A stretch of DNA of 64,000 nucleotides from the NCBI RefSeq assembly GCF_017876755.1, contig NZ_JAGIOO010000001.1, positions 6,433,786 through 6,497,785 on the forward strand, given 5' to 3'. Under the pieces are notes generated by a model. It worked only from the letters and a program-made list of their open reading frames with translations. It did no database searches and was not told where the DNA came from. Positions 1 through 64,000 of this stretch are shown in pieces. Source of the DNA: Crossiella equi. GTDB taxonomy: Bacteria > Actinomycetota > Actinomycetes > Mycobacteriales > Pseudonocardiaceae. Position numbers and translations under genes: made by a program. How positions within the stretch are numbered: position 1 is the first letter of the stretch; every line of letters begins with the position of its first letter.

Positions 1-1980
1 AAGACCTCTGACTCCGGCCGCGCCGGGCTGCTCGTCGGGGCCAACCAGGACCCGCTCGACCGCTCCGGCTGGCCGCAGCTGCCGCCGGGGGCGCGCTGGG
101 CGGTCGACCTCGTGCAGGTGCCGCAGCAGCTTCGCCCCGCCCTGCACCGCGCGCTCGACCGCATGGCCGTGGTCGAGGACCTCGCCTCGGCGGGCCGCCT
201 CGTGCAGGCCCACCGCGAGGTCCGCGCGGTCACCACCGACGGCGACGTGCTCGGCGCGGACTGGGCGGTCGGCGGCTCCGGCCGCAGCCAGAGCGTCATC
301 GAGGTGCAGGCCGCCGTCGACGAGGCCCGCGAGCAGCTGGCCCAGGCCGAGCACCGCCTGGAGGCGGCCAGCGCCGCCCTGGACGGCGCCCGCGCCGAGG
401 AGAAGGCCCGCCGCGAGGACGTCACGCTCGCCCAGGAGGCGGTCAACGAGTCCCGCGTGCAGCGCGCCCGCAGCTCCGAACGCCTGGCCCGCCTCGGGCA
501 GGCCGCCCGCTCCGCGCTGGCCGAGGCGCAGCGGCACGAGACCGCGCGCGCCAAGGTCGAGCAGTCCCGCGAGGAGAACCTGGCCCGCCTGGCCGAGCTG
601 GAAGAGCGCCTCCTGGAGGTCGAGGACGCGCAGGAGGGCGAGGACGAGCCGGACACCACGGCCCGCGACGAGATCGCCGCCTCCCTGGCCGAGGCCCGGC
701 AGGAGGAGGTCGAGGCCCGCCTGGTCCAGCGCACCAGCGAGGAACGCGCCCGCGCCCTGCTCGGCCGCGCCGACTCGCTGCGCCGTGCCGCCCGCGCCGA
801 GCGCGAGGCCCGGGAACGCGCCGAACGCGCCCGCGCCGCCCGCACCCTGGGCGCCACCGTCGCCAACGCCGTTGTCGCGGCCGGTGAGACCGCGCTGGGC
901 CGCATCGCGCACTCGCTGGCCCGCGCCGCCACCGAGCGCGACGCCGCCCAGGTGCGCAAGGCCGAGCACGAGTCGTTGCTGGCCAAGGTGCGCAACCGCG
1001 TGCGCGAGCTGGCAGGCGAGCTGGAGAAGCTCACCGACGCGGTGCACCGCGACGAGGTGCTGCGCGCCGAGCAGCGGCTGCGCATCGAGGCCCTCGAGAC
1101 CAAGATCGCCGACGACTTCGGCATCGGCCTGGACGACCTGGTCGCCGAGTACGGCCCGATGGCCTTCATCCCGCCCAGCGCGCTGGAGGTGGCCGAGTAC
1201 GAGGCGGCGAAGGAGCGCGGCGAGGAGGTCACCGCGCCGCAGCCCATGCCGTATGACCGCCCCACCCAGGAACGCCGCGCCAAGCGCGCCGAACGCGACC
1301 TCGCCCTGCTGGGCAAGGTCAACCCGCTGGCGCTGGAGGAGTTCGCGGCCCTGGAGGAGCGGTACAAGTTCCTCTCCACCCAGCTCGAGGACCTCAAGGC
1401 CACCCGCCGCGACCTGCTCACCGTGGTCAAGGAGGTGGACGAGAAGATCCTCGCGCTCTTCGCCGACGCCTACGAGGACGTGGCCCGGGAGTTCGTCGAG
1501 GTCTTCCAGACCCTGTTCCCCGGCGGTGAGGGCAGGCTGCTGCTCACCGACCCCGAGGACCTGCTCACCACCGGCATCGAGGTCGAGGCCCGCCCGCCGG
1601 GCAAGAAGGTCAAGCGCCTGTCGCTGCTCTCCGGTGGCGAGAAGTCGCTGACCGCGGTGGCCATGCTGGTGGCCATCTTCCGCGCCCGCCCCTCGCCCTT
1701 CTACATCATGGACGAGGTCGAGGCGGCGCTGGACGACACCAACCTGCGCAGGCTGATCACGCTGTTCAGCCAGCTGCGGGACAAGTCCCAGCTGATCATC
1801 ATCACCCACCAGAAGCCGACCATGGAGATCGCCGACGCGCTGTACGGCGTGAGCATGCGCGGCGACGGCATCAGCCAGGTGATCTCGCAGCGGCTGCGCG
1901 GTGTCGACACCGTCGCGCCCGCCGCCGACAAATCCGTTACCGAAAACGCGGAGACACCGGAACCGGTCCCGGCGAACTGA
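1..1980 (+). CDS. smc: Chromosome segregation ATPase SMC, C-terminal part (5' end outside window)
   Basis: The frame is open from the first base, so the visible 659 residues are the end of a longer protein. SMC dimers organise and segregate the nucleoid together with ScpA/ScpB. The visible part starts near the hinge, runs through a long charged coiled coil rich in E, A and R (about residues 100-470 of this fragment), and ends in the C-terminal ATPase lobe. That lobe carries the ABC signature LSGGEKSLTA and the Walker B stretch PFYIMDEVEAALDD, followed by the IIITHQK switch. A short acidic tail follows. It is the first gene of the conserved smc-ftsY-amtB-glnB-glnD block. The N-terminal Walker A half lies upstream of the window. 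Confidence 0.97.
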   Translation, partial: KTSDSGRAGLLVGANQDPLDRSGWPQLPPGARWAVDLVQVPQQLRPALHRALDRMAVVEDLASAGRLVQAHREVRAVTTDGDVLGADWAVGGSGRSQSVIEVQAAVDEAREQLAQAEHRLEAASAALDGARAEEKARREDVTLAQEAVNESRVQRARSSERLARLGQAARSALAEAQRHETARAKVEQSREENLARLAELEERLLEVEDAQEGEDEPDTTARDEIAASLAEARQEEVEARLVQRTSEERARALLGRADSLRRAARAEREARERAERARAARTLGATVANAVVAAGETALGRIAHSLARAATERDAAQVRKAEHESLLAKVRNRVRELAGELEKLTDAVHRDEVLRAEQRLRIEALETKIADDFGIGLDDLVAEYGPMAFIPPSALEVAEYEAAKERGEEVTAPQPMPYDRPTQERRAKRAERDLALLGKVNPLALEEFAALEERYKFLSTQLEDLKATRRDLLTVVKEVDEKILALFADAYEDVAREFVEVFQTLFPGGEGRLLLTDPEDLLTTGIEVEARPPGKKVKRLSLLSGGEKSLTAVAMLVAIFRARPSPFYIMDEVEAALDDTNLRRLITLFSQLRDKSQLIIITHQKPTMEIADALYGVSMRGDGISQVISQRLRGVDTVAPAADKSVTENAETPEPVPAN

Positions 1981-2031
1981 CCTCTAAGGTTCACGCTCAA
2001 CCGGTCAACCCATCTCGGGGGAGAAGTCCAC

Positions 2032-2715
2032 GTGAACCAGCCGTACGGCCAGCAGTACCCCGGTCAGCAGCCCTTCCCCGGCGGCGGCCAGCCCCAGCCG
2101 GGTCAGCAGCCCTACCCCGGCCAGCCCTACCCGGGGCAGCCGATGCCCGGTCAGCCGATGCCGGGGCAGCCGTACCAGCAGCCGACCCAGCCCTACCAGC
2201 AGCAGCCCAGCGGCGGCTTCCCCGCCCCGGGCCCGCAGAGCGGCGGCTTCCCGGCCCAGCAGCCCCCGCCCGGCGCGTACCCGGGTGGTCCCGGCGGCTA
2301 CCAGCAGCCCGGCTTCCCGCCCCCGCCGCCCGGCCACGGCCGGCTGATGCTGGACACCTCGTTCTTCCCACTGGCCTTCATCCTGCACCTGTTCAAGCCC
2401 ACGCTGACCATCAACGGCCGCCCGGGCCCGATCCAGTGGGGCCAGACCCCGATCGACCTGCCGCCCGGCCAGTACCACGTGAAGGTGCACTTCCGGTACA
2501 TCTTCATGGACGCGGGCCCGGCCGAGGCGACCATCCCGATCGCCGAGGGCCAGACCGTGCCGGTGTTCTACAAGGCGCCCGCGATCATCTTCATGGGCGG
2601 CGCGATGGGCCCGGCCCCGCAGGACACGCCGGGCCTGGTGCCGATGTTCGTCATCATGGGCGTCGCGTTCCTGTTCGCCTTCCTGGTGGGACTGCTGCCG
2701 CTGATGCTCCTCTGA
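2032..2715 (+). CDS. P/Q/G-rich single-pass membrane protein, function unknown
   Basis: 227 residues starting at a GTG behind GGGGAGAAG. Residues 1 to about 105 are low complexity, built from repeated PGQ, PYPGQP and MPGQP units. A central folded part (about 110-195) contains [12 protein letters not shown] and [16 protein letters not shown]. One hydrophobic helix closes the protein ([20 protein letters not shown], about 203-222). Such Pro/Gln tails are common on actinobacterial membrane proteins, and I assign no function. It sits 51 bp after smc, so it may be read from the smc transcript. The central part resembles small beta-rich domains of uncharacterised actinobacterial proteins. Confidence 0.8.
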
Positions 2716-2746
2716 CCGCCGCGCCCGCCCGTGCCAGAGTCATGGC

Positions 2747-4291
2747 ATGAGCGGACACAGCGACGTGATCGTGATCGGCGGCGGCCACAACGGCCTGGTC
2801 GCCGCCCTCCTCCTCGCCCGCGCGGGGCGTTCGGTGCGGCTGCTCGAACGCGCCCCGGGCCTGGGCGGGGCCTCGGTCAGCAAGCAGGTCTTCCCCGGGC
2901 AGCCCGCGCGGCTGTCGCAGTACAGCTACCTGGTCAGCCTGCTGCCCGACTCGCTGGCCGCCGAGCTCGGCCTGAACCTGGAGCTGCGCTCCCGCGCGGT
3001 GTCCTCCTACACCCCCGTGCGGGACACCGGCCTGCTCGTCGAACGCGAGCCGGGCGCCGCCACCGAGGCCTCCTTCCACGAGGTCACCGGCTCCGGCGAG
3101 GCCTGGCGCGCCTGGCAGCGCTTCTACGCGCGGGTGGAGGCCTTCGCCGAGGCGGTCGGCCCCGCCCTGGAGGGCCCGCTGCGCAGGCGCACCGAGGTGC
3201 GCGACCGGGTCACCGCACTGGCCGGAGCGCTGACCTGGGACGACTTCATCGAGCGGCCCCTGGCCGAGGTGCTGGAGCGCGAGTTCGCCGACGACCTGGT
3301 GCGCGGTGTGGTCGCCACCGACGGGCTGATCGGCGTGGACACCTCGCTGCACAGCCCGGAACTGGGCCAGAACCGCTGCTTCCTCTACCACGTCACCGGC
3401 AACTCCTCCGGCGAGTGGCGGGTGCCGGTCGGCGGCATGGGCGCCCTGTCCGAACGCCTGGCCGACGCCGTCCGCGCGGCCGGGGTCGAGGTGCACACCG
3501 GCGCCGAGGTGGCCGCGGTCGCCGAGGACACCGGCGGTGTCACGGTGTCCACAGTGGACGGCCAGGAGTTCGCGGCCGGGCACGTGCTGGCCGCGGTCGC
3601 CCCGGCGGTGCTGGACCGCCTGCTGGGCAAGGAGACCGCGCCGCCGGAGGGCAGCCAGCTCAAGGTCAACCTGCTGCTGACCCGCCTGCCCCGCCTGCGC
3701 AGCGGCGCCGACCCGCGCCAGGCCTTCGCGGGCACCCTGCACCTGGGTGAGTCCTACACCGAGCTGGAAGCCGCCCATACCCTTGCCGCACAGGGACAAC
3801 TGGCCAACCCGCTGCCGTGCGAGGTCTACTGCCACTCGCTCACCGACCCGTCCATCCTGGGCCCGCTGGCCGCCGACGGCCACCACACGCTCACCCTGTT
3901 CGGCCTGCACGCCCCGGCCCGCCTCTTCCGCGACGGCACCACCACCCGCGAGGCCGCCACCGCCGCCGCCCTGGCCGCCCTCCAGGCCCACTTGGCCGAG
4001 CCGCTCACCGACGTCCTGGCTACCGACCGTGACGGAAATCCCTGTGTGCAAGCGGCCACACCCCTGGACCTGGAGCACGACCTGGGCATGCCCGGCGGGC
4101 ACATCTTCCACGGCGAGCTGAGCTGGCCGTGGCTGTCCGACGACGAGCCCGCCGACACCCCCGCGCAGCGCTGGGGAGTGGCCGTGACCGGGCACAACAG
4201 GGTCCTGCTGGCCGGCGCGGGCACCCGCCGGGGCGGGGGTGTGAGTGGCCTCGGCGGGGTCGCCGCGGCCCGCGCCGTCACGTGTTCATAA
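2747..4291 (+). CDS. FAD-dependent oxidoreductase of the phytoene-dehydrogenase-like (COG1233) family
   Basis: 514 residues. The N-terminus gives a Rossmann dinucleotide-binding site, DVIVIGGGHNGLVAALLLARAG with GGGHNG at 11-16, followed by the acidic strand end LLERAPGLGG. The middle keeps the family stretch GNSSGEWRVPVGGMGALSERL. The C-terminus has the second FAD contact, NRVLLAGAGTRRGGGVSGLGG. Length and layout fit the phytoene desaturase/PYROXD2 group of flavin amine-oxidase-like enzymes. No carotenoid genes lie nearby, so a carotenoid role is not supported and the substrate is unknown. It starts 31 bp after the preceding gene. Confidence 0.85.
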   Translation: MSGHSDVIVIGGGHNGLVAALLLARAGRSVRLLERAPGLGGASVSKQVFPGQPARLSQYSYLVSLLPDSLAAELGLNLELRSRAVSSYTPVRDTGLLVEREPGAATEASFHEVTGSGEAWRAWQRFYARVEAFAEAVGPALEGPLRRRTEVRDRVTALAGALTWDDFIERPLAEVLEREFADDLVRGVVATDGLIGVDTSLHSPELGQNRCFLYHVTGNSSGEWRVPVGGMGALSERLADAVRAAGVEVHTGAEVAAVAEDTGGVTVSTVDGQEFAAGHVLAAVAPAVLDRLLGKETAPPEGSQLKVNLLLTRLPRLRSGADPRQAFAGTLHLGESYTELEAAHTLAAQGQLANPLPCEVYCHSLTDPSILGPLAADGHHTLTLFGLHAPARLFRDGTTTREAATAAALAALQAHLAEPLTDVLATDRDGNPCVQAATPLDLEHDLGMPGGHIFHGELSWPWLSDDEPADTPAQRWGVAVTGHNRVLLAGAGTRRGGGVSGLGGVAAARAVTCS

Positions 4292-4319
4292 CGGCAATCT
4301 CAACTGGTTTGTGCTAAGG

Positions 4320-4334
4320 GTGACAAGGTGTCAC
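4320..4334. promoter_or_regulatory. Short inverted repeat GTGAC-N5-GTCAC upstream of the LppU-like gene
   Basis: GTGAC at 4320-4324 and GTCAC at 4330-4334 form a 5+5 bp inverted repeat, 48 bp upstream of the ATG at 4383. It could be an operator or a small RNA hairpin. The arms are short enough to occur by chance in this GC-rich DNA. Confidence 0.25.
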
Positions 4335-4382
4335 GATTGCGCTCGCCCAATTGGGTGAAGCACGATCAAGGAGACACTGGGG

Positions 4383-4793
4383 ATGACCAACCCGCAGGCC
4401 GAGCAGCCGCAGCCCTACTCGCAGCAGGACGCTCCGGCGCCCAAGAAGAAGAGCAAGCTCCCGAAGATCCTCGGCTACCTCATCGTGCCGCTGATCGCGT
4501 TGGGCTTCTTCGTCTACAACTTCATGTTCGGCGCGGGCAACGCCAAGGTCGGCGAGTGCCTCGCCGGCGACGGCACCAACGCCAACTCGGTCGAGAAGGT
4601 CGACTGCGCCGACGCGAAGGCGAAGTTCACCGTCGTGGGTCGGGTCGAAGGCAAGACCTCCGCCGATGTCGACGACGTCGAGGGCAAGGAGCACGCCTGC
4701 GACGCCTACCCTGGCTGGAAGCACGTCTACTGGGAGCAGAGCAGCCGCCGGTCCACCACCGGTGCGCTCCTGTGCCTCGTGCCCAAGGCATGA
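4383..4793 (+). CDS. LppU/SCO3897-like membrane-anchored protein
   Basis: 136 residues. A hydrophilic head with a basic patch (KKKSKLPK) precedes one membrane helix (LGYLIVPLIALGFFVYNFMF, about 31-50). The extracellular domain of about 85 residues has four cysteines in the patterns VGECL, VDCAD, HACDAYPG and ALLCLVP. This spacing, and the ending that compares the protein to a cell-surface sensor, fit the LppU/SCO3897 family of uncharacterised actinobacterial exported proteins. The four cysteines probably form two disulphides. It is a single gene, closed by a strong hairpin directly downstream. Confidence 0.7.
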   Translation: MTNPQAEQPQPYSQQDAPAPKKKSKLPKILGYLIVPLIALGFFVYNFMFGAGNAKVGECLAGDGTNANSVEKVDCADAKAKFTVVGRVEGKTSADVDDVEGKEHACDAYPGWKHVYWEQSSRRSTTGALLCLVPKA

Positions 4794-4810
4794 GCTAGCC
4801 AGAACACACG

Positions 4811-4848
4811 AACGGCGCCGGTCTCGGGGGCAACGGACCGGCGCCGTT
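4811..4848. terminator. Bidirectional terminator hairpin
   Basis: A perfect 13-bp stem, AACGGCGCCGGTC (4811-4823) with its complement at 4836-4848, encloses a 12-nt loop. An outer GAACAC/GTGTTC pairing (4802-4807 with 4854-4859) could extend it. It lies between two convergent genes, as expected of a shared terminator. Confidence 0.85.
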
Positions 4849-4861
4849 CCGCGTGTTCAGG

Positions 4862-6358
4862 TCAGGACCTCACCTCGGCGGGCGCGTCCTTGTGCCGCAG
4901 CGACAGCAGTCCGCCGACCACCAGCGTGATCGCCACACCCAGCGGCGGGTACCACGGGTAGGCCAGCCCCGGCGTCTTGCTCAGCACCGGCGGCAGGATG
5001 ATCGCGGTCATCGCCACGACGGTCACCACGAACGCCACGATCGCGTCCGACTGCCGGGCCCGCTTCACGATGAGCCCCAGCAGGAACGAGCCGAGCAGCG
5101 CGCCGTAGGTGTAGCCGGTGATCGACAGACCTTGTTCCACGATCGGGTTGCCCCGGCCGGTGAACTGCGCGAACAGGCCCGCGAACACGATCAGCAGCCC
5201 GGCCCAGATCACCGTCCACAAGCGACCCTGCTTGAGCAGCTCGGCGTCGCTGAGCTGCCGCTTGACCACCCGCTGGTAGATGTCGGTCACCGTGGAGGAG
5301 GCCAGCGCGCCCAGCGAGGAGCTCAGCGCGGCGGCCAGAATGCCCGCGATCACGAACCCGGACAGGCCGCTGGGCAGCTCGTTCACGATGAACGTGGCGA
5401 ACAGCTCGTCGTTGTTGTTCAGGCCGAGGTCCTGCACCGGCTTGGCCGCGTTGTAGAAGGCCCACAGCATCACGCCGATGAACAGGAACAGCGCGAACTG
5501 CACGAACACCACCAGGCCGCTGGCGATCAGCGCCTTCTGGCTGGCCTTCACATCGCGCGTGGCCATCAGACGCTGCACGATCAGCTGGTCCGCGCCGTGC
5601 GAGGCCATGGACAGCACCGCGCCGCCGAGGAAGGCCGTGGGCAGCGCGTACGGGCTGAGCAGCGGGTCGGAGGTCAGGTCCAGGATCTGGAACTTGTTGG
5701 CGTCCACCGCGCGGGAGAACCAGTCGCCGGGCAGCGCGTCGGCCAGCGCCCAGATCACCACGACCGCGCCGAGCAGGTACCAGAGCATCTGGATCGCGTC
5801 GACCCACACCACCGCGCGCACGCCGCCGAAGAAGCTGTACACCACCATCGCGATGCCCAGCACGAACACGATCGACCAGTACGAGGCCTCGATGCCGTAG
5901 GCGGCGAGCACGACCTTGACCGGGATCGCGGTGGCGAACAGGCGCAGGCCGTCCGCGAGCAGGCGGGTGAACAGGAAGGTCACCGAGGCCGTGGTGCGCA
6001 GGCCGTCGCCGAACCGCTTGCCCAGGAAGGCGTAGGCGGTGACCAGGTCACCGGCCACGTACTTCGGCAGCAGCACGAACGAGACCACGATCCGCCCGAG
6101 CAGGTAGCCGATGGCCAGCGACAGGAAGGTCATGCCGCCCGCGCCGGGCGTGGCCAGGTAGGCCACGGTCGGCACGCTGAGCACGGTCAGCGTCGAGGTC
6201 TCCGCGGAGACCACGGACAGGCAGACCACCCACCAGGAGATCTTGCCCTCGCCGACGAAGTAGTCGTTGGCCGACTTCTGCCGCCCGCCGATCCAGATCC
6301 CCAGCAGCGGCATGCCCACCAGGAACACCGCGATGATGGCCAGGTCGAGACTGCGCAC
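4862..6358 (-). CDS. Sodium:solute symporter (SSS family)
   Basis: 498 residues on the minus strand. The start chosen is the GTG at 6358, because GGAGG (6371-6367) sits 8 nt upstream. A second GTG at 6367 overlaps that ribosome site. About 13 hydrophobic helices are visible. The N-terminal stretch GGRQKSANDYFVGEGKISWW followed by SAETSTLTVLSVPTVAYL is typical of the SSS family, which couples uptake of sugars, amino acids or vitamins to Na+ entry. It begins 17 nt after the anmK stop, so the two genes form an operon. That context suggests an anhydro-muramyl or related amino-sugar substrate. This is inference: the fold alone does not fix specificity. Confidence 0.9.
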   Translation of the reverse strand: MRSLDLAIIAVFLVGMPLLGIWIGGRQKSANDYFVGEGKISWWVVCLSVVSAETSTLTVLSVPTVAYLATPGAGGMTFLSLAIGYLLGRIVVSFVLLPKYVAGDLVTAYAFLGKRFGDGLRTTASVTFLFTRLLADGLRLFATAIPVKVVLAAYGIEASYWSIVFVLGIAMVVYSFFGGVRAVVWVDAIQMLWYLLGAVVVIWALADALPGDWFSRAVDANKFQILDLTSDPLLSPYALPTAFLGGAVLSMASHGADQLIVQRLMATRDVKASQKALIASGLVVFVQFALFLFIGVMLWAFYNAAKPVQDLGLNNNDELFATFIVNELPSGLSGFVIAGILAAALSSSLGALASSTVTDIYQRVVKRQLSDAELLKQGRLWTVIWAGLLIVFAGLFAQFTGRGNPIVEQGLSITGYTYGALLGSFLLGLIVKRARQSDAIVAFVVTVVAMTAIILPPVLSKTPGLAYPWYPPLGVAITLVVGGLLSLRHKDAPAEVRS

Positions 6359-6375
6359 GTCCCACACCTCCGTTA

Positions 6376-7590
6376 CTAGCCGGCGGTCACCGGCTCCCCA
6401 GTTGTCGTCCCCGTGTGGCAGCGCAGCACGACCGGTGTCGCCGCCCACGGCTCCGGCAGCCGCAACGCGGTGCGGCCCGGAGTGATGCTGCCCAGCTGGC
6501 GCGGCCCGACCGCCCCCGTGGCGTCCGGCAGGGTGCCGGGCACACCGTGGAAGGTGAGCAAACCGAGCAGCGCCGCAAGGTAGGCCTCCTTGCCGTCGGC
6601 GGGCAAGCCCTCGTCCGCGCTGAGCACCAGCTCGGCGGGGGAGAGCAGCCTGCGCAAAGCGGCCATCAGCGTGGCGTTGTGCACCCCGCCTCCGGAAGCC
6701 ACCACCCGGGTGGCGCCTTGCCTGCCACACTCCTGGGCGACCGTGCGGGCCGTCAGCTCCACCAGTGTGGCGAGCAGGTCCGGTCCGGACAGCGGTTCCG
6801 GCAGCCGGTCCAGCGCGGCCCGGAGGTAGTCGGGCGTGAAGTGCTCCTTGCCCGTGGACTTCGGCGCGGGCAGGGCGTAGTAGGGGTCGGCGAGCAGGTC
6901 CGACAACAGGCCCGGGTGAGGGGAGCCGATGGCGGCGAGCCGGCCCCCCTCGTCGCGCTCGCGGCGCTCCGGTAGCAGCCGGGCCGCCGCGTCCAGCAGC
7001 GCGTTGCCCGGACCTGTGTCGTAGGCCAGCGGCGCTGACTCGCCACCGACCACGCTGATGTTGGCGATGCCCCCGAGGTTGAGGGCCGCCACCCGTTCCG
7101 CGCCCGACCCCAGCCACAGCTGGTCGAGCAGCCCCACCAATGGCGCGCCGTGCCCACCGGCGGCGACGTCGCGCGCCCGCAGGTCGGCCACCACCGGCAG
7201 CCCGGTGGCCTCGGCGATCCAGGCGGGCTGCCCCAGCTGCAAGGTGCCTTCGCAGTGCCCGTCCTCGACCCAGTGGTAGAGCGTCTGCCCGAGCGAGCCG
7301 ACCAGGTCGGCCTGCCCGCCGCACAGCTCGGACACACCCTGGACGGCCGCCGCCCCGAACGCGCGGCCGACCAGGGTGTCCAGGCGGCACAGCTGCCGCG
7401 CGGTGCAGTCCCCGGGCGGCAGCGCGGCGAGCAGCTCCGCGCGCAGCTCCTCCGGGTACGGCACGTCCAGGAAGCCCAGGGGCCGGAGGTCCAGGACCCC
7501 GTCCGGGCGGAGGCGGAACTCGGCCGCGGCCACGTCGATGCCGTCCATCGACGTGCCGGACAGCAGCCCGAGTACTCGCCAAGATTTCAC
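6376..7590 (-). CDS. anmK: Anhydro-N-acetylmuramic acid kinase
   Basis: 404 residues from the GTG at 7590. AnmK cleaves the 1,6-anhydro ring of anhydro-MurNAc and phosphorylates it to MurNAc-6-phosphate, a step of peptidoglycan recycling. The diagnostic ATP-binding motif GLLSGTSMDGID lies at residues 8-19. NLGGIANISV and VASGGGVHNATLM are the other conserved family segments. A TTG at 7626 is also in frame, but it is the -35 element of a well-spaced promoter whose predicted transcript begins at the GTG, and no ribosome site precedes either start. I therefore favour a leaderless mRNA. The sodium symporter follows 17 nt downstream. ftsY is divergent, 98 bp away. Confidence 0.93.
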   Translation of the reverse strand: MKSWRVLGLLSGTSMDGIDVAAAEFRLRPDGVLDLRPLGFLDVPYPEELRAELLAALPPGDCTARQLCRLDTLVGRAFGAAAVQGVSELCGGQADLVGSLGQTLYHWVEDGHCEGTLQLGQPAWIAEATGLPVVADLRARDVAAGGHGAPLVGLLDQLWLGSGAERVAALNLGGIANISVVGGESAPLAYDTGPGNALLDAAARLLPERRERDEGGRLAAIGSPHPGLLSDLLADPYYALPAPKSTGKEHFTPDYLRAALDRLPEPLSGPDLLATLVELTARTVAQECGRQGATRVVASGGGVHNATLMAALRRLLSPAELVLSADEGLPADGKEAYLAALLGLLTFHGVPGTLPDATGAVGPRQLGSITPGRTALRLPEPWAATPVVLRCHTGTTTGEPVTAG

Positions 7591-7597
7591 AGGATGT

Positions 7598-7626
7598 GTT
7601 GTATTGCTTGGCGAAAGTTTTCGCAA
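7598..7626 (-). promoter_or_regulatory. Promoter for anmK, giving a leaderless transcript
   Basis: On the minus strand TTGCGA (7626-7621) and TACAAC (7603-7598) are separated by exactly 17 nt. Seven bases then lead to the GTG at 7590, so transcription would begin at the start codon. There is no Shine-Dalgarno sequence. Leaderless genes with this geometry are frequent in actinobacteria. Confidence 0.6.
7611..7624. promoter_or_regulatory. Palindromic operator GCGAAA-GT-TTTCGC in the anmK promoter
   Basis: A perfect 6+2+6 palindrome overlaps the -35 element and spacer of the anmK promoter. RpiR-family regulators, which often control amino-sugar and MurNAc genes, bind GAAA...TTTC palindromes of similar form. 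No regulator gene is in the window, so the link is inference. A bound repressor here would block RNA polymerase directly. Confidence 0.5.
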
Positions 7627-7688
7627 GGGTTGACATCGAGTCGAGACCGGGGCGCTCCTGGCAAAACCGCTGATGCGAGGATGGGCGG

Positions 7689-11157
<3,469 letters not shown>

Positions 11158-11170
11158 GTGAGACAACCAG

Positions 11171-11209
11171 CCTGAGGTGGCGCTCCCCGCGCGGGAGCGC
11201 CACCTCAGG
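11171..11209 (+). terminator. Hairpin between glnK and glnD
   Basis: A perfect 16-bp stem, CCTGAGGTGGCGCTCC (11171-11186) with 11194-11209, closes a 7-nt loop. There is no T-run, as is usual in high-GC actinobacteria. It lies 14 bp after the glnK stop and 26 bp before glnD, so it probably lowers glnD expression relative to amtB-glnK rather than fully separating them. Confidence 0.8.
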
Positions 11210-11234
11210 CGTCCCAGGGGAAGAGGCGGGGCGG

Positions 11235-13604
11235 ATGGTCGACGAGTCAGTCGGACCTGCGGCGGAGGACCTGGTCAAGGCGCGCAAGCTGTTGCTGGTG
11301 CCCGCGCCAGGGCACCGGAAGCTGAGTGCGGAGGCCTTGCGGACCGCGCTGGTCGACCTGCACGACTTCTGGCTCGCCGCGCACGCGGGCCTGGCGGGCA
11401 TCGGCGGTGCGGGCAGCGGTACCGCGCTCGTCGCGGTCGGCGCGCTCGGCCGCCGGGAGCTGGCCCCGCACAGCGACCTCGACCTGGTTCTGGTCCACAA
11501 TGGACGGACCGAGGTGGGTGCGCTGGCCGACCGCCTCTGGTACCCGCTGTGGAACTCCGGCATCGGCCTGGATCACTCCGTGCGCACCATCGGCGAGGCG
11601 GAGAAGGTCGCGGGCCAGGACCTGCGCGTCGCCCTCGGCCTGCTGGAGGTCCGCCACCTGGTCGGCGACCAGGGCCTGTCCGACCGGCTCGCCGCCACCG
11701 CCCGGCAGGCCTGGCGCGCGGGCATCCGCAGCCGGTTCGAGGACCTGCTCGCCTCGGCCGAACAGCGCTGGCAGCGCTCCGGCGAGGTCGCGCACCGCGT
11801 CGAACCCGACCTGAAGAACGGCAAGGGCGGCCTGCGCGACCTCAACCTCCTGGACGCCCTGGCCGCCACCCAGCTCGTGGACCGCCCCGGCGCCGACGTG
11901 CGTGCCGCGCGGGCGCTGCTGCTGGACGTGCGCACCGAGCTGCACCGGAGCGCGGGCAAGGCCCGGGACGTCATCCGCGCCGAGGACGGCGACGAGATCG
12001 CCCTCGCCCTCGGCCTGCCCGACCGGTTCGAGCTGGCCCGCCTGCTCTCCTCGACCGGCCGCACCGTCGCCTACGCCGTCGACGTGGCCTTGCGCACCGC
12101 CCGCAACTCCTTGCCCCGCAGGGGGTTCGCCGCCCTCGGCCGCGCGCCGTGGAACCGCGGTCCCGCCCGCCGCCCGCTCGACGACGGCGTGGTGCTGCAC
12201 GGGGGAGAGGTCGCACTGGCCCGCGACGCCGTGCCCGCCCGCGACCCCGGCCTGCTGCTGCGCGTGGCCGCCTCCGCCGCCCGCACCGGCAGCCCGATCG
12301 CCGCGGGCACCCTCACCCGCCTCGCCGACTCCGCGCCCGAGCTGCGCCGCCCGTGGCCCGCCGAGGCCCGCCAGGAGCTGCTGTCCCTGCTGGGCAGCGG
12401 CCGCGGCCTCATCGAGGTGGTCGAGGCCCTGGACCGCACCGGCCTGTGGGGCAGGCTGTTCCCGGAGTGGGGCGCGGTGCGCGACCTGCCGCCGCGCGAT
12501 GCCGCCCACACCTGGACCGTCGACCGCCACCTCGTGCACGCCGTGGCCAACGCCGCCCGCCTGGCCACCACCGTCTCCCGCCCGGACCTGCTGCTGCTGG
12601 CCACCCTGCTGCACGACATCGGCAAGGGCCGCGACGGCGACCACTCCGAGGTCGGCGCCGCCCTGGCCACCCAGGTCTGCGAACGCCTCGGCCTGTGGCC
12701 CAACGACGTGCGCACGGTCGCCGCGGTGGTGCGCCACCACCTGCTGCTGCCGCACACCGCCACCCGCCGCGACGTCGAGGACCCGGCCACCGTGCACCGC
12801 GTGGTGGACACCCTCGGCGGCGACGCGGTCGTCCTGGAGCTCCTGCACGCCCTGGCCGAGGCCGACTCGCTGGCCACCGGACCCGGCGTGTGGACGGAGT
12901 GGAAGGGCGCCCTGATCACCGACCTGGTCCGCCGCTGCCGCACCGCGATGGCGGGCGAGCCACTGGAGGGTCCCGGCCCGCTGCCCGCTGACCAGGCCGA
13001 GCTGGCCGCGGCGGCGGTGACCAGCGGCAAACCGCACGTGGTGATCACCCCGTCCGGCCAGACCGCCACCGTCACCGTGCTCGCCCCCGACCGCATCGGC
13101 CTGATGTCCCAGGCCACCGGAGTGCTCGCGCTCAACTCCCTGGAGGTGCACGCGGCCGAGATCAGCGCGCACTCCGGCGCGGGCGTGGAGACCTTCACCG
13201 TCTCCCCGCGCTTCGGCACCCTGCCGGATGCCGCCCTGCTGCGCGAACAGCTGGTCAAGGTGCTGGACGGCTCGCTGAGCCTGGCCGACCGCCTGGCCGC
13301 CAAGGAGCGCGACTACGGCGGCCCGCCGGAGGAGATCGCCCCGCCCAGGGTGCTCTGGTTCGACGACGAGGCCACCGGCGCGGTGGTGATGGAGCTGCGC
13401 GCCACCGACCGCATCGGCCTGCTGCACCGCGTGGCCGCCGCGCTGGAACAGTGCGAGGTGGACATCCGCTGGGCCAGGGTCGCCACCCTGGGCGGCACGG
13501 TCGTGGACGCCTTCAGCCTCACCACCTCCGACGACGGCCTGGCCGAGCGCGGCAGCCCGGTCCGCCGCCGCATCGAGAAGGCGGTGCTGGCCGCGGCGCG
13601 CTGA
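11235..13604 (+). CDS. glnD: PII-modifying nucleotidyltransferase GlnD
   Basis: 789 residues. GlnD adds a nucleotide to PII Tyr51 under nitrogen limitation and removes it when glutamine is plentiful. The nucleotidyltransferase motif GALGRRELAPHSDLDLVLVH lies near 72-91, with the two catalytic aspartates in DLD. A helical middle part follows. The HD hydrolase motif LLHDIGKGRDGDHSEVG sits near 457. Two ACT glutamine-sensing domains (VTVLAPDRIGLMSQATGVLA and MELRATDRIGLLHRVAAALE) close the protein. Its ATG has a weak purine-rich ribosome site, AAGAGGCGGGGCGG. Confidence 0.95.
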   Translation: MVDESVGPAAEDLVKARKLLLVPAPGHRKLSAEALRTALVDLHDFWLAAHAGLAGIGGAGSGTALVAVGALGRRELAPHSDLDLVLVHNGRTEVGALADRLWYPLWNSGIGLDHSVRTIGEAEKVAGQDLRVALGLLEVRHLVGDQGLSDRLAATARQAWRAGIRSRFEDLLASAEQRWQRSGEVAHRVEPDLKNGKGGLRDLNLLDALAATQLVDRPGADVRAARALLLDVRTELHRSAGKARDVIRAEDGDEIALALGLPDRFELARLLSSTGRTVAYAVDVALRTARNSLPRRGFAALGRAPWNRGPARRPLDDGVVLHGGEVALARDAVPARDPGLLLRVAASAARTGSPIAAGTLTRLADSAPELRRPWPAEARQELLSLLGSGRGLIEVVEALDRTGLWGRLFPEWGAVRDLPPRDAAHTWTVDRHLVHAVANAARLATTVSRPDLLLLATLLHDIGKGRDGDHSEVGAALATQVCERLGLWPNDVRTVAAVVRHHLLLPHTATRRDVEDPATVHRVVDTLGGDAVVLELLHALAEADSLATGPGVWTEWKGALITDLVRRCRTAMAGEPLEGPGPLPADQAELAAAAVTSGKPHVVITPSGQTATVTVLAPDRIGLMSQATGVLALNSLEVHAAEISAHSGAGVETFTVSPRFGTLPDAALLREQLVKVLDGSLSLADRLAAKERDYGGPPEEIAPPRVLWFDDEATGAVVMELRATDRIGLLHRVAAALEQCEVDIRWARVATLGGTVVDAFSLTTSDDGLAERGSPVRRRIEKAVLAAAR

Positions 13605-13632
13605 ATCCGGCCGGAGCGGGTAGGAAGTACCG

Positions 13633-14814
13633 GTGCCGGAAGATCGTCCCACCCCGCGACGGGGCTGGCTGCTGCCCGCGGTCGCCACCCTGTTCCTGCT
13701 GCTCGCACTCGCGGCGGCCTACCTGCTCTTCCTCGACCGCCAGGCCAGCTTCGCGCCCGCGCTGGTGCTCCGGGCCTTCCCGCTGCACGTGCTCGTGCTG
13801 GGCCTGCTCGCCGTGGTCGTGCTGGTCCTCGCGCTGCTGCGGCGCCGGGTGCTCCCGGTCGTGCTGGCCTCGCTCGCGGTCGCGCTGACCGTGGTCACCG
13901 GGGTGACGCCGGTGGTGGCCGTCCAGGACGTGGCGGGCCGGGTGGGCGCGGACCCGGGCTTCGGTGAGTACCTGGCCAACGCCGCCAGGGTGAACCTGGG
14001 CGGACCACGTCCCGAGCTCACCGTGCGCTACGCCTCCCCGGGCGGGCACGGCCTGGACCTGGACGTGTGGCCCTCGGTGGCCCCGGACTCGGGCAAGGCG
14101 GTGCTGCTGGTGCACGGCGGTGCCTGGCAGTCCGGCACCCGGAGCATGACCCCGGAGTGGAACCGCCTGCTGACCAGCCTCGGCTTCACCGTCTTCGACG
14201 TCGAGTACCGGATGACCGGCGACGTGCCCCCGGGCACCGCGTGGCAGGCCACCGTCGCCGACACCAAGTGCGCGCTGGCCTGGGTCACCGCCAACGCCGC
14301 CAAGTACCGGGTCGACCCGGAGCGGATCTCGGTGTTCGGCCAGTCCGCGGGCGGGCACCTGGCCCTGATGACCGCCTACACCAGCGGTACCGACGCCTTC
14401 CGCCCCAGCTGCGACCTGCCCGAGGGCAAGGTGCGCACCGCGGTCGACTTCTACGGCCCCTTCGACCTGGTCGCCTTCGCCACCGGCCCGGACAGCTCGG
14501 CCACCGGCCGGGAGATCCTGCGCACCGTCCTCGGCGGCTCGGTCACCGAGCAGAACGACCGCTACCGCCAGTTCTCGCCGAGCAGCTACGTCCGCCCCGG
14601 CCTGCCGCCCACGCTGATCCTGCAGGGTGAGGACGACTACCTGATGCCGCGCTCCCAGGCCCACCTGCTCGACGACGCGCTCGGCCGCGCGGGCGTGCCC
14701 CGCCAGTCGGTCTTCCTGCCCTACGCCGACCACGCCTTCGACGCCAACTGGGGCTCCTACCAGACCCAGGTGGCCCGCGCGGCCGTCTCGGGCTTCCTCC
14801 GGGCCAACGGCTGA
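13633..14814 (+). CDS. Membrane-anchored alpha/beta hydrolase (esterase/lipase type)
   Basis: 393 residues from a GTG. The first 100 residues hold three hydrophobic helices (about 14-32, 46-66 and 70-90). The C-terminal 290 residues are an alpha/beta hydrolase with the oxyanion motif LLVHGGAW (His161) and nucleophile elbow GQSAGG (Ser238). An Asp in LQGEDDYLMP and a His in PYADHAFDANWG complete the triad. The HGG and GxSAGG motifs fit the hormone-sensitive-lipase/BD-FAE branch. The catalytic domain should be outside the membrane. The substrate is unknown. It starts 28 bp after glnD. Confidence 0.85.
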   Translation: MPEDRPTPRRGWLLPAVATLFLLLALAAAYLLFLDRQASFAPALVLRAFPLHVLVLGLLAVVVLVLALLRRRVLPVVLASLAVALTVVTGVTPVVAVQDVAGRVGADPGFGEYLANAARVNLGGPRPELTVRYASPGGHGLDLDVWPSVAPDSGKAVLLVHGGAWQSGTRSMTPEWNRLLTSLGFTVFDVEYRMTGDVPPGTAWQATVADTKCALAWVTANAAKYRVDPERISVFGQSAGGHLALMTAYTSGTDAFRPSCDLPEGKVRTAVDFYGPFDLVAFATGPDSSATGREILRTVLGGSVTEQNDRYRQFSPSSYVRPGLPPTLILQGEDDYLMPRSQAHLLDDALGRAGVPRQSVFLPYADHAFDANWGSYQTQVARAAVSGFLRANG

Positions 14815-14818
14815 CCTC

Positions 14819-14882
14819 CGTGTTCGCCGCCCCCGTACCTCGTGTTGGCCGCCCCCGTACCTCGTGTTCGCCGTTCCGGCGG
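14819..14882. repeat. 22-bp direct repeat, two full units and one partial
   Basis: Units start with CGTGTT(C/G)GCCG and continue into CCCCGTACCT: 14819-14840, 14841-14862 (one difference in the first ten bases) and a diverged third from 14863. It lies between convergence-free neighbours, directly after the hydrolase stop. The rest of the gap to 15196 holds a small stem TAGGT/ACCTA near 14941-14956, a candidate ECF promoter, and nothing else I can name. Confidence 0.8.
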
Positions 14883-15161
14883 CCCGGCGCACCTGCGCAA
14901 CACCCCGCTCCGGAGCGGGAGCAGCGCTGCCTAGCGGGACGTAGGTAGCTCCACCTAGGCCGGATCACGAAGCATCACGCTCCGCTGACCTGCGCGGATG
15001 CAGCACGCTGTGCCTCGTGACGCGGTTTCGGGGACCACGGTGGGGAGCTGTGGGCAGGAGCGCCAGTGCGTCACACGCGAGGAGCCGGCGGCGGTCTGGT
15101 GAGGGGTCCGGGCCGCCCCGGTGCGTGTTCCTGTCGGTTGCCTGAGCGTGACCACCCAGGC

Positions 15162-15188
15162 GGAACGTCCCGGTTCGTCGCATACGTT
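15162..15188 (+). promoter_or_regulatory. Candidate ECF (SigR/SigE-like) promoter GGAAC-N18-CGTT
   Basis: GGAAC (15162-15166) is followed after 18 nt by CGTT (15185-15188), the spacing of actinobacterial stress-sigma promoters. The GTG start at 15197 lies 9 nt downstream, so the transcript would be almost leaderless. A single match of this kind can occur by chance. Confidence 0.4.
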
Positions 15189-15196
15189 GTCTTGTT

Positions 15197-15775
15197 GTGG
15201 ACACGGAGCGGAAGGACCACCCCTTGGTCGTACGAGTCGGCAGGCGCGACCTGTTGCTGCTCGCCGGGCTGCCGGGGGCGGGCAAGTCCTCGCTGCTGCG
15301 CAAGCTCCGGGCCACCGGGCCGTACACGGTGCTCGACTCCGACCAGGTCCGGGACCCGCTGGGCGAACGCCTGCCGCGTGTGCCCTACCGCTGCTACCGG
15401 CCGCTGGTGCACCTGCTGCACCACCTGCGCATCGTGCACGCCGCCCTGACCACCCGCGGCCCGGTGCTCGTGCACGAGCCCGCCACCCGCGTGTTCACCC
15501 GGACGTGGCTGTCCCTGCTCGCCCGCCTCACCGGCCGCACCCCGCGCATGCTCTGGCTGGAGGTCACCGCCGAACAGGCCCGTGCCGGACAGCGCGCCCG
15601 CGCCCGTGTGATCCCCGCCCAATCCTTTGCCAAGCACGTGCGCCGCGCCCTGCGCATCAGCGCCCGCCTGGCCACCGGACGGCCGCTGCGGGGCTGGCCG
15701 GAGGCCACCGTGGTCTACCGCCAGGACGTCGCGGACGGCCTGAAACTGGAGTTGGTGGGTTCCGCTCCGCGCTGA
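15197..15775 (+). CDS. P-loop ATPase/kinase-like protein
   Basis: 192 residues from a GTG. A Walker A motif GLPGAGKSS lies at 24-32 after a short beta strand (RDLLLLA). An acidic strand end (YTVLDSDQVRD, about 46-56) and a region rich in histidine and leucine (HLLHHLRIVHAAL) follow. A basic middle segment (ARAGQRARARV) could be a lid. The layout resembles small AAA/zeta-toxin or nucleoside-kinase-like proteins of the P-loop group. No antitoxin-like partner is next to it. Function is unassigned. Confidence 0.7.
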   Translation: MDTERKDHPLVVRVGRRDLLLLAGLPGAGKSSLLRKLRATGPYTVLDSDQVRDPLGERLPRVPYRCYRPLVHLLHHLRIVHAALTTRGPVLVHEPATRVFTRTWLSLLARLTGRTPRMLWLEVTAEQARAGQRARARVIPAQSFAKHVRRALRISARLATGRPLRGWPEATVVYRQDVADGLKLELVGSAPR

Positions 15776-15835
15776 GGGCTAGCCTTAGGGTGACGAACAA
15801 CCTCTTCACCCTGATCCCGCTGGAGCCCGAGACCC

Positions 15836-17386
15836 GTGTTCGACACCCTCTCCGATCGCCTCTCATCGGTACTCGCCAACTTGCGCGGCAAGGGCAGGCT
15901 GTCCGACGCGGACATCGACTCCACCTGCCGCGAGATCCGCATCGCCCTGCTTGAGGCCGACGTCGCGCTGCCGGTCGTGCGCGGTTTCATCGCCCAGATC
16001 AAGGAGCGGGCCAAGGGCGCCGAGGTCTCCCAGGCGCTCAACCCCGCGCAGCAGGTCGTCAAGATCGTCAACGAGGAGCTCATCGGCATCCTCGGCGGCG
16101 AGACCCGGCGCCTGAACCTGGCCAAGAACCCGCCCACGGTGATCATGCTCGCGGGTCTGCAGGGTGCCGGCAAGACCACCCTGGCGGGCAAGCTGGCCAA
16201 GCACCTGGCCGGGCAGAACCACACCCCGCTGCTCGTGGCCTGCGACCTCCAGCGGCCCAACGCGGTCAACCAGCTCCAGGTCGTCGGCGAGCGCGCCGGG
16301 GTCCCGGTGTACGCGCCCGAGCCCGGCAACGGCGTGGGCGACCCGGTCGCGGTGGCCCGGCAGGCCATCGAGGAGGCCCGCAAGTCCCAGCACGACCTCG
16401 TCATCGTCGACACCGCGGGCCGCCTCGGCGTCGACGAGGAGCTGATGAAGCAGGCCGCGGACATCCGCGACGCCGTCCAGCCGGACGAGATCCTCTTCGT
16501 CGTCGACGCGATGATCGGCCAGGACGCGGTCAGCACCGCCACCGCCTTCCGCGACGGCGTCGGCTTCACCGGCGTGGTGCTCACCAAGCTCGACGGCGAC
16601 GCCCGTGGTGGTGCCGCGCTGTCCGTGCGCGAGGTCACCGGCCAGCCGATCCTGTTCGCCTCCAACGGCGAGAAGCTCGAAGACTTCGACGTCTTCCACC
16701 CCGACCGCATGGCCAGCCGCATCCTCGGCATGGGCGACGTGCTCACCCTCATCGAGCAGGCGGAGCAGGTCTTCGACGCCCGCGAGGCCGAGAAGCACGC
16801 CCAGAAGCTGGGCGCGGGCGAGCTGACCCTGGAGGACTTCCTCCAGCAGATGATGGCCGTGCGCAAGATGGGCCCCATCGCCAACCTGCTCGGCATGCTG
16901 CCCGGCGCCGGTCAGATGAAGGACGCCATCTCCCAGGTCGATGAGAAGCAGCTCGACCGCATCCAGGCCATCATCCGGGGCATGACCCCGGCCGAGCGGG
17001 CCGACCCGAAGATCATCAACGCGTCCCGCCGCCAGCGCATCGCCAAGGGCTCGGGCGTCCAGGTCAGCGACATCAACAACCTGGTCAACCGCTTCTTCGA
17101 CGCCAAGAAGATGATGCAGCAGATGGCGGGCCGCTTCGGCCTGGGCGGCGGCAGCGCCACCCGCGGCGGCGGCAAGGGGAAGAAGGGCAAGAAGGGGAAG
17201 AAGGGCAAGGGCCCGACCGCGCCCAAGGTCCGCGGCGGGTTCCCGGGCGGCTTCCCCGGCTTCCCGGGCGGCATGCCCGACCTGTCCGGCATGCCCAAGG
17301 GCCTCAACGAGCTGCCCCCGGGCCTGGCCAACCTCAACGACCTGCCGCCCGGCTTCGACCCGTCCAAGCTGAAGTTCGACAAGTGA
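15836..17386 (+). CDS. ffh: Signal recognition particle protein Ffh (SRP54)
   Basis: 516 residues from a GTG. Ffh binds 4.5S RNA and nascent signal peptides and pairs with FtsY. The N domain opens with MFDTLSDRLSSVLANLRGKG. The GTPase P-loop GLQGAGKTTLAGKL begins near 107, DTAGRLG near 192, and TKLDGDARGG follows. The methionine-rich M domain includes MMAVRKMGPIANLLGMLPGAGQ and the RNA-binding SRRQRIAKGSG. Beyond it is an 80-residue tail with KKGKKGKKGKKGKG, then Gly/Phe/Pro units (GGFPGGFPGFPGG). The tail is longer than in E. coli and probably flexible. Its last codon overlaps the amidohydrolase start (GTGA). Confidence 0.97.
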   Translation: MFDTLSDRLSSVLANLRGKGRLSDADIDSTCREIRIALLEADVALPVVRGFIAQIKERAKGAEVSQALNPAQQVVKIVNEELIGILGGETRRLNLAKNPPTVIMLAGLQGAGKTTLAGKLAKHLAGQNHTPLLVACDLQRPNAVNQLQVVGERAGVPVYAPEPGNGVGDPVAVARQAIEEARKSQHDLVIVDTAGRLGVDEELMKQAADIRDAVQPDEILFVVDAMIGQDAVSTATAFRDGVGFTGVVLTKLDGDARGGAALSVREVTGQPILFASNGEKLEDFDVFHPDRMASRILGMGDVLTLIEQAEQVFDAREAEKHAQKLGAGELTLEDFLQQMMAVRKMGPIANLLGMLPGAGQMKDAISQVDEKQLDRIQAIIRGMTPAERADPKIINASRRQRIAKGSGVQVSDINNLVNRFFDAKKMMQQMAGRFGLGGGSATRGGGKGKKGKKGKKGKGPTAPKVRGGFPGGFPGFPGGMPDLSGMPKGLNELPPGLANLNDLPPGFDPSKLKFDK

Positions 17387-18453
17387 CGCTGCACCTGCGC
17401 GGCACCGTCCTGCCGGACGGCGTCCACCAGGACCTGTGGATCCGGGACGGGCTGCTCACCCACGAGCCCGTTCCCGGCGCCCAGACCATCAGCACCGGCG
17501 GCTTCGTGCTGCCGGGGCTGGTGGACGCGCACTGCCACGTGGGCTTGGGCCCCTCCGGCGCGGTGGACCTGCCCGAGGCGGTCGCGCAGGCCGAGACCGA
17601 CCGCGACGCGGGCGCGCTGCTGCTGCGCGACTGCGGTTCGCCGATCGACACCCGGCCGCTCCAGGAACGCGACGATCTGCCCCGCATCATCCGCGCGGGC
17701 AGGCACATCGCCCGGCCCAAGCGGTACATCCCCTACATCAGCTCCGAGCTGGAGCACGAGGAGCTGCTGCCCGCCGCGGTCGCCGAACAGGCCGCCTACG
17801 GCGACGGCTGGGTCAAGCTCATCGGCGACTGGATCGACCGGGGCACCGGTGACCTGGCCCCGCTGTGGTCGGCGGAGGTGCTGGCCGAGGCCATCGCGGT
17901 CGCGCACGCGGCGGGCGCCCGGGTCACCGCGCACGTCTTCTCCGAGGACGCGGTCCCGGGCCTGGTCGGCGCGGGCATCGACTGCATCGAGCACGGCACC
18001 GGCCTGACCGACGACACCATCGCCGAGATGGCCCGCCGGGGCACCGCACTGGTCCCCACCCTGATCAACATCGAGACCTTCCCGGGCATCGCGGCCAAGG
18101 CGGGCAAGTACCCGCGCTACGCCGAGCACATGCTCGACCTGCACGCCCGCATGGACACCACCGTGGCCAAGGCGATCGAGGCGGGCATCCCGGTCTACGC
18201 GGGCACCGACGCGGGCGGCGGCATCAAGCACGGCCGCATCGCCGACGAGATCACCGCCCTGCACCGGGTCGGCATGACCACCACCCAGGCCCTCGGCGCG
18301 GCCTCCTGGGACGCGCGCACGTGGCTCGGCCGACCGGGCCTGGCTGAAGGGGCGCCCGCGGACCTGGTGGTGTACGCAGAAGACCCGAGGACCGACCTCG
18401 GGGTGCTGCGCAGTCCCGAGCTGGTGGTGCTCGGCGGCCGCCCGTACCGCTGA
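17383..18453 (+). CDS. Metal-dependent amidohydrolase (imidazolonepropionase-like)
   Basis: 356 residues, GTG start overlapping the ffh stop by 4 bp. The metal-binding HxH is seen in GLVDAHCHVG (His50, His52). Further metal ligands appear in VTAHVFSED and IEHGTGL, and YAGTDAGGG carries the catalytic aspartate. The fold is an amidohydrolase TIM barrel with flanking beta domain. An amidohydrolase directly after ffh is conserved in mycobacteria (Rv2915c next to Rv2916c). The physiological substrate is unknown, and the coupling to ffh looks positional rather than functional. Confidence 0.85.
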   Translation: MTLHLRGTVLPDGVHQDLWIRDGLLTHEPVPGAQTISTGGFVLPGLVDAHCHVGLGPSGAVDLPEAVAQAETDRDAGALLLRDCGSPIDTRPLQERDDLPRIIRAGRHIARPKRYIPYISSELEHEELLPAAVAEQAAYGDGWVKLIGDWIDRGTGDLAPLWSAEVLAEAIAVAHAAGARVTAHVFSEDAVPGLVGAGIDCIEHGTGLTDDTIAEMARRGTALVPTLINIETFPGIAAKAGKYPRYAEHMLDLHARMDTTVAKAIEAGIPVYAGTDAGGGIKHGRIADEITALHRVGMTTTQALGAASWDARTWLGRPGLAEGAPADLVVYAEDPRTDLGVLRSPELVVLGGRPYR

Positions 18454-18468
18454 GCCGGGGGAGGACAC

Positions 18469-19590
18469 ATGACAGGCGAGCACCGGGCCGACGACACACC
18501 CACCCCGCCCACGGGCTTCACCCCGCCCCCGCACACCCAGCCGCACACGGGCCTGCCCGGCGCGCCACCCCTGGCCGATCCGGCCAGCACCCCCGGGCCG
18601 CGCTCGGCCGACCTGCCCCTGCCACCACCCGTGGCCGTCCTGCCCGGCGCCGCCACCCCGCCGCCGCACGTCGTCCTGCCCGAGCCGCAGCCGGGCCCAC
18701 CCGCCGCCCTGCCGGGCACCCCGGCCCACCCGCCGACCCAGCCCACCGCCGACCAGGCCCTCTCCGGCCCGCCCGGCCCCGTACCCCCGGGCAGCCCCTC
18801 CTGGGCCGCCTACAGCGCCCCGATGCGCGGCGTGGACCACAACCTCGACCCCCACCTCCACCCCCGCTACCACGAAGCCCAGCAAGCCGCGGCCACCCGC
18901 CTCAACCTGCACTGGGGCATCTCCGCCTTCGTCCTGGGCTACCTGCTCTTCCACGTCGCGGGCCTGCTCATCGCCGCCCTGTCCGCGGGCCACTTCCGCG
19001 GCTTCGACGCCGACACCCCGATCCTCGGCCCGCTCCTGCTGCTCTCCTTCGCGCCCAACCTCTTCCTCGGCCTGGTCCCGGCCGTGGCCAGCTGGTGGAA
19101 GGGCGCGGGCCCGCGCCGCGACTTCGGCCTGGTCCCGACCCTGCGCGACATCAAGGTGGGCCTGGCCTGCGGCGCGGTCTCCATCGGCCTGGGCTTCGGC
19201 ATCAACCTGGTCGTGCTGCGCCTGCGCGGCGACGCCGAGTCCGCCGCGGGGCTGCCGCTCCACCAGGACAAGAGCATCTGGCTGTTCCTGTTCGCGCTCT
19301 TCCTCTTCCTCGGCGCCCCGCTCACCGAGGAGCTGCTCACCCGCGGCGCGCTGTGGGGCGCCCTGGAGCAGTACCGCGTGCCCCGCTACGCCATCCTCGC
19401 GCTCACCGCTCTGGTCTTCTCGCTCATGCACCAGGAACCCGACCGCACGGTCGCGCTGTTCGCCCAGGGCGCGGCCATGGGCTGGGCCAGGATGCTCACC
19501 GGACGGGTCGGCGCGAGCATCGTGGCGCACGCGGTGAACAACCTCCTGCCCGCATTGATCGTTTTCTTCGGCATCGCTGGCACCTCCTAG
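18469..19590 (+). CDS. CPBP-family intramembrane glutamic protease with proline-rich N-terminus
   Basis: 373 residues. Residues 1 to about 125 are proline-rich and carry repeated PP, TPPP and HTQPHT units. About eight hydrophobic helices follow. The catalytic EExxxR motif is E287-E288-L-L-T-R292, with the second motif FSLMHQEP and third HAVNNLLPA. CPBP proteins relate to Rce1 and cleave or bind within membranes. Some have lost protease activity, but here all three motifs are intact. It lies 15 bp after the amidohydrolase and is followed by a shorter paralogue. Confidence 0.88.
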   Translation: MTGEHRADDTPTPPTGFTPPPHTQPHTGLPGAPPLADPASTPGPRSADLPLPPPVAVLPGAATPPPHVVLPEPQPGPPAALPGTPAHPPTQPTADQALSGPPGPVPPGSPSWAAYSAPMRGVDHNLDPHLHPRYHEAQQAAATRLNLHWGISAFVLGYLLFHVAGLLIAALSAGHFRGFDADTPILGPLLLLSFAPNLFLGLVPAVASWWKGAGPRRDFGLVPTLRDIKVGLACGAVSIGLGFGINLVVLRLRGDAESAAGLPLHQDKSIWLFLFALFLFLGAPLTEELLTRGALWGALEQYRVPRYAILALTALVFSLMHQEPDRTVALFAQGAAMGWARMLTGRVGASIVAHAVNNLLPALIVFFGIAGTS

Positions 19591-19647
19591 TGGCTAGAGT
19601 GGGCTAGTTGTTCCCGAAATGTCGTCTTGCCGTATCGGAGGGCGCCC

Positions 19648-20457
19648 GTGAACGCACCCCAGACCCCGGAGCCGCTGGGCGAACCCACGGGCCTCCGGTG
19701 GTGGGCGGCCCTGCGTGCACTCGGTGAACGGCCCGCCGACGCGATGTTCGCCGCACCGGCGAAGCCGCACCGGTGGGGCTTCGGCGCGTTCCTGGTGTCC
19801 TTCGGCGTCTTCCTGGCCGTCTCGGTCGCGCTGAGCGCGCTGTTCCGCCCCGCCCCGGGCACCCGCATCGAACCGCTCGAGCTGGTCGCGGTGCTGTCCC
19901 TGCCCAGCGTCACCGGCGCGCTGGTCGCGGTGGTCATCACCTGGGTGCGCGGCAACGGCCCGCTGGTCGACCTGCGGCTGCGCTGGAACTGGCGGCACGC
20001 GGGCATCGGCGTGGCCATCGGCGGCGTCGCACTCGTGCCCACCCTCTACGCCACGCAGCTGTGGGCCGCCTGGGTCGGCAACGACCAGGCCAACTCCGCG
20101 GTCGGCAAGGTCCTGGACGGCGTGACGCTGTCCCCGCTGCTGGCCACGATCGTGTTCCTGCACCTGTGGTTGATCGGCCCGCTGTGCGAGGAGATCGTCT
20201 ACCGGGGCCTGCTGTGGGGCGCGGTGGAACGCCTCGGCTGGGGCCGCTGGGCCGCGTTCGTGCTGTCCACCATGGTCTTCGCGGTCGCGCACTTCGAGCC
20301 CGAGCGCACCCCGCTGCTGCTGTTCATCGCCATCCCGATGGGCCTGGCCCGGATGTACACCGGCGGCCTGCTCGCCAGCATCCTCGTGCACCAGGTCAAC
20401 AACCTGCTGCCCGCGCTGGGCATGCTGCTGATCATGACGGGGGTGATCCCGGCGTGA
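19648..20457 (+). CDS. CPBP-family intramembrane glutamic protease, second copy
   Basis: 269 residues from the GTG at 19648 behind CGGAGG. It has about eight helices and the motifs E181-E182-IVY-R186, [11 protein letters not shown] and [11 protein letters not shown]. It is a clear paralogue of the gene just upstream, sharing the [16 protein letters not shown] and ARMYTG/ARMLTG segments, but lacks the long proline-rich head. The two probably arose by duplication. The stop overlaps the pxpA start (GTGA). Confidence 0.9.
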
Positions 20458-21206
20458 GCCTGGACCTCAACAGCGACCTCGGCGAGGGTTTCGGCATCTG
20501 GACCCTCGGCGACGACGAGGCCCTGCTGGACGTGGTGACCTCGGCCAACGTGGCCTGCGGCTTCCACGCGGGCGACCCGGCCACCATGCGCCGGGTGTGC
20601 CGGGCGGCGGCGGCCAAGGGCGTCGCGGTCGGCGCCCAGGTCTCCTACCGCGACCTCGCGGGCTTCGGCCGCCGCTTCATCGACGCCGACCCGGCCGAGC
20701 TGGCCGACGAGGTGCTGTACCAGATCGGCGCGCTGTCGGCCTGTGCCCGCGCGGAGGGCACCGAGGTCCGCTACGTCAAACCGCACGGCGCGCTCTACAA
20801 CGCGGTCGTGCACCACGAGGCGCAGGCCGCGGCCGTGGTCGCCGGGATCCGCGCCTTCGGCGGGCTGCCCGTGCTCGGCCTGCCCGGTTCCCGCCTGCTC
20901 GCCGCCGCGCAGGCCGCCGGGCTGCCCGCCGTGCAGGAGGCCTTCGCCGATCGCGGCTACACCCCCGAGGGCACGCTCGTCCCGCGTGGGCAGCCCGGCG
21001 CGCTGCTGACCAGCACCGACGACGTGGTCGCCCGCGCGGTGCGGCTGGCCGAGCGCGGCGAGATCGTGGCCGTGGACGGCTCCGTGCTGGCCACCGGCGC
21101 TGCCTCGCTGTGCCTGCACGGTGACACCCCGGGGGCGGTCGCGCACGCCCGCGCGGTCCGGGAGGCCCTCACCGCGGCGGGCACCAGGCTGGCCGCCTTC
21201 GCCTGA
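20454..21206 (+). CDS. pxpA: 5-oxoprolinase subunit A (LamB/YcsF family)
   Basis: 250 residues, GTG overlapping the preceding stop by 4 bp. PxpA works with PxpB and PxpC to open 5-oxoproline to glutamate with ATP. Conserved segments include [10 protein letters not shown] (5-13), [37 protein letters not shown] and [17 protein letters not shown]. The C-terminus [21 protein letters not shown] is standard. No pxpB or pxpC lies next to it, so the partners must be elsewhere or the protein acts alone. Confidence 0.93.
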
Positions 21207-21236
21207 CGCCCCCGGATTCGTCCCCCGCCGACCCCG

Positions 21237-21249
21237 TCTGGCAGAATGG
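21237..21249 (+). promoter_or_regulatory. Promoter-like motif TCTGGCAGAATGG before rpsP
   Basis: The same motif, with one or two changes, precedes rplS (23408-23420) and the GNAT gene (63371-63382). It probably contains an extended -10 element (GGCAGAAT). No good -35 is visible 17 nt upstream. A leader of about 130 nt separates it from the rpsP start. Confidence 0.45.
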
Positions 21250-21383
21250 CTGGCTGTCCGCCATGGTCGGTCCCTCTCACCGTGCCACGGCTCCGACAAC
21301 CGAGCGCCAAACCCCGCAACCCCACGCGGGCAGGTGGGCGCTCACCCGTGAGCATCACAGAGTTTCGAGGAGCACCTCTACCC

Positions 21384-21836
21384 GTGGCCGTCAAGATCAA
21401 GCTCATGCGCCTTGGCAAGATCCGCCAGCCGTACTACCGCATCGTGGTCGCCGACGCGCGCACCCGCCGCAACGGCAAGGCGATCGAGACGATCGGCAAG
21501 TACCACCCCAAGGACGAGCCGAGCTTCATCGAGGTCAACGCCGAGCGCGCGGCCTACTGGCTGGGTGTCGGCGCGCAGCCGACCGAGCCCGTGCAGCGCC
21601 TGCTCGAGCTGACCGGTGACTGGCAGAAGTTCAAGGGCCTCCCGGCTCCGGCCGAGGGCACCCTGAAGGTCAAGGCGCCGAAGGCCGACAAGAAGGCCCT
21701 GTTCGAGGCGGCCCTGGCCGCCGCGGGCGACGAGCCGATGTCGGACGCCACCACGCCGAAGCAGAAGAAGGCCCCGAAGAAGGACAAGGCCGACGAGGCC
21801 GCGTCCGCCGAGACCGCTGAGGGCGCCGAGGCATGA
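21384..21836 (+). CDS. rpsP: 30S ribosomal protein S16
   Basis: 150 residues from a GTG with GAGGAG upstream. S16 is a small-subunit assembly protein. The core [20 protein letters not shown], then [19 protein letters not shown], is highly conserved. The core ends near residue 85. The last 65 residues are a Lys/Ala/Glu-rich tail typical of actinobacterial S16 ([20 protein letters not shown]). It is the first gene of rpsP-khpA-rimM-trmD and overlaps khpA by ATGA. Confidence 0.97.
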
Positions 21837-22072
21837 CGGTCCTCGCGGACGCTCTCGAGCACCTGGTCCGCGGCATCGTCGACCACCCGGACGACGTGCG
21901 CGTCCAGCTGATCACGACTCGCCGTGGGCGGACCCTCGAGGTGCACGTGCACCCCGAGGACCTCGGCAAGGTGATCGGCCGCGGTGGCCGCACGGCCACC
22001 GCGCTGCGCACCGTCATGTCGGGCATCGGCGGCCGCGGCCTCCGGGTCGACGTCGTCGACACCGACCGCTGA
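21833..22072 (+). CDS. khpA: KH-domain RNA-binding protein KhpA
   Basis: 79 residues, a single type II KH domain with the RNA-binding loop IGRGGR near 48-53. The N-terminus [20 protein letters not shown] is typical. KhpA proteins bind RNA, often with KhpB/Jag, and the gene between rpsP and rimM is conserved across actinobacteria and firmicutes. The ATG overlaps the rpsP stop. Confidence 0.93.
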
Positions 22073-22092
22073 GCACCGCGGACGTCATTTCC

Positions 22093-22611
22093 GTGAGCAC
22101 TGAAGTGGTCGTCGGGCGCATCGCCCGGTCGCACGGCATCCGCGGCGAGCTCGTCGTGGACGTGCACACCGACTCACCCGACGACCGGTTCGCGGTCGGT
22201 TCCGTCCTGAGCGGCAAGCGCCGCCAGGGCGCGGCCCGCAGTCTCACCGTGTCAGCCGCCCGGCCACACGCCGGGCGGCTGCTGGTGACCTTCGAGGGCG
22301 TCACCGACCGCGACACCGCCGACGAGCTCCGCGGCCTGCTGCTGACCGTGCGGGTCAGCGAGCTGCCCGCGATCACCGAGCCGGACGAGTACTACGACCA
22401 CCAGCTCGAAGGCCTGCGCGCCGTCGACCTCTCCGGCGCCCAGCTCGGCGTCGTGCGCGAGGTCCTGCACGGCCCGGCGGGCGAGCTGCTGGTCCTGGAC
22501 GTGGACGGCACCGAGGTGCTGGTCCCGTTCGTGCACGCGATCGTGCCCGAGGTCGACATCGCAGGCGGCCGGGTCGTCCTCGACCCGCCCGAAGGCCTCT
22601 TCGACCAGTAG
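22093..22611 (+). CDS. rimM: Ribosome maturation factor RimM
   Basis: 172 residues from a GTG. RimM binds S19 and helps mature the head of the 30S subunit. The N-terminal barrel has [20 protein letters not shown], and the PRC-barrel part has [17 protein letters not shown] and [18 protein letters not shown]. Length and neighbours (khpA, trmD) are standard. Confidence 0.95.
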
Positions 22612-22619
22612 GAACGCGC

Positions 22620-23378
22620 GTGCGCCTCGACGTCATCACGATCTTCCCCGACTACCTGACCCCGCTGCGCGAGGCCCTGCTCGGCAAGGCCGTCGAACGC
22701 GGCCTGGTCTCCGTCGGTGTGCACGACCTGCGCGAGTACGCCCACGACGTGCACCGCTCGGTCGACGACAGCCCGTATGGCGGCGGTCCCGGCATGGTGA
22801 TGAAGCCGCAGGTCTGGGGCGAGGCGCTGGACGCGATCTGCCCCGCCGACCCGGCCCCGCGGCTGGTCGTGCCCACCCCGGCCGGTCGCCCGTTCACCCA
22901 GGCCATGGCCCAGGCCTACGCGCGGGAGCAGCACCTGGTCTTCGCGTGCGGCCGCTACGAGGGCATCGACCAGCGCGTTGTCGACGCCGCTGCCGAGCGC
23001 ATGCCCGTCGACGAGGTCTCCATCGGCGACTACGTCCTCATCGGCGGCGAGGCCGCGGTGCTGGTCATCGCCGAGGCCGTGGTCCGCCTGCTGCCCGGCG
23101 TGCTGGGCAACCAGGCCTCGCACGAGCAGGACTCCTTCTCCGACGGCCTCCTGGAAGGCCCCAGCTACACCCGGCCCGAGGTCTGGCAGGGCAGGCCGGT
23201 GCCGGACGTGCTGCGCTCGGGCAACCACGCCGCCATCGACCGCTGGCGCCGCGACCGGGCCCTGGAGCGCACCTACCACCGCCGCCCCGACCTGCTCGCC
23301 GCCCTGGCCGAGGGTGCCCTGGACAAGCACGACCGGCGCCTGCTGGCCGAGCTGGAAGCCGGGGAGCACCCCGCCTGA
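22620..23378 (+). CDS. trmD: tRNA (guanine37-N1)-methyltransferase
   Basis: 252 residues from a GTG 8 bp after rimM. TrmD makes m1G37 with S-adenosylmethionine, which prevents frameshifting. [44 protein letters not shown] and [18 protein letters not shown] form the knotted SAM site. The C-terminal domain [21 protein letters not shown] is complete. Confidence 0.97.
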
Positions 23379-23407
23379 CCGGCCCGATTTCAACCCGGGC
23401 TACCCCA

Positions 23408-23420
23408 TCTGGCAGACTGG
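23408..23420 (+). promoter_or_regulatory. Promoter-like motif TCTGGCAGACTGG before rplS
   Basis: Near-identical to the motif before rpsP. It lies 30 bp after trmD and 128 bp before rplS, so rplS probably has its own promoter and a leader as well as any read-through. Confidence 0.45.
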
Positions 23421-23548
23421 GGCGGTTGCTGCTGCCGGTCCACGGCTGGCGCGCACACGGCAGGCTCACCCCGTAAGGGCCCTCTCGCGGATCCGGCGAT
23501 GGACCTACGGCGTCGTGGGCACACACCGAAACGAGGACGGTTACACCC

Positions 23549-23908
23549 ATGAACACCCTGGACTCGCTGGACGCCAAGTCGCTGCGTTCCGACATCCCGG
23601 AGTTCCGCCCGGGCGACACCCTGAAGGTCCACGTCCGCGTCATCGAGGGTTCGCGCGAGCGCGTCCAGGTCTTCCAGGGCGTGGTCATCCGCCGCCAGAA
23701 CGGTGGCATCCGCGAGACCTTCACCGTCCGCAAGGTCTCCTTCGGCGTCGGCGTCGAGCGCACCTTCCCGGTGCACTCCCCGAACCTGGCCAAGATCGAG
23801 CTGGTCACCCGCGGCGACGTCCGCCGTGCCAAGCTCTACTACCTCCGCGAGCTGCGCGGCAAGGCCGCCAAGATCAAGGAGAAGCGGGACACGGTCCCCG
23901 CCAAGTGA
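23549..23908 (+). CDS. rplS: 50S ribosomal protein L19
   Basis: 119 residues. L19 sits at the 30S-50S interface. Conserved blocks are [55 protein letters not shown] and [20 protein letters not shown]. The ATG and length are standard. It is followed closely by lepB. Confidence 0.97.
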
Positions 23909-23941
23909 TCGGGCGACGCTCGCTTCACGTAGCCTGAGCCA

Positions 23942-24874
23942 GTGGCGGACATCGTGGCTTCCCAGCCCCAGCACAACGATCCGGACGATTCCACCCCAGC
24001 CCACGGCACTCCGAGTGCCGGGGCAGGGGGCACGGAAGAGCAGAAGCCGTTCCACACGAAGAAGCCCAAGAAGAAGGGCTCCTTCTGGAAGGAACTGCCG
24101 ATCCTGATCGTGGTCGCGCTGTTGCTCACCTTCTTGATCCAGGAGTTCCTGGCTCGCGTGTACGTCATCCCGTCGCAGTCGATGGAGCAGACGCTCCACG
24201 GCTGCGGCGGGTGCACGAACGACCGCGTGCTGGTCGACAAGGTGACGTACCGCTTCAGCGATCCCAAGCCCGGCGACGTCGTGGTCTTCCGCGGACCCGA
24301 CTCCTGGAGCCCGGAGATCGTCGGTTCGCGGTCGGGCAACTCGTTCGTCCGCTGGCTGCAGGGCCTCGGCTCGTTCATCGGCCTCGCGCCGCCGGACGAG
24401 CGGGACTTCGTCAAGCGGGTCATCGCCGTCGGTGGGCAGACCGTCCAGTGCTGCGACGACCAGAACCGGCTGCTCGTCGACGGGAAACCGTTGACCGAGC
24501 CGTACGTGTACTGGGAGCAGGGCCTGGGCAGCGAGGCCGACCAGACCCGGTTCGGTCCGGTCACGGTGCCGCAGGGCCACCTCTGGATGATGGGCGACAA
24601 CCGGAACAACTCCTCGGACTCCCGTGCCGAGGGCCACGGTCCGGTGCCCGTCGACAACGTCATCGGCAAGGCGCAGATCATTGTGCTGCCGCCCACCCGC
24701 TGGCAGACCATCGACGACCCGAACCCGCAGACCGTCGCCATGGGCGCGCCCGGCTGGCAGCAGCTGCTGCCCGCGGGGGCGGGCCTGGCCGGGGCCGTGC
24801 CCACGCTGTGGCTCATCCGCAGGGGCCTGCGCCCGCTGCGGCGCCGGCAGGACGAGAAGCAGGACCTCGGCTGA
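23942..24874 (+). CDS. lepB: Signal peptidase I
   Basis: 310 residues from a GTG. LepB removes signal peptides outside the membrane. A hydrophilic 50-residue head with KKPKKKG precedes the membrane helix ([20 protein letters not shown]). The catalytic Ser80 lies in [11 protein letters not shown] and Lys158 in [12 protein letters not shown]. The third and fourth family boxes include [14 protein letters not shown]-terminal hydrophobic stretch ([16 protein letters not shown]) could be a second helix. A TAGCCT element lies 6 nt before the GTG (23930-23935), so a leaderless transcript is possible. Confidence 0.95.
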
Positions 24875-24876
24875 TC

Positions 24877-25719
24877 ATGGCAGGGGCCAAGCTCACGCCC
24901 CGCCCGGTTGACTCCCCTGAGCTGCCGCGCCCGCCTCGTGTGGTCGTGCGCGGCAGCTCGGGCAACTGGGCCCTGCAAGCCGCGCTGGACCGGCGTGGCC
25001 TGGGCCCGGTGGCCGGGGTCGACGAGGCGGGCCGGGGCGCGTGCGCCGGACCGCTCGTGGTGGCCGCCTGCGTGCTCCGCCCCGGCGACACCCGCCGGTT
25101 CGAGGGCCTGACCGACTCCAAGCTGCTCACCGCCGCCGCCCGGGACCGCATGTACGACCTGGTCCTGGCCAGGGCGGTGGCGCACTCGGTGGTCGTGGTC
25201 GACCCGGCCGAGGTCGACGCGCTGGGCATCCACGTGGTCAACCTGGAGGGCATGCGGCGTGCGGTGGCCCGGTTGGCGGTGCACCCCGGCTACGTGCTCA
25301 CCGACGGCTTCCGGGTGCCCGGCCTGACCGCTCCGAACACGGCGGTGGTCAAGGGCGACCAGGCGGTGGCCTGCGTGGCCGCGGCGAGCGTGCTGGCCAA
25401 GGTGACGAGGGACCGCATCATGGCGGGCCTGCACGGGGAGTTCCCGCACTACGGCTTCGACGTGCACAAGGGCTACGTCACCGCCGAGCACACCAGGGCG
25501 CTGCGCGAGCACGGCCCCACCGTCGAGCACCGGTGGAGCTATGCCAACGTCGCGGCCGCTGGCGCCGACCACGGAATGCACCCGCCGCGGCGGGTCAAAA
25601 CCGGACTGCTCGCGACCGCGCGAAACGCGCTGGCTCCGGTAGTCCAGAATGCTGTAGTTCAACCCGGACGCCTCGCTGAGGGGGCGGCAGTGTCACGACG
25701 AGGGGTCGAAGGCGGATGA
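24877..25719 (+). CDS. rnhB: Ribonuclease HII
   Basis: 280 residues from the ATG at 24877, 2 bp after lepB. RNase HII nicks RNA at ribonucleotides embedded in DNA. The catalytic DEAGRG motif gives Asp49 and Glu50, with further acidic ligands in YVLTDGF and the [20 protein letters not shown] block. The enzyme ends near residue 230. The last 50 residues ([20 protein letters not shown] and on) are an extra low-complexity tail, common in actinobacterial RnhB. The stop overlaps the DUF2469 start by ATGA. Confidence 0.95.
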
Positions 25720-26039
25720 GCGCGGAGGATCTCGAGAAGTACGAGACCGAGATGGAGCTTCAGCTCTACAAGGAGTACCGCGACATAGTCGGTCAGTTCG
25801 CCTACGTCGTGGAGACCGAGCGGCGGTTCTACCTGGCCAACGCGGTCGACGTCCAGGTGCGCAACGCCGACGGCGAGGTGTACTTCGAGGTGCGCATGTC
25901 GGATGCCTGGGTGTGGGACATGTACCGCCCGGCCCGCTTCGTCAAGAACGTCCGCGTGATCACCTTCAAGGACGTCAACGTCGAGGAGCTGGACAAGCCG
26001 GACCTCCGCCTCCCGGAGTCAGGCCCCTTCGGCCAATAG
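25716..26039 (+). CDS. DUF2469 family protein
   Basis: 107 residues, very acidic and strongly conserved in actinobacteria next to rnhB (Rv2901c in M. tuberculosis). Typical segments are [40 protein letters not shown] and [20 protein letters not shown]. No function is established. It overlaps rnhB by 4 bp. After it, 156 bp without a gene lead to yraN. Confidence 0.93.
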
Positions 26040-26195
26040 CACACCCAGCCCCCATCAGGCCCTCAAGGCCCCTCAAGATCGTGACTTGTCCACAGCCTCC
26101 CAACCTGTCCACAAGCCGCGACACCCCCCTGGCCAACCCCGCCACCCCCCGGAAAAGTCGTCCCCGACAACGACACCAACCGGGGGGACAAACCC

Positions 26196-26594
26196 ATGCC
26201 CACACTGGACCTGCCCAAGGAGCTCCACACCAGGGCAGCAACCCACAAGGCAACTCTGGGCCGCCGAGGCGAGGCACTGGCAGCCGAGTACCTGACAACG
26301 CAAGAAGGCCTCACGATCCTGGATACCCGCTGGCACTGCCGCCACGGCGAACTGGACCTCATAGCCACCGACAACCACATCCTGGTCGTCTGCGAAGTCA
26401 AAACCCGAACCACCGCCACCACCCCAGCCACAGCGGCCCTGACTGACGCCCAGCTCCGCCGCATCCAAACAGCGACCCGAAGCTGGCTGGAATACCACCG
26501 CATGCCCTGGGTCCGAGTCCGCCTGGACCTCATAGCCATCACCTGGCCCCCAGGTGAAACCCCCATCATCGACCACCGCCGCGACATCACCTGA
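26196..26594 (+). CDS. YraN family (UPF0102) endonuclease-like protein
   Basis: 132 residues. The fold is restriction-endonuclease-like, with GRRGEALAAEYL, then ILDTRWHCRHGELDLIATDN and LVVCEVKTRT forming the E-x-D...ExK active site. The family is conserved next to yifB and dprA and thought to act on nucleic acids, perhaps during transformation. Codons ending in A or T are commoner than in neighbouring genes, and the AT content of the preceding gap is also raised. Confidence 0.9.
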   Translation: MPTLDLPKELHTRAATHKATLGRRGEALAAEYLTTQEGLTILDTRWHCRHGELDLIATDNHILVVCEVKTRTTATTPATAALTDAQLRRIQTATRSWLEYHRMPWVRVRLDLIAITWPPGETPIIDHRRDIT

Positions 26595-27188
26595 GCCGCC
26601 CACGGCCCTACCGCGGCCCCCAGCCCCAGCCTCGGCACGCCTCAGGTCGCCGAGCACTTCCAGGCCCCGGGCTCCGTCAGCCGAGCCTGCCGCCTGCCCC
26701 CGCTGGCGCTCCTCCGCCGCTCATCGGCCCATCCACTCCGCACGGCCCCGCTCCACTGGGACCGCGCGCGTCGCCGCCTGCCCTAGGTCGTGTCGTCGTC
26801 TGGGCCGCGCCCCGGTGGCTCCGCCGTCCCCTGCCTGCCTGAACCAGCCAGGCCGGTCCACCTGCTCCCATCGGCCTGCCTGCCATCCACCTCGCCCCAC
26901 TGGTTTTCGCCGCCCGTCGCCTGCTCCACCTGGCCCGCTCCACCTGGCCCACCCCAGCCGGGCAGCCGTCGCCCGCCCCAGCGTCCCTCCCACCCGCCGC
27001 GCGACCTGTCTTCGCTGCCCGACCAGCGCCTGCTTCCCACCCACCTGGCCCGGCCACCCACCTGGCCCGACCCCACCCAGAACCGCACCCGGCCCCGACG
27101 CCGAGCGCCACTGCCCGCCCCAGTCCCTCCCGCCCGCCCCCGTCGCCCTGCCTTCGCCGCCCGAACCTCCGTCCAAGGAGCCCCACCC
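26595..27188. other. 594-bp gene-free, C-rich spacer between yraN and yifB
   Basis: The plus strand is strongly C-rich with few G runs and is built from imperfect copies of CCACCTGGCCC and CACCCACCTGGCCCG (about 26930-27070). All readings give proline-, arginine- or tryptophan-rich low-complexity peptides without family resemblance. I see no start with a ribosome site and no hairpin strong enough to call. YraN and yifB are usually much closer. Confidence 0.6.
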
Positions 27189-28700
27189 ATGCCCCCGGCC
27201 CGAGCCTGGTCCGTCGCCCTCCTCGGCGTCGACGGCGTCCTCGTCGAGATCGAGGCCGACCTCGGCGGCGGCCGCCCCGGCGTCCAGATCGTCGGCCTCC
27301 CCGACCCCGCCCTCCAGCAGTCCAAGGAGCGGGTGCGCGCGGCGGTCAGCAACAGTGAGGAGTCCTGGCCCGATCGCAAGGTCACCTTCGCCCTCTCCCC
27401 GGCCGCCTTGCCCAAGGCAGGGGCGGGCTACGACCTGGCCCTGGCCTGCGTCGCCCTCGCCGCCGCGGGCGAGATCCCCCAGGACGCCCTCAACGCCACC
27501 GCCTTACTCGGCGAGCTCGCCCTCGACGGCAGGCTCCGGGCCGTGCGGGGTGTCCTGCCCGCCCTCCTCGCCGCCCGCCGCGCGGGCGTCCGCCGCGCCG
27601 TCGTGCCCAACGCAGCCCTCCGGGAAGCCGCCCTGGTCCAGGACCTCGACGTGCGCGGCGCTGACACCCTCACCGAGGTCCTGGCCTGGCTGCGCGGACA
27701 CGCCGACCTGCCCACCGCCCCACCCACCCCGCCGCCGGACCCCACCGGCCCGAACTGCCCGGACCTCGGCGACGTCATCGGCCAGCCCGAAGCCCGCTGG
27801 GCCCTTGAGGTCGCCGCCGCGGGCGGCCACCACCTGCTGCTCACCGGCCCACCCGGCACCGGCAAGACGATGCTCGCCGAACGCCTGGTCGGCATCATCC
27901 CGCCACTCACCCCGGACCAGGCCCTGGAGGTCACCGCCATCCACTCCCTGGCTGGCATCCTCACCCCGGGATCGCCGCTGGTCAGCAGCCCGCCGTTCAT
28001 GGCGCCGCACCACTCGGTGTCGGTGGCCGGGCTCGTCGGCGGCGGCTCCGGCCTGGCCAAACCCGGCGCCATCAGCGTCGCCCACCACGGCGTGCTCTTC
28101 ATCGACGAGGCCGCCGAGCTCGGCGGCAGCCGCCTGGAAGCCCTGCGCACCACCCTCGAACAGGGCGAGATCCGCCTGGTCCGCCGCGACGGCCTGGTCC
28201 GCTACCCGGCCCGGTTCCAGCTCGTCCTGGCCAGCAACCCCTGTCCGTGCGCCCCGCCCCGCGACGCCGAGTGCGTCTGCCTGCCCCAGGCCCGCCGCCG
28301 CTACGCCGCCCGCCTGTCCGGCCCGCTGCTCGACCGCGTCGACATCCAGGTGCGCATGCGCTCCCTCGTCGGCATGCGGGTCGACGAGAGCAGCCCGCCC
28401 GAGTCCACCGCCACCGTCCGCCAGCGCGTCCTCGCCGCCCGCGAACGCGCCCGCGCCCGCTGGGCCGCGCACGGCTGGCCCGACAACGCCGCCGTCCCCG
28501 GCCGCGTCCTGCACCGCGAGTTCACCCTGGCCCGCTCGACCACCGCGCTGCTCGACCGCGCGCTCGCCACCGGCGCCCTCACCGGCCGCGGCGTGGACCG
28601 CTGCCTGCGCGTCGCCTGGACCATGGCCGACCTCGACGGCACCGACAGCCCCACCAGCGACCACATCACCGCCGCGATGGAGTTCCGCGGCCGCCACTGA
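27189..28700 (+). CDS. YifB/ComM-type Mg chelatase-like AAA+ ATPase
   Basis: 503 residues from the ATG at 27189, which follows CAAGGAG. The N-terminal domain (MPPARAWSVALLGVDGVLVE, EIEADLGGG, QIVGLPDPALQQSKERVRAA) is Lon-like. The AAA+ core has Walker A LTGPPGTGKTMLAERL and Walker B GVLFIDEAAELGG, then a VRYPARFQLVLASNPCPCA sensor region with four cysteines (CPCAPPRDAECVC). ComM is a helicase that promotes branch migration in natural transformation. It is followed by dprA, another transformation gene. Confidence 0.93.
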   Translation: MPPARAWSVALLGVDGVLVEIEADLGGGRPGVQIVGLPDPALQQSKERVRAAVSNSEESWPDRKVTFALSPAALPKAGAGYDLALACVALAAAGEIPQDALNATALLGELALDGRLRAVRGVLPALLAARRAGVRRAVVPNAALREAALVQDLDVRGADTLTEVLAWLRGHADLPTAPPTPPPDPTGPNCPDLGDVIGQPEARWALEVAAAGGHHLLLTGPPGTGKTMLAERLVGIIPPLTPDQALEVTAIHSLAGILTPGSPLVSSPPFMAPHHSVSVAGLVGGGSGLAKPGAISVAHHGVLFIDEAAELGGSRLEALRTTLEQGEIRLVRRDGLVRYPARFQLVLASNPCPCAPPRDAECVCLPQARRRYAARLSGPLLDRVDIQVRMRSLVGMRVDESSPPESTATVRQRVLAARERARARWAAHGWPDNAAVPGRVLHREFTLARSTTALLDRALATGALTGRGVDRCLRVAWTMADLDGTDSPTSDHITAAMEFRGRH

Positions 28701-28712
28701 ACCTGGAGCGCC

Positions 28713-29843
28713 ATGTCCGAGCCCGACCCGCGCGTGCGCCTGGCCCGCGCCTACCTCGCCCGCGTCGCTGAACCCCCGGCGCCCGCCCTGACCCGGTTCG
28801 TCGACACCCTCGGCCCGGTCGAGGCCGCGACGCGCGTCCGCACCGGCGAGGTCCCGAACGAGGTGGCCAGTGCCACCGAGGCACGACGGGAAATCGACAA
28901 AGCCGAGGCCGACCTGGCCGCCGCCCACGCCCTCGGCGCCCGTCTGCTGATCCCCGAGGACCCGGACTGGCCGAGCTGGCAGTTCGCGGCCTTCGGCCCG
29001 GCGGGCCTCACCGGCCCGCTGGCCTTGTGGGTGCACGGCAACGGCGCCCTGGCCGACGTGGTCGAGCGCTCGGTGGCCATCGTGGGCTCCCGCGCCGCCA
29101 CCGCCTACGGCGAGGAGATCGCCCACGAGTTCGGCGCGGGCCTGGCCGACCTCGGCGTCACGGTGACCTCCGGCGCCGCCGTCGGCATCGACGCCGCCGC
29201 CCACCGGGGCGCCCTGCGCCGCCACGGCCGCACGGTCGCCGTGGTCGCCTGCGGCCTGGACTGGCCGTACCCGGCCGCGCACACCGGCCTGTACAAGCGA
29301 ATCCTCGCCGGAGGAGGCCTGGTCGTCAGTGAGTACCCACCGGGCGCCCGCCCCGCCAAGCACCGCTTCCTCATCCGAAACCGCCTCATAGCCGCCCTCA
29401 GCAACGGCACGGTTGTGGTCGAAGCGGGCGCGCGCAGCGGGGCCACCAACACCGCCGCGCACACCACGGCCCTGGGCAGGCCGCTGATGGCCGTGCCCGG
29501 CCCGGTCACCTCCGCCATGTCCATCGGCACCCTCGCGCTGCTGCGCGCCGAGCACGCCGTACCGGTGGGCACCGCGGGTCAGGTCGTCGAGGCGATCGGC
29601 CGGCTCGGCGTCGACCTGGCCGAGGGCCCCCGCGGCGACCTCCGCGACACCGACGGCCTGGAACCGGAGGCGCTGCGCGTGCACGAGGCCCTGCCGCTGC
29701 GCCCCGGCGCGCACGCCGAGCAGCTGGCCGTCGAGGCGGGCCTGCCGTTGGCGAAGGTCCGGGCGGTGCTGCCCATGCTGGAGCTGGTCGGCCTCGCTCA
29801 GACGAGCGATGAGGGTTGGCACCGGCCCGCACGGGATAGATGA
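28713..29843 (+). CDS. dprA: DNA-processing protein DprA
   Basis: 376 residues. DprA loads RecA onto incoming single-stranded DNA. An N-terminal SAM-like helical part (1-80) precedes the Rossmann core, with VAIVGSRAATAYGEEIAHEF, VTSGAAVGIDAAAHRGAL, AVVACGLDWPYP, FLIRNRLIAALSNGTVVVEA and ARSGATNTAAHTTALGRP. The C-terminal part (about 300-376) is a winged-helix-like domain (HEALPLRPGAHAEQLAVEAG). It starts 12 bp after yifB. Confidence 0.94.
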   Translation: MSEPDPRVRLARAYLARVAEPPAPALTRFVDTLGPVEAATRVRTGEVPNEVASATEARREIDKAEADLAAAHALGARLLIPEDPDWPSWQFAAFGPAGLTGPLALWVHGNGALADVVERSVAIVGSRAATAYGEEIAHEFGAGLADLGVTVTSGAAVGIDAAAHRGALRRHGRTVAVVACGLDWPYPAAHTGLYKRILAGGGLVVSEYPPGARPAKHRFLIRNRLIAALSNGTVVVEAGARSGATNTAAHTTALGRPLMAVPGPVTSAMSIGTLALLRAEHAVPVGTAGQVVEAIGRLGVDLAEGPRGDLRDTDGLEPEALRVHEALPLRPGAHAEQLAVEAGLPLAKVRAVLPMLELVGLAQTSDEGWHRPARDR

Positions 29844-29976
29844 TCAAGGAAAGGTGTCGGCACGGGTTGGCACCCGGCAACGGTTGGCGAGTGGTACTTG
29901 ACCGCGTCCGCCTGACCACGGAGCGTGTGAGGTGTGGGCCGCCGACCCCTGGGCGTGCCTCGAGGGAGGAACTGGC

Positions 29977-31131
29977 ATGCCGACCCCGTCCGGGGAGCGC
30001 CGCCCGGCCACCGGCGCGGCGTCCGCGCGTGCTCTCCTGCCCGCCACGTTGGCCCGCCCGCTGGCGGAGTTCGAGCGCCACCTGACCCTGGAACGCGACG
30101 TCTCCCCACACACCACTCGCGCCTACCTGGGCGATGTGGTCTCCCTGCTGACCCACTTCACTGGAGAACTCGACAGCAGCGCCCCTGGGACTTCCGAGGC
30201 CGCCACAAGCGGTACCGAGGCCGCTGCTGAGGGTCCGGCTGTCGATGCCGCCAGGAAGGCCGCCAGCCCTGCGGACGCCGCCGCCGGTGCCGGGGACGCC
30301 GCCGCTGGTCCCGGAAACGCCGATGCCGGGAACGCCGAGAAGGCTCCCTCCGAGGGGCCGGACCTGTCCTCGCTCGACCTCGCCGAGCTGCGCTCGTGGC
30401 TGGCCGCCCAGCGCGCCGCGGGCGCCAGCCGCACCACGCTCGCCCGCCGCGCGGCGGCCGCGCGCACCTTCACCGGCTGGGCGGCCAAGGCGGGTTACCT
30501 GGACAACGACCCGGGGCCCCGGCTGGCCTCCGCCCGGCCGCACCGGCACCTGCCCTCGGTGCTCCGCGCCGAACAGGCGACGGCCGCGATGGAGGCCTCG
30601 AAGGCCGGGGCTGCGGAGGGTGATCCGGTAGCGCTGCGTGATCACGCGATCGTGGAACTCCTGTACGCCACTGGGGTTAGAGTCTCCGAACTCTGCGGGT
30701 TGGACCTGGGCGATATTGATCACGCACGGCGTGTCGCACTGGTTCTCGGCAAGGGTGACAAGCAGCGTTCGGTGCCCTACGGCGAACCAGCCGATCGGGC
30801 GATCCGTGCCTGGTTGGCACAAGGTCGACCGCAACTTGTCTGTGCCGCTTCACATGCGGCGTTGTTCCTCGGCGCACGCGGTGGCAGGCTCGATCCGAGA
30901 GTGGTGAGGAGGGTGGTGCACGACATGGTCGGTTCCGTGCCTGGTGCCGCCCCGATTGGTCCGCACGGGTTGCGGCATTCGGCCGCCACGCACCTCCTGG
31001 AAGGGGGAGCTGACCTCCGAAGCGTTCAGGAGCTGCTTGGTCACGCTACGCTCGCAACGACTCAGCTCTACACCCACGTCACCGTCGAACGGCTGAAGGC
31101 GATACATGACCGAACCCACCCCCGTTCCTGA
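29977..31131 (+). CDS. xerC: Tyrosine recombinase XerC with an Ala/Gly-rich insertion
   Basis: 384 residues from the ATG at 29977 behind GGGAGGAAC. XerC with XerD resolves chromosome dimers at dif. The core-binding domain is split: after [20 protein letters not shown], residues about 66-129 are Ala/Gly/Ser/Pro-rich (GDAAAG and GNADAGNAE units), and the helix [20 protein letters not shown] resumes. The catalytic domain is complete: Arg235 (TGVRVSEL), Lys in LGKGDKQR, H330-x-x-R333 (HGLRH), His356 (LGHATL) and Tyr365 (TQLYTH). The usual XerC length is about 300. Codons ending in A or T become frequent after 30640. whiG starts inside the last 26 bp. Confidence 0.93.
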
Positions 31132-32110
31132 CGATGCCGGGGGAGGTTTCCGCACAGCGACCGTGTCAACGGCGTCCTCCCCCCAGGCCCGCCCAACACA
31201 CCTCGGACGTACTCGTCGTCACGGCGTTGACGAAGGCACGGCACCCCGGCAGGGGCGCGGTGCCGGGAACCCCGGCGGACACGGCCACAAGTCCGCTCCG
31301 GCATCCGAGGAGCCCGCGCACGCCGTCGGCGAGCCGCGCAGCGCCGAGGACGTCGAAGCGGGCATCGTCGCGCTGTGGCGCGCGTACGGCCAGGCGAGGG
31401 AGCAGACGCTCCGCGACCGCCTGGTGCTGCACTACGCGCCACTGGTCAAGTACGTCGCGGGCCGCGTCGGCACCGGCCTGCCCTCCTACGTCGACGTCGC
31501 CGACCTCGTGCAGTCCGGCGTCTTCGGCCTGGTCGACGCGATCGAGAAGTTCGAGCCGGAACGCGGGCTGAAGTTCGAGACCTACGCGATGCAGCGCATC
31601 CGCGGCGCGATCCTGGACGACCTGCGCGCCCAGGACTGGGTCCCGCGCTCAGTCCGCAGCCGGGCCCGCGACGTCGAACGCGCCCTGGAACGTCTGGAAG
31701 CACGCCTGCAGCGCACGGCCACGGACCTGGAACTGGCCGACGAGCTGGGCGTGAGCAGCGACGAGCTGCGTGAACTGTTCGCCCAGCTCCAGCTCACCAG
31801 CGTGGTCGCCCTGGACGAACTGATCGCGGCAGGCCGCGGCACGGCCTCGCTGGCCGAGACCCTGCCGGACGACCGCGCCGAGGACCCGGTGGCGGCCCTG
31901 GTCGACCAGGACGGCCGCCGCCAGCTCGCGGACGCGATCGCCCAGCTCTCCGAACGCGACCGCGTCGTGGTCACCCTCTACTACTTCGAGAACCTGACCC
32001 TGGCCGAAATCGGCCGAGTCCTGGGCGTCACCGAATCCCGGGTCTGCCAGCTCCACACCCGGGCGGTCCTCCGCCTCCGCACGAAGATGGCCGAACAAGC
32101 CGAAGCCTGA
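31106..32110 (+). CDS. whiG: WhiG/FliA-type RNA polymerase sigma factor
   Basis: 334 residues. WhiG commits aerial hyphae to sporulation in Streptomyces and belongs to the FliA group. Region 2 is clear ([69 protein letters not shown]). Region 3 has [20 protein letters not shown]. Region 4 has [20 protein letters not shown], then [20 protein letters not shown]. The first 75 residues are low complexity, and a later start is possible. The ATG at 31106 overlaps xerC by 26 bp, with GAAGG 6 nt upstream, which supports coupling. No anti-sigma gene is next to it. Confidence 0.93.
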
Positions 32111-32318
32111 CCACCTCGCCCGGCAGCCACCCCAGGTGGCTCCAGGCACCGCCACCCGGCAAGGGACGAGCCGGGTGGCACGACGGACGCGAGCAGCCTG
32201 GCCCATTGGCGGGCGGCGTGCGGCGGTGGCACAACCCCGTGTCACCGGGAGCCCACAGCCGACACGGCGACGGCCAAGCCGGTGGCCCAGGCGAGGGGCC
32301 CGGGACAGGGCACCGGGT

Positions 32319-34562
32319 TCACCGCGGACCACCAGGCGCGGGCACCGGAGCTTGCCGACCGCGTGGCCACCGCGGCGAGGACGGCGCAGCCCCACCGGAG
32401 CCGCCGAGGGCAGGGCTGGGCAGACGCGACTCGGCTCGAACCGGTCGGACCAGCCGCCAGGGAACTGGCGTGATCCTCTCCCCGGGCTCTGGGCGCTGCC
32501 GCCCTGACAGCACCCAGAGCCGTGGAGGAGAGGACGGGTGCCCGCCGCGACGCGGGAGGCAGCGACCGGTCACCGCACCCGGCACCGCCGAGGAGCACCC
32601 GCAACAGCTCGTATGCGATACCTCCTGGTCTAGGGGACGTGGGGTGCCCGGCGGCGAAACCTCGGCGTGGAGGAGTTGAGGCCCCGCCGGACACCCTTCA
32701 ACGACACCAGTTGCCAGGCTGGCAAACGAGTCGCGAAGTAGTGCGAACCGCGACCAGAGACCCGTTGTCACGGGACGTAATCGCCCAGCCCATCGCGAAA
32801 CCCAACCCACAGACACCCGCTGACCACGTCGGACAAGCCCAAAGCACCGAGTCGGGCCACGCCGCCGCCCACCCCCGCCCACTGGAGCCCGGGATCGACG
32901 GGATTCCCACAAGAGCACGACTCGCGGCCGAATGCTGACCGGAGAGTTGCGAATAGGCCGCTCCCGCTTTTGCCTCCCGGGCACAGCAAACCGCTTTCGG
33001 CCATCTGTCCACGGCAATAGCCGGACCCGGGGCGGTGCGAACAGGCTCAGCGGATCGAGGTAGTCCTCCCCACGCCTCAACCCCCAGTGCAGACACGTCC
33101 CAGCGGCCGGTGTGCCAGCCGAAGCCAAAACGGATTGCGAGCCAGGAGCGGGCACCCGGGGAACCGGGGTGTGAGCCCAGCGCGGCAGCGGCTTCGCTGA
33201 AGGTGCCGACCTCGGTCTGTTCATGGCCGGAGCGAGCGGCCGCCGGTGCGTCGGAGCGTGGCTCCGGACTGGAGGTGGCTTGGCCGAAACCAGCGTGGGC
33301 TGTGGTGGCGGAGCGGGTGTCGCGAGTGGCGGTTGGGGCGTCGGAGTGCGGTCCCGGTCCGCCGGGGGCCATTCCCCGGGCGGCGGAGTTGGTGCGGGAT
33401 GCGGACCAGGACTGGGCGTCGGGTGCGCGGGTGGGCGAGTCCGACTTGGCGGAAGTGCGGCCGGTGTCGGTCGGGTGGCAGGAGCGGACCCCGGGTGCGA
33501 GTGCTCCGGGTCGAGCGGAGGACCGGGCGATGGCCGTGGCGTCGAGGGCGGTGCCGGGTGCGCGGGCGTCCAGCTCGCCAGGGAGTACGTGCGGCGGGCC
33601 GGAGGCCCAGTCGGTGTTGGGTTTGTCGCGGGTGATCGCACGGGACGTGCCGGGGTGTGGGCCCGGCCGATCAGGAGGGCGGCCGCAGGCAGCTCGGGTG
33701 AAGTCAGTGTCGGGAGTTGGGCAGGAGCGGGCGTCGCGTGCGATGACACCGGAGGGGCGGGAGGGACGGTCCAAGGCGGCAGTGGCCTGGCCGAAGTCGC
33801 AGGGACCGGTGCCCCATGGGGTGAAGCCTCAAGGACAGACGCCCGGACGACCGGTACTTCAGGGGGCGGGACTTCAAGGACCGGCCCCCTGAGGACTCGC
33901 GCCCCAGGGGGCGGGGCCGAATGCGGGGCCGGAGTGGATGTCCGGTCCCTTGGAAGCCGTGGCGGGGGTGGCGAAGCCGGTGCCGGGCGTGGAGCGGGCG
34001 TTGCGCGTGGTGGCCGTGCCGCCGGGGCGTGGGGCCGGTCCACCAGCAGCCGCGCTGGTGGCGGGCTCGCGCAGCCCTCGTGACCGGGTGTGAGCAGGCC
34101 CAGCGGTTCGCCCCTGGCCACCCGCAGTCCACGGCGGACCTGCGGGTCCACCGGTTCGTACGTCGTCCGCAGCCCTCCGGTGTGCAGGACCGACACCACA
34201 CCGCGCCCGGCCAGCGGACCGGCGAAGACAACCAGGCCGGGGGCCGCGGCGAGGACCGGCGTGCCCGAGGGGGCCGCCAGGTCCACGCCGCGGTGGCCCG
34301 GGCCGAAGCGGTGCTGCGGCCGCTGGAAGGGCCGCAGCACCGCGGGCCGGCCGGGGAGCGGCCAGCTCCACGCGCTGCCGGGGAACAGCGTCGGGGGAGC
34401 GGCGTCTCGGACCGCGGCCGGGGACGCCCCAGCCGCCGCGCAGCCGGACAGGATCGTCGCCAGGAGGGCCAGGACGACCGCGCGGACCACCGTGTGGCGG
34501 GCCAATGCGGTCGTTCCCGGGACGGTCGCTGCCGGGGGAGGGGAGAGCGGCGGATGGGGCAT
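32319..34562 (-). CDS. Lipoprotein-type M23 (LytM) peptidase split by a proline-rich insertion; stop codon position uncertain
   Basis: The family M23 gene beside rpsB (Rv2891 in M. tuberculosis) is normally under 200 residues. From the ATG at 34562 the product has a lipoprotein signal (VVRAVVLALLATILSGC, Cys41) and the first half of the LytM fold: SWPLPGRPAVLRPFQ, then HRGVD with zinc ligands His90 and Asp94, then GLRTTYEPV, ending GHEGC at 160-164. The second half, CLHWGLRRGEDYLDP, does not appear until 490-504. Between them lie about 325 in-frame Pro/Ala/Ser/Thr residues. After VRLLPW (513-518) codon use becomes irregular and no stop occurs until 32319, beyond a hairpin at 32485-32521. The last 229 codons may not be real coding sequence. 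His492 is the conserved third ligand, and the usual HxH has Cys at the first position, as in this subfamily. Confidence 0.6.
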   Translation of the reverse strand: MPHPPLSPPPAATVPGTTALARHTVVRAVVLALLATILSGCAAAGASPAAVRDAAPPTLFPGSAWSWPLPGRPAVLRPFQRPQHRFGPGHRGVDLAAPSGTPVLAAAPGLVVFAGPLAGRGVVSVLHTGGLRTTYEPVDPQVRRGLRVARGEPLGLLTPGHEGCASPPPARLLVDRPHAPAARPPRATPAPRPAPASPPPPRLPRDRTSTPAPHSAPPPGARVLRGPVLEVPPPEVPVVRASVLEASPHGAPVPATSARPLPPWTVPPAPPVSSHATPAPAQLPTLTSPELPAAALLIGRAHTPARPVRSPATNPTPTGPPARRTYSLASWTPAHPAPPSTPRPSPGPPLDPEHSHPGSAPATRPTPAALPPSRTRPPAHPTPSPGPHPAPTPPPGEWPPADRDRTPTPQPPLATPAPPPQPTLVSAKPPPVRSHAPTHRRPLAPAMNRPRSAPSAKPLPRWAHTPVPRVPAPGSQSVLASAGTPAAGTCLHWGLRRGEDYLDPLSLFAPPRVRLLPWTDGRKRFAVPGRQKRERPIRNSPVSIRPRVVLLWESRRSRAPVGGGGRRRGPTRCFGLVRRGQRVSVGWVSRWAGRLRPVTTGLWSRFALLRDSFASLATGVVEGCPAGPQLLHAEVSPPGTPRPLDQEVSHTSCCGCSSAVPGAVTGRCLPRRGGHPSSPPRLWVLSGRQRPEPGERITPVPWRLVRPVRAESRLPSPALGGSGGAAPSSPRWPRGRQAPVPAPGGPR
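32485..32521. terminator. Strong hairpin between whiG and the M23 gene
   Basis: GGCTCTGGGCGCTG (32485-32498) pairs with 32508-32521 with one mismatch around a 9-nt loop. CTCTCC/GGAGAG flanks (32476-32481 and 32524-32531) may lengthen it. It lies between convergent genes and should end both transcripts. This argues that the M23 coding region stops before it. From 32111 to about 33000 I see no other gene. Confidence 0.75.
33130..33800 (-). repeat. Degenerate 81-84-bp in-frame repeat array inside the M23 gene
   Basis: The word GGAGCG occurs (plus strand) at 33145, 33229, 33310, 33481 and 33724, each within a shared TGGNNGGAGCGG context. The intervals are 84, 81, 171 and 243 bp: all multiples of three, and one, one, two and three periods of about 81-85 bp. 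A second word, C(T/C)TGGCCGAA, recurs at 33279 and 33786, 507 bp apart (six periods). In the M23 frame these give a recurring x-P-A-P motif (TPAPAQLP, GSAPATRP, TPAPPPQP, PLAPAMNRP, VPAPGSQS). About eight diverged units fit the span. Confidence 0.6.
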
Positions 34563-34689
34563 GCCACGAGAGTCGGGGAAGGGGGAAGGGGAGGCCAGGA
34601 AGGGGGAGGGAGGCTGTGGACAACTCCGCGGATGTGGACAGCTCGGGATCTTGACTAGGGGCGATTCGGAGATGAGAGGGGTGGGGGCG

Positions 34690-34695
34690 TATGCT
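34690..34695 (+). promoter_or_regulatory. -10 element TATGCT of the rpsB promoter
   Basis: TATGCT lies in the gap between the M23 start (34562) and rpsB (34922). A matching -35 is not clear: TTCGGA at 34665 is 19 nt away. A start near 34702 would give a leader of about 220 nt, in which a 12-bp palindrome CTGGAGCTCCAG (34777-34788) is visible. Long structured rpsB leaders often mediate S2 autoregulation in other phyla. Nothing else is seen in this gap. Confidence 0.45.
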
Positions 34696-34921
34696 CTTGG
34701 CGCGGTCCGTCTGTGTGCGGACTGACTTCGCGTGTCAGCGCAGGTCTCACGATGTGGGACGCGTGGCCCGGTGGTCCTGGAGCTCCAGCACGAACAAGGG
34801 GAGCACTGGGTTCGGGCTGCGGGCCTGACACCAGGGCGAGGGGCCGACCGGTCCTCCGCGACAACCATCCCGCGCGCCGGGCCTACCCGCCGCGCCTGAG
34901 AACACGAGGTGTCATCCGGCT

Positions 34922-35743
34922 ATGGCCGTCGTCACCATGAGGCAGCTGCTCGACAGCGGCGTGCACTTCGGGCACCAGACTCGTCGCTGGAACCCGAAGA
35001 TGAAGCGCTACATCTTCACCGAGCGCAACGGCATCTACATCATCGACCTGCAGCAGACGCTGACCTACATCGACCGTGCCTACGAGTTCGTCAAGGAGAC
35101 GGTCGCCCACGGCGGCACGATCCTGTTCGTCGGCACCAAGAAGCAGGCGCAGGAGGCCATCGCCTCCCAGGCTCTGCGCGTCGGCATGCCCTTCGTCAAC
35201 CAGCGCTGGCTGGGCGGCATGCTCACCAACTTCTCCACCGTGCACAAGCGTCTTCAGCGCCTCAAGGAGCTCGAGGCGATGGAGCAGACCGGTGGCTTCC
35301 AGGGTCTCACCAAGAAGGAGATCCTGATGCTCACCCGCGAGAAGGACAAGCTGGAGAAGACCCTCGGCGGCATCCGCGACATGGCCAAGGTGCCGAGCGC
35401 GGTGTGGATCGTGGACACCAAGAAGGAGCACATCGCCGTCGGCGAGGCCCGCAAGCTGGGCATCCCGGTCGTGGCGATCCTGGACACGAACTGCGACCCC
35501 GACGAGGTCGACTTCCCGATCCCGGGCAACGACGACGCCATCCGGTCCGCCGCGCTGCTGACCAAGGTCGTCGCCGAGGCCGCGGCCGCCGGCCTCATGG
35601 CCCGCTCCGGCCAGGGCAAGGCCGCCGAGGGTGAGGACAAGCCCGCCGCGGCCGAGGAGCCCCTCGCCGAGTGGGAGCAGGAGCTGCTGGTCAACGCCTC
35701 CGCGGGTGCGCCCGCCGAGGGCGAAGCCGCCGCCCAGTCCTGA
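34922..35743 (+). CDS. rpsB: 30S ribosomal protein S2
   Basis: 273 residues. S2 binds the 30S platform with S1. Conserved blocks are [60 protein letters not shown] and [20 protein letters not shown]. The last 40 residues are an acidic Ala/Glu-rich tail common in actinobacteria. The partner tsf follows after a hairpin. Confidence 0.97.
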
Positions 35744-35749
35744 TGACGT

Positions 35750-35783
35750 GACCGCCGCCCGGCCCCAGTGCCGGGCGGCGGTC
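35750..35783 (+). terminator. Attenuating hairpin between rpsB and tsf
   Basis: A perfect 14-bp stem, GACCGCCGCCCGGC (35750-35763) with 35770-35783, closes a 6-nt loop. It has no T-run. In many bacteria rpsB and tsf share one mRNA with partial termination between them, which fits here. Confidence 0.75.
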
Positions 35784-35843
35784 CGCCAGGGCTCCTCAAC
35801 CCCACTCCACGCTTGCGTACCGAAGAAGGACGGACGACGCACG

Positions 35844-36659
35844 ATGTCGAACTACACCGCGGCTGATGTGAAGCGGCTCCGCGAGCTCACCGCCGCCGGC
35901 ATGATGGACTGCAAGAAGGCGCTCGAAGAGGCCAACGGCGACTTCGACAAGGCCGTCGAGATCCTGCGCATCAAGGGCGCCAAGGATGTCGGCAAGCGCG
36001 CCGAGCGCACCACCGCCAACGGCCTGGTCGCCGTCTCCGGTGGGGTCATGGTCGAGGTGAACTGCGAGACCGACTTCGTCGCCAAGAACGACGAGTTCAT
36101 CGCCCTCGCCAACAACATCGCCGCCACCGCGGCCGAGGCCAAGATCGCCGACCTGGCCGAGCTGAAGGCCGCCAAGCTGGGCGACAAGACCGTCGAGGAG
36201 ACCGTTCTCGCCCTCTCCGCCAAGATCGGCGAGAAGCTCGAGCTGCGCCGCGTCGTGTCCTTCGACGGCACCGTGGCCGTGTACCTGCACAAGCGTTCCG
36301 CCGACCTGCCCGCCGCCGTCGGCGTGCTGGTGGAGTACACCGGCGACAACGCGGACGCCGCCCGTGGCGCCGCGATGCAGATCGCCGCGATGAAGCCCCG
36401 CTTCGTCACCCGCGACGAGGTCCCGGCCGACACGGTCGCCAACGAGCGCCGCATCGCCGAGGAGACCGCCCGCGAGGAGGGCAAGCCCGAGGCCGCGCTG
36501 CCGAAGATCGTCGAGGGTCGCCTCAACGGCTTCTTCAAGGACAGCGTGCTGCTGGAGCAGTCCTCCGTGCAGGACAGCAAGAAGTCCGTGAAGGCCGTGC
36601 TGGACGCCGAGGGCGTCTCGGTCACCCGCTTCGCGCGCTTCGAGGTGGGCCAGGCCTGA
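35844..36659 (+). CDS. tsf: Elongation factor Ts
   Basis: 271 residues. EF-Ts recycles GDP from EF-Tu. The start [20 protein letters not shown], then [20 protein letters not shown] (UBA-like), [20 protein letters not shown]-type block and the C-terminal [19 protein letters not shown] are standard. The ATG has GAAGGACGG upstream. A terminator follows. Confidence 0.97.
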
Positions 36660-36708
36660 GTGCCTGCCCCCCGGTGAACATCATCTGGTCCGAACGAGGA
36701 CCATGAGG

Positions 36709-36746
36709 CTGTGCCCCGTCTTCACCTGTGAGGGCGGGGCACAGTT
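36709..36746 (+). terminator. Terminator after tsf
   Basis: CTGTGCCCCG (36709-36718) pairs with 36735-36744 around a 16-nt loop and is followed by TTT. It separates rpsB-tsf from pyrH, which is therefore likely to have its own promoter or to rely on read-through. Confidence 0.8.
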
Positions 36747-36793
36747 TCGCAAGCAAAAGGCTCCCCCAGGCCTGACGAGGAGGACGGTTGACC

Positions 36794-37534
36794 GTGACCA
36801 CGGACGGTGCGGCGAACACCGGCTACCGCCGGGTGTTGCTCAAGCTCGGTGGCGAGATGTTCGGTGGCGGCGAGGTCGGTGTTGACCCCGATGTGGTGTC
36901 CACGGTCGCCCGGCAGATCGCCGATGTGGTCGCGACCGGCGCCCAGATCGGTGTGGTCATCGGCGGCGGCAACTTCTTCCGCGGCGCCGAGCTGCAGCAG
37001 CGCGGCATGGACCGCTCCCGGGCCGACTACATGGGCATGCTCGGCACGGTCATGAACTGCCTGGCCCTGCAGGACTTCCTCGAGCGCCAGCACGGCATCG
37101 ACACGCGCGTGCAGACCGCCATCACCATGGCCCAGGTCGCCGAGGCGTACATCCCCCGCCGAGCCATGCGCCACCTCGAGAAGGGCCGCGTGGTCATCTT
37201 CGGTGGCGGTGCGGGCATGCCGTACTTCTCCACCGACACCACCGCCGCCCAGCGCGCGCTGGAGATCGGGTGCGAGGTCGTGCTCATGGCCAAGGCCGTG
37301 GACGGCGTCTACACCGCCGACCCCAAGCTCGACCCGGACGCCCAGCGCTTCGAGCACATCACGCACAGCGAGGTGCTGCGCCGGGGCCTGAAGGTCGCCG
37401 ACGCCACCGCGTTCAGCCTGTGCATGGACAACAACATGCCGATCATCGTGTTCAACCTGCTGGTCGAGGGCAACATCGCGCGCGCCGTGCGTGGTGAGAA
37501 GATCGGGACGCTGGTCAGCACCCCAGCCGGTTGA
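36794..37534 (+). CDS. pyrH: Uridylate kinase
   Basis: 246 residues from the GTG at 36794. A TTG at 36788 is also in frame, but is only 4 nt from GGAGG (36779-36783), while the GTG is 10 nt away, so the start is uncertain by two codons. PyrH phosphorylates UMP to UDP as a hexamer. [53 protein letters not shown] and [19 protein letters not shown] are family hallmarks. It is followed by frr. Confidence 0.96.
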
Positions 37535-37607
37535 GCCCGCCCCCAGCCGTGCTGGGATGGTGTGCACAGCTACCAGTGGGGTTCGGCAACAACACTTAGG
37601 AGCAGCC

Positions 37608-38165
37608 GTGATCGACGAGACCCTCCTCGACGCCGAGGAGAAGATGGAAAAAGCGGTGGCTGTGGCCAAGGACGACCTTGCTGCGGTGCGAACCGGCCGG
37701 GCGACCCCGGCCATGTTCAACCGCATCGTCGTCGACTACTACGGTTCGCCCACGCCGATCAACCAGATGGCCTCGATCACCGTCCCCGAGGCGCGCATGG
37801 CCGTCATCAAGCCGTATGACAACGGCCAGCTCAACGCCATGGAGAAGGCGATCCGCGACTCCGACCTGGGCGTCAACCCCACCAACGACGGCATGATCAT
37901 CCGCGTGGTGTTCCCCCAGCTCTCCGAAGAGCGCCGCCGCGAGATGGTGAAGGTCGCCAAGGGCAAGGGCGAGGACGCGAAGGTCACCATCCGCAACATC
38001 CGCCGCAAGTCCAAGGACGAGCTCGACCGCATCGAGAAGGACGGCGAGGCGGGCGAGGACGAGGTGGCTCGCGCGGAGAAGGAGCTCCAGGGGCTCACCG
38101 ACAAGTACGTCGGCCAGGTCGACGTGCTGGTCAAGCACAAAGAGACCGAACTGCTTGAGGTTTGA
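37608..38165 (+). CDS. frr: Ribosome recycling factor
   Basis: 185 residues from a GTG behind TTAGGAG. RRF splits post-termination ribosomes with EF-G. The coiled-coil domain 1 ([59 protein letters not shown]) and the small domain ([20 protein letters not shown]) are complete. It is followed by cdsA after 4 nt. Confidence 0.97.
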
Positions 38166-38169
38166 TCGA

Positions 38170-39072
38170 GTGTCGACCGGCGATCGTGAGGACGCGCCCG
38201 GAACGTCTGAGAACGTTCCGGGCGCTGCTTCGTCAGCTTCTTCCGGCGCCGGACGGCAGTCCAAGGCGGGCCGGAACCTGGGCGCGGCCATCTTCGTGGG
38301 CGTGCTGCTGGGCGCGGCCATCCTGGTCTCCCTGCTGACGGTGCGCCACCTGTTCGTGGGCATCGTCGCGCTCGCCGTGCTCGCCTCCACCTGGGAGCTC
38401 GCGGACGCGCTCAAGCGCGGCGCGGGCATCGACGTGGCGCGGTGGCCGGTGCTCATCGGTGGCCAGGCCATGGTGTGGCTGGCCTGGCCGTTCGAGCGCA
38501 ACGGGCTGTTGTCCGCTTTCGTGGTCACCGTGCTGGCGGTGCTCGTCGCCCGGTTCCGGGGCGGTATCAACGGCTACCTGCGGGACGTGGCCGCCTCGGT
38601 GTTCACCGCGGCCTACGTGCCGATGTTCGCCGCGTTCGCGGCCATGCTCGTGGTCCCGGAGGACGGCGCCGCACGTGTGCTGTGCTTCCTGATCGGCGTG
38701 GTCTGCTCGGACACCGGCGGCTACGCGGCCGGGGTGTTCCTCGGCAAGCACCCGATGTCCCCCACGATCAGCCCCAAGAAGTCGTGGGAGGGCTTCGGCG
38801 GCTCGATGGCGGCCGGTGTCCTCTCCGGCGCGCTCACCGTGCCGCTGCTCCTGGGCGGCGAGTGGTGGCAGGGCGTGCTGCTCGGCATCGCGCTGGTCGT
38901 CACCTCGACCGTCGGCGACCTGATGGAGTCGGTGATCAAGCGGGACCTGGGCATCAAGGACATGGGCACGCTGCTGCCGGGGCACGGCGGCCTCATGGAC
39001 CGCATGGACTCGCTGCTGCCCTCCGCCGTGGTCTCCTGGCTGCTGCTGCGCGCCTTCGTCCCGACCCCCTGA
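38170..39072 (+). CDS. cdsA: Phosphatidate cytidylyltransferase (CDP-diglyceride synthase)
   Basis: 300 residues from the GTG at 38170, with GAGG 9 nt upstream. A TTG at 38155 inside frr is an alternative. CdsA makes CDP-diacylglycerol for phospholipid synthesis. A Ser/Gly-rich head of 40 residues precedes about eight helices. The CDP-alcohol synthase signature, STVGDLMESVIKRDLGIKDM then GTLLPGHGGLMDRMDSL, is at the C-terminus. It ends in an inverted repeat. Confidence 0.95.
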   Translation: MSTGDREDAPGTSENVPGAASSASSGAGRQSKAGRNLGAAIFVGVLLGAAILVSLLTVRHLFVGIVALAVLASTWELADALKRGAGIDVARWPVLIGGQAMVWLAWPFERNGLLSAFVVTVLAVLVARFRGGINGYLRDVAASVFTAAYVPMFAAFAAMLVVPEDGAARVLCFLIGVVCSDTGGYAAGVFLGKHPMSPTISPKKSWEGFGGSMAAGVLSGALTVPLLLGGEWWQGVLLGIALVVTSTVGDLMESVIKRDLGIKDMGTLLPGHGGLMDRMDSLLPSAVVSWLLLRAFVPTP

Positions 39073-39143
39073 CTGAACTTTCAGGCAGTCGGCCCGGCCC
39101 TGCCGAGCTGCCACCCCGCCGGGCTGACCGAAAGTTCAGTCAG
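39069..39143. terminator. Long-loop inverted repeat after cdsA
   Basis: CTGACTGAACTTTC (39069-39082), which includes the cdsA stop, is repeated in reverse at 39130-39143 as a perfect 14-bp arm, with a 47-nt loop. A third related near-palindrome, GACTGGAATTTCAGTC, lies at 39160-39175 over the stop of the convergent VOC gene. The site probably works as a bidirectional terminator. Confidence 0.6.
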
Positions 39144-39169
39144 CCAGGTGGGCTCGCCTGACTGGAATT

Positions 39170-39988
39170 TCAGTCGTCGTACGGGTCGTCCACCGGGCTG
39201 GTGGACTCGCTCCGCCGCGAGGTGTCCACCACGGTGAACGTGCCCCCGGTGGGGTCCTCCAGGATCGCCAGGCGCCCGAACGGCGAGTCGAACGGCTCGT
39301 AGCTGATCTTGCCGCCCAGCCGCACCGCCCTCAGCGCCAGCGCGTCGGTGCCCTCCCCGGGGTCGACGCCGAAGTAGACCGACCAGTGCGAGGGCACCTC
39401 GTGCGGGAACTCCGGGCCCATGCGCATGCGCCCCAGGATCGGCTCGCCGTTGCGGAACCAGGTGGTGTAGTCGAAGCCGTGGCCGTCGCCGACCTGGTCC
39501 TGGCGGAAGTCGAACAGGCTCGCGAAGAAGCCGTCCGCGCGCACGCCGTCCCGGCTGTTCAGCTCGGCCCAGGTCAGCGTGCCCGGCCGGCCGGTCGCGC
39601 AGTGCCAGCCGTGCTCGGTCTCCCAGAAGCCGATCGTGCCGCCGGTCGGGTCCTTGGCGACCACCAGCCGGCCCCGGCCGGGCACCCGCACCGGACCGCT
39701 GAGCACCACACCGCCCAGCTCGACGATCTGCTTGGCCGCGCGCTCGGCGTCGCTGACCTCCAGGTACAGCGTCCAGCCGAGGAAGTGGCCCGGGTTCCGG
39801 CGCGCCAGGTACACCGTCGCCACCGGCTCGCCGCCCAGGCTTGCCTGACTGTGGCCCGCGACCTCCGGCCCGAACTCCCAGCCGAACAGGCCCGAGTAGA
39901 ACGCGCGGCAGGCCGCCGGGTCCGCACTGGCCACGTCGACCCAGCACGGCGTGCCGCCCGCGGGGTCGAAGGGTGCGTGGTGGTGCAT
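39170..39988 (-). CDS. Two-domain VOC (glyoxalase-like) protein
   Basis: 272 residues. Two vicinal-oxygen-chelate domains are seen, about 12-135 (GTPCWVDVASADPAACRAFY, SGLFGWEF, PTGGTIGFWE) and 145-255 (WAELNSRDGVRADGFFASLF, WSVYFGVDP, DPTGGTFTVVD). VOC enzymes include glyoxalases, dioxygenases and resistance proteins. Two-domain forms of this length are common uncharacterised proteins in actinobacteria. It is not part of an operon: it converges on cdsA and diverges from the methyltransferase gene. Confidence 0.85.
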   Translation of the reverse strand: MHHHAPFDPAGGTPCWVDVASADPAACRAFYSGLFGWEFGPEVAGHSQASLGGEPVATVYLARRNPGHFLGWTLYLEVSDAERAAKQIVELGGVVLSGPVRVPGRGRLVVAKDPTGGTIGFWETEHGWHCATGRPGTLTWAELNSRDGVRADGFFASLFDFRQDQVGDGHGFDYTTWFRNGEPILGRMRMGPEFPHEVPSHWSVYFGVDPGEGTDALALRAVRLGGKISYEPFDSPFGRLAILEDPTGGTFTVVDTSRRSESTSPVDDPYDD

Positions 39989-40051
39989 GGGTGCTCCTCA
40001 TCGGATGGGGACGCCGAGGCCGTGAAACTACGCTCGGGGGCGGTCGTTCTC

Positions 40052-40080
40052 TGTGACGAATGACCTGGAGTTGCCAAACT
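40052..40080 (+). promoter_or_regulatory. Candidate promoter of the methyltransferase gene, leaderless type
   Basis: TGTGAC (40052-40057) and CAAACT (40075-40080) are 17 nt apart. The GTG start follows 7 nt later at 40088. No ribosome site precedes the GTG, so a leaderless transcript is the simplest reading. Confidence 0.4.
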
Positions 40081-40087
40081 GTTCGAT

Positions 40088-40813
40088 GTGAGTTCGACCG
40101 CCGAGAACGCTGATGTGGTGCCCAGCCCGAACATCTGGCACTGGCCCGAGGTGTACGAGGTGGAGAACCGTGCCCAGGACTCGGCGGGCGCGATCTGGCG
40201 GGCCCTGCGCACAGAGGCGGACTGGGCTGGGCTGGACGTGGTCGACGTCGGCTGCGGTGACGGTTTCCACCTGCCGGTCTTCGCCGAGACCGCGGGCTCG
40301 GTGCTCGGCGTCGAACCACACCCGCCGCTCGTGGCCCGGGCCCGGCAGCGGGTCGCGCCGCTACCCAACGTCAACGTCGTCACCGGTTCGGCACAACGCC
40401 TCCCGCTGCCCGACGCCTCGGCCGACCTCGTGCACGCGCGCACCGCCTACTTCTTCGGCCCCGGCTGCGAACCCGGGATCACCGAGGCCCTGCGCGTGCT
40501 GCGCCCCGGCGGGCAGCTCGTGGTGGTCGACCTGGACGGCACCCGCGCGCCGTACGGCAAGTGGCTGTGCGCCGACACCCCGGGGTACCACCCACGCAAG
40601 ATCGAGAAGTTCTTCACCCACATGGGGTTCTCGTGTCACCGGATCGAGACCCTGTGGCGTTTTCCGGACCGGAAAAGCCTGGTCTCGGTGCTCTCGATCG
40701 AGTTCTCCGCGAAGGTCGCCGCCCGCGCCATCAGCGAAACCGCAGGTCTGACCATCCCGGTCGGTTACCGCCTGCACACGCTGCGGAAATCCACGAGCCT
40801 GCTCCTGCCCTGA
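40088..40813 (+). CDS. Class I SAM-dependent methyltransferase
   Basis: 241 residues from a GTG. Motif I is VVDVGCGDGFHLPVF (about 50-64), followed by the acidic VLGVEPHPPLV, GSAQRLPLPDASADLVHART and ALRVLRPGGQLVVVDLDG. This is the methyltransferase-11 layout. The C-terminal third (HPRKIEKFFTHMGFSCHRIE) is unusual and may form the substrate cap. The substrate is unknown. It lies 18 bp before a PLP-dependent lyase gene and is probably cotranscribed with it. Confidence 0.85.
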   Translation: MSSTAENADVVPSPNIWHWPEVYEVENRAQDSAGAIWRALRTEADWAGLDVVDVGCGDGFHLPVFAETAGSVLGVEPHPPLVARARQRVAPLPNVNVVTGSAQRLPLPDASADLVHARTAYFFGPGCEPGITEALRVLRPGGQLVVVDLDGTRAPYGKWLCADTPGYHPRKIEKFFTHMGFSCHRIETLWRFPDRKSLVSVLSIEFSAKVAARAISETAGLTIPVGYRLHTLRKSTSLLLP

Positions 40814-40831
40814 CGCCCTACCGTCACGTCC

Positions 40832-41902
40832 ATGACCGCCGCACCCCAGCGCACCCTGCTCGTGCACAGCCAGCGCCGCCTCCAGCCCGAGGCGGTGCTG
40901 CGCGCCGTGGCCGCGTGGCTGCCGCCGGGCGAGGGCCTGCACGACGTGCTCGACCGCCTGGAACGGCGCGTCGCCGCGCTGCTCGGCAAGCCCGCCGCGC
41001 TGTTCTTCCCCACCGGCACCATGGCCCAGCAGGTGGCCGTGCGGCTGCACGCCGAGGCCAGGGGACGGCGCGCGGTGGCCTTCCACCCGTACTGCCACCT
41101 GGACGAGCACGAGAGCCAGGGCTACCAGGTCGTGCACGGGCTGCACGGGGTACGCGTGGGCGACCGCGAGCGCCTGGTCACCACCGACGACCTCACCGAG
41201 GTGGCCGAACCGCTGGCCGCGCTGCTGCTGGAACTGCCGCAGCGGAGCATCGGCGGCCGGTTACCCGAGTGGGCGGACCTGCTCGCGCAGACCGCCTGGG
41301 CGCACGAGCACGGCGCGGCCACCCACGCCGACGGCGCGCGGTTCCTGCTCAGCCAGCCCTACTACGACCGCCCGCACGCCGAGGTCGCCGCGCCGTTCGA
41401 CTCGGTCTACCTCTCGGTCAGCAAGGCCTTCGGCGCGGGCTCGGACGCCTTCCTCGCCGGTGAGGCGGACTTCATCGCGCGCGCCCGCGTCTGGCGGCAC
41501 CGGCTGGGCGGCGCGACCGAGGTCGCCTGGCCCGCGCTGCTGCCCGTGGAGTGGCGCCTGGACACCGTGCTGCCGCGTGTACCGGAGTTCCTGGCCAAGG
41601 CCAGGGAGCTGGCCGCCAGGCTGCGCGAGGTGCCGGGCGTCGAGGTGCACGCGGACCCGCCGCAGACCCCGCTGTTCCACCTGCTGCTCGCCGCCCGGCC
41701 GGAGTCCGTGCGCGAGGTGGCGGCGCGGCTGAGCGCGGAGTCCGGCGTCCAGCTGCCGCGGTACGTGGGCGCGCTGCCCGGTGCGCGCACCAGCGGGGTG
41801 GAGCTGACCGTGCTGGACCAGTTCGACGACATCCCGGTCGAGGAGGCGGTGGGCCTGTTCGCGCGGCTGGTGGAGGAGGCGAGGAGGCTGGACGAGGCCT
41901 GA
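40832..41902 (+). CDS. PLP-dependent beta-eliminating lyase / threonine aldolase family protein
   Basis: 356 residues. The fold-type I PLP layout is clear: [20 protein letters not shown] near the cofactor phosphate, [15 protein letters not shown] with the aspartate that contacts the pyridine nitrogen, and [18 protein letters not shown] with the Schiff-base lysine. L-threonine aldolases cleave threonine to glycine and acetaldehyde. Related members cleave other beta-hydroxy amino acids. The N-terminus differs from textbook threonine aldolases, so the substrate may differ. Confidence 0.82.
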
Positions 41903-41952
41903 CCCGGCGTGGTACGGAGCACTGCTCCGGGCGTGGGACAATGGAGCACGCC

Positions 41953-43059
41953 ATGACTTCCCTTCCTCTCGTCTTCGACGCGCCCAAGCGCGGCCTGCCG
42001 CCGCGGCACCTGGTGGACCTCAGCCCCGCCGAGCGGCAGGACGCCGTCGCGGCGCTGGGCGAGAAGCCGTTCCGGGCCAAGCAGCTGGCCAACCACTACT
42101 TCAGCCGCCTCACCGTCGACCCGGCCGCCATGACCGACATCCCGGCGGCCACCCGCGACAAGCTGGTCGGCGACCTCATGCCGCCGCTGTTCACCGAGCT
42201 GCGGCGCGTCACCTGCGACGAGGGCACCACGCGCAAGACCCTGCTGCGCGCGCACGACGGCACGCTGATCGAGAGCGTGCTGATGCGCTACCCGGACCGG
42301 GCCACGCTGTGCATCAGCAGCCAGGCCGGGTGCGGCATGGCCTGCCCGTTCTGCGCCACCGGCCAGGGCGGCCTGCAGCGCAACCTGTCCACCGCCGAGA
42401 TCGTGGAGCAGGTGCGCCTGGGCGCGGTGGCCATGCGCGACGGCGAGCTGCCGGGCGGCCCGGGCCGCCTGTCCAACATCGTCTTCATGGGCATGGGCGA
42501 GCCGCTGGCCAACTACAAGCGCGTCATCGAGGCCGTGCACCGCATCTGCGACCCGGCCCCGAACGGCCTGGGCATCTCGCAGCGCTCGGTCACCGTGTCC
42601 ACGGTCGGCCTGGTCCCCGCGATCCGCAAGATGACCGAGGAGGGCCTGCACGTCCGGCTGGCGGTCTCGCTGCACACCCCGGACGACGAGCTCCGCGACA
42701 CCCTGGTGCCGGTGAACACGCGCTGGAAGGTCGCCGAAGTGCTCCAGGCCGCGCGCGGCTACGCGGACAAGACCGGCCGCCGGGTCTCCATCGAGTACGC
42801 GCTGATCAAGGAGATCAACGACCACGGCTGGCGCGCGGACCTGCTGGGCAGGCTGCTGCGCGAGCACCTGGGCCAGTTCGCGCACGTCAACCTCATCCCG
42901 CTGAACCCGACCCCGGGCAGCAAGTGGGACGCCTCGCCCAAGCCGGTGGAGCGGGAGTTCGTGCGCCGGGTCGAGGCGCAGGGCGTGGCGTGCACCGTGC
43001 GCGACACCCGGGGCCAGGAGATCGCGGCGGCCTGCGGGCAGCTCGCGGCCGAGGGCTAG
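41953..43059 (+). CDS. rlmN: Dual-specificity RNA methyltransferase RlmN
   Basis: 368 residues from the ATG at 41953, which has GGAG 6 nt upstream. An ATG at 41941 is in frame but lacks a site. RlmN is a radical-SAM enzyme that methylates A2503 of 23S rRNA and A37 of some tRNAs. The cluster motif [15 protein letters not shown] has the CxxxCxxC spacing. [23 protein letters not shown] and [12 protein letters not shown] are conserved, and a C-terminal Cys in [14 protein letters not shown] is the methyl-carrying residue. It follows cdsA in M. tuberculosis. Here three accessory genes intervene. Confidence 0.96.
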
Positions 43060-43099
43060 CCGGTCCCGGTCCGGTCCCGCCGCATCCCGCCGACGGCGA

Positions 43100-43829
43100 G
43101 CTCCGGGCGGAACCGGGCGGCACCTCACCCGCAGTTCGCACCTGGCTCGGGCAGCTCGTCGAGCGTGGCCCGGACGCCCCGGTCTCGCTGGCGCACCACG
43201 TCGCGAACTCGGTGAACATCAGCTCGATCGGCCTGGCGTAGTCCGTCATCCGGGTGCGGGCGTCCGGCACGCTGTGGTCGATGGCCGAGTCCGGCAGCAG
43301 GCGGTCCACCCGCTTCGGGAACAGCTCGGCGTACTGCTGGCCGAGCAGGGCGCCGTAGGAGAGGCCGTAGAAGCTGGTCTTGCCCGTGCGGAGGGCCTTG
43401 CGCACGGCCTCCAGGTCACGGGCGTTGCTCCTGGTGTCCAGGTGGTCGAACAGCGGTCCGGTCCGCCTCCGGCATTCCTCGGTGTAGACCGTGTTGGCCT
43501 CGACGAACCGCTGGCGTTCACGCCGACCAGGTCATACCGCTCCCGGATCTCCGCGCCGAGCACCTCGGGGGGCGACCCCCGCGACCTCGCCGGTGCTCCG
43601 GCCGCCGGGGCCGCCCGCGCCGTAGAACAGGACGCCGGGCCGCTTGACCGGGGCGGCCTTGGTCCGGGCCACCTCCAGGGTGATCGCGGGACCGTGCGGG
43701 TCGGCCCAGTCAACGGGCACGGTGACCGCGGCCCGCCTCGCCGCACGGTCGCCACGTGCGCGGGTCGGCACCGACGGCCGGTGCCAGTGACCGCACCAGC
43801 GCGGACGCGGACAGGGCGCGCTTCAACAA
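43100..43829 (-). pseudogene. Decayed S33-type alpha/beta hydrolase (tripeptidyl aminopeptidase-like)
   Basis: Minus-strand pieces of one protein lie in three frames. LLKRALSASALVRSLAPAVG (TTG at 43829 after GGAGG) reads as an export signal. RAAVTVPVDWADPHGPAITL, then RPGVLFYGAGGPGG, follows in a second frame. EIRERYDLVGVNASGSSRPT (about 43560) and FVEANTVYTEECRRRTGP, then KTSFYGLSYGALLGQQYAEL with the GxSxG nucleophile elbow, follow after further shifts. The frame then loses similarity near 43140, with no catalytic Asp or His. At least two frameshifts and a missing C-terminus mark it as a pseudogene. Codon bias is still strong, so the decay is recent. Confidence 0.75.
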
Positions 43830-43915
43830 GGGGCCTCCTGAGGTCGGCGAGGCTTCCCGACAGCCGCTTTCTGTCCACCGAGTCCGGCGGTGGCCCGTAC
43901 GGTTCGTCAGGTTTC

Positions 43916-43983
43916 GGTGACAGCCCGCTGCCAGCTCGTCGCGCGGTGGCGACCGCCCAGCGAGCCGACTGCGGGCTGTCACC
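43916..43983. repeat. 13-bp inverted repeat with a 42-nt loop in a gene-free stretch
   Basis: GGTGACAGCCCGC (43916-43928) is perfectly complementary to 43971-43983. The loop holds smaller complementary parts (GGTGGCGACCGCC, about 43945-43957). A TATCCT element at 44003-44008 could start the transcript of the downstream small genes. The rest of 43830-44155 shows nothing I recognise. Confidence 0.6.
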
Positions 43984-44155
43984 GGCGACGGCCGAACGGG
44001 GGTATCCTGGTCACGCGGGTTGCCTGGTCGGTGTCGGGTGAGCGTCACTCCTCGACCACGACGGCACGGCGGCCCGGGGACCCGCCGGTGGCTTGCGGGC
44101 AGCTCGCCATCACAAGCCGGGTCATGGTGTCTGGTTCATCGATGGGGAATTTGTT

Positions 44156-44443
44156 GTGATTGTTGCGCCTTGTCTGCTCGAACCGGCGGCTGAGGAACTG
44201 ATGCACACCGACGTGCGCGGCCGGACTGCGACGGATGTCGCCCGCACCGCCAAGGAGCTGCTCGGCGAGCGTTTCAGCTCGGACAGCTTCGTGTACGTCA
44301 TGATGCGCGCCTTCGACGTCGAGTTCCACGCGGCCTGCGACGCCTCGCGCTGGCACGAGTTCGCCAGCGGCCCGCGCTCGCTCTCCGATGACGACCTGGA
44401 GGTTCTGCTGCGCCCCTGGCTCGCGGACCGCTGCTCCGCGTGA
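44156..44443 (+). CDS. Small hypothetical protein
   Basis: 95 residues from the GTG at 44156 with GGGGA upstream. It begins VIVAPCLLEPAAEELMHTDV and continues RGRTATDVARTAKELLGERF, FVYVMMRAFDVEFHAACDAS and LSDDDLEVLLRPWLADRCSA. Composition and codon use look genuine. No signal peptide, membrane helix or known motif is seen. Its stop overlaps the next start (GTGA), so the two small genes are coupled. Confidence 0.7.
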   Translation: MIVAPCLLEPAAEELMHTDVRGRTATDVARTAKELLGERFSSDSFVYVMMRAFDVEFHAACDASRWHEFASGPRSLSDDDLEVLLRPWLADRCSA

Positions 44444-44823
44444 GCGCGCCCCGGGGCTTCGTGCCCGGCGACGACGAGGAGTACGAGGCCGAGCACCGGG
44501 CCCGGGTCGGGCCGCGGCGGGACGCTGGGGAGTCCCCGGCCGCCCTCAACCGCATGCTCGCCGCCTGGGCCGCGCTGGTGGCCAACGTCGAGGACGGGTA
44601 CAGCGAGGCCCTGCTCGAGGAGTTCGAGTACGACCTGGGCTGCCGTACCTGGCTCGCCGACACCTGGCCCGGCCTGCCGGACGCGGTCCGCGTCGCGCGC
44701 AAGGCCGAGCTCGCCGACCTGGACACCCGGTTCCGGGCCGCCACCATCGACGTCGGGCCCGGCCGGCCGCGCGAGGGCGGGCAGTGGTGGCTGCGCAGGC
44801 GGCCCAGCGTGGTGGTCGGCTGA
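44440..44823 (+). CDS. Small hypothetical protein, coupled to the preceding gene
   Basis: 127 residues, GTG overlapping the previous stop by 4 bp. It is acidic at the start (MSAPRGFVPGDDEEYEAEHR) and mostly helical in the middle (LNRMLAAWAALVANVEDGYS), then EYDLGCRTWLADTWPGLPDA. It ends with a basic tail GGQWWLRRRPSVVVG. I do not recognise a family. The coupling suggests the two small proteins act together. Confidence 0.7.
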   Translation: MSAPRGFVPGDDEEYEAEHRARVGPRRDAGESPAALNRMLAAWAALVANVEDGYSEALLEEFEYDLGCRTWLADTWPGLPDAVRVARKAELADLDTRFRAATIDVGPGRPREGGQWWLRRRPSVVVG

Positions 44824-44838
44824 CGGCGGGAGCCGCGG

Positions 44839-45141
44839 TCAGCCCGTGGTCCCGTCGAGCACCGTGACCACCACCGCCGTGGTGTCCGCACCCAGGACCG
44901 CCAGCAGCCGGTGGTAGGGCCCCAGTGCCGTCGGGCCGAGCGCCGCCCGATCCAGGGCCGCCGCGTCCGCGTGCCGGACCAGCGCGGCCACCGCCGCGCG
45001 GCCCGCCCGGGTACTGCCCTCGCCGTCGCCCATGCCGTCGGCGACCACGGCCAGGTGCACCACGTCGTAGTTCGTGCGATAGCGCCTGCCGATGTCGCTG
45101 CCCGCCGCCGCCCGGAAGAGCACGGCCGCGGATGCTGCCAA
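44839..45141 (-). pseudogene. PP2C-type protein phosphatase remnant, truncated
   Basis: 100 residues if started at the TTG at 45141. AGSDIGRRYRTNYDVVHLAV, then VADGMGDGEGSTRAGRAAVA, matches the N-terminal metal-binding part of PP2C phosphatases (usually G-R-x-x-N-E-D and ADGMGG). DTTAVVVTVLDGTTG resembles the next core strands. The enzyme normally exceeds 230 residues, and here it stops after two strands. The usual Asn-Glu-Asp reads Asn-Tyr-Asp, so activity is unlikely. A real small protein cannot be excluded. Confidence 0.5.
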
Positions 45142-45203
45142 ACGGGACTGTCCTGCCCGGCGAGGCCGTACCGGCACCGGCACGGCCCCGCCTGCGGAGA
45201 GGG

Positions 45204-45692
45204 TCAGACGACCTCGTTGAGCTTCCCGGTGGCCACGTCGAAGACGAACCCGCGCACCGACTCCTTGTGCGGGATGAACGGGCTGGCCTTGATCCGGTTC
45301 ACCGACTGCCGCACGTCGATGTCCAGGTCCCGGAAGGACTCCGCCGACCACGTGGGCTTCAGGCCGGTCTCGGCCTGGATGCCCGCCTTGAACTCGTCGT
45401 CGGTGAAGGTGAGCATGCCGCAGTCGGTGTGGTGGATCAGGATGATCTCGGTGGTGCCGAGCAGGCGCTGGCTGATGGCCAGCGAGCGGATCTCGTCCTC
45501 GGTGACCACGCCGCCCGCGTTGCGGATGACGTGCGCCTCACCCTCCTGCAGCCCGAGCACGCCGTAGACGTTGATGCGGGCGTCCATGCAGGCCAGCACG
45601 GCCACGTGCCTGGCAGGTGGCAGGGGTAGCGGGCCGGAGAAGGACTCGGCGTAGGCGGAGTTGTTGGCGAGCAGTTCGTCGGTGACCGACAT
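45204..45692 (-). CDS. Beta-class carbonic anhydrase
   Basis: 162 residues. It interconverts CO2 and bicarbonate. The zinc site is Cys35 and Asp37 (LACMDARIN), His88 and Cys91 (HHTDCGML). The intervening EGEAHVIRNAGGVVTEDEIR is typical of the short actinobacterial type exemplified by Rv1284. The C-terminus GFVFDVATGKLNEVV closes the sheet. It starts at the ATG 45692 and is a single gene. The GTG-poor 260-bp stretch upstream (45693-45952) holds no gene. Confidence 0.93.
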   Translation of the reverse strand: MSVTDELLANNSAYAESFSGPLPLPPARHVAVLACMDARINVYGVLGLQEGEAHVIRNAGGVVTEDEIRSLAISQRLLGTTEIILIHHTDCGMLTFTDDEFKAGIQAETGLKPTWSAESFRDLDIDVRQSVNRIKASPFIPHKESVRGFVFDVATGKLNEVV

Positions 45693-45952
45693 CGGGGGTT
45701 CCGTTCCGTGTGTGCGGGCAAGACAGGCGACACGGGGAGAACGGACCGGCCACGCACCGTGGGCAGACGAGCAGCGCACAGCGCGCGGCCTACCTACAGA
45801 ACTGGTCGAACACGCGGACGCGGCGGCTGGGCCAGAAGGGCTCGAGCACGACGTCCACACACGAAGCGAACCGGCTCATGCGCACAGGCGCAAGTGAGCC
45901 GGTCCGTCGTACCGGATGGTGGGACGCGAAGGCGTCCGCGGTGCCGGGAGGG

Positions 45953-46222
45953 TCAGCGGCGCCAGGAGGTGCGGTCGCGGATCTGCCAGATCACGAGCGC
46001 GCCCGCCATGATCGCGGCGGTCAGGATGAGGTAGACGTCCTCGTTCCAGCCCTGGTGGTTGCCGATGAGCATGCCCAGCATGGCGAGCACGGAGACCCAG
46101 CCCGCGATCTTGGTGGCACGCGGGAAGTGCCCGTGCCAGCCCCACTCGACCGACGGCTCGTCGTGGGTGTCCAGCGCGGCTCCGTGCCGCTTGTCCAGCT
46201 CCGAGCCAGGTGCGGTAGCCAC
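45953..46222 (-). CDS. DUF2631 family two-helix membrane protein
   Basis: 89 residues from the GTG at 46222 behind GGAGGGAAAGACC. An acidic head (LDKRHGAALDTHDEPSVEWG) and HGHFPRATKIAGWVSVLAML, then LILTAAIMAGALVIWQI, give two membrane helices. DUF2631 proteins are actinobacterial, of unknown role, and occur in the same rlmN-dxr interval of mycobacteria. This gene is therefore a core member inside the accessory block. Confidence 0.85.
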   Translation of the reverse strand: MATAPGSELDKRHGAALDTHDEPSVEWGWHGHFPRATKIAGWVSVLAMLGMLIGNHQGWNEDVYLILTAAIMAGALVIWQIRDRTSWRR

Positions 46223-46416
46223 GGTCTTTCCCTCCACGCCAACGAGTAGTTCGTCTACATGCCCATCGTCGCACACCCGGCCGGTGTGATCTCGCCGGGC
46301 ACAGGTTCGTCGCACCGCCCCGGCTCGATTACCCTCATCAGCTGCGTCCCGCGCCCGACATCCCCGCCCCGAACATCTCCGCCACCGGGGCCCCGCTGTG
46401 CCTGGAGGTCCCTCGA

Positions 46417-47571
46417 TTGACCGGTGAGTTCCACCCCGTAGAAGCACGCACCCCGGACACCTACGCACCGGTCGAGGTCGGCATCTACGGCGTGACCCGC
46501 CGTTTCGCCGACCAGGTGGCCGTGAACGGGGTGGACCTGCGGGTGCACGAGGGCGAGTTCTTCTCCGTGCTGGGCCCGTCCGGCTGCGGCAAGACCACGC
46601 TGCTGCGCATGATCGCGGGTTTCGCCGACCCGGACGCCGGGCGCATCGAGCTGGACGGCGTGGACATGGTCGGCGTCCCGCCCTACCGCCGCGACGTCAA
46701 CACCGTCTTCCAGTCCTACGCGCTGTTCCCGCACCTGTCGGTGTGGGACAACGTCGCGTACGGCCTCAAGCGCAAACGCCTGCGGGGTGCCGAGCTCAAG
46801 CGGCGCGTCGGCGAGCACCTGGAGCTGGTCCAGCTGTCCGGGTTCGCCCGCCGCCGCCCGGCGCAGCTGTCCGGTGGCCAGCAGCAGCGGGTGGCCATCG
46901 CCCGCGCCCTGGCCGCGCAGCCGCGCCTGCTCCTGCTCGACGAACCCCTCGGCGCACTGGACGCGCAGCTGCGCAAGCAGATGCAGATCGAGCTGATGCG
47001 CATCCAGCGCGAGGTCGGCACCACCTTCCTCTACGTCACCCACGACCAGGAGGAGGCGCTGGTGCTCTCGCACCGCATCGCGGTGATGAACGCGGGCCGC
47101 GTCGAGCAGGTCGGCTACCCCGAGGACGTCTACGAGCGCCCGGCCACCCGGTTCGTCGCCGGGTTCATTGGCACCTCCAACATCCTCGACGCCACGGTCA
47201 CCGGCACCGACGAGCTCGGCTTGGAGCTGGCCGCGCCCGGGGTCACCCGGCTGCGCGCCCCGCTGCCCACCGGCCGCGCGCTCGCGCACGGGCAGGAGCT
47301 CGCGGTCACCGTGCGCCCGGAGAAGCTGCACCTCTACGACCTCGACGGCGCCGAGGCGCCCCCGGAGGGCTGGTGCGCGCTCAGCGGCACGGTCGTGGAC
47401 GTCGTCTACACCGGCCTGTCCACCCAGTACGTGGTGGAGGTGCCCGGCGGGACGAAGCTCGTCGCGTTCGTGCAGAACGCGCGCCGCATCTCGGATGCGG
47501 GCACCCCCGGCCAGCCCGTGCGGCTGGCGTGGGATCCGGAGTTCACCGTCGTTCTGGGCGAGGGGAAGTAG
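46417..47571 (+). CDS. potA: ABC transporter ATP-binding protein, spermidine/putrescine type
   Basis: 384 residues from a TTG with GGAGG 8 nt upstream. Walker [10 protein letters not shown] is at 53-61. The signature is [16 protein letters not shown], Walker [13 protein letters not shown], and the switch is THDQEEAL. The C-terminal TOBE-like regulatory domain ([20 protein letters not shown]) is present. The protein drives the permeases PotB and PotC encoded downstream. Polyamine specificity is inferred from the operon type. A 194-bp divergent region separates it from DUF2631. Confidence 0.93.
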
Positions 47572-47573
47572 CC

Positions 47574-48728
47574 ATGGCTGAGCAGGTGCGGATCGCGCGG
47601 CTGTGGGACAACGACAGTCCCCGCGTGTCCCGGCGCAGCATGCTGCGCTCGATGGCGTTCTTCGCGGTGGCCGCGCAGGGCCTGTCCGCGTGCGGCATCG
47701 GCGAGGCGCCCACCGCCCCGGGCGGTTCCACGGCGCCCACCGACGTCAAGGCGAGCAACGCCAAGGACGAGCCGAGGCTGAACTTCTACAACTGGACCGA
47801 CTACATCGCCCCGGAGACGTTGCCCGGGTTCGAGGCCGAGTCCGGCATCAAGGTCACCTACGACAACTTCAGCTCCAACGACGAGATGGAGGCCAAGATC
47901 GCCTCCGGCGCCGCGGGCTACGACCTCGTGGTGCCCAGCGACAACTTCCTCCGCCGGTTCCTGCGCGCCGGGCTGGTCCAGCCGCTGGACCACAGCCTGC
48001 TGCCGAACCTCGCGAACCTGGACAAGCGGTTCGTCGAGGCCGAGTACGACGCGGGCAACCGCTACTCGGTGCCGTGGGCCTGGGGCACCACCGGCCTGGC
48101 GTACTCGAAGAAGGCACTCGGCACGGTCACCGGGTTCAGCGCGTTCGACCACCCGGCGGTCAAGGGCCGCAGCTCGATCCTGGACGAGGCCCGCGACGGC
48201 ATGTCCCTGGGCCTGCTCGCCCTCGGCCACGACCCCAACACCACCGATGCCCGGCAGATCGACGACGCGGTGAAGTACCTGCTGGGCCTGAAGAAGAAGA
48301 TCGGCCAGATCACCTCGGACGTGATCGAGCCGCTCACCTCCGGCCAGACCGTGCTCGCCCAGGTCTACTCCGGCGACGCCTTCCAGGCTCGTGACAAGAG
48401 CGAGGACATCGCCTACGCCATCCCGAGCGAGGGTGGACTGTCCTATGTGGACCTGCTGTGCGTGCCGAAGAGCGCCCCGCACGCGGCCAACGCGCACAAG
48501 TTCGTCAACTACATCCTCGGCGCCGAGGCGGGCGCGAAGCTGGCCAACGCGGTCCGCTACGGCAGTCCGAACGCCGCGGCCAAGCCGATGATCGACAAGG
48601 AGCTGCTGGACGACCCGCTGGTCTACCCCTCCCCGGAGGCGCTGGCCAAGCTGCCGTTCACCAAGGACCTGGACCGCGAGGTCGAGGCCCGCTACGCCGA
48701 CGCGTGGACCAAGGTGAAGACGGGGTGA
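47574..48728 (+). CDS. potD: ABC transporter substrate-binding lipoprotein, spermidine/putrescine type
   Basis: 384 residues, 2 bp after potA. The signal has twin arginines (SRRSMLRSM) and the lipobox LSAC with Cys40, so it may travel by the Tat route. LNFYNWTDYIAPETLPGFEA, YDLVVPSDNFLRRFLRAGLV, PWAWGTTGLAYSKKALG and YVDLLCVPKSAPHAANAHKF are standard for PotD-type binding proteins. The stop and the next start overlap by 1 bp (TGATG). Confidence 0.93.
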   Translation: MAEQVRIARLWDNDSPRVSRRSMLRSMAFFAVAAQGLSACGIGEAPTAPGGSTAPTDVKASNAKDEPRLNFYNWTDYIAPETLPGFEAESGIKVTYDNFSSNDEMEAKIASGAAGYDLVVPSDNFLRRFLRAGLVQPLDHSLLPNLANLDKRFVEAEYDAGNRYSVPWAWGTTGLAYSKKALGTVTGFSAFDHPAVKGRSSILDEARDGMSLGLLALGHDPNTTDARQIDDAVKYLLGLKKKIGQITSDVIEPLTSGQTVLAQVYSGDAFQARDKSEDIAYAIPSEGGLSYVDLLCVPKSAPHAANAHKFVNYILGAEAGAKLANAVRYGSPNAAAKPMIDKELLDDPLVYPSPEALAKLPFTKDLDREVEARYADAWTKVKTG

Positions 48729-49561
48729 TGGCGACCCTCCGCCGCCACGCCCTGCTGACCCCGGCCGGGCTGTGGCTGGCGATCTTCCTGCTGGCCCCGC
48801 TGGCGCTGGTGGTGCAGTACAGCTTCGCCACCCGGGACACCGGCGTCACGCACGTCGTGCTGCCGTGGACCACCCAGGCCTACCGCAGCGCGCTGGACCC
48901 GGCGTTCCTGCCGATCTTCGGCCGCACCCTGCTCTACGCGTTGGCCACCACGCTGGTGTGCCTGCTGCTGGGCTTCCCGCTGGCCTGGTTCATCGCCCGG
49001 CACGGCGGCCGGTGGCGCACCGCGCTGCTGGCCGCGGTGCTGGTGCCGTTCTGGTCCTCCTACCTGGCGCGCATCTACGCGTGGAAGGCGCTGCTGGACG
49101 CGGACGGTCTGGTCAACCAGGTGCTCGGCGTGGTCGGGCTGGACGTCGAGGGCGGGTTCCTGCTCACCGACGGCGCGGTGGTGCTCGGGCTGAGCTACGG
49201 GTTCCTGCCGTTCATGGTGCTGCCGCTGTACGTGGCGTGCGAACGGTTCGACCACCGGCTCGCCGAGGCCAGCTACGACCTCGGGCACGGGCGGTTGTCC
49301 ACGTTCTGGCGGGTGATCCTGCCCGGCACCGCCCCGGGCGTGCTGGCGGGCTCGCTGCTGGTGCTGGTGCCCGCCGCGGGTGACTTCGTCACGCCGAAGC
49401 TGCTGGGCGGGGTGGAGCAGTCGACGTTCGGCAGCGTGATCGACGACCAGTTCCGCAGTGGCAACAACTGGCCGCTGGGCGCGGCCATGGCGGTGCTGCT
49501 GCTGGTGCTCGTGGTGCTGGTGCTCGTGCTGCGCGGGCGGCGAGGGGAGGACGTGCTGTGA
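48728..49561 (+). CDS. potB: ABC transporter permease, PotB type
   Basis: 277 residues. Six membrane helices are visible, with the coupling-helix motif EASYDLGHGRLSTFWRVILP, then GTAPGVLAGSLLVLVPAAGD (EAA loop). It pairs with PotC. The ATG shares a base with the potD stop and the end overlaps potC by 4 bp (GTGA). Confidence 0.93.
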   Translation: MATLRRHALLTPAGLWLAIFLLAPLALVVQYSFATRDTGVTHVVLPWTTQAYRSALDPAFLPIFGRTLLYALATTLVCLLLGFPLAWFIARHGGRWRTALLAAVLVPFWSSYLARIYAWKALLDADGLVNQVLGVVGLDVEGGFLLTDGAVVLGLSYGFLPFMVLPLYVACERFDHRLAEASYDLGHGRLSTFWRVILPGTAPGVLAGSLLVLVPAAGDFVTPKLLGGVEQSTFGSVIDDQFRSGNNWPLGAAMAVLLLVLVVLVLVLRGRRGEDVL

Positions 49562-50370
49562 GGCGGCCGTGGCGGCTCGGGCTCGTGGTGGTCCTGGTCT
49601 TCCTGTTCCTGTACCTGCCGATCGGCTGGCTGGCGCTGGCCTCGTTCAACGACTCCGCGCAGGTCAGCCAGATCACGGGGTTCTCCACCCGGTGGTACGC
49701 GGCGCTGGCGGAGGACGAGCGGGTGCTCTCCGCGCTGGGCCTGACGCTGCGGCTGGCCTTCGCCAGCGCGGCGGTGTGCGTGGTACTGGGCACGCTGGCC
49801 GCGTTCGGGCTGCGCAAGGCCTTCCGCGGCCGCGGTGTGTGGACGGTGCTGCTGACGCTGCCGCTGGTGGTGCCGGAGGTCGTGATGGGCGTGAGCCTGC
49901 TGGCCTTCTGCGTGAAGCTCGCGGGCATCCCGCTCGGCTTCGGCGCACTGCTGACCGCGCACGTGGCCTTCTCGCTCAGCTTCGTCGTCGTGGTGGTGCG
50001 GGCCCGGCTGGCGGGCATGGACGCGCGCCTGGAGGAGGCCGCGGCCGATCTCGGGGCCGGGCCGTTGACCGCCTTCCGCACGGTCACCTGGCCGCTGGTC
50101 GCCCCGGCCGTGGCGGCGGGGGCGGCGTTCGCGTTCCTGCTGTCCTTCGACGACGTGGTGATCTCCAGCTACCTCGGCGACGCGGGCTCGACCACGCTGC
50201 CGGTGTTCGTCTACGGGCAGGCCAGCAAGCGTGGCATCTCGCCGGAGATCGTGGCGCTGTCCACGGCGATGGTCGCGGTCAGCGCGGTGCTGCTGCTGGC
50301 CGGGGTCGCGGCGGCGAGCTGGCGGGCCCGGAAGGCGGGGGCGAGGCTGCAGCTGGCGGTCGGCCACTGA
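49558..50370 (+). CDS. potC: ABC transporter permease, PotC type
   Basis: 270 residues from a GTG overlapping potB. Six helices and the EAA loop (EEAAADLGAGPLTAFRTVTW, then PLVAPAVAAGAAFAFLLSFD) are clear. It is the second permease of the polyamine-type importer. The operon ends here at a small repeat and a terminator. Confidence 0.93.
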   Translation: MRRPWRLGLVVVLVFLFLYLPIGWLALASFNDSAQVSQITGFSTRWYAALAEDERVLSALGLTLRLAFASAAVCVVLGTLAAFGLRKAFRGRGVWTVLLTLPLVVPEVVMGVSLLAFCVKLAGIPLGFGALLTAHVAFSLSFVVVVVRARLAGMDARLEEAAADLGAGPLTAFRTVTWPLVAPAVAAGAAFAFLLSFDDVVISSYLGDAGSTTLPVFVYGQASKRGISPEIVALSTAMVAVSAVLLLAGVAAASWRARKAGARLQLAVGH

Positions 50371-50405
50371 GGCACGGCTGGGGCCCGGTCACTGGGGCCC
50401 GGCCG

Positions 50406-50447
50406 CTGAACCGCTGCCACTGAACCGCTGCCGCTGAACCGCTGCCA
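50406..50447. repeat. Three tandem 14-bp repeats after potC
   Basis: CTGAACCGCTGCCA (50406-50419), CTGAACCGCTGCCG (50420-50433) and CTGAACCGCTGCCA (50434-50447) follow each other without gaps. A half unit GGCCGCTGAACC and the word CACTG(A/G)GGC upstream suggest slippage. It lies between the potC stop and the terminator. Confidence 0.9.
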
Positions 50448-50456
50448 CCAAAGCAC

Positions 50457-50490
50457 GGCGCCGGTGCCCCAGAGACGAGGCACCGGCGCC
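50457..50490. terminator. Bidirectional terminator between potC and the SCO6745-like gene
   Basis: A perfect 12-bp stem, GGCGCCGGTGCC (50457-50468) with 50479-50490, closes a 10-nt loop between two convergent genes. Confidence 0.85.
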
Positions 50491-50537
50491 GGTGTCACCG
50501 CACGAGGGTCGCTCGGGCGGCTGTCACTCCGCGGCTG

Positions 50538-51380
50538 TCACTTGGCGGGCTTCTTGGCGGGCACCATGCCCGCGGCCACGAACCCGGCGGACAGCGGCGC
50601 GCCGAGCTCCATCAGGCGGGCCTGGTCCGCGTCGGGCATGCGGTCGTAGGCGGGGGCGGCCATGCGGTCGGTGTTGGCCTCGACCCGGGCACGCAGCTCG
50701 CGCCCCGCGTCGGTGAGCCCGCCCTCGGCGGTGAGCAGACCACGGGTGGCGAGGTCCTCGACCGAGGCGGCCCAGGCCTCCTCGGACCACTGGCGGGTCT
50801 GGCGCAGCTTGTCCGGCGGCACCTCGCCGGAGGCACCGTGCAGCACGAGGGCCTCCAGACCGCTGACGTTCTCCTGGAGCAGCGCGGCCAGGTGTCCGTC
50901 GCCGCGGAACTCGCGCAGCAGCGTGGCCGCGTGCCACAGCTCCAGGTGCGGCTCCTCCGGCCAGGCCAGCCCGGCGTGCGCGGCGAACAGCGCCCGCCCG
51001 TGCGGCAGCTCGGAGGCGCGCTCGGCCGCACCGCGGGCCAGCTTCGCCACCTCGGCCACCGCCGGGCTGCCGAACGCCTCACCCAACCCGCGCCGCAGCC
51101 CCTCGTCGGCGGCCTCCAGCCGCGTGGCCAGGAACTGCTCCGGGCTCGCGATGTCCCACACCGCCGGGACGGTCGTGCGCACGAACTCCGGGTTGAAGTT
51201 GTAGAAGGTGGCGATCACGGTCTCCGCGCCCACCGGCCCCATCGCCGCGGCCCGGGAGCCGAAGTACCCACCCGCGTAGCCGACCCCGAGCTTCTCGAAC
51301 CGGTTCAGGGCCTCCGGCACGAAGTAGATGAAGGCGTGCACCGCTTCGAGACTGAGCCACAGCTTCCGGAACTGGCTCAC
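50538..51380 (-). CDS. SCO6745-type helical protein
   Basis: 280 residues from the GTG at 51380 with GGAGG upstream. FRKLWLSLEAVHAFIYFVPE, then ALNRFEKLGVGYAGGYFGSR, is the family start. FYNFNPEFVRTTVPAVW and ELWHAATLLREFRGDGHLAA follow, and the C-terminal third (WSEEAWAASVEDLATRGLLT) looks like a winged helix. The family is named after SCO6745 and has no known role. It ends in KKPAK. Confidence 0.8.
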   Translation of the reverse strand: MSQFRKLWLSLEAVHAFIYFVPEALNRFEKLGVGYAGGYFGSRAAAMGPVGAETVIATFYNFNPEFVRTTVPAVWDIASPEQFLATRLEAADEGLRRGLGEAFGSPAVAEVAKLARGAAERASELPHGRALFAAHAGLAWPEEPHLELWHAATLLREFRGDGHLAALLQENVSGLEALVLHGASGEVPPDKLRQTRQWSEEAWAASVEDLATRGLLTAEGGLTDAGRELRARVEANTDRMAAPAYDRMPDADQARLMELGAPLSAGFVAAGMVPAKKPAK

Positions 51381-51545
51381 CCAGCACCTCCGACTTCCCA
51401 CCCGGCACCAACCCGGCCGAGGACATTCCAACTGGTCGGTCCCGACCCTACTCGGCGCCACCCGACCCCTGGCAGCCGCTGCCATCCGCCACCGGGTTTC
51501 CGGCCCGCGCAGGCGCCACTGCCCGCCACCGGCCACTCGGTGTGC

Positions 51546-51716
51546 ATTCGCCACCGAGTGGCGTTTGCTACCCGCCCGCTTTCGCTATCCGCCCGCTTTC
51601 GCTATCCGGCCGCTTTCGCCACCGGGCTGCCCTTGCCACCCGGCCGCTTTCGCTACCTGGCTGCCTTTGCCGCCCGGCTGCCTTTGCCGCCCGGCTGCCT
51701 TCGCTGCCGGGCGGCC
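51546..51716. repeat. 17-bp minisatellite, nine to ten units
   Basis: Units resembling TTCGCTATCCGCCCGCT run from 51564 to 51716 (153 bp, nine units; two of them 18 and 16 bp), with a related 18-bp unit at 51546-51563. Adjacent units 51666-51682 and 51683-51699 are identical, and others differ by a few bases (GCT/GCC, ATC/ACC). As 17 is not a multiple of three, the array cannot encode a regular repeat peptide. It lies in the 365-bp gap after tetR and before the SCO6745-like gene, with nothing else recognisable. Confidence 0.9.
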
Positions 51717-51745
51717 CGCCCCGCGAGGCCGTCGGCGCCGGGGCC

Positions 51746-52327
51746 CTACTTCTCCCCGTCGACCTCCGCCGTGAGCCGCCGCAGCCCCGCGACCAGCTGC
51801 TCCGCCCCCGGCGCCTTGCCCGGCGCGACCATGTTCTGCAGCGTCAGCCCGGCCGCCATGGCCAGCAGCAGGGCGCCAAGCGTGTTCGCGGTCTCCTCCG
51901 GCACCTCCTCGGCCGGTACGGCCAGGAACTCCGCGGCCAGTTCCCGGCGCTGGGCGTCGTGCAGGTCGGCGAGGACGGTGAGCAGTTCCGGGCGGTGCTC
52001 GCCGACCAGGAAGGCCTCGAAGCTGGCCAGCCACAGGTGGCGGTGGGTGGTGGCGGAGGTGACGAGCTGGCGCCACGCGGCGGCCAGCCGGTCCCGCGCC
52101 GGATCCTCCGGGCGCACCGGTGACGCCAGCTCGGCCTCGGCCGTGGACTCGGTCAGCGCCTCGATGAGGGCCTGGGTCATCAGCGCTTCCTTCGAGCCGA
52201 AGTGGTAGCCGATGCTCGCCAGGTTCGTGCCGGAGGCGGCGACGATGTCGCGGGCGGTGGTGCGCGCGTAGCCGCGCTCGAACAGGCAGCGCTTGGCGCC
52301 GGCCAACAGGTCTTCGCGGTGTCCCAC
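51746..52327 (-). CDS. TetR-family transcriptional regulator
   Basis: 193 residues from the GTG at 52327. The N-terminal helix-turn-helix is GHREDLLAGAKRCLFERGYA, then TTARDIVAASGTNLASIGYH and FGSKEALM. The rest is a ligand domain of the usual length. It is divergent from an MFS exporter, with a palindromic site between them. It probably represses the exporter and itself, as is typical of such pairs. Confidence 0.9.
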   Translation of the reverse strand: MGHREDLLAGAKRCLFERGYARTTARDIVAASGTNLASIGYHFGSKEALMTQALIEALTESTAEAELASPVRPEDPARDRLAAAWRQLVTSATTHRHLWLASFEAFLVGEHRPELLTVLADLHDAQRRELAAEFLAVPAEEVPEETANTLGALLLAMAAGLTLQNMVAPGKAPGAEQLVAGLRRLTAEVDGEK

Positions 52328-52343
52328 TGGGCCATCCTAGAAT

Positions 52344-52372
52344 CTATACAAACGTATAAGACATCCGTATAG
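52344..52372. promoter_or_regulatory. Palindromic TetR operator and divergent promoters
   Basis: CTATAC (52344-52349) and GTATAG (52367-52372) form an inverted repeat, and TATAC-AAAC-GTATA (52345-52358) is a second one sharing the left arm. The exporter -10 TATAGT (52368-52373) lies inside it, 8 nt before the ATG at 52382, so the exporter may be leaderless and directly blocked by a bound repressor. This is the only clearly AT-rich site nearby. Confidence 0.7.
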
Positions 52373-52381
52373 TTCGTTTCC

Positions 52382-53920
52382 ATGACCGAGCGTGCCGGAA
52401 TGCGGCAGTGGGTGGGGCTCGCGGTGCTGGTTTTGCCCGCGTTGCTGGTGGCGATGGACCTGTCGGTGCTGCTCTTCGCGGTGCCGTTCCTCAGTGCGGA
52501 GCTGCGGCCGAGTGCCGGGCAGCTGTTGTGGATCATGGATGTGTACGGGTTCCTGCTGGCCGGACTGCTGGTCACCATGGGCACCCTGGGGGACCGGATC
52601 GGGCGGCGGAAGCTGCTGCTGGCCGGTGGCGCCCTGTTCGGCGTGGCCTCGGTGCTGGCCGCGCACGCGAGTTCACCTGAGCTGCTGATCGCCGCGCGCG
52701 TGCTGCTCGGGGTGGGCGGCGCGACGCTGGCCCCGGCCACGCTCGCGCTGATCCGCGCGCTGTTCGCCGACGAGAAGCAGCGCTCGGTCGCCATCTCGGT
52801 GTGGACGGCGGCCTTCGCGGGCGGCGCGGTGCTCGGGCCGGTGCTCGGCGGTGTGCTGCTGGAGAACTTCCACTGGGGCACCGCGTTCCTGGTCAACGTG
52901 CCCGCGATGGCGTTGCTGGTGGTGCTCGGCCCGCTCGTGCTGCCCGAGTCGCGCGACCCCGAACCCGGCCCGTTCGACCTGGTCAGCGCGCTGCTGTCGT
53001 TGCTGGCCGCGCTTCCGGTGGTGTACGGCATCAAGCAGCTGGCCGCCGACGGCCTGACCTGGCCCGCCCTGGCCGCGATCGCCGTGGGGCTCGGCTTCGG
53101 CGTGGTCTTCGTGCACCGCCAGCGCACCGCCGCGGCCCGGGGCCGGAGCCCGTTGCTGGACCTGGGCCTGTTCCGCGCGCCCGGGTTCGGCACCGCGCTG
53201 CTCGCGGCCACGCTGACGCTGTTCGCGATCGGCGGCATCACCCTGTTCACCTCGCAGTACCTGCAGACGGTGCTGGAGTACCGGCCGTTCACCGCCGCGC
53301 TGTGGGGCCTGCCGGTGTTCGCGGGCATGGCCACCGGCACCGCGCTGGCCCCGGTGCTCACCCGCGGCCGCCGCACCGGCCGGGTGATCGCGGCCGGACT
53401 GCTGGTCGGCGCGGCGGGCCTGCTCCTGCTCACCGCGGCCGGGGTCGGTCGGGACGGGCTGTGGCCGGTCGTCGGCGGCATGACGCTGACCGCGCTCGGC
53501 CTCGGCCTGGTGACCGCGCTGGCCAACGACCTGGTCCTGGCCGCCGCACCGCCGGAACGCGCCGGGGCCGCCGCCGCGCTGTCGGAGACCGGTACCGAGC
53601 TCGGCGGCGCGCTCGGCATGGCGCTGCTGGGCAGCATCGGCCTCGGCCTGGTCTACCGCCGCGAGGTGGGCGCCGCGCTGCCGCCGGAACTGCCCGAACC
53701 GGCCGCGACCGCCGCCCGGGAGACCCTCGCCGGTGCCGTCCGGGTGGCCGGGGAGCTGCCCGGCGGACAGGCGCTCGCCGAGGCCGCGCGGGCCGCGTTC
53801 GTCAGCGGCATGCAAGTGACCGTCACGGTCGCGGCGGGGATCTTGGTACTGGCCGCGCTGTTCGCCTGGAATATGCCCGATAGGGCAGTTGCCCGGCCTG
53901 ATCGGGTGAACAGCCAGTAG
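52382..53920 (+). CDS. MFS drug exporter, DHA2 (14-helix) family
   Basis: 512 residues. About 14 membrane helices are present. The family motifs are MDLSVLLFAVPFLSAELRPS, the loop LGDRIGRRKLLL after helix 2, and GGAVLGPVLGGVLL (motif C, typical of antiporters). Such exporters pump drugs or dyes against protons. The substrate is likely the ligand sensed by the divergent TetR protein. A helix-rich C-terminus ends near VNSQ. Confidence 0.9.
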   Translation: MTERAGMRQWVGLAVLVLPALLVAMDLSVLLFAVPFLSAELRPSAGQLLWIMDVYGFLLAGLLVTMGTLGDRIGRRKLLLAGGALFGVASVLAAHASSPELLIAARVLLGVGGATLAPATLALIRALFADEKQRSVAISVWTAAFAGGAVLGPVLGGVLLENFHWGTAFLVNVPAMALLVVLGPLVLPESRDPEPGPFDLVSALLSLLAALPVVYGIKQLAADGLTWPALAAIAVGLGFGVVFVHRQRTAAARGRSPLLDLGLFRAPGFGTALLAATLTLFAIGGITLFTSQYLQTVLEYRPFTAALWGLPVFAGMATGTALAPVLTRGRRTGRVIAAGLLVGAAGLLLLTAAGVGRDGLWPVVGGMTLTALGLGLVTALANDLVLAAAPPERAGAAAALSETGTELGGALGMALLGSIGLGLVYRREVGAALPPELPEPAATAARETLAGAVRVAGELPGGQALAEAARAAFVSGMQVTVTVAAGILVLAALFAWNMPDRAVARPDRVNSQ

Positions 53921-54526
53921 TGTCTGTAAAACTGGGAATCGCGCTGAACTGGCTCGCCGGGTTCGTATGCAAAACTGGCAACGCGGCTATGTGACGGTGC
54001 GTCGTCGACCGCGGCCGAGATCCATTCCGGAGCCGGAGCCCGAGTGGTTCGCCTGCCTTCTCCCCGGGCCTTGTGGAGATCGTCCGCGTGCCCGTTTCCG
54101 CCCCTGTTCAGCACCGTTCCGAGTGTCCCTGGACGGGGTATCGGTACAGCCGTCCACAGTGGCCCTGAGCAGGTCCGGTAGCTCCACAAGGATGCTCGCG
54201 CCCTGCTCCGGAGAGCGGTCTCGCGCACCACCGACCGCGAACGCGCCGGAGCAGGTCACGGGCCTGCACCCATCCTCGCCCGCCAGCCGGGTGCCGCCGA
54301 GGGGCGGGGCCGGGCCGGGTGCCGGGGTGGGGGAGCGGGGTCCGTCAAGGCGCCAATGGACGGGTGATCCAGGCCACTCCAGGCGTAGCAAAGACAACTG
54401 CTTCATTACGAAGCGTATTGCCCATTTCACCTCGTCGAGATCACTCGTAAGGTTCGTCCCGTTCAACATGCTGTCGGAGCGTCACTGCACACCTGACCCG
54501 CTCCGACGCCTGTCACGGGAGGGCAC
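53921..54526. other. 606-bp gap upstream of the M6 protease gene
   Basis: No gene is supported. Two AAAACTGG words lie at 53937-53944 and 53971-53978. A palindrome CTTC-ATTAC-GAAG (54401-54413) and a weak promoter pair TTTCAC (54425-54430), 17 nt, TAAGGT (54448-54453) precede the GTG at 54527. AT content rises locally near 54390-54460, as in a regulatory region. Confidence 0.45.
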
Positions 54527-56941
54527 GTGCACAGAAGAATGACCGTCGGGCTGGCCGTGGTGGCCCTGCTCGGCGCGGCGGCGCCTTGGGCCGCCAACGC
54601 GGCACCGGCCGCGGACACCACCACCAAGGCCGTGAACGAGGTTGAGGCGGAGCACGAGCTGCCCAACCCGCTGGAGGAGAAGCGCCGCGCGCTGCGCACC
54701 GAGGCGATCAGCCAGGTGCTCTCCGGCGAGACCAAGGCCGAGAAGCGCGGCGCCTCCACCGTCGCGAAGATCGGCGACGCGCCGAAGCAGCAGCAGGGCG
54801 AGTCCCGCAGCCGCACCGCCAAGACCGCGGAGGCCCCGCGCGTCGACCAGTACGTCGAGCTGACGCGGGAGAAGACCGACAAGATCTTCGTCATCCTGAC
54901 GGAGTTCGGCAACGAGCGGCACCCGCAGTACCCGGACCAGGACACCCACGCGGCGACCCCCGGACCGACCCGCTTCGACGGCCCGCTGCACAACGAGATC
55001 CCGGCCCCCAACCGCGGCCAGGACAACTCGACCATCTGGCAGCAGGACTACTCCAAGGCCCACTTCGAGAAGATGTACTTCGGCACCGGCGAGAACGTCG
55101 AGTCGCTGAAGACCTTCTACGAGCGCCAGTCCTCCGGCCGCTACTCGGTCGACGGCCTGGTCACCGACTGGGTCAAGGTCAAGTACAACGAGGCCCGCTA
55201 CGGCCGCTCCAACGGTTACCCCTGCCCCTCCAGCACCTGCAACAACACCTGGGAGCTGGTCAAGGACGGCGTGAACCAGTGGGTCGCCGACCGCAAGGCC
55301 GCCGGGCAGACCACCGAGCAGATCAAGGCCACCCTGGCCGAGTACGACACCTGGGACCGTTACGACTACGACGGCGACGGTGACTTCAACGAGCCGGACG
55401 GCTACCTCGACCACTTCCAGATCGTCCACTCCGGTGGCGACCAGGCCGACGGTGACCCGTACCAGGGCGAGGACGCGATCTGGTCCCACCGCTGGTACGC
55501 CTACAACACCAGCTCCGGTCAGACCGGCCCCGGCTTCAACAAGCGCGGCGGTGCCCAGATCGGTGACACCGGCGTGTGGGTCGGCGACTACACCATCCAG
55601 CCCGAGAACGGCGGCCTCGGCGTCTTCGCGCACGAGTACGGCCACGACCTCGGCCTGCCGGACCACTACGACACGCAGGGTCCGGGCGGCGCGCAGGAGA
55701 ACGGCGTCAACTGGTGGTCGCTGATGGGCCAGAGCCGGGTCTCCCCGGTCAACGAGGGCATCGGCACCCGCGCGGCTGACCTGTCCGCCTGGGACAAGCT
55801 GCAGCTGGGCTGGCTGGACTACGAGACCGTGGTCGCGGGCCAGGACCGCCAGATCGACCTCGGCCCGCACGAGTACAACACCGACAAGGCACAGGGTGTC
55901 GTCGTCGTGCTGCCGGACAAGCAGAAGACCACGCAGCTGGGCGCGCCGTTCGCCGGTGCCCGCCAGTGGTGGAGCGGCCAGGGCGACGACCTGGACAACA
56001 CCCTCACCCGCACGGTCGACCTGACCGGCAAGACCGCGGCGTCGCTGAGCTTCAAGGCGCGCTACGACATCGAGGTCGACTTCGACTACCTCTACACCCA
56101 GTACTCCCTGGACAACGGGGCGAACTGGACCACGCTGGACGGCACGCTCGACGGCAAGGCCTTCCCCAAGGACGCCGCGAACAACCCGGCCATCACCGAC
56201 ACCAGCGGTGGCAAGTGGCAGGACGCGCAGGTCTCCCTGAACGCCCTCGCGGGCAAGAAGGCCCTGCTGCGCTTCCGCTACCTGACCGACGGCGGCGTGG
56301 CCCCGGCCGGCTTCTTCGCCGACGACCTGAAGATCGTCGCGGACGGCCAGGACGTGCTGACCGACGGCGCGGAGAGCGGCGACAACGGCTGGACGCTGAA
56401 GGGCTTCCGCACCACCACCGGTGTGGAGACCAAGTCCTACGACCACTTCTACGTGGCGACCAACCGCACGTACGCCTCCTACGACAAGTACATGCAGACC
56501 GGCCCGTACAACTACGGCTGGCCCGCCCGGCCGAAGTGGTCCGAGCGCTTCCCGTACCAGGACGGTCTGCTGGTCTCCTACTGGGACACCTCGCAGGTGG
56601 ACAACAACACCAGCGCGCACCCCGGTGAGGGCCTGATCCTGCCGATCGACGCCAACCCCGAGCCGATCTACAACCTCGAGGGTGCCGCGTGGCGGCCGAG
56701 GATCGCGGGCTACGACGCGCCGTTCTCGCTGCAGAAGAGCGACTCGTTCACCCTGCACGTCAACGGCAAGCCGAGCTACGTGCGCGGCCAGTCGGCCAAG
56801 CCGCTGTTCGACGACACCAAGTCGTACTGGTCGGCCGCCCAGCCCACCGCGGGCGTGAAGGTCGCCAACGCCGGGGTCGGCATCCGGGTGCTCCAGCAGA
56901 ACGGCACCTCGATGAAGGTTCGGGTTTTCAGCACCAAGTGA
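54527..56941 (+). CDS. Secreted M6 (immune inhibitor A-type) metalloprotease
   Basis: 804 residues from a GTG behind GGGAGG. The signal peptide is VGLAVVALLGAAAPWAANAA. A propeptide rich in charged residues (about 30-115) precedes the catalytic domain, with the zinc site HEYGHDLGLPDH (His369, Glu370, His373, then His380; the HExxHxxGxxxH form). The domain holds several calcium-type acidic loops (DYDGDGDFNEPDG). Beyond 500 are beta domains (NWTTLDGTLDGK, FFADDLKIVADG). M6 proteases such as Bacillus InhA degrade host antibacterial proteins. Here the role is probably nutrient scavenging. Confidence 0.9.
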   Translation: MHRRMTVGLAVVALLGAAAPWAANAAPAADTTTKAVNEVEAEHELPNPLEEKRRALRTEAISQVLSGETKAEKRGASTVAKIGDAPKQQQGESRSRTAKTAEAPRVDQYVELTREKTDKIFVILTEFGNERHPQYPDQDTHAATPGPTRFDGPLHNEIPAPNRGQDNSTIWQQDYSKAHFEKMYFGTGENVESLKTFYERQSSGRYSVDGLVTDWVKVKYNEARYGRSNGYPCPSSTCNNTWELVKDGVNQWVADRKAAGQTTEQIKATLAEYDTWDRYDYDGDGDFNEPDGYLDHFQIVHSGGDQADGDPYQGEDAIWSHRWYAYNTSSGQTGPGFNKRGGAQIGDTGVWVGDYTIQPENGGLGVFAHEYGHDLGLPDHYDTQGPGGAQENGVNWWSLMGQSRVSPVNEGIGTRAADLSAWDKLQLGWLDYETVVAGQDRQIDLGPHEYNTDKAQGVVVVLPDKQKTTQLGAPFAGARQWWSGQGDDLDNTLTRTVDLTGKTAASLSFKARYDIEVDFDYLYTQYSLDNGANWTTLDGTLDGKAFPKDAANNPAITDTSGGKWQDAQVSLNALAGKKALLRFRYLTDGGVAPAGFFADDLKIVADGQDVLTDGAESGDNGWTLKGFRTTTGVETKSYDHFYVATNRTYASYDKYMQTGPYNYGWPARPKWSERFPYQDGLLVSYWDTSQVDNNTSAHPGEGLILPIDANPEPIYNLEGAAWRPRIAGYDAPFSLQKSDSFTLHVNGKPSYVRGQSAKPLFDDTKSYWSAAQPTAGVKVANAGVGIRVLQQNGTSMKVRVFSTK

Positions 56942-56999
56942 GATAGGTGACCTGGGGGCTCCGTCCGGGGTGCCCAGGTTGGCCAAGGGTTTTCGAAGT

Positions 57000-57035
57000 G
57001 ACGGCGCCGGGTCGGCAAACGCCCCCGGCGCCGTC
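57000..57035 (+). terminator. Terminator after the M6 protease gene
   Basis: A perfect 12-bp stem, GACGGCGCCGGG (57000-57011) with 57024-57035, closes a 12-nt loop and is followed by GCTTTTCC. The T-run makes it a clear intrinsic terminator. Confidence 0.85.
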
Positions 57036-57060
57036 GCTTTTCCCTGGTAGACCAGTGGCC

Positions 57061-57885
57061 ATGACGCGAGTGGCAGTGGTGACCGGAGCTGCTTCCGGTA
57101 TCGGAAAAGCGATCGCGGGCTCGCTTGTCGCCCGCGGCGACACGGTGGTCGTGTCCGACCTGAACGAGACGGCGGCCAAGGAAGCCGCCGAGCAGCTGAG
57201 CGCGCGGGGACGCGGCAAGGCGATCGGCGTGGCGATGGACGTCACCGACGAGGAGATGGTGGTCGACACCGTCCGCGCGGTGCGCGAGGAGCACGGCAAG
57301 CTCGACATCATGGTCAACAACGCCGGTATCGACGTGACCGGCCTGGTGGAGGACCTCCAGCTGGCGCACTGGAAGTCCGCCATCGATGTCAACGTCTACG
57401 GCGTGATCCACGGCGTGCACGCCGCGTACCCGATCATGCTGGAGCAGGGCTCAGGGCACATCGTGAACATCGCCTCGGTGGCCAGCCTGGTGAACATGCC
57501 GTTGCTCACCGCCTACAACATGTCCAAGCACGCGGTGCTCGGCCTGAGCCTGTCGCTGCGGGCCGAGGCGGCCAGCCGGGGGGTGAAGGTCACCGCGATC
57601 TGCCCCGGGCGGACCGCGACCAACTTCACCACCGCGAAGGGCCTGCCGCCCATCGCCTCCTTCGAGCGGCTCAAGGGCAAGAACCTCAACCTCAAGCCGC
57701 CGAAGCACAAGCCGGAGCACCTGGCCGAGGTGGTCATGAAGGCCATGGACAAGAACAAGGCCCTCGTGGTCTCCCCGCGCGGCACCGCCTTCTACGCGGC
57801 GATCCTGGGGCGCTTCAAGGGCATCAACGACTGGGTCGGCCGCGACGTCATGCGGCAGGCCGTCAAGCGCGGCATCCTCGGCTGA
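57061..57885 (+). CDS. Short-chain dehydrogenase/reductase
   Basis: 274 residues from the ATG. The NAD(P) motif TGAASGIGKAIA (9-20), NNAG and catalytic YNMSK (with Ser from IVNIASVAS) are complete. Substrate loop and C-terminus (LPPIASFERLKGKNLNLKPP) are specific to this type. There is no ribosome site; TAGACC 7 nt before the ATG may be a -10 of a leaderless mRNA. The adjacent gene is a sister copy. Confidence 0.9.
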   Translation: MTRVAVVTGAASGIGKAIAGSLVARGDTVVVSDLNETAAKEAAEQLSARGRGKAIGVAMDVTDEEMVVDTVRAVREEHGKLDIMVNNAGIDVTGLVEDLQLAHWKSAIDVNVYGVIHGVHAAYPIMLEQGSGHIVNIASVASLVNMPLLTAYNMSKHAVLGLSLSLRAEAASRGVKVTAICPGRTATNFTTAKGLPPIASFERLKGKNLNLKPPKHKPEHLAEVVMKAMDKNKALVVSPRGTAFYAAILGRFKGINDWVGRDVMRQAVKRGILG

Positions 57886-58024
57886 GCCCCGGCGCCGGGC
57901 CGTGCCGCCGGGGCCCGTCGCCGGACTCGCCACTGGACACCGCCGTCGCGGTGACCAACCCCTCGTCCCCCGCCGGACCTCCGGCCGGTGACCACCGTCC
58001 GCATCCGTGGTATTGCTCTCCGTC

Positions 58025-58846
58025 ATGACACGGGTGGCGGTGGTGACCGGCGCGGGGGCCGGCATCGGCAGGGCGATCGTGACGGCACTGGTCTCGCGCG
58101 GCGACACGGTCGTCGTGACGGACCTCGACGGGGACAAGGCCGCGCACGTGGCCACGGTGCTGGACGCGCGCGGACCGGGACGGGCCGGAGCCGCCCGCCT
58201 GGACGTCACCGACGCCGCGGCGGTGGGCGAGCTCGTCCGCGCCACCCGCGCCGAGCACGGCCGGGTGGACCTCATGGTCAACAACGCCGGGGTGATCATC
58301 GCGGGCGCGGCCGAGGAGCTCGGTCTGGCGCACTGGCAGCTCGCGGTGGACGTCAACCTGCGCGGCGTCATCCACGGTGTGCACGCGGCATACCCGATCA
58401 TGGTCGAGCAGCGGGCCGGGCACATCGTCAACATCGCCTCGATCGCCGGGCTCACCGGCTTCCCGCTCACCACCCCCTACACCGCGACCAAGCACGCGGT
58501 GGTCGGCCTGAGCCTGTCGCTGCGCGCGGAGGCCGCCGTGCACGGCGTGAAGGTGACCGCGGTGTGCCCGGGCATGACCAACACCGGCTTCGTGCCCAAC
58601 CCCGGCCTGCCGCCCGTGCCCAGTGCCCAGCGGCTCACCGATCTGGGCGGCAAGGGCCCCGGCTACCGGCCCGAACAGCTCGCCGAGGTGGTGCTGCGCG
58701 GCATCGACCGGAACAAGCCCCTGGTCATCGCGCCCGGCAGCGCGCACCTGCTGGCCGGGCTGTACCGCCTCTTCCCACGCCTGGCCGACCGGCTGGGCCA
58801 GCGCGCCGTGCGCGCCATGGCGGACAAGGGCGTGGTCCGGACCTGA
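58025..58846 (+). CDS. Short-chain dehydrogenase/reductase, sister of the preceding gene
   Basis: 273 residues. Motifs TGAGAGIGRAIV, NNAG, and YTATK are intact. It shares long stretches with the previous SDR (IHGVHAAYPIM, HIVNIAS, KHAV, GLSLSLRAEA, CPG), so the two are an old tandem duplication. There is no ribosome site; TATTGC lies 8 nt before the ATG. Substrate is unknown. A strong terminator follows. Confidence 0.9.
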   Translation: MTRVAVVTGAGAGIGRAIVTALVSRGDTVVVTDLDGDKAAHVATVLDARGPGRAGAARLDVTDAAAVGELVRATRAEHGRVDLMVNNAGVIIAGAAEELGLAHWQLAVDVNLRGVIHGVHAAYPIMVEQRAGHIVNIASIAGLTGFPLTTPYTATKHAVVGLSLSLRAEAAVHGVKVTAVCPGMTNTGFVPNPGLPPVPSAQRLTDLGGKGPGYRPEQLAEVVLRGIDRNKPLVIAPGSAHLLAGLYRLFPRLADRLGQRAVRAMADKGVVRT

Positions 58847-58870
58847 ACGCACCGGGCCCGGACACGCGGA

Positions 58871-58897
58871 AGCCCGGGACGGCGCGCGTCCCGGGCT
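58871..58897. terminator. Terminator between the SDR and GlsB-like genes
   Basis: A perfect 11-bp stem, AGCCCGGGACG (58871-58881) with 58887-58897, closes a 5-nt loop between convergent genes. Confidence 0.85.
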
Positions 58898-58918
58898 GCC
58901 ACGAATGCGGCTGAACGG

Positions 58919-59185
58919 CTAGGCGTTGGCTTTCCTGCCGACGACGAGGCGGTAGATCGCCAGCACGATCACCGCTCCGAGGATCGACAGCAGCCACGTG
59001 CGGAGGTCGAAGAACGAGCCGGTGTCCGTGTTGAAGATGAGTCGCCCGACGAACCCGCCGATGACTCCGCCGACGATGCCGATCAGCATCGTGACCAGGA
59101 TTCCGCCCGGGTCGTTTCCGGGCATGATCGCCTTTGCCAGCGCACCTGCGATGAGACCGACCACGATCCACCCGAGGATGCCCAC
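58919..59185 (-). CDS. GlsB/YeaQ/YmgE family membrane protein
   Basis: 88 residues from the GTG at 59185 behind AAGGAGAG. Three glycine-rich helices (GILGWIVVGLIAGALAKAIM, PGGILVTMLIGIVGGVIGGF and LLSILGAVIVLAIYRLVV) are typical of the transglycosylase-associated/GlsB group, linked to envelope stress in other bacteria. It ends KANA. Confidence 0.9.
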   Translation of the reverse strand: MGILGWIVVGLIAGALAKAIMPGNDPGGILVTMLIGIVGGVIGGFVGRLIFNTDTGSFFDLRTWLLSILGAVIVLAIYRLVVGRKANA

Positions 59186-59384
59186 GAGACTCTCCTTCCA
59201 CCCGGTCGCGCCGTTTTCGACGCGACTCGCGTTGCGCACCGACAGAGTTACCCGGCGTTTCGGTGTCCACACCCAGTCGTAGATCACATCCGGGTGAGCC
59301 GATGCCGCAGGATGGCTGCATGGTCGGACCGCCCGCGACGGCCCGCCGTTCGGAACCGGGAGAATGACGCTGATGGAGTACCGA

Positions 59385-60605
59385 ATGCCCACTACCGAGT
59401 CACCCAGGTCGGTCGTCCTGCTCGGCGCGACCGGGTCGATAGGCACCCAGACCCTGGACGTCATCCGCCGCAACCCGGGCCGCTTCCGCGTGGCGGGTCT
59501 GGGCGCCGGGGGCAGCGACGCCGCCACCGTGGCCGCGCAGGCCCTGGAGTTCGACGTGCCGGTGGTGGCACTGGCCCGGGCGACCGCCGTGGAGGACCTG
59601 CAGCTGGCCCTGTACGCCGAGGCCCAGAAGCGCGGCTTCGAGCGCGGTGAGCTGCGCCTGCCCCGCATCCTGGCCGGACCCGGCTCGATGGTCGAGCTCA
59701 TCCGCACCAGCCCGGCCGACGTGGTGCTCAACGCCATGCCCGGCTCCCAGGGCCTGGCGCCCACGCTGGCCGCGCTGGAGACCGGCGCGGTGCTCGCGCT
59801 GGCCAACAAGGAGTCGCTGGTCGCGGGCGGTCCGCTGGTCACCAAGGCGGCCAAGCCCGGCCAGATCGTGCCGGTGGACTCCGAGCACTCCGCGCTCGCC
59901 CAGTGCCTGCGCGGCGGCACTGCCGACGAGGTCGCCAAGCTCGTGCTCACCGCATCGGGTGGACCTTTCCGCGGCCGCACCCGCGAACAACTGGCCTCGG
60001 TGACCCTCGAACAGGCGATGGCTCACCCGAACTGGTCAATGGGCCCGGTGGTCACCATCAACTCCGCGTCGATGGTGAACAAGGGCCTGGAGCTCATCGA
60101 GGCGCAGCTGCTCTTCGGCGTGCCCTACGACCGCATCCAGGTCGTCGTGCACCCGCAGTCCATCGTGCACTCGATGGTCACCTTCCACGACGGCTCCACC
60201 ATCGCCCAGGCCAGCCCGCCCGACATGCGCCTGCCCATCGCGCTGGCCCTGGGGTGGCCGGACCGGATCGCGGACGCCTCGCCGGCCTGCGACTTCACCC
60301 AGGCCCAGTCCTGGACCTTCGAGCCGGTCGACGACACCGCCTTCCCCGCCGTCCGCCTGGCCCGCGAGTCCGGTACCGCCGGTGGCTGCATGCCCGCGCT
60401 GTACAACGCGGCCAACGAGGAGGCGGTTGAGGTCTTCCGCGCTGGTGGCCTCGGATTCCTGGACATCGTGGACACCGTGGCCCGTGTTCTGGACGAGGGT
60501 GACCAGTACTCCGCCGAACCGTCTACCGTGGAGGAGGTGCTGGCCGCCGAGGAGTGGGCCCGGAAGCGGGCTCGCGAGATCATCGGCGCGCCCGCGCGGG
60601 CCTAG
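59385..60605 (+). CDS. dxr: 1-deoxy-D-xylulose 5-phosphate reductoisomerase
   Basis: 406 residues from the ATG at 59385, with GGAG 6 nt upstream. ATGs at 59364 and 59373 are alternatives. Dxr makes MEP, the first committed step of isoprenoid synthesis. [20 protein letters not shown] binds [39 protein letters not shown] and [20 protein letters not shown] are the metal and substrate regions. IspG of the same pathway is 1.5 kb downstream. Confidence 0.96.
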
Positions 60606-60628
60606 TGAACGACTGAGGAGCCACCTAG

Positions 60629-61921
60629 ATGATGTACGTGCTGGGCGTCCTGATCCTGGTGTTCGGGATCCTGTTCTCCATCGCCTGGCACGAGCTGGGA
60701 CATCTGAGCACGGCGAAGATGTTCGGCATCAAGGTGACCCAGTACATGGTCGGCTTCGGCCGCACGCTGTGGTCGAAGAAGATCGGCGAGACCGAGTACG
60801 GCGTGAAGGCCCTGCCCTTCGGCGGCTACATCCGCATGATCGGGATGCTGCCGCCGGTGGGTGGGGGCAACCTCGGCCGCAGCCGGTCCACCGGCATGTT
60901 CTCCTCGATGGTCGACGACGCGCGCAGCGCCTCGGCCGAGGAGGTCGAGCCACAGGACGCGGACCGGCAGTTCTACCAGCGGCGCCCGTGGAAGCGGGTC
61001 ATCGTGATGTTCGCGGGCCCGTTCATGAACCTGATCCTGGCCGTGGTGATCTTCACCATCGTGCTCACCGGCATCGGCGTGTGGGGCCCGACCACCACGG
61101 TGGCCAACGTCAGCCAGTGCGTGCTCCAGGTCGTGCCGGGGCAGCCGGAGCCCAAGGACTGCCCGGCGGGCGCCCCGCTGGCCCCGGCCGCGGCCGCGGG
61201 CTTCAAGCCCGGCGACAAGATCGTCAGCTTCGACGGCAAGCCCGCCACCACCTGGGAGCGCGTGCAGGAGGCCATCCGCGCCGCCGGACCGCGCCAGGTC
61301 AGCGTGGTGGTCGACCGCGGCGGCCAGCAGGTCACCCTCACCCCGACCCTGGTCGCCTCCGACCGGCCGGACCTGGAGGACCCGAAGAAGCTGGTCAAGG
61401 TCGGCTTCCTCGGCCTCGGCCCGCAGCTGGGCATGTACACCGTGGGCTTCGGCGGCGTGATCGACCAGGTCGGCGTGCTGCTCGGCCGCGCGGGCAAGGC
61501 CATCATCCAGCTGCCGCAGCGGGTCCCGGCCCTGGTCGGCGCCATCTTCGGCGGCGAGCGCGAGCGCAACTCCCCGGTGGGCATCGTCGGCGTCTCCCGC
61601 TTCGGCGGCGAGGTGCTGGCGGCCGACCACCAGCCCGCCACCGCGCGCCTGTCGATCATGCTGATGCTGCTCGCAGGCCTGAACCTGTCGCTGTTCCTGT
61701 TCAACATGCTGCCGATGCTGCCGCTGGACGGCGGGCACATCGCGGGCGCTCTGTACGAATCGCTGCGTCGCGGATGGGCTAAACTTCGCCGCCGACCGGA
61801 CCCGGGTCCGTTCGACGTGGCGAAGCTCATGCCTCTGGCCTACGCGGTGTCCCTGATCATCATCGCGTACGGAGCGTTGGTTTTCGTCGCGGACATCGTC
61901 AATCCGGTTCGGCTGGGCTAA
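60629..61921 (+). CDS. rip1: Site-2 intramembrane metalloprotease (Rip1/RseP type)
   Basis: 430 residues. The zinc site is HELGH (His21, Glu22, His25) in helix 1 and LDGG (Asp367) in a C-terminal helix. A PDZ domain (about 190-265: GFKPGDKIVSFDGKPATTWE) lies outside. Rip1 cleaves anti-sigma factors and other membrane proteins in mycobacteria, where it also lies between dxr and ispG. The residues around NMLPMLPLDGG and the loop PFGGYIRMIGML are standard. Confidence 0.94.
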   Translation: MMYVLGVLILVFGILFSIAWHELGHLSTAKMFGIKVTQYMVGFGRTLWSKKIGETEYGVKALPFGGYIRMIGMLPPVGGGNLGRSRSTGMFSSMVDDARSASAEEVEPQDADRQFYQRRPWKRVIVMFAGPFMNLILAVVIFTIVLTGIGVWGPTTTVANVSQCVLQVVPGQPEPKDCPAGAPLAPAAAAGFKPGDKIVSFDGKPATTWERVQEAIRAAGPRQVSVVVDRGGQQVTLTPTLVASDRPDLEDPKKLVKVGFLGLGPQLGMYTVGFGGVIDQVGVLLGRAGKAIIQLPQRVPALVGAIFGGERERNSPVGIVGVSRFGGEVLAADHQPATARLSIMLMLLAGLNLSLFLFNMLPMLPLDGGHIAGALYESLRRGWAKLRRRPDPGPFDVAKLMPLAYAVSLIIIAYGALVFVADIVNPVRLG

Positions 61922-62096
61922 AGGAATCCGACCCACTCACAGTTTCGGCGGCAGAGTTGTGACGCTGCGTATGCACAAGCGTGCGGAGCCTCGATTACAC
62001 TTCCGCCTGTGGGGTGGTCGACCTAACCCCAAGGGAGAACTTCCCTGTCGCGTAAAGTAGTCAATACCGGCCGACCCTATGGGGAGTTGAACACAG

Positions 62097-63254
62097 ATGA
62101 CCGTTGACGGTGTCATGCTCGGCATTCCGGCGATGCCGCCGCCCGTGCTGGCCGAGCGTCGCAAGACCCGTCAGCTCATGGTGGGCAAGGTGGGTGTGGG
62201 CAGTGACCACCCCGTCTCCATCCAGTCCATGACCACCACCCTCACCTCCGACGTCAACGCCACGCTGCAGCAGATCGCCGAGCTCACCGCGGCGGGCTGC
62301 GACATCGTGCGCGTGGCCTGCCCCTCGCAGGACGACGCGGACGCGCTGGAAGCCATTGCGCGGAAGTCGCAGATTCCGGTGATCGCGGATATCCATTTCC
62401 AGCCGAAGTACGTATTCAAGGCGATTGACGCGGGCTGTGCCGCCGTTCGTGTGAATCCGGGCAACATCAAGAAGTTCGACGACAAGGTCGGCGAGATCGC
62501 CAAGGCCGCGAAGGACCGGGGCACCCCGATCCGCATCGGCGTGAACGCCGGTTCACTGGACCCGCGCCTGCTCCAGAAGTACGGCAAGGCCACGCCCGAG
62601 GCGCTGGTCGAGTCGGCGCTGTGGGAGGCCTCGCTGTTCGCCGAGCACGACTTCCACGACATCAAGATCTCGGTCAAGCACAACGACCCGGTCGTCATGG
62701 TGCGCGCCTACGAGCTGCTCGCCGAGCAGTGCGACTACCCGCTGCACCTGGGTGTCACCGAGGCGGGCCCGGCCTTCCAGGGCACCATCAAGTCCGCCGT
62801 GGCCTTCGGCGCGCTGCTCTCCCGGGGCATCGGCGACACCATCCGCGTGTCGCTGTCCGCACCGCCGGTGGAGGAGATCAAGGTCGGCACGCAGATCCTG
62901 CAGTCGCTGAACCTGCGCCCGCGCAAGCTGGAGATCGTCTCCTGCCCGTCCTGCGGGCGCGCGCAGGTCGACGTCTACACCCTCGCCGAGCAGGTCACCG
63001 CCGGTCTGGAGGGCATGGAGGTGCCGCTGCGCGTCGCGGTCATGGGCTGCGTCGTCAACGGTCCCGGCGAGGCCCGCGAGGCCGACCTGGGGGTGGCCTC
63101 CGGCAACGGCAAGGGGCAGATCTTCGTCAAGGGCGAGGTCATCAAGACCGTGCCCGAGCACCAGATCGTGGAGACCCTCATCGAGGAGGCCATGCGCATC
63201 GCCGAGGGCATGGAGTCGGTCGACGGCGCCGCGCCCGTGGTCACCGCGGGCTGA
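62097..63254 (+). CDS. ispG: 4-hydroxy-3-methylbut-2-enyl diphosphate synthase (IspG)
   Basis: 385 residues. IspG is a 4Fe-4S enzyme that makes HMBPP from MEcPP. Cluster ligands are Cys283 and Cys286 (CPSCGR) and Cys318 (GCVVNGPGE) with a conserved Glu. [32 protein letters not shown] and [17 protein letters not shown] are typical. The ATG has GGGGAG upstream (62079). The 175-bp gap before it contains a TGGGGT/AACCCCA stem and TAAAGT (62055-62060), a possible -10. Confidence 0.95.
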
Positions 63255-63370
63255 GCACCGCCGCGCTGGGCCGCACGGCCTAGTCCGCGTCTCCAGTCAT
63301 CCCCCGGTGAACTCTTCGTGAACCGGGGGATGACGACCATCGGGTGAGAGCGTGCCCTCGGTGGGGTGTG

Positions 63371-63382
63371 TTTGGCAGACTT
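63371..63382 (+). promoter_or_regulatory. Promoter-like motif TTTGGCAGACTT before the GNAT gene
   Basis: It matches the motif before rpsP and rplS. Its CAGACT lies 6 nt before the GTG at 63388, so this gene may be leaderless. That spacing also supports reading the motif as a -10 element. Confidence 0.45.
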
Positions 63383-63387
63383 ACGGC

Positions 63388-64000
63388 GTGCTGAAGCTTG
63401 CCGGGGCTCGGTTGTTGGAGGAGCGCGATCTGCGTGCCGTCCGAGCCGCTCTCGACGCCGACCCCGTCGCGGCGTGCATGGTCGCCTCGCGTGTGGAGAT
63501 CGCGGGCACCGACCCGTGGCGTCTCGGCGGTGAGCTCTGGGGTTTCGGCAGCCGCCTGGACGGTGTCTGCTTCTCCGGGGCCAACCTCGTCCCGCTCTCC
63601 GGCGGGCTGCCCGCCGTCAAGGCCTTCGCCGACCGCGCGCTGCGCCGCCGCCGGGGCTGCTCCTCGCTCGTCGGCCCGGCCGAGCAGGTCCTCCCACTGT
63701 GGGAGGAGCTGGCACCCGAGTGGGGTCCGGCGCGCGAGGTCCGCGACGACCAGCCCCTGATGGCCATGGCCGGTGCGCCGGTGATCGCCCCCGACCCGCT
63801 GGTGCGCCCGGTGCGCCCGGACGAGCTGGACCGCTACCTGCCCGCCGCGGTGGCGATGTTCATCGAGGAGGTCGGCATCGACCCCCGGGCCGACGACGGG
63901 GGCGCGAGCTACCGGGCCCGGGTGGCCGAGCTGGTCGCGGGCGGGCGCGCGTTCGCCCGGTTCGAGGACGGCGAGGTCGTGTTCAAGGCCGAGATCGGCG
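63388..64000 (+). CDS. GNAT-family N-acetyltransferase, partial (3' end outside window)
   Basis: Open from the GTG at 63388 to the window edge, 204 codons. VLKLAGARLLEERDLRAVRA, LDADPVAACMVASRVEIAG, and LGGELWGFGSRLDGVCFSG are typical of the DUF4081-GNAT protein that follows ispG in actinobacteria (Rv2867c). The catalytic GNAT half begins near RPVRPDELDRYLPAAVAMFI and would lie mostly beyond the edge. Confidence 0.85.
   Translation, partial: MLKLAGARLLEERDLRAVRAALDADPVAACMVASRVEIAGTDPWRLGGELWGFGSRLDGVCFSGANLVPLSGGLPAVKAFADRALRRRRGCSSLVGPAEQVLPLWEELAPEWGPAREVRDDQPLMAMAGAPVIAPDPLVRPVRPDELDRYLPAAVAMFIEEVGIDPRADDGGASYRARVAELVAGGRAFARFEDGEVVFKAEIG

Follow-up and report, generated by a model that had tools for sequence, protein, structure and literature searches.

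Peptidases of the M23/LytM type (PF01551) hold zinc through an HxxxD motif and the second His of an HxH motif. Variable loops, L1-L4, shape the groove of the M23 domain, and none as long as the one reported here is described in the accessible part of PMC9662197, which also describes the role of a catalytic His found ~30 residues before HxH. LytM domains without a full catalytic set occur in the envelope proteins EnvC, NlpD, DipM and ActS. A further group of M23 proteins is found in actinobacteria, where the gene is adjacent to rpsB and the protein has a CLHWG motif and a pair of Cys separated by a loop of 2-9 residues. Rv2891 of M. tuberculosis, which we take to be a neighbour of rpsB, is probably a member of this family. 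In the part of PMC8594824 that was available, Rv2891 is listed simply as a gene with an M23 domain and unknown function. Among the matches listed in our literature search, there was no study devoted to this actinobacterial gene and no paper on a LytM loop of the kind described below.

The gene analysed here is located in a stretch of 64,000 nucleotides, referred to as the window, from the genome of Crossiella equi, which is assembled as one contig of 9.44 Mb. It has the position, the CLHWG motif and the Cys pair of the rpsB-adjacent family, but the loop between the two Cys is 325 residues long. The observation is real, with no evident artefact. The loop is most likely translated and disordered, which would make this an extreme version of a known domain, and enlarged loops are found elsewhere in the family. 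The features of the locus are listed in Table 1.

Table 1. Split M23/LytM gene and its neighbours (positions are those of the window)
Feature	Position	Strand	Remarks
M23/LytM ORF	34868..32319	minus	849 codons counted from first ATG
N-terminal part of M23/LytM lipoprotein	34071..34562	minus	start MPHPPL, ends GHEGC (C164)
Pro/Ala/Ser/Thr-rich in-frame stretch (the insert)	33096..34070	minus	325 codons, 0 stops, 0 Cys
C-terminal part of M23 domain, CLHWGLRRGEDYLDPLSLFAPPRVRLLPW	33003..33095	minus	C490, zinc ligand H492
Run-on tail, stop-free to 32319	32319..33002	minus	coding periodicity not significant
rpsB (ribosomal protein S2), divergent neighbour	34922..35743	plus	recognised from own sequence
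Presumed whiG-like sigma factor, neighbour on the opposite side	31106..32110	plus	

An earlier note on this DNA had reported a LytM domain that breaks off with GHEGC, ending at 34071, and resumes in frame with CLHWGLRRGEDYLDP at 33095. These coordinates were confirmed, and the numbering it gave for H90, D94 and H492 is correct. The 975 bp (325 codons, 34070..33096) between the halves are indeed stop-free in the M23 frame, and a spacing of a few residues is, as had been claimed, usual in the family, with three congeners (L007-L009) reading GHPGC-PAPA/PTPA-CLHWG. Two features are missing from that account, namely that the codon usage of the insert is unlike that of the genome's genes and that the second half runs on into 229 stop-free codons (33002..32319).

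The likely start of the gene is the ATG at 34562 (MPHPPL), and congener starts are MPHS, MPHH or MPHP. The 520-residue product has only three Cys, which are C41, in a lipobox (LSGC) in the N-terminal part, and C164 and C490, which flank the insert. Zinc ligands H90 and D94 are in the first half and H492 is in the second. The first half alone gives a Pfam M23 (PF01551) match of 52.4 bits (cut-off 28.7), and its GC content at codon positions 1/2/3 is.81/.65/.89. The second half is matched (E 9.2e-10) by A1, a profile made from 26 intact domains, the rows of which were chosen by a motif containing the second loop Cys. All 24 residues that are invariant in A1 are kept across the two halves (alignment read by eye), and the H(x)nD motif is invariant in 26/26 rows. 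The rpsB start at 34922 adjoins the split gene in divergent orientation, and of 85 loci with a CLHWG-type domain, 69 have an rpsB start in the stretch covered (duplicates included).

The description of the domain as a peptidase in the earlier note is probably not right. Like M23/LytM peptidases, the host protein matches the profile and has HxxxD and the second HxH His (H492), with its Pro-rich stretch just before HxH. However, apart from the 325-residue loop, it differs in having Cys at the first His position of HxH (CLH) and YEP in place of the His ~30 residues before it (aligned to YAH of 4rny). His is present at both of these positions in seven further M23 domains encoded at the same loci. 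As both catalytic His are missing in the family, its domain is probably no active peptidase, and the family probably represents a LytM pseudo-enzyme in which the zinc ligands were kept and the catalytic His lost. The host domain resembles those of EnvC, NlpD, DipM and ActS in being a LytM domain of an envelope protein without the full catalytic set, and in giving weak profile matches to them. However, it keeps the zinc ligands and falls far below the curated NCBIfam cut-offs (score/cut-off for the first half only: ActS 27.6/375, DipM 25.4/900 and 24.6/740, NlpD 24/311 bits). The likeness to EnvC or DipM is one of principle and does not extend to membership by curated scores. Two fusions hint that the degenerate M23 domain may be a partner of hydrolases. 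At L032:1220-2260 (G039) it is fused to NlpC/P60 (Pfam 68.2 bits), though rpsB was not seen beside this gene in the stretch covered, and at L173:1045-2256 (G609) the ORF goes on after it to encode a second M23 domain, which carries HxxxD, YAHL and HLHF.

Across 82 distinct related domains, the loop Cys occur as a pair in 80 and are both missing in two, and no domain has a single one of them. This count did not depend on a motif, and was made from 83 rows by leaving out L013 (wrong site), which has both Cys. The two domains in which both are absent together, L156 (G546) and L174 (G689), belong to divergent family members. That the loop Cys are kept or lost together suggests a bond between them, and C164 and C490 are predicted to form, probably, a disulfide that closes the loop at its base.

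Profile A1 found the gene in 378 of 390 genomes of the family, in 244 of 248 genomes drawn from the order and in 257 of 295 drawn from the class, where the order and class draws overlap with earlier genome sets and include repeated genomes. Loops were inspected chiefly in genomes with a low best score (26 family, 6 order and 13 class genomes). The family follow-up took in four of the 12 genomes without a match, and the class follow-up took in two such genomes. This survey gives too low a count of insertions of a few residues. Among the listed matches of the low-scoring genomes, the only ones divided by a long loop at this site were those of the host (G000) and of G020, a member of another genus of the same family. 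Of 75 distinct domains, in a set that includes the host and was collected with a search motif containing the second Cys, 73 have an inter-Cys loop of 2-9 residues. In 72 of these the length was determined by script and in L169 by eye; the script returned 27 for L169 owing to an extra upstream Cys, and the loop reads as 3. The exceptions are G020, with 56 residues, and the host, with 325 residues.

The genus is represented by five genomes. In the comparison with relatives, which the earlier note had proposed, three congeners (G001-G003) have the gene intact, with a 4-residue loop and no insert, and G020 has an enlarged loop at the same site. In the remaining congener, G004, a contig begins ~62 codons into the gene; it was rejected as a case of gene loss, as the gene is cut by the contig end and whiG was also not found in the assembly. 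The earlier note cited no described example beside rpsB, but the case has precedents in G020 and G133, which carry smaller loop insertions in the same gene. Both are in-frame Pro-rich enlargements like that of the host, but they differ from it in size and one of them in site, with 56 residues in the same loop in G020, and 62 residues in the next loop, between CLHWG and DP, where 8 are usual, in G133 (L118). The G020 loop is periodic and its GC3 is.79 vs.94 in the N part of its own gene, which are the same two traits seen in the host insert, and a stop is found 5 residues after its domain. The G133 loop is without periodicity, and this was counted against a general rule. G133 additionally has a Pro-rich tail of 69 residues.

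Whether the insert reads as coding was examined in several ways. That it is open is weak evidence, because 323 of 2000 dinucleotide shuffles (16 %), and 14.2 % in a separate set of shuffles, are also stop-free, and stop-free length was rejected as evidence for coding. The insert contains no in-frame Cys, and each of 500 shuffles gives at least one. However, with the base composition of each codon position taken into account, the chance of no stop is ~12 % and that of no Cys ~15 % (our own arithmetic), so neither absence is surprising. The three-base periodicity of the insert (chi2 83.5) exceeds the maximum of 23.5 reached in 1000 dinucleotide shuffles, and the frequency of C at codon positions 1/2/3 is.50/.62/.29. 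When 75-bp windows were scored leaving each out in turn, the M23 phase was preferred in 13/13, and 300 shuffles reached no more than 10. The same procedure gave coherent phase for rpsB (10/10), the whiG-like gene (11/13) and the N part of the M23 gene (6/6). Phase was incoherent in the tails of three congeners, which are as C-rich as the insert or richer (4/7, 3/6 and 2/16 windows in phase), and in the tail of the host gene, which is not C-rich (5/9). Read in frame, the insert encodes 101 Pro (31 %), and no more than 78 were obtained in 500 shuffles. Of all six frames, only that of M23 is stop-free over the whole insert.

Codon usage was rejected as proof of coding, as the GC3 of the insert (0.68 vs 0.89 in the first half) and its synonymous codon score in the true frame (-0.44 bits per codon) speak against it. 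GC3 varies from 0.63 to 0.97 across eight listed Pro-rich 60-codon windows, some of them in frames that are perhaps not genes. Pro-rich coding DNA with a GC3 of 0.94 is present in the same window, at the N-terminus of a membrane protein (ORF 18469-18873) that we presume to be CAAX-protease-like. The GC3 of the C-terminal half of the M23 domain was considered as a sign of decay and rejected, as this half ranks 14/71 from the bottom and is no outlier. The combination in the insert of shaped first and second codon positions and a near-intergenic third position would point to selection at the amino acid level without codon adaptation. With neutral decay, all three positions would be expected to be blurred equally. 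Another possible builder of the rhythm is growth of short runs of Pro codons by in-phase slippage.

The origin of the insert was also sought. PAAGT (33110-33096) would be the remnant of the original loop, and the inserted part proper is then probably 320 codons. Apart from short weak matches, nothing related to the stretch occurs elsewhere in the host genome or in the genus, and no related DNA was found in the plasmids or phages searched. The insert matches no Rfam family, the one sub-threshold match in 32000-35000 being outside it, and contains no Pfam domain match. An intron, an intein or a mobile element was rejected as there was no known RNA family, no other copy and no Pfam match. Only two tandem arrays are present, each of two copies, with units of 9 and 21 bp. 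The best self-match of the insert was equalled in 8 of 200 shuffles and the sum of the ten best in 0 of 200. However, nothing was concluded from this self-similarity because the shuffles remove the period-3 rhythm.

On balance, we favour the reading that the product is a secreted lipoprotein whose LytM domain is catalytically degenerate, and that the 325 codons would be translated as a disordered loop within that domain. The earlier note had offered a flexible linker or an extruded loop, and the extruded loop fits best with the in-phase rhythm, the conserved residues in both halves and the site between conserved Cys, where G020 also carries a Pro-rich loop. Since the loop would leave the fold at C164 and return at C490, the usual fold would still form from the first half and the last strand (CLHWG..LLPW). 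A disulfide between these residues, formed outside the membrane, would staple the base of the loop, leaving it to hang out as a long Pro-rich arm. The protein may act alongside peptidoglycan hydrolases as a LytM partner without catalysis of its own, and its arm could reach through the wall. More tentatively, and as a possibility that we hold with limited confidence, the inter-Cys loop may be a natural growth site at which separate lineages grew in-frame Pro-rich arms (325 residues here), stapled by a disulfide that lies in the core of the fold and between the zinc ligands; a single domain would then both dock on the hydrolase machinery and reach through the wall.

The leading alternative, which we regard as rather unlikely, is that the insert recently inactivated the gene, C-rich DNA that is stop-free by chance having entered the loop, and that the two halves are leftovers whose decay has yet to set in. 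The low GC3 and negative codon score of the insert and the 14-16 % of stop-free shuffles agree with this, as does the tail, which looks non-coding, its periodicity being matched by 60 of 1000 shuffles. Most relatives end shortly after the domain (at most 10 residues in 52 of 66 loci with a stop in reach, duplicates included). However, stop-free tails of at least 180 codons after the M23 domain are also found in three congeners (L007, L008, L009), and this suggests loose constraint in the genus. The gene is also damaged, as sequenced, in four relatives, L124 (G308), L125 (G276), L157 (G509) and L158 (G577), where parts of the domain are in different frames. These genomes are rated 99-100 % complete. 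With such damage in relatives, the gene can be lost and the constraint is not absolute. Recent inactivation does not readily account for a rhythm that holds precisely the M23 phase along all 975 bp, for 24 invariant residues intact in both halves, or for an insert placed between two conserved Cys, with an insertion of the same kind in the same place in G020.

The remaining explanations carry much less weight. The halves might be made or kept separate, as a split protein or by proteolysis of the loop after export, and assemble via the Cys. An exposed Pro-rich arm would be easy to cleave, and the halves would stay joined after a cut as C164 and C490 flank the loop, but the insert contains no known RNA family such as an intron and no protein-domain match, and the G020 loop is simply in frame, which makes separate halves very improbable. 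Only slightly less probable again is an assembly or sequencing artefact, a possibility that the earlier note had raised. The region may be hard to assemble, as the G004 contig breaks in the same gene. Against an artefact, the host genome is a single contig in which the stretch has no second copy, its length is an exact multiple of three and its coding rhythm is in phase. That the rhythm stems from the antisense Gly-rich ORF at 33223..34083, which is open for 286 codons, shares the wobble position and mirrors the rhythm, or from another inserted coding fragment, is barely credible, as this ORF has no Pfam match, unadapted GC3 and several Cys, does not span the insert, and the M23 frame alone is stop-free throughout.

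If the favoured reading of a translated loop is correct and the protein is made in one piece, a compact metallopeptidase fold can accommodate, between its zinc ligands, an insert over twice as long as itself. The Cys pair already present in the family would hold the insertion, offering long loops a natural docking site that can be tested, and a wall-spanning role would be indicated for a widespread actinobacterial gene.

Further irregularities were noted in and around the gene in relatives. L172 (G660) ends inside the M23 domain. The loop after CLHWG in L168 (G706) is a tandem array of ~four copies of a 6-codon unit, GLLSDR, and looks like an in-frame slippage expansion. Short tandem repeats are found downstream of M23 in L009 and L008 (APGSGLR-type reading), L008 also having a run of N before whiG, and the spacer between M23 and whiG is repeat-prone in both of these genomes.
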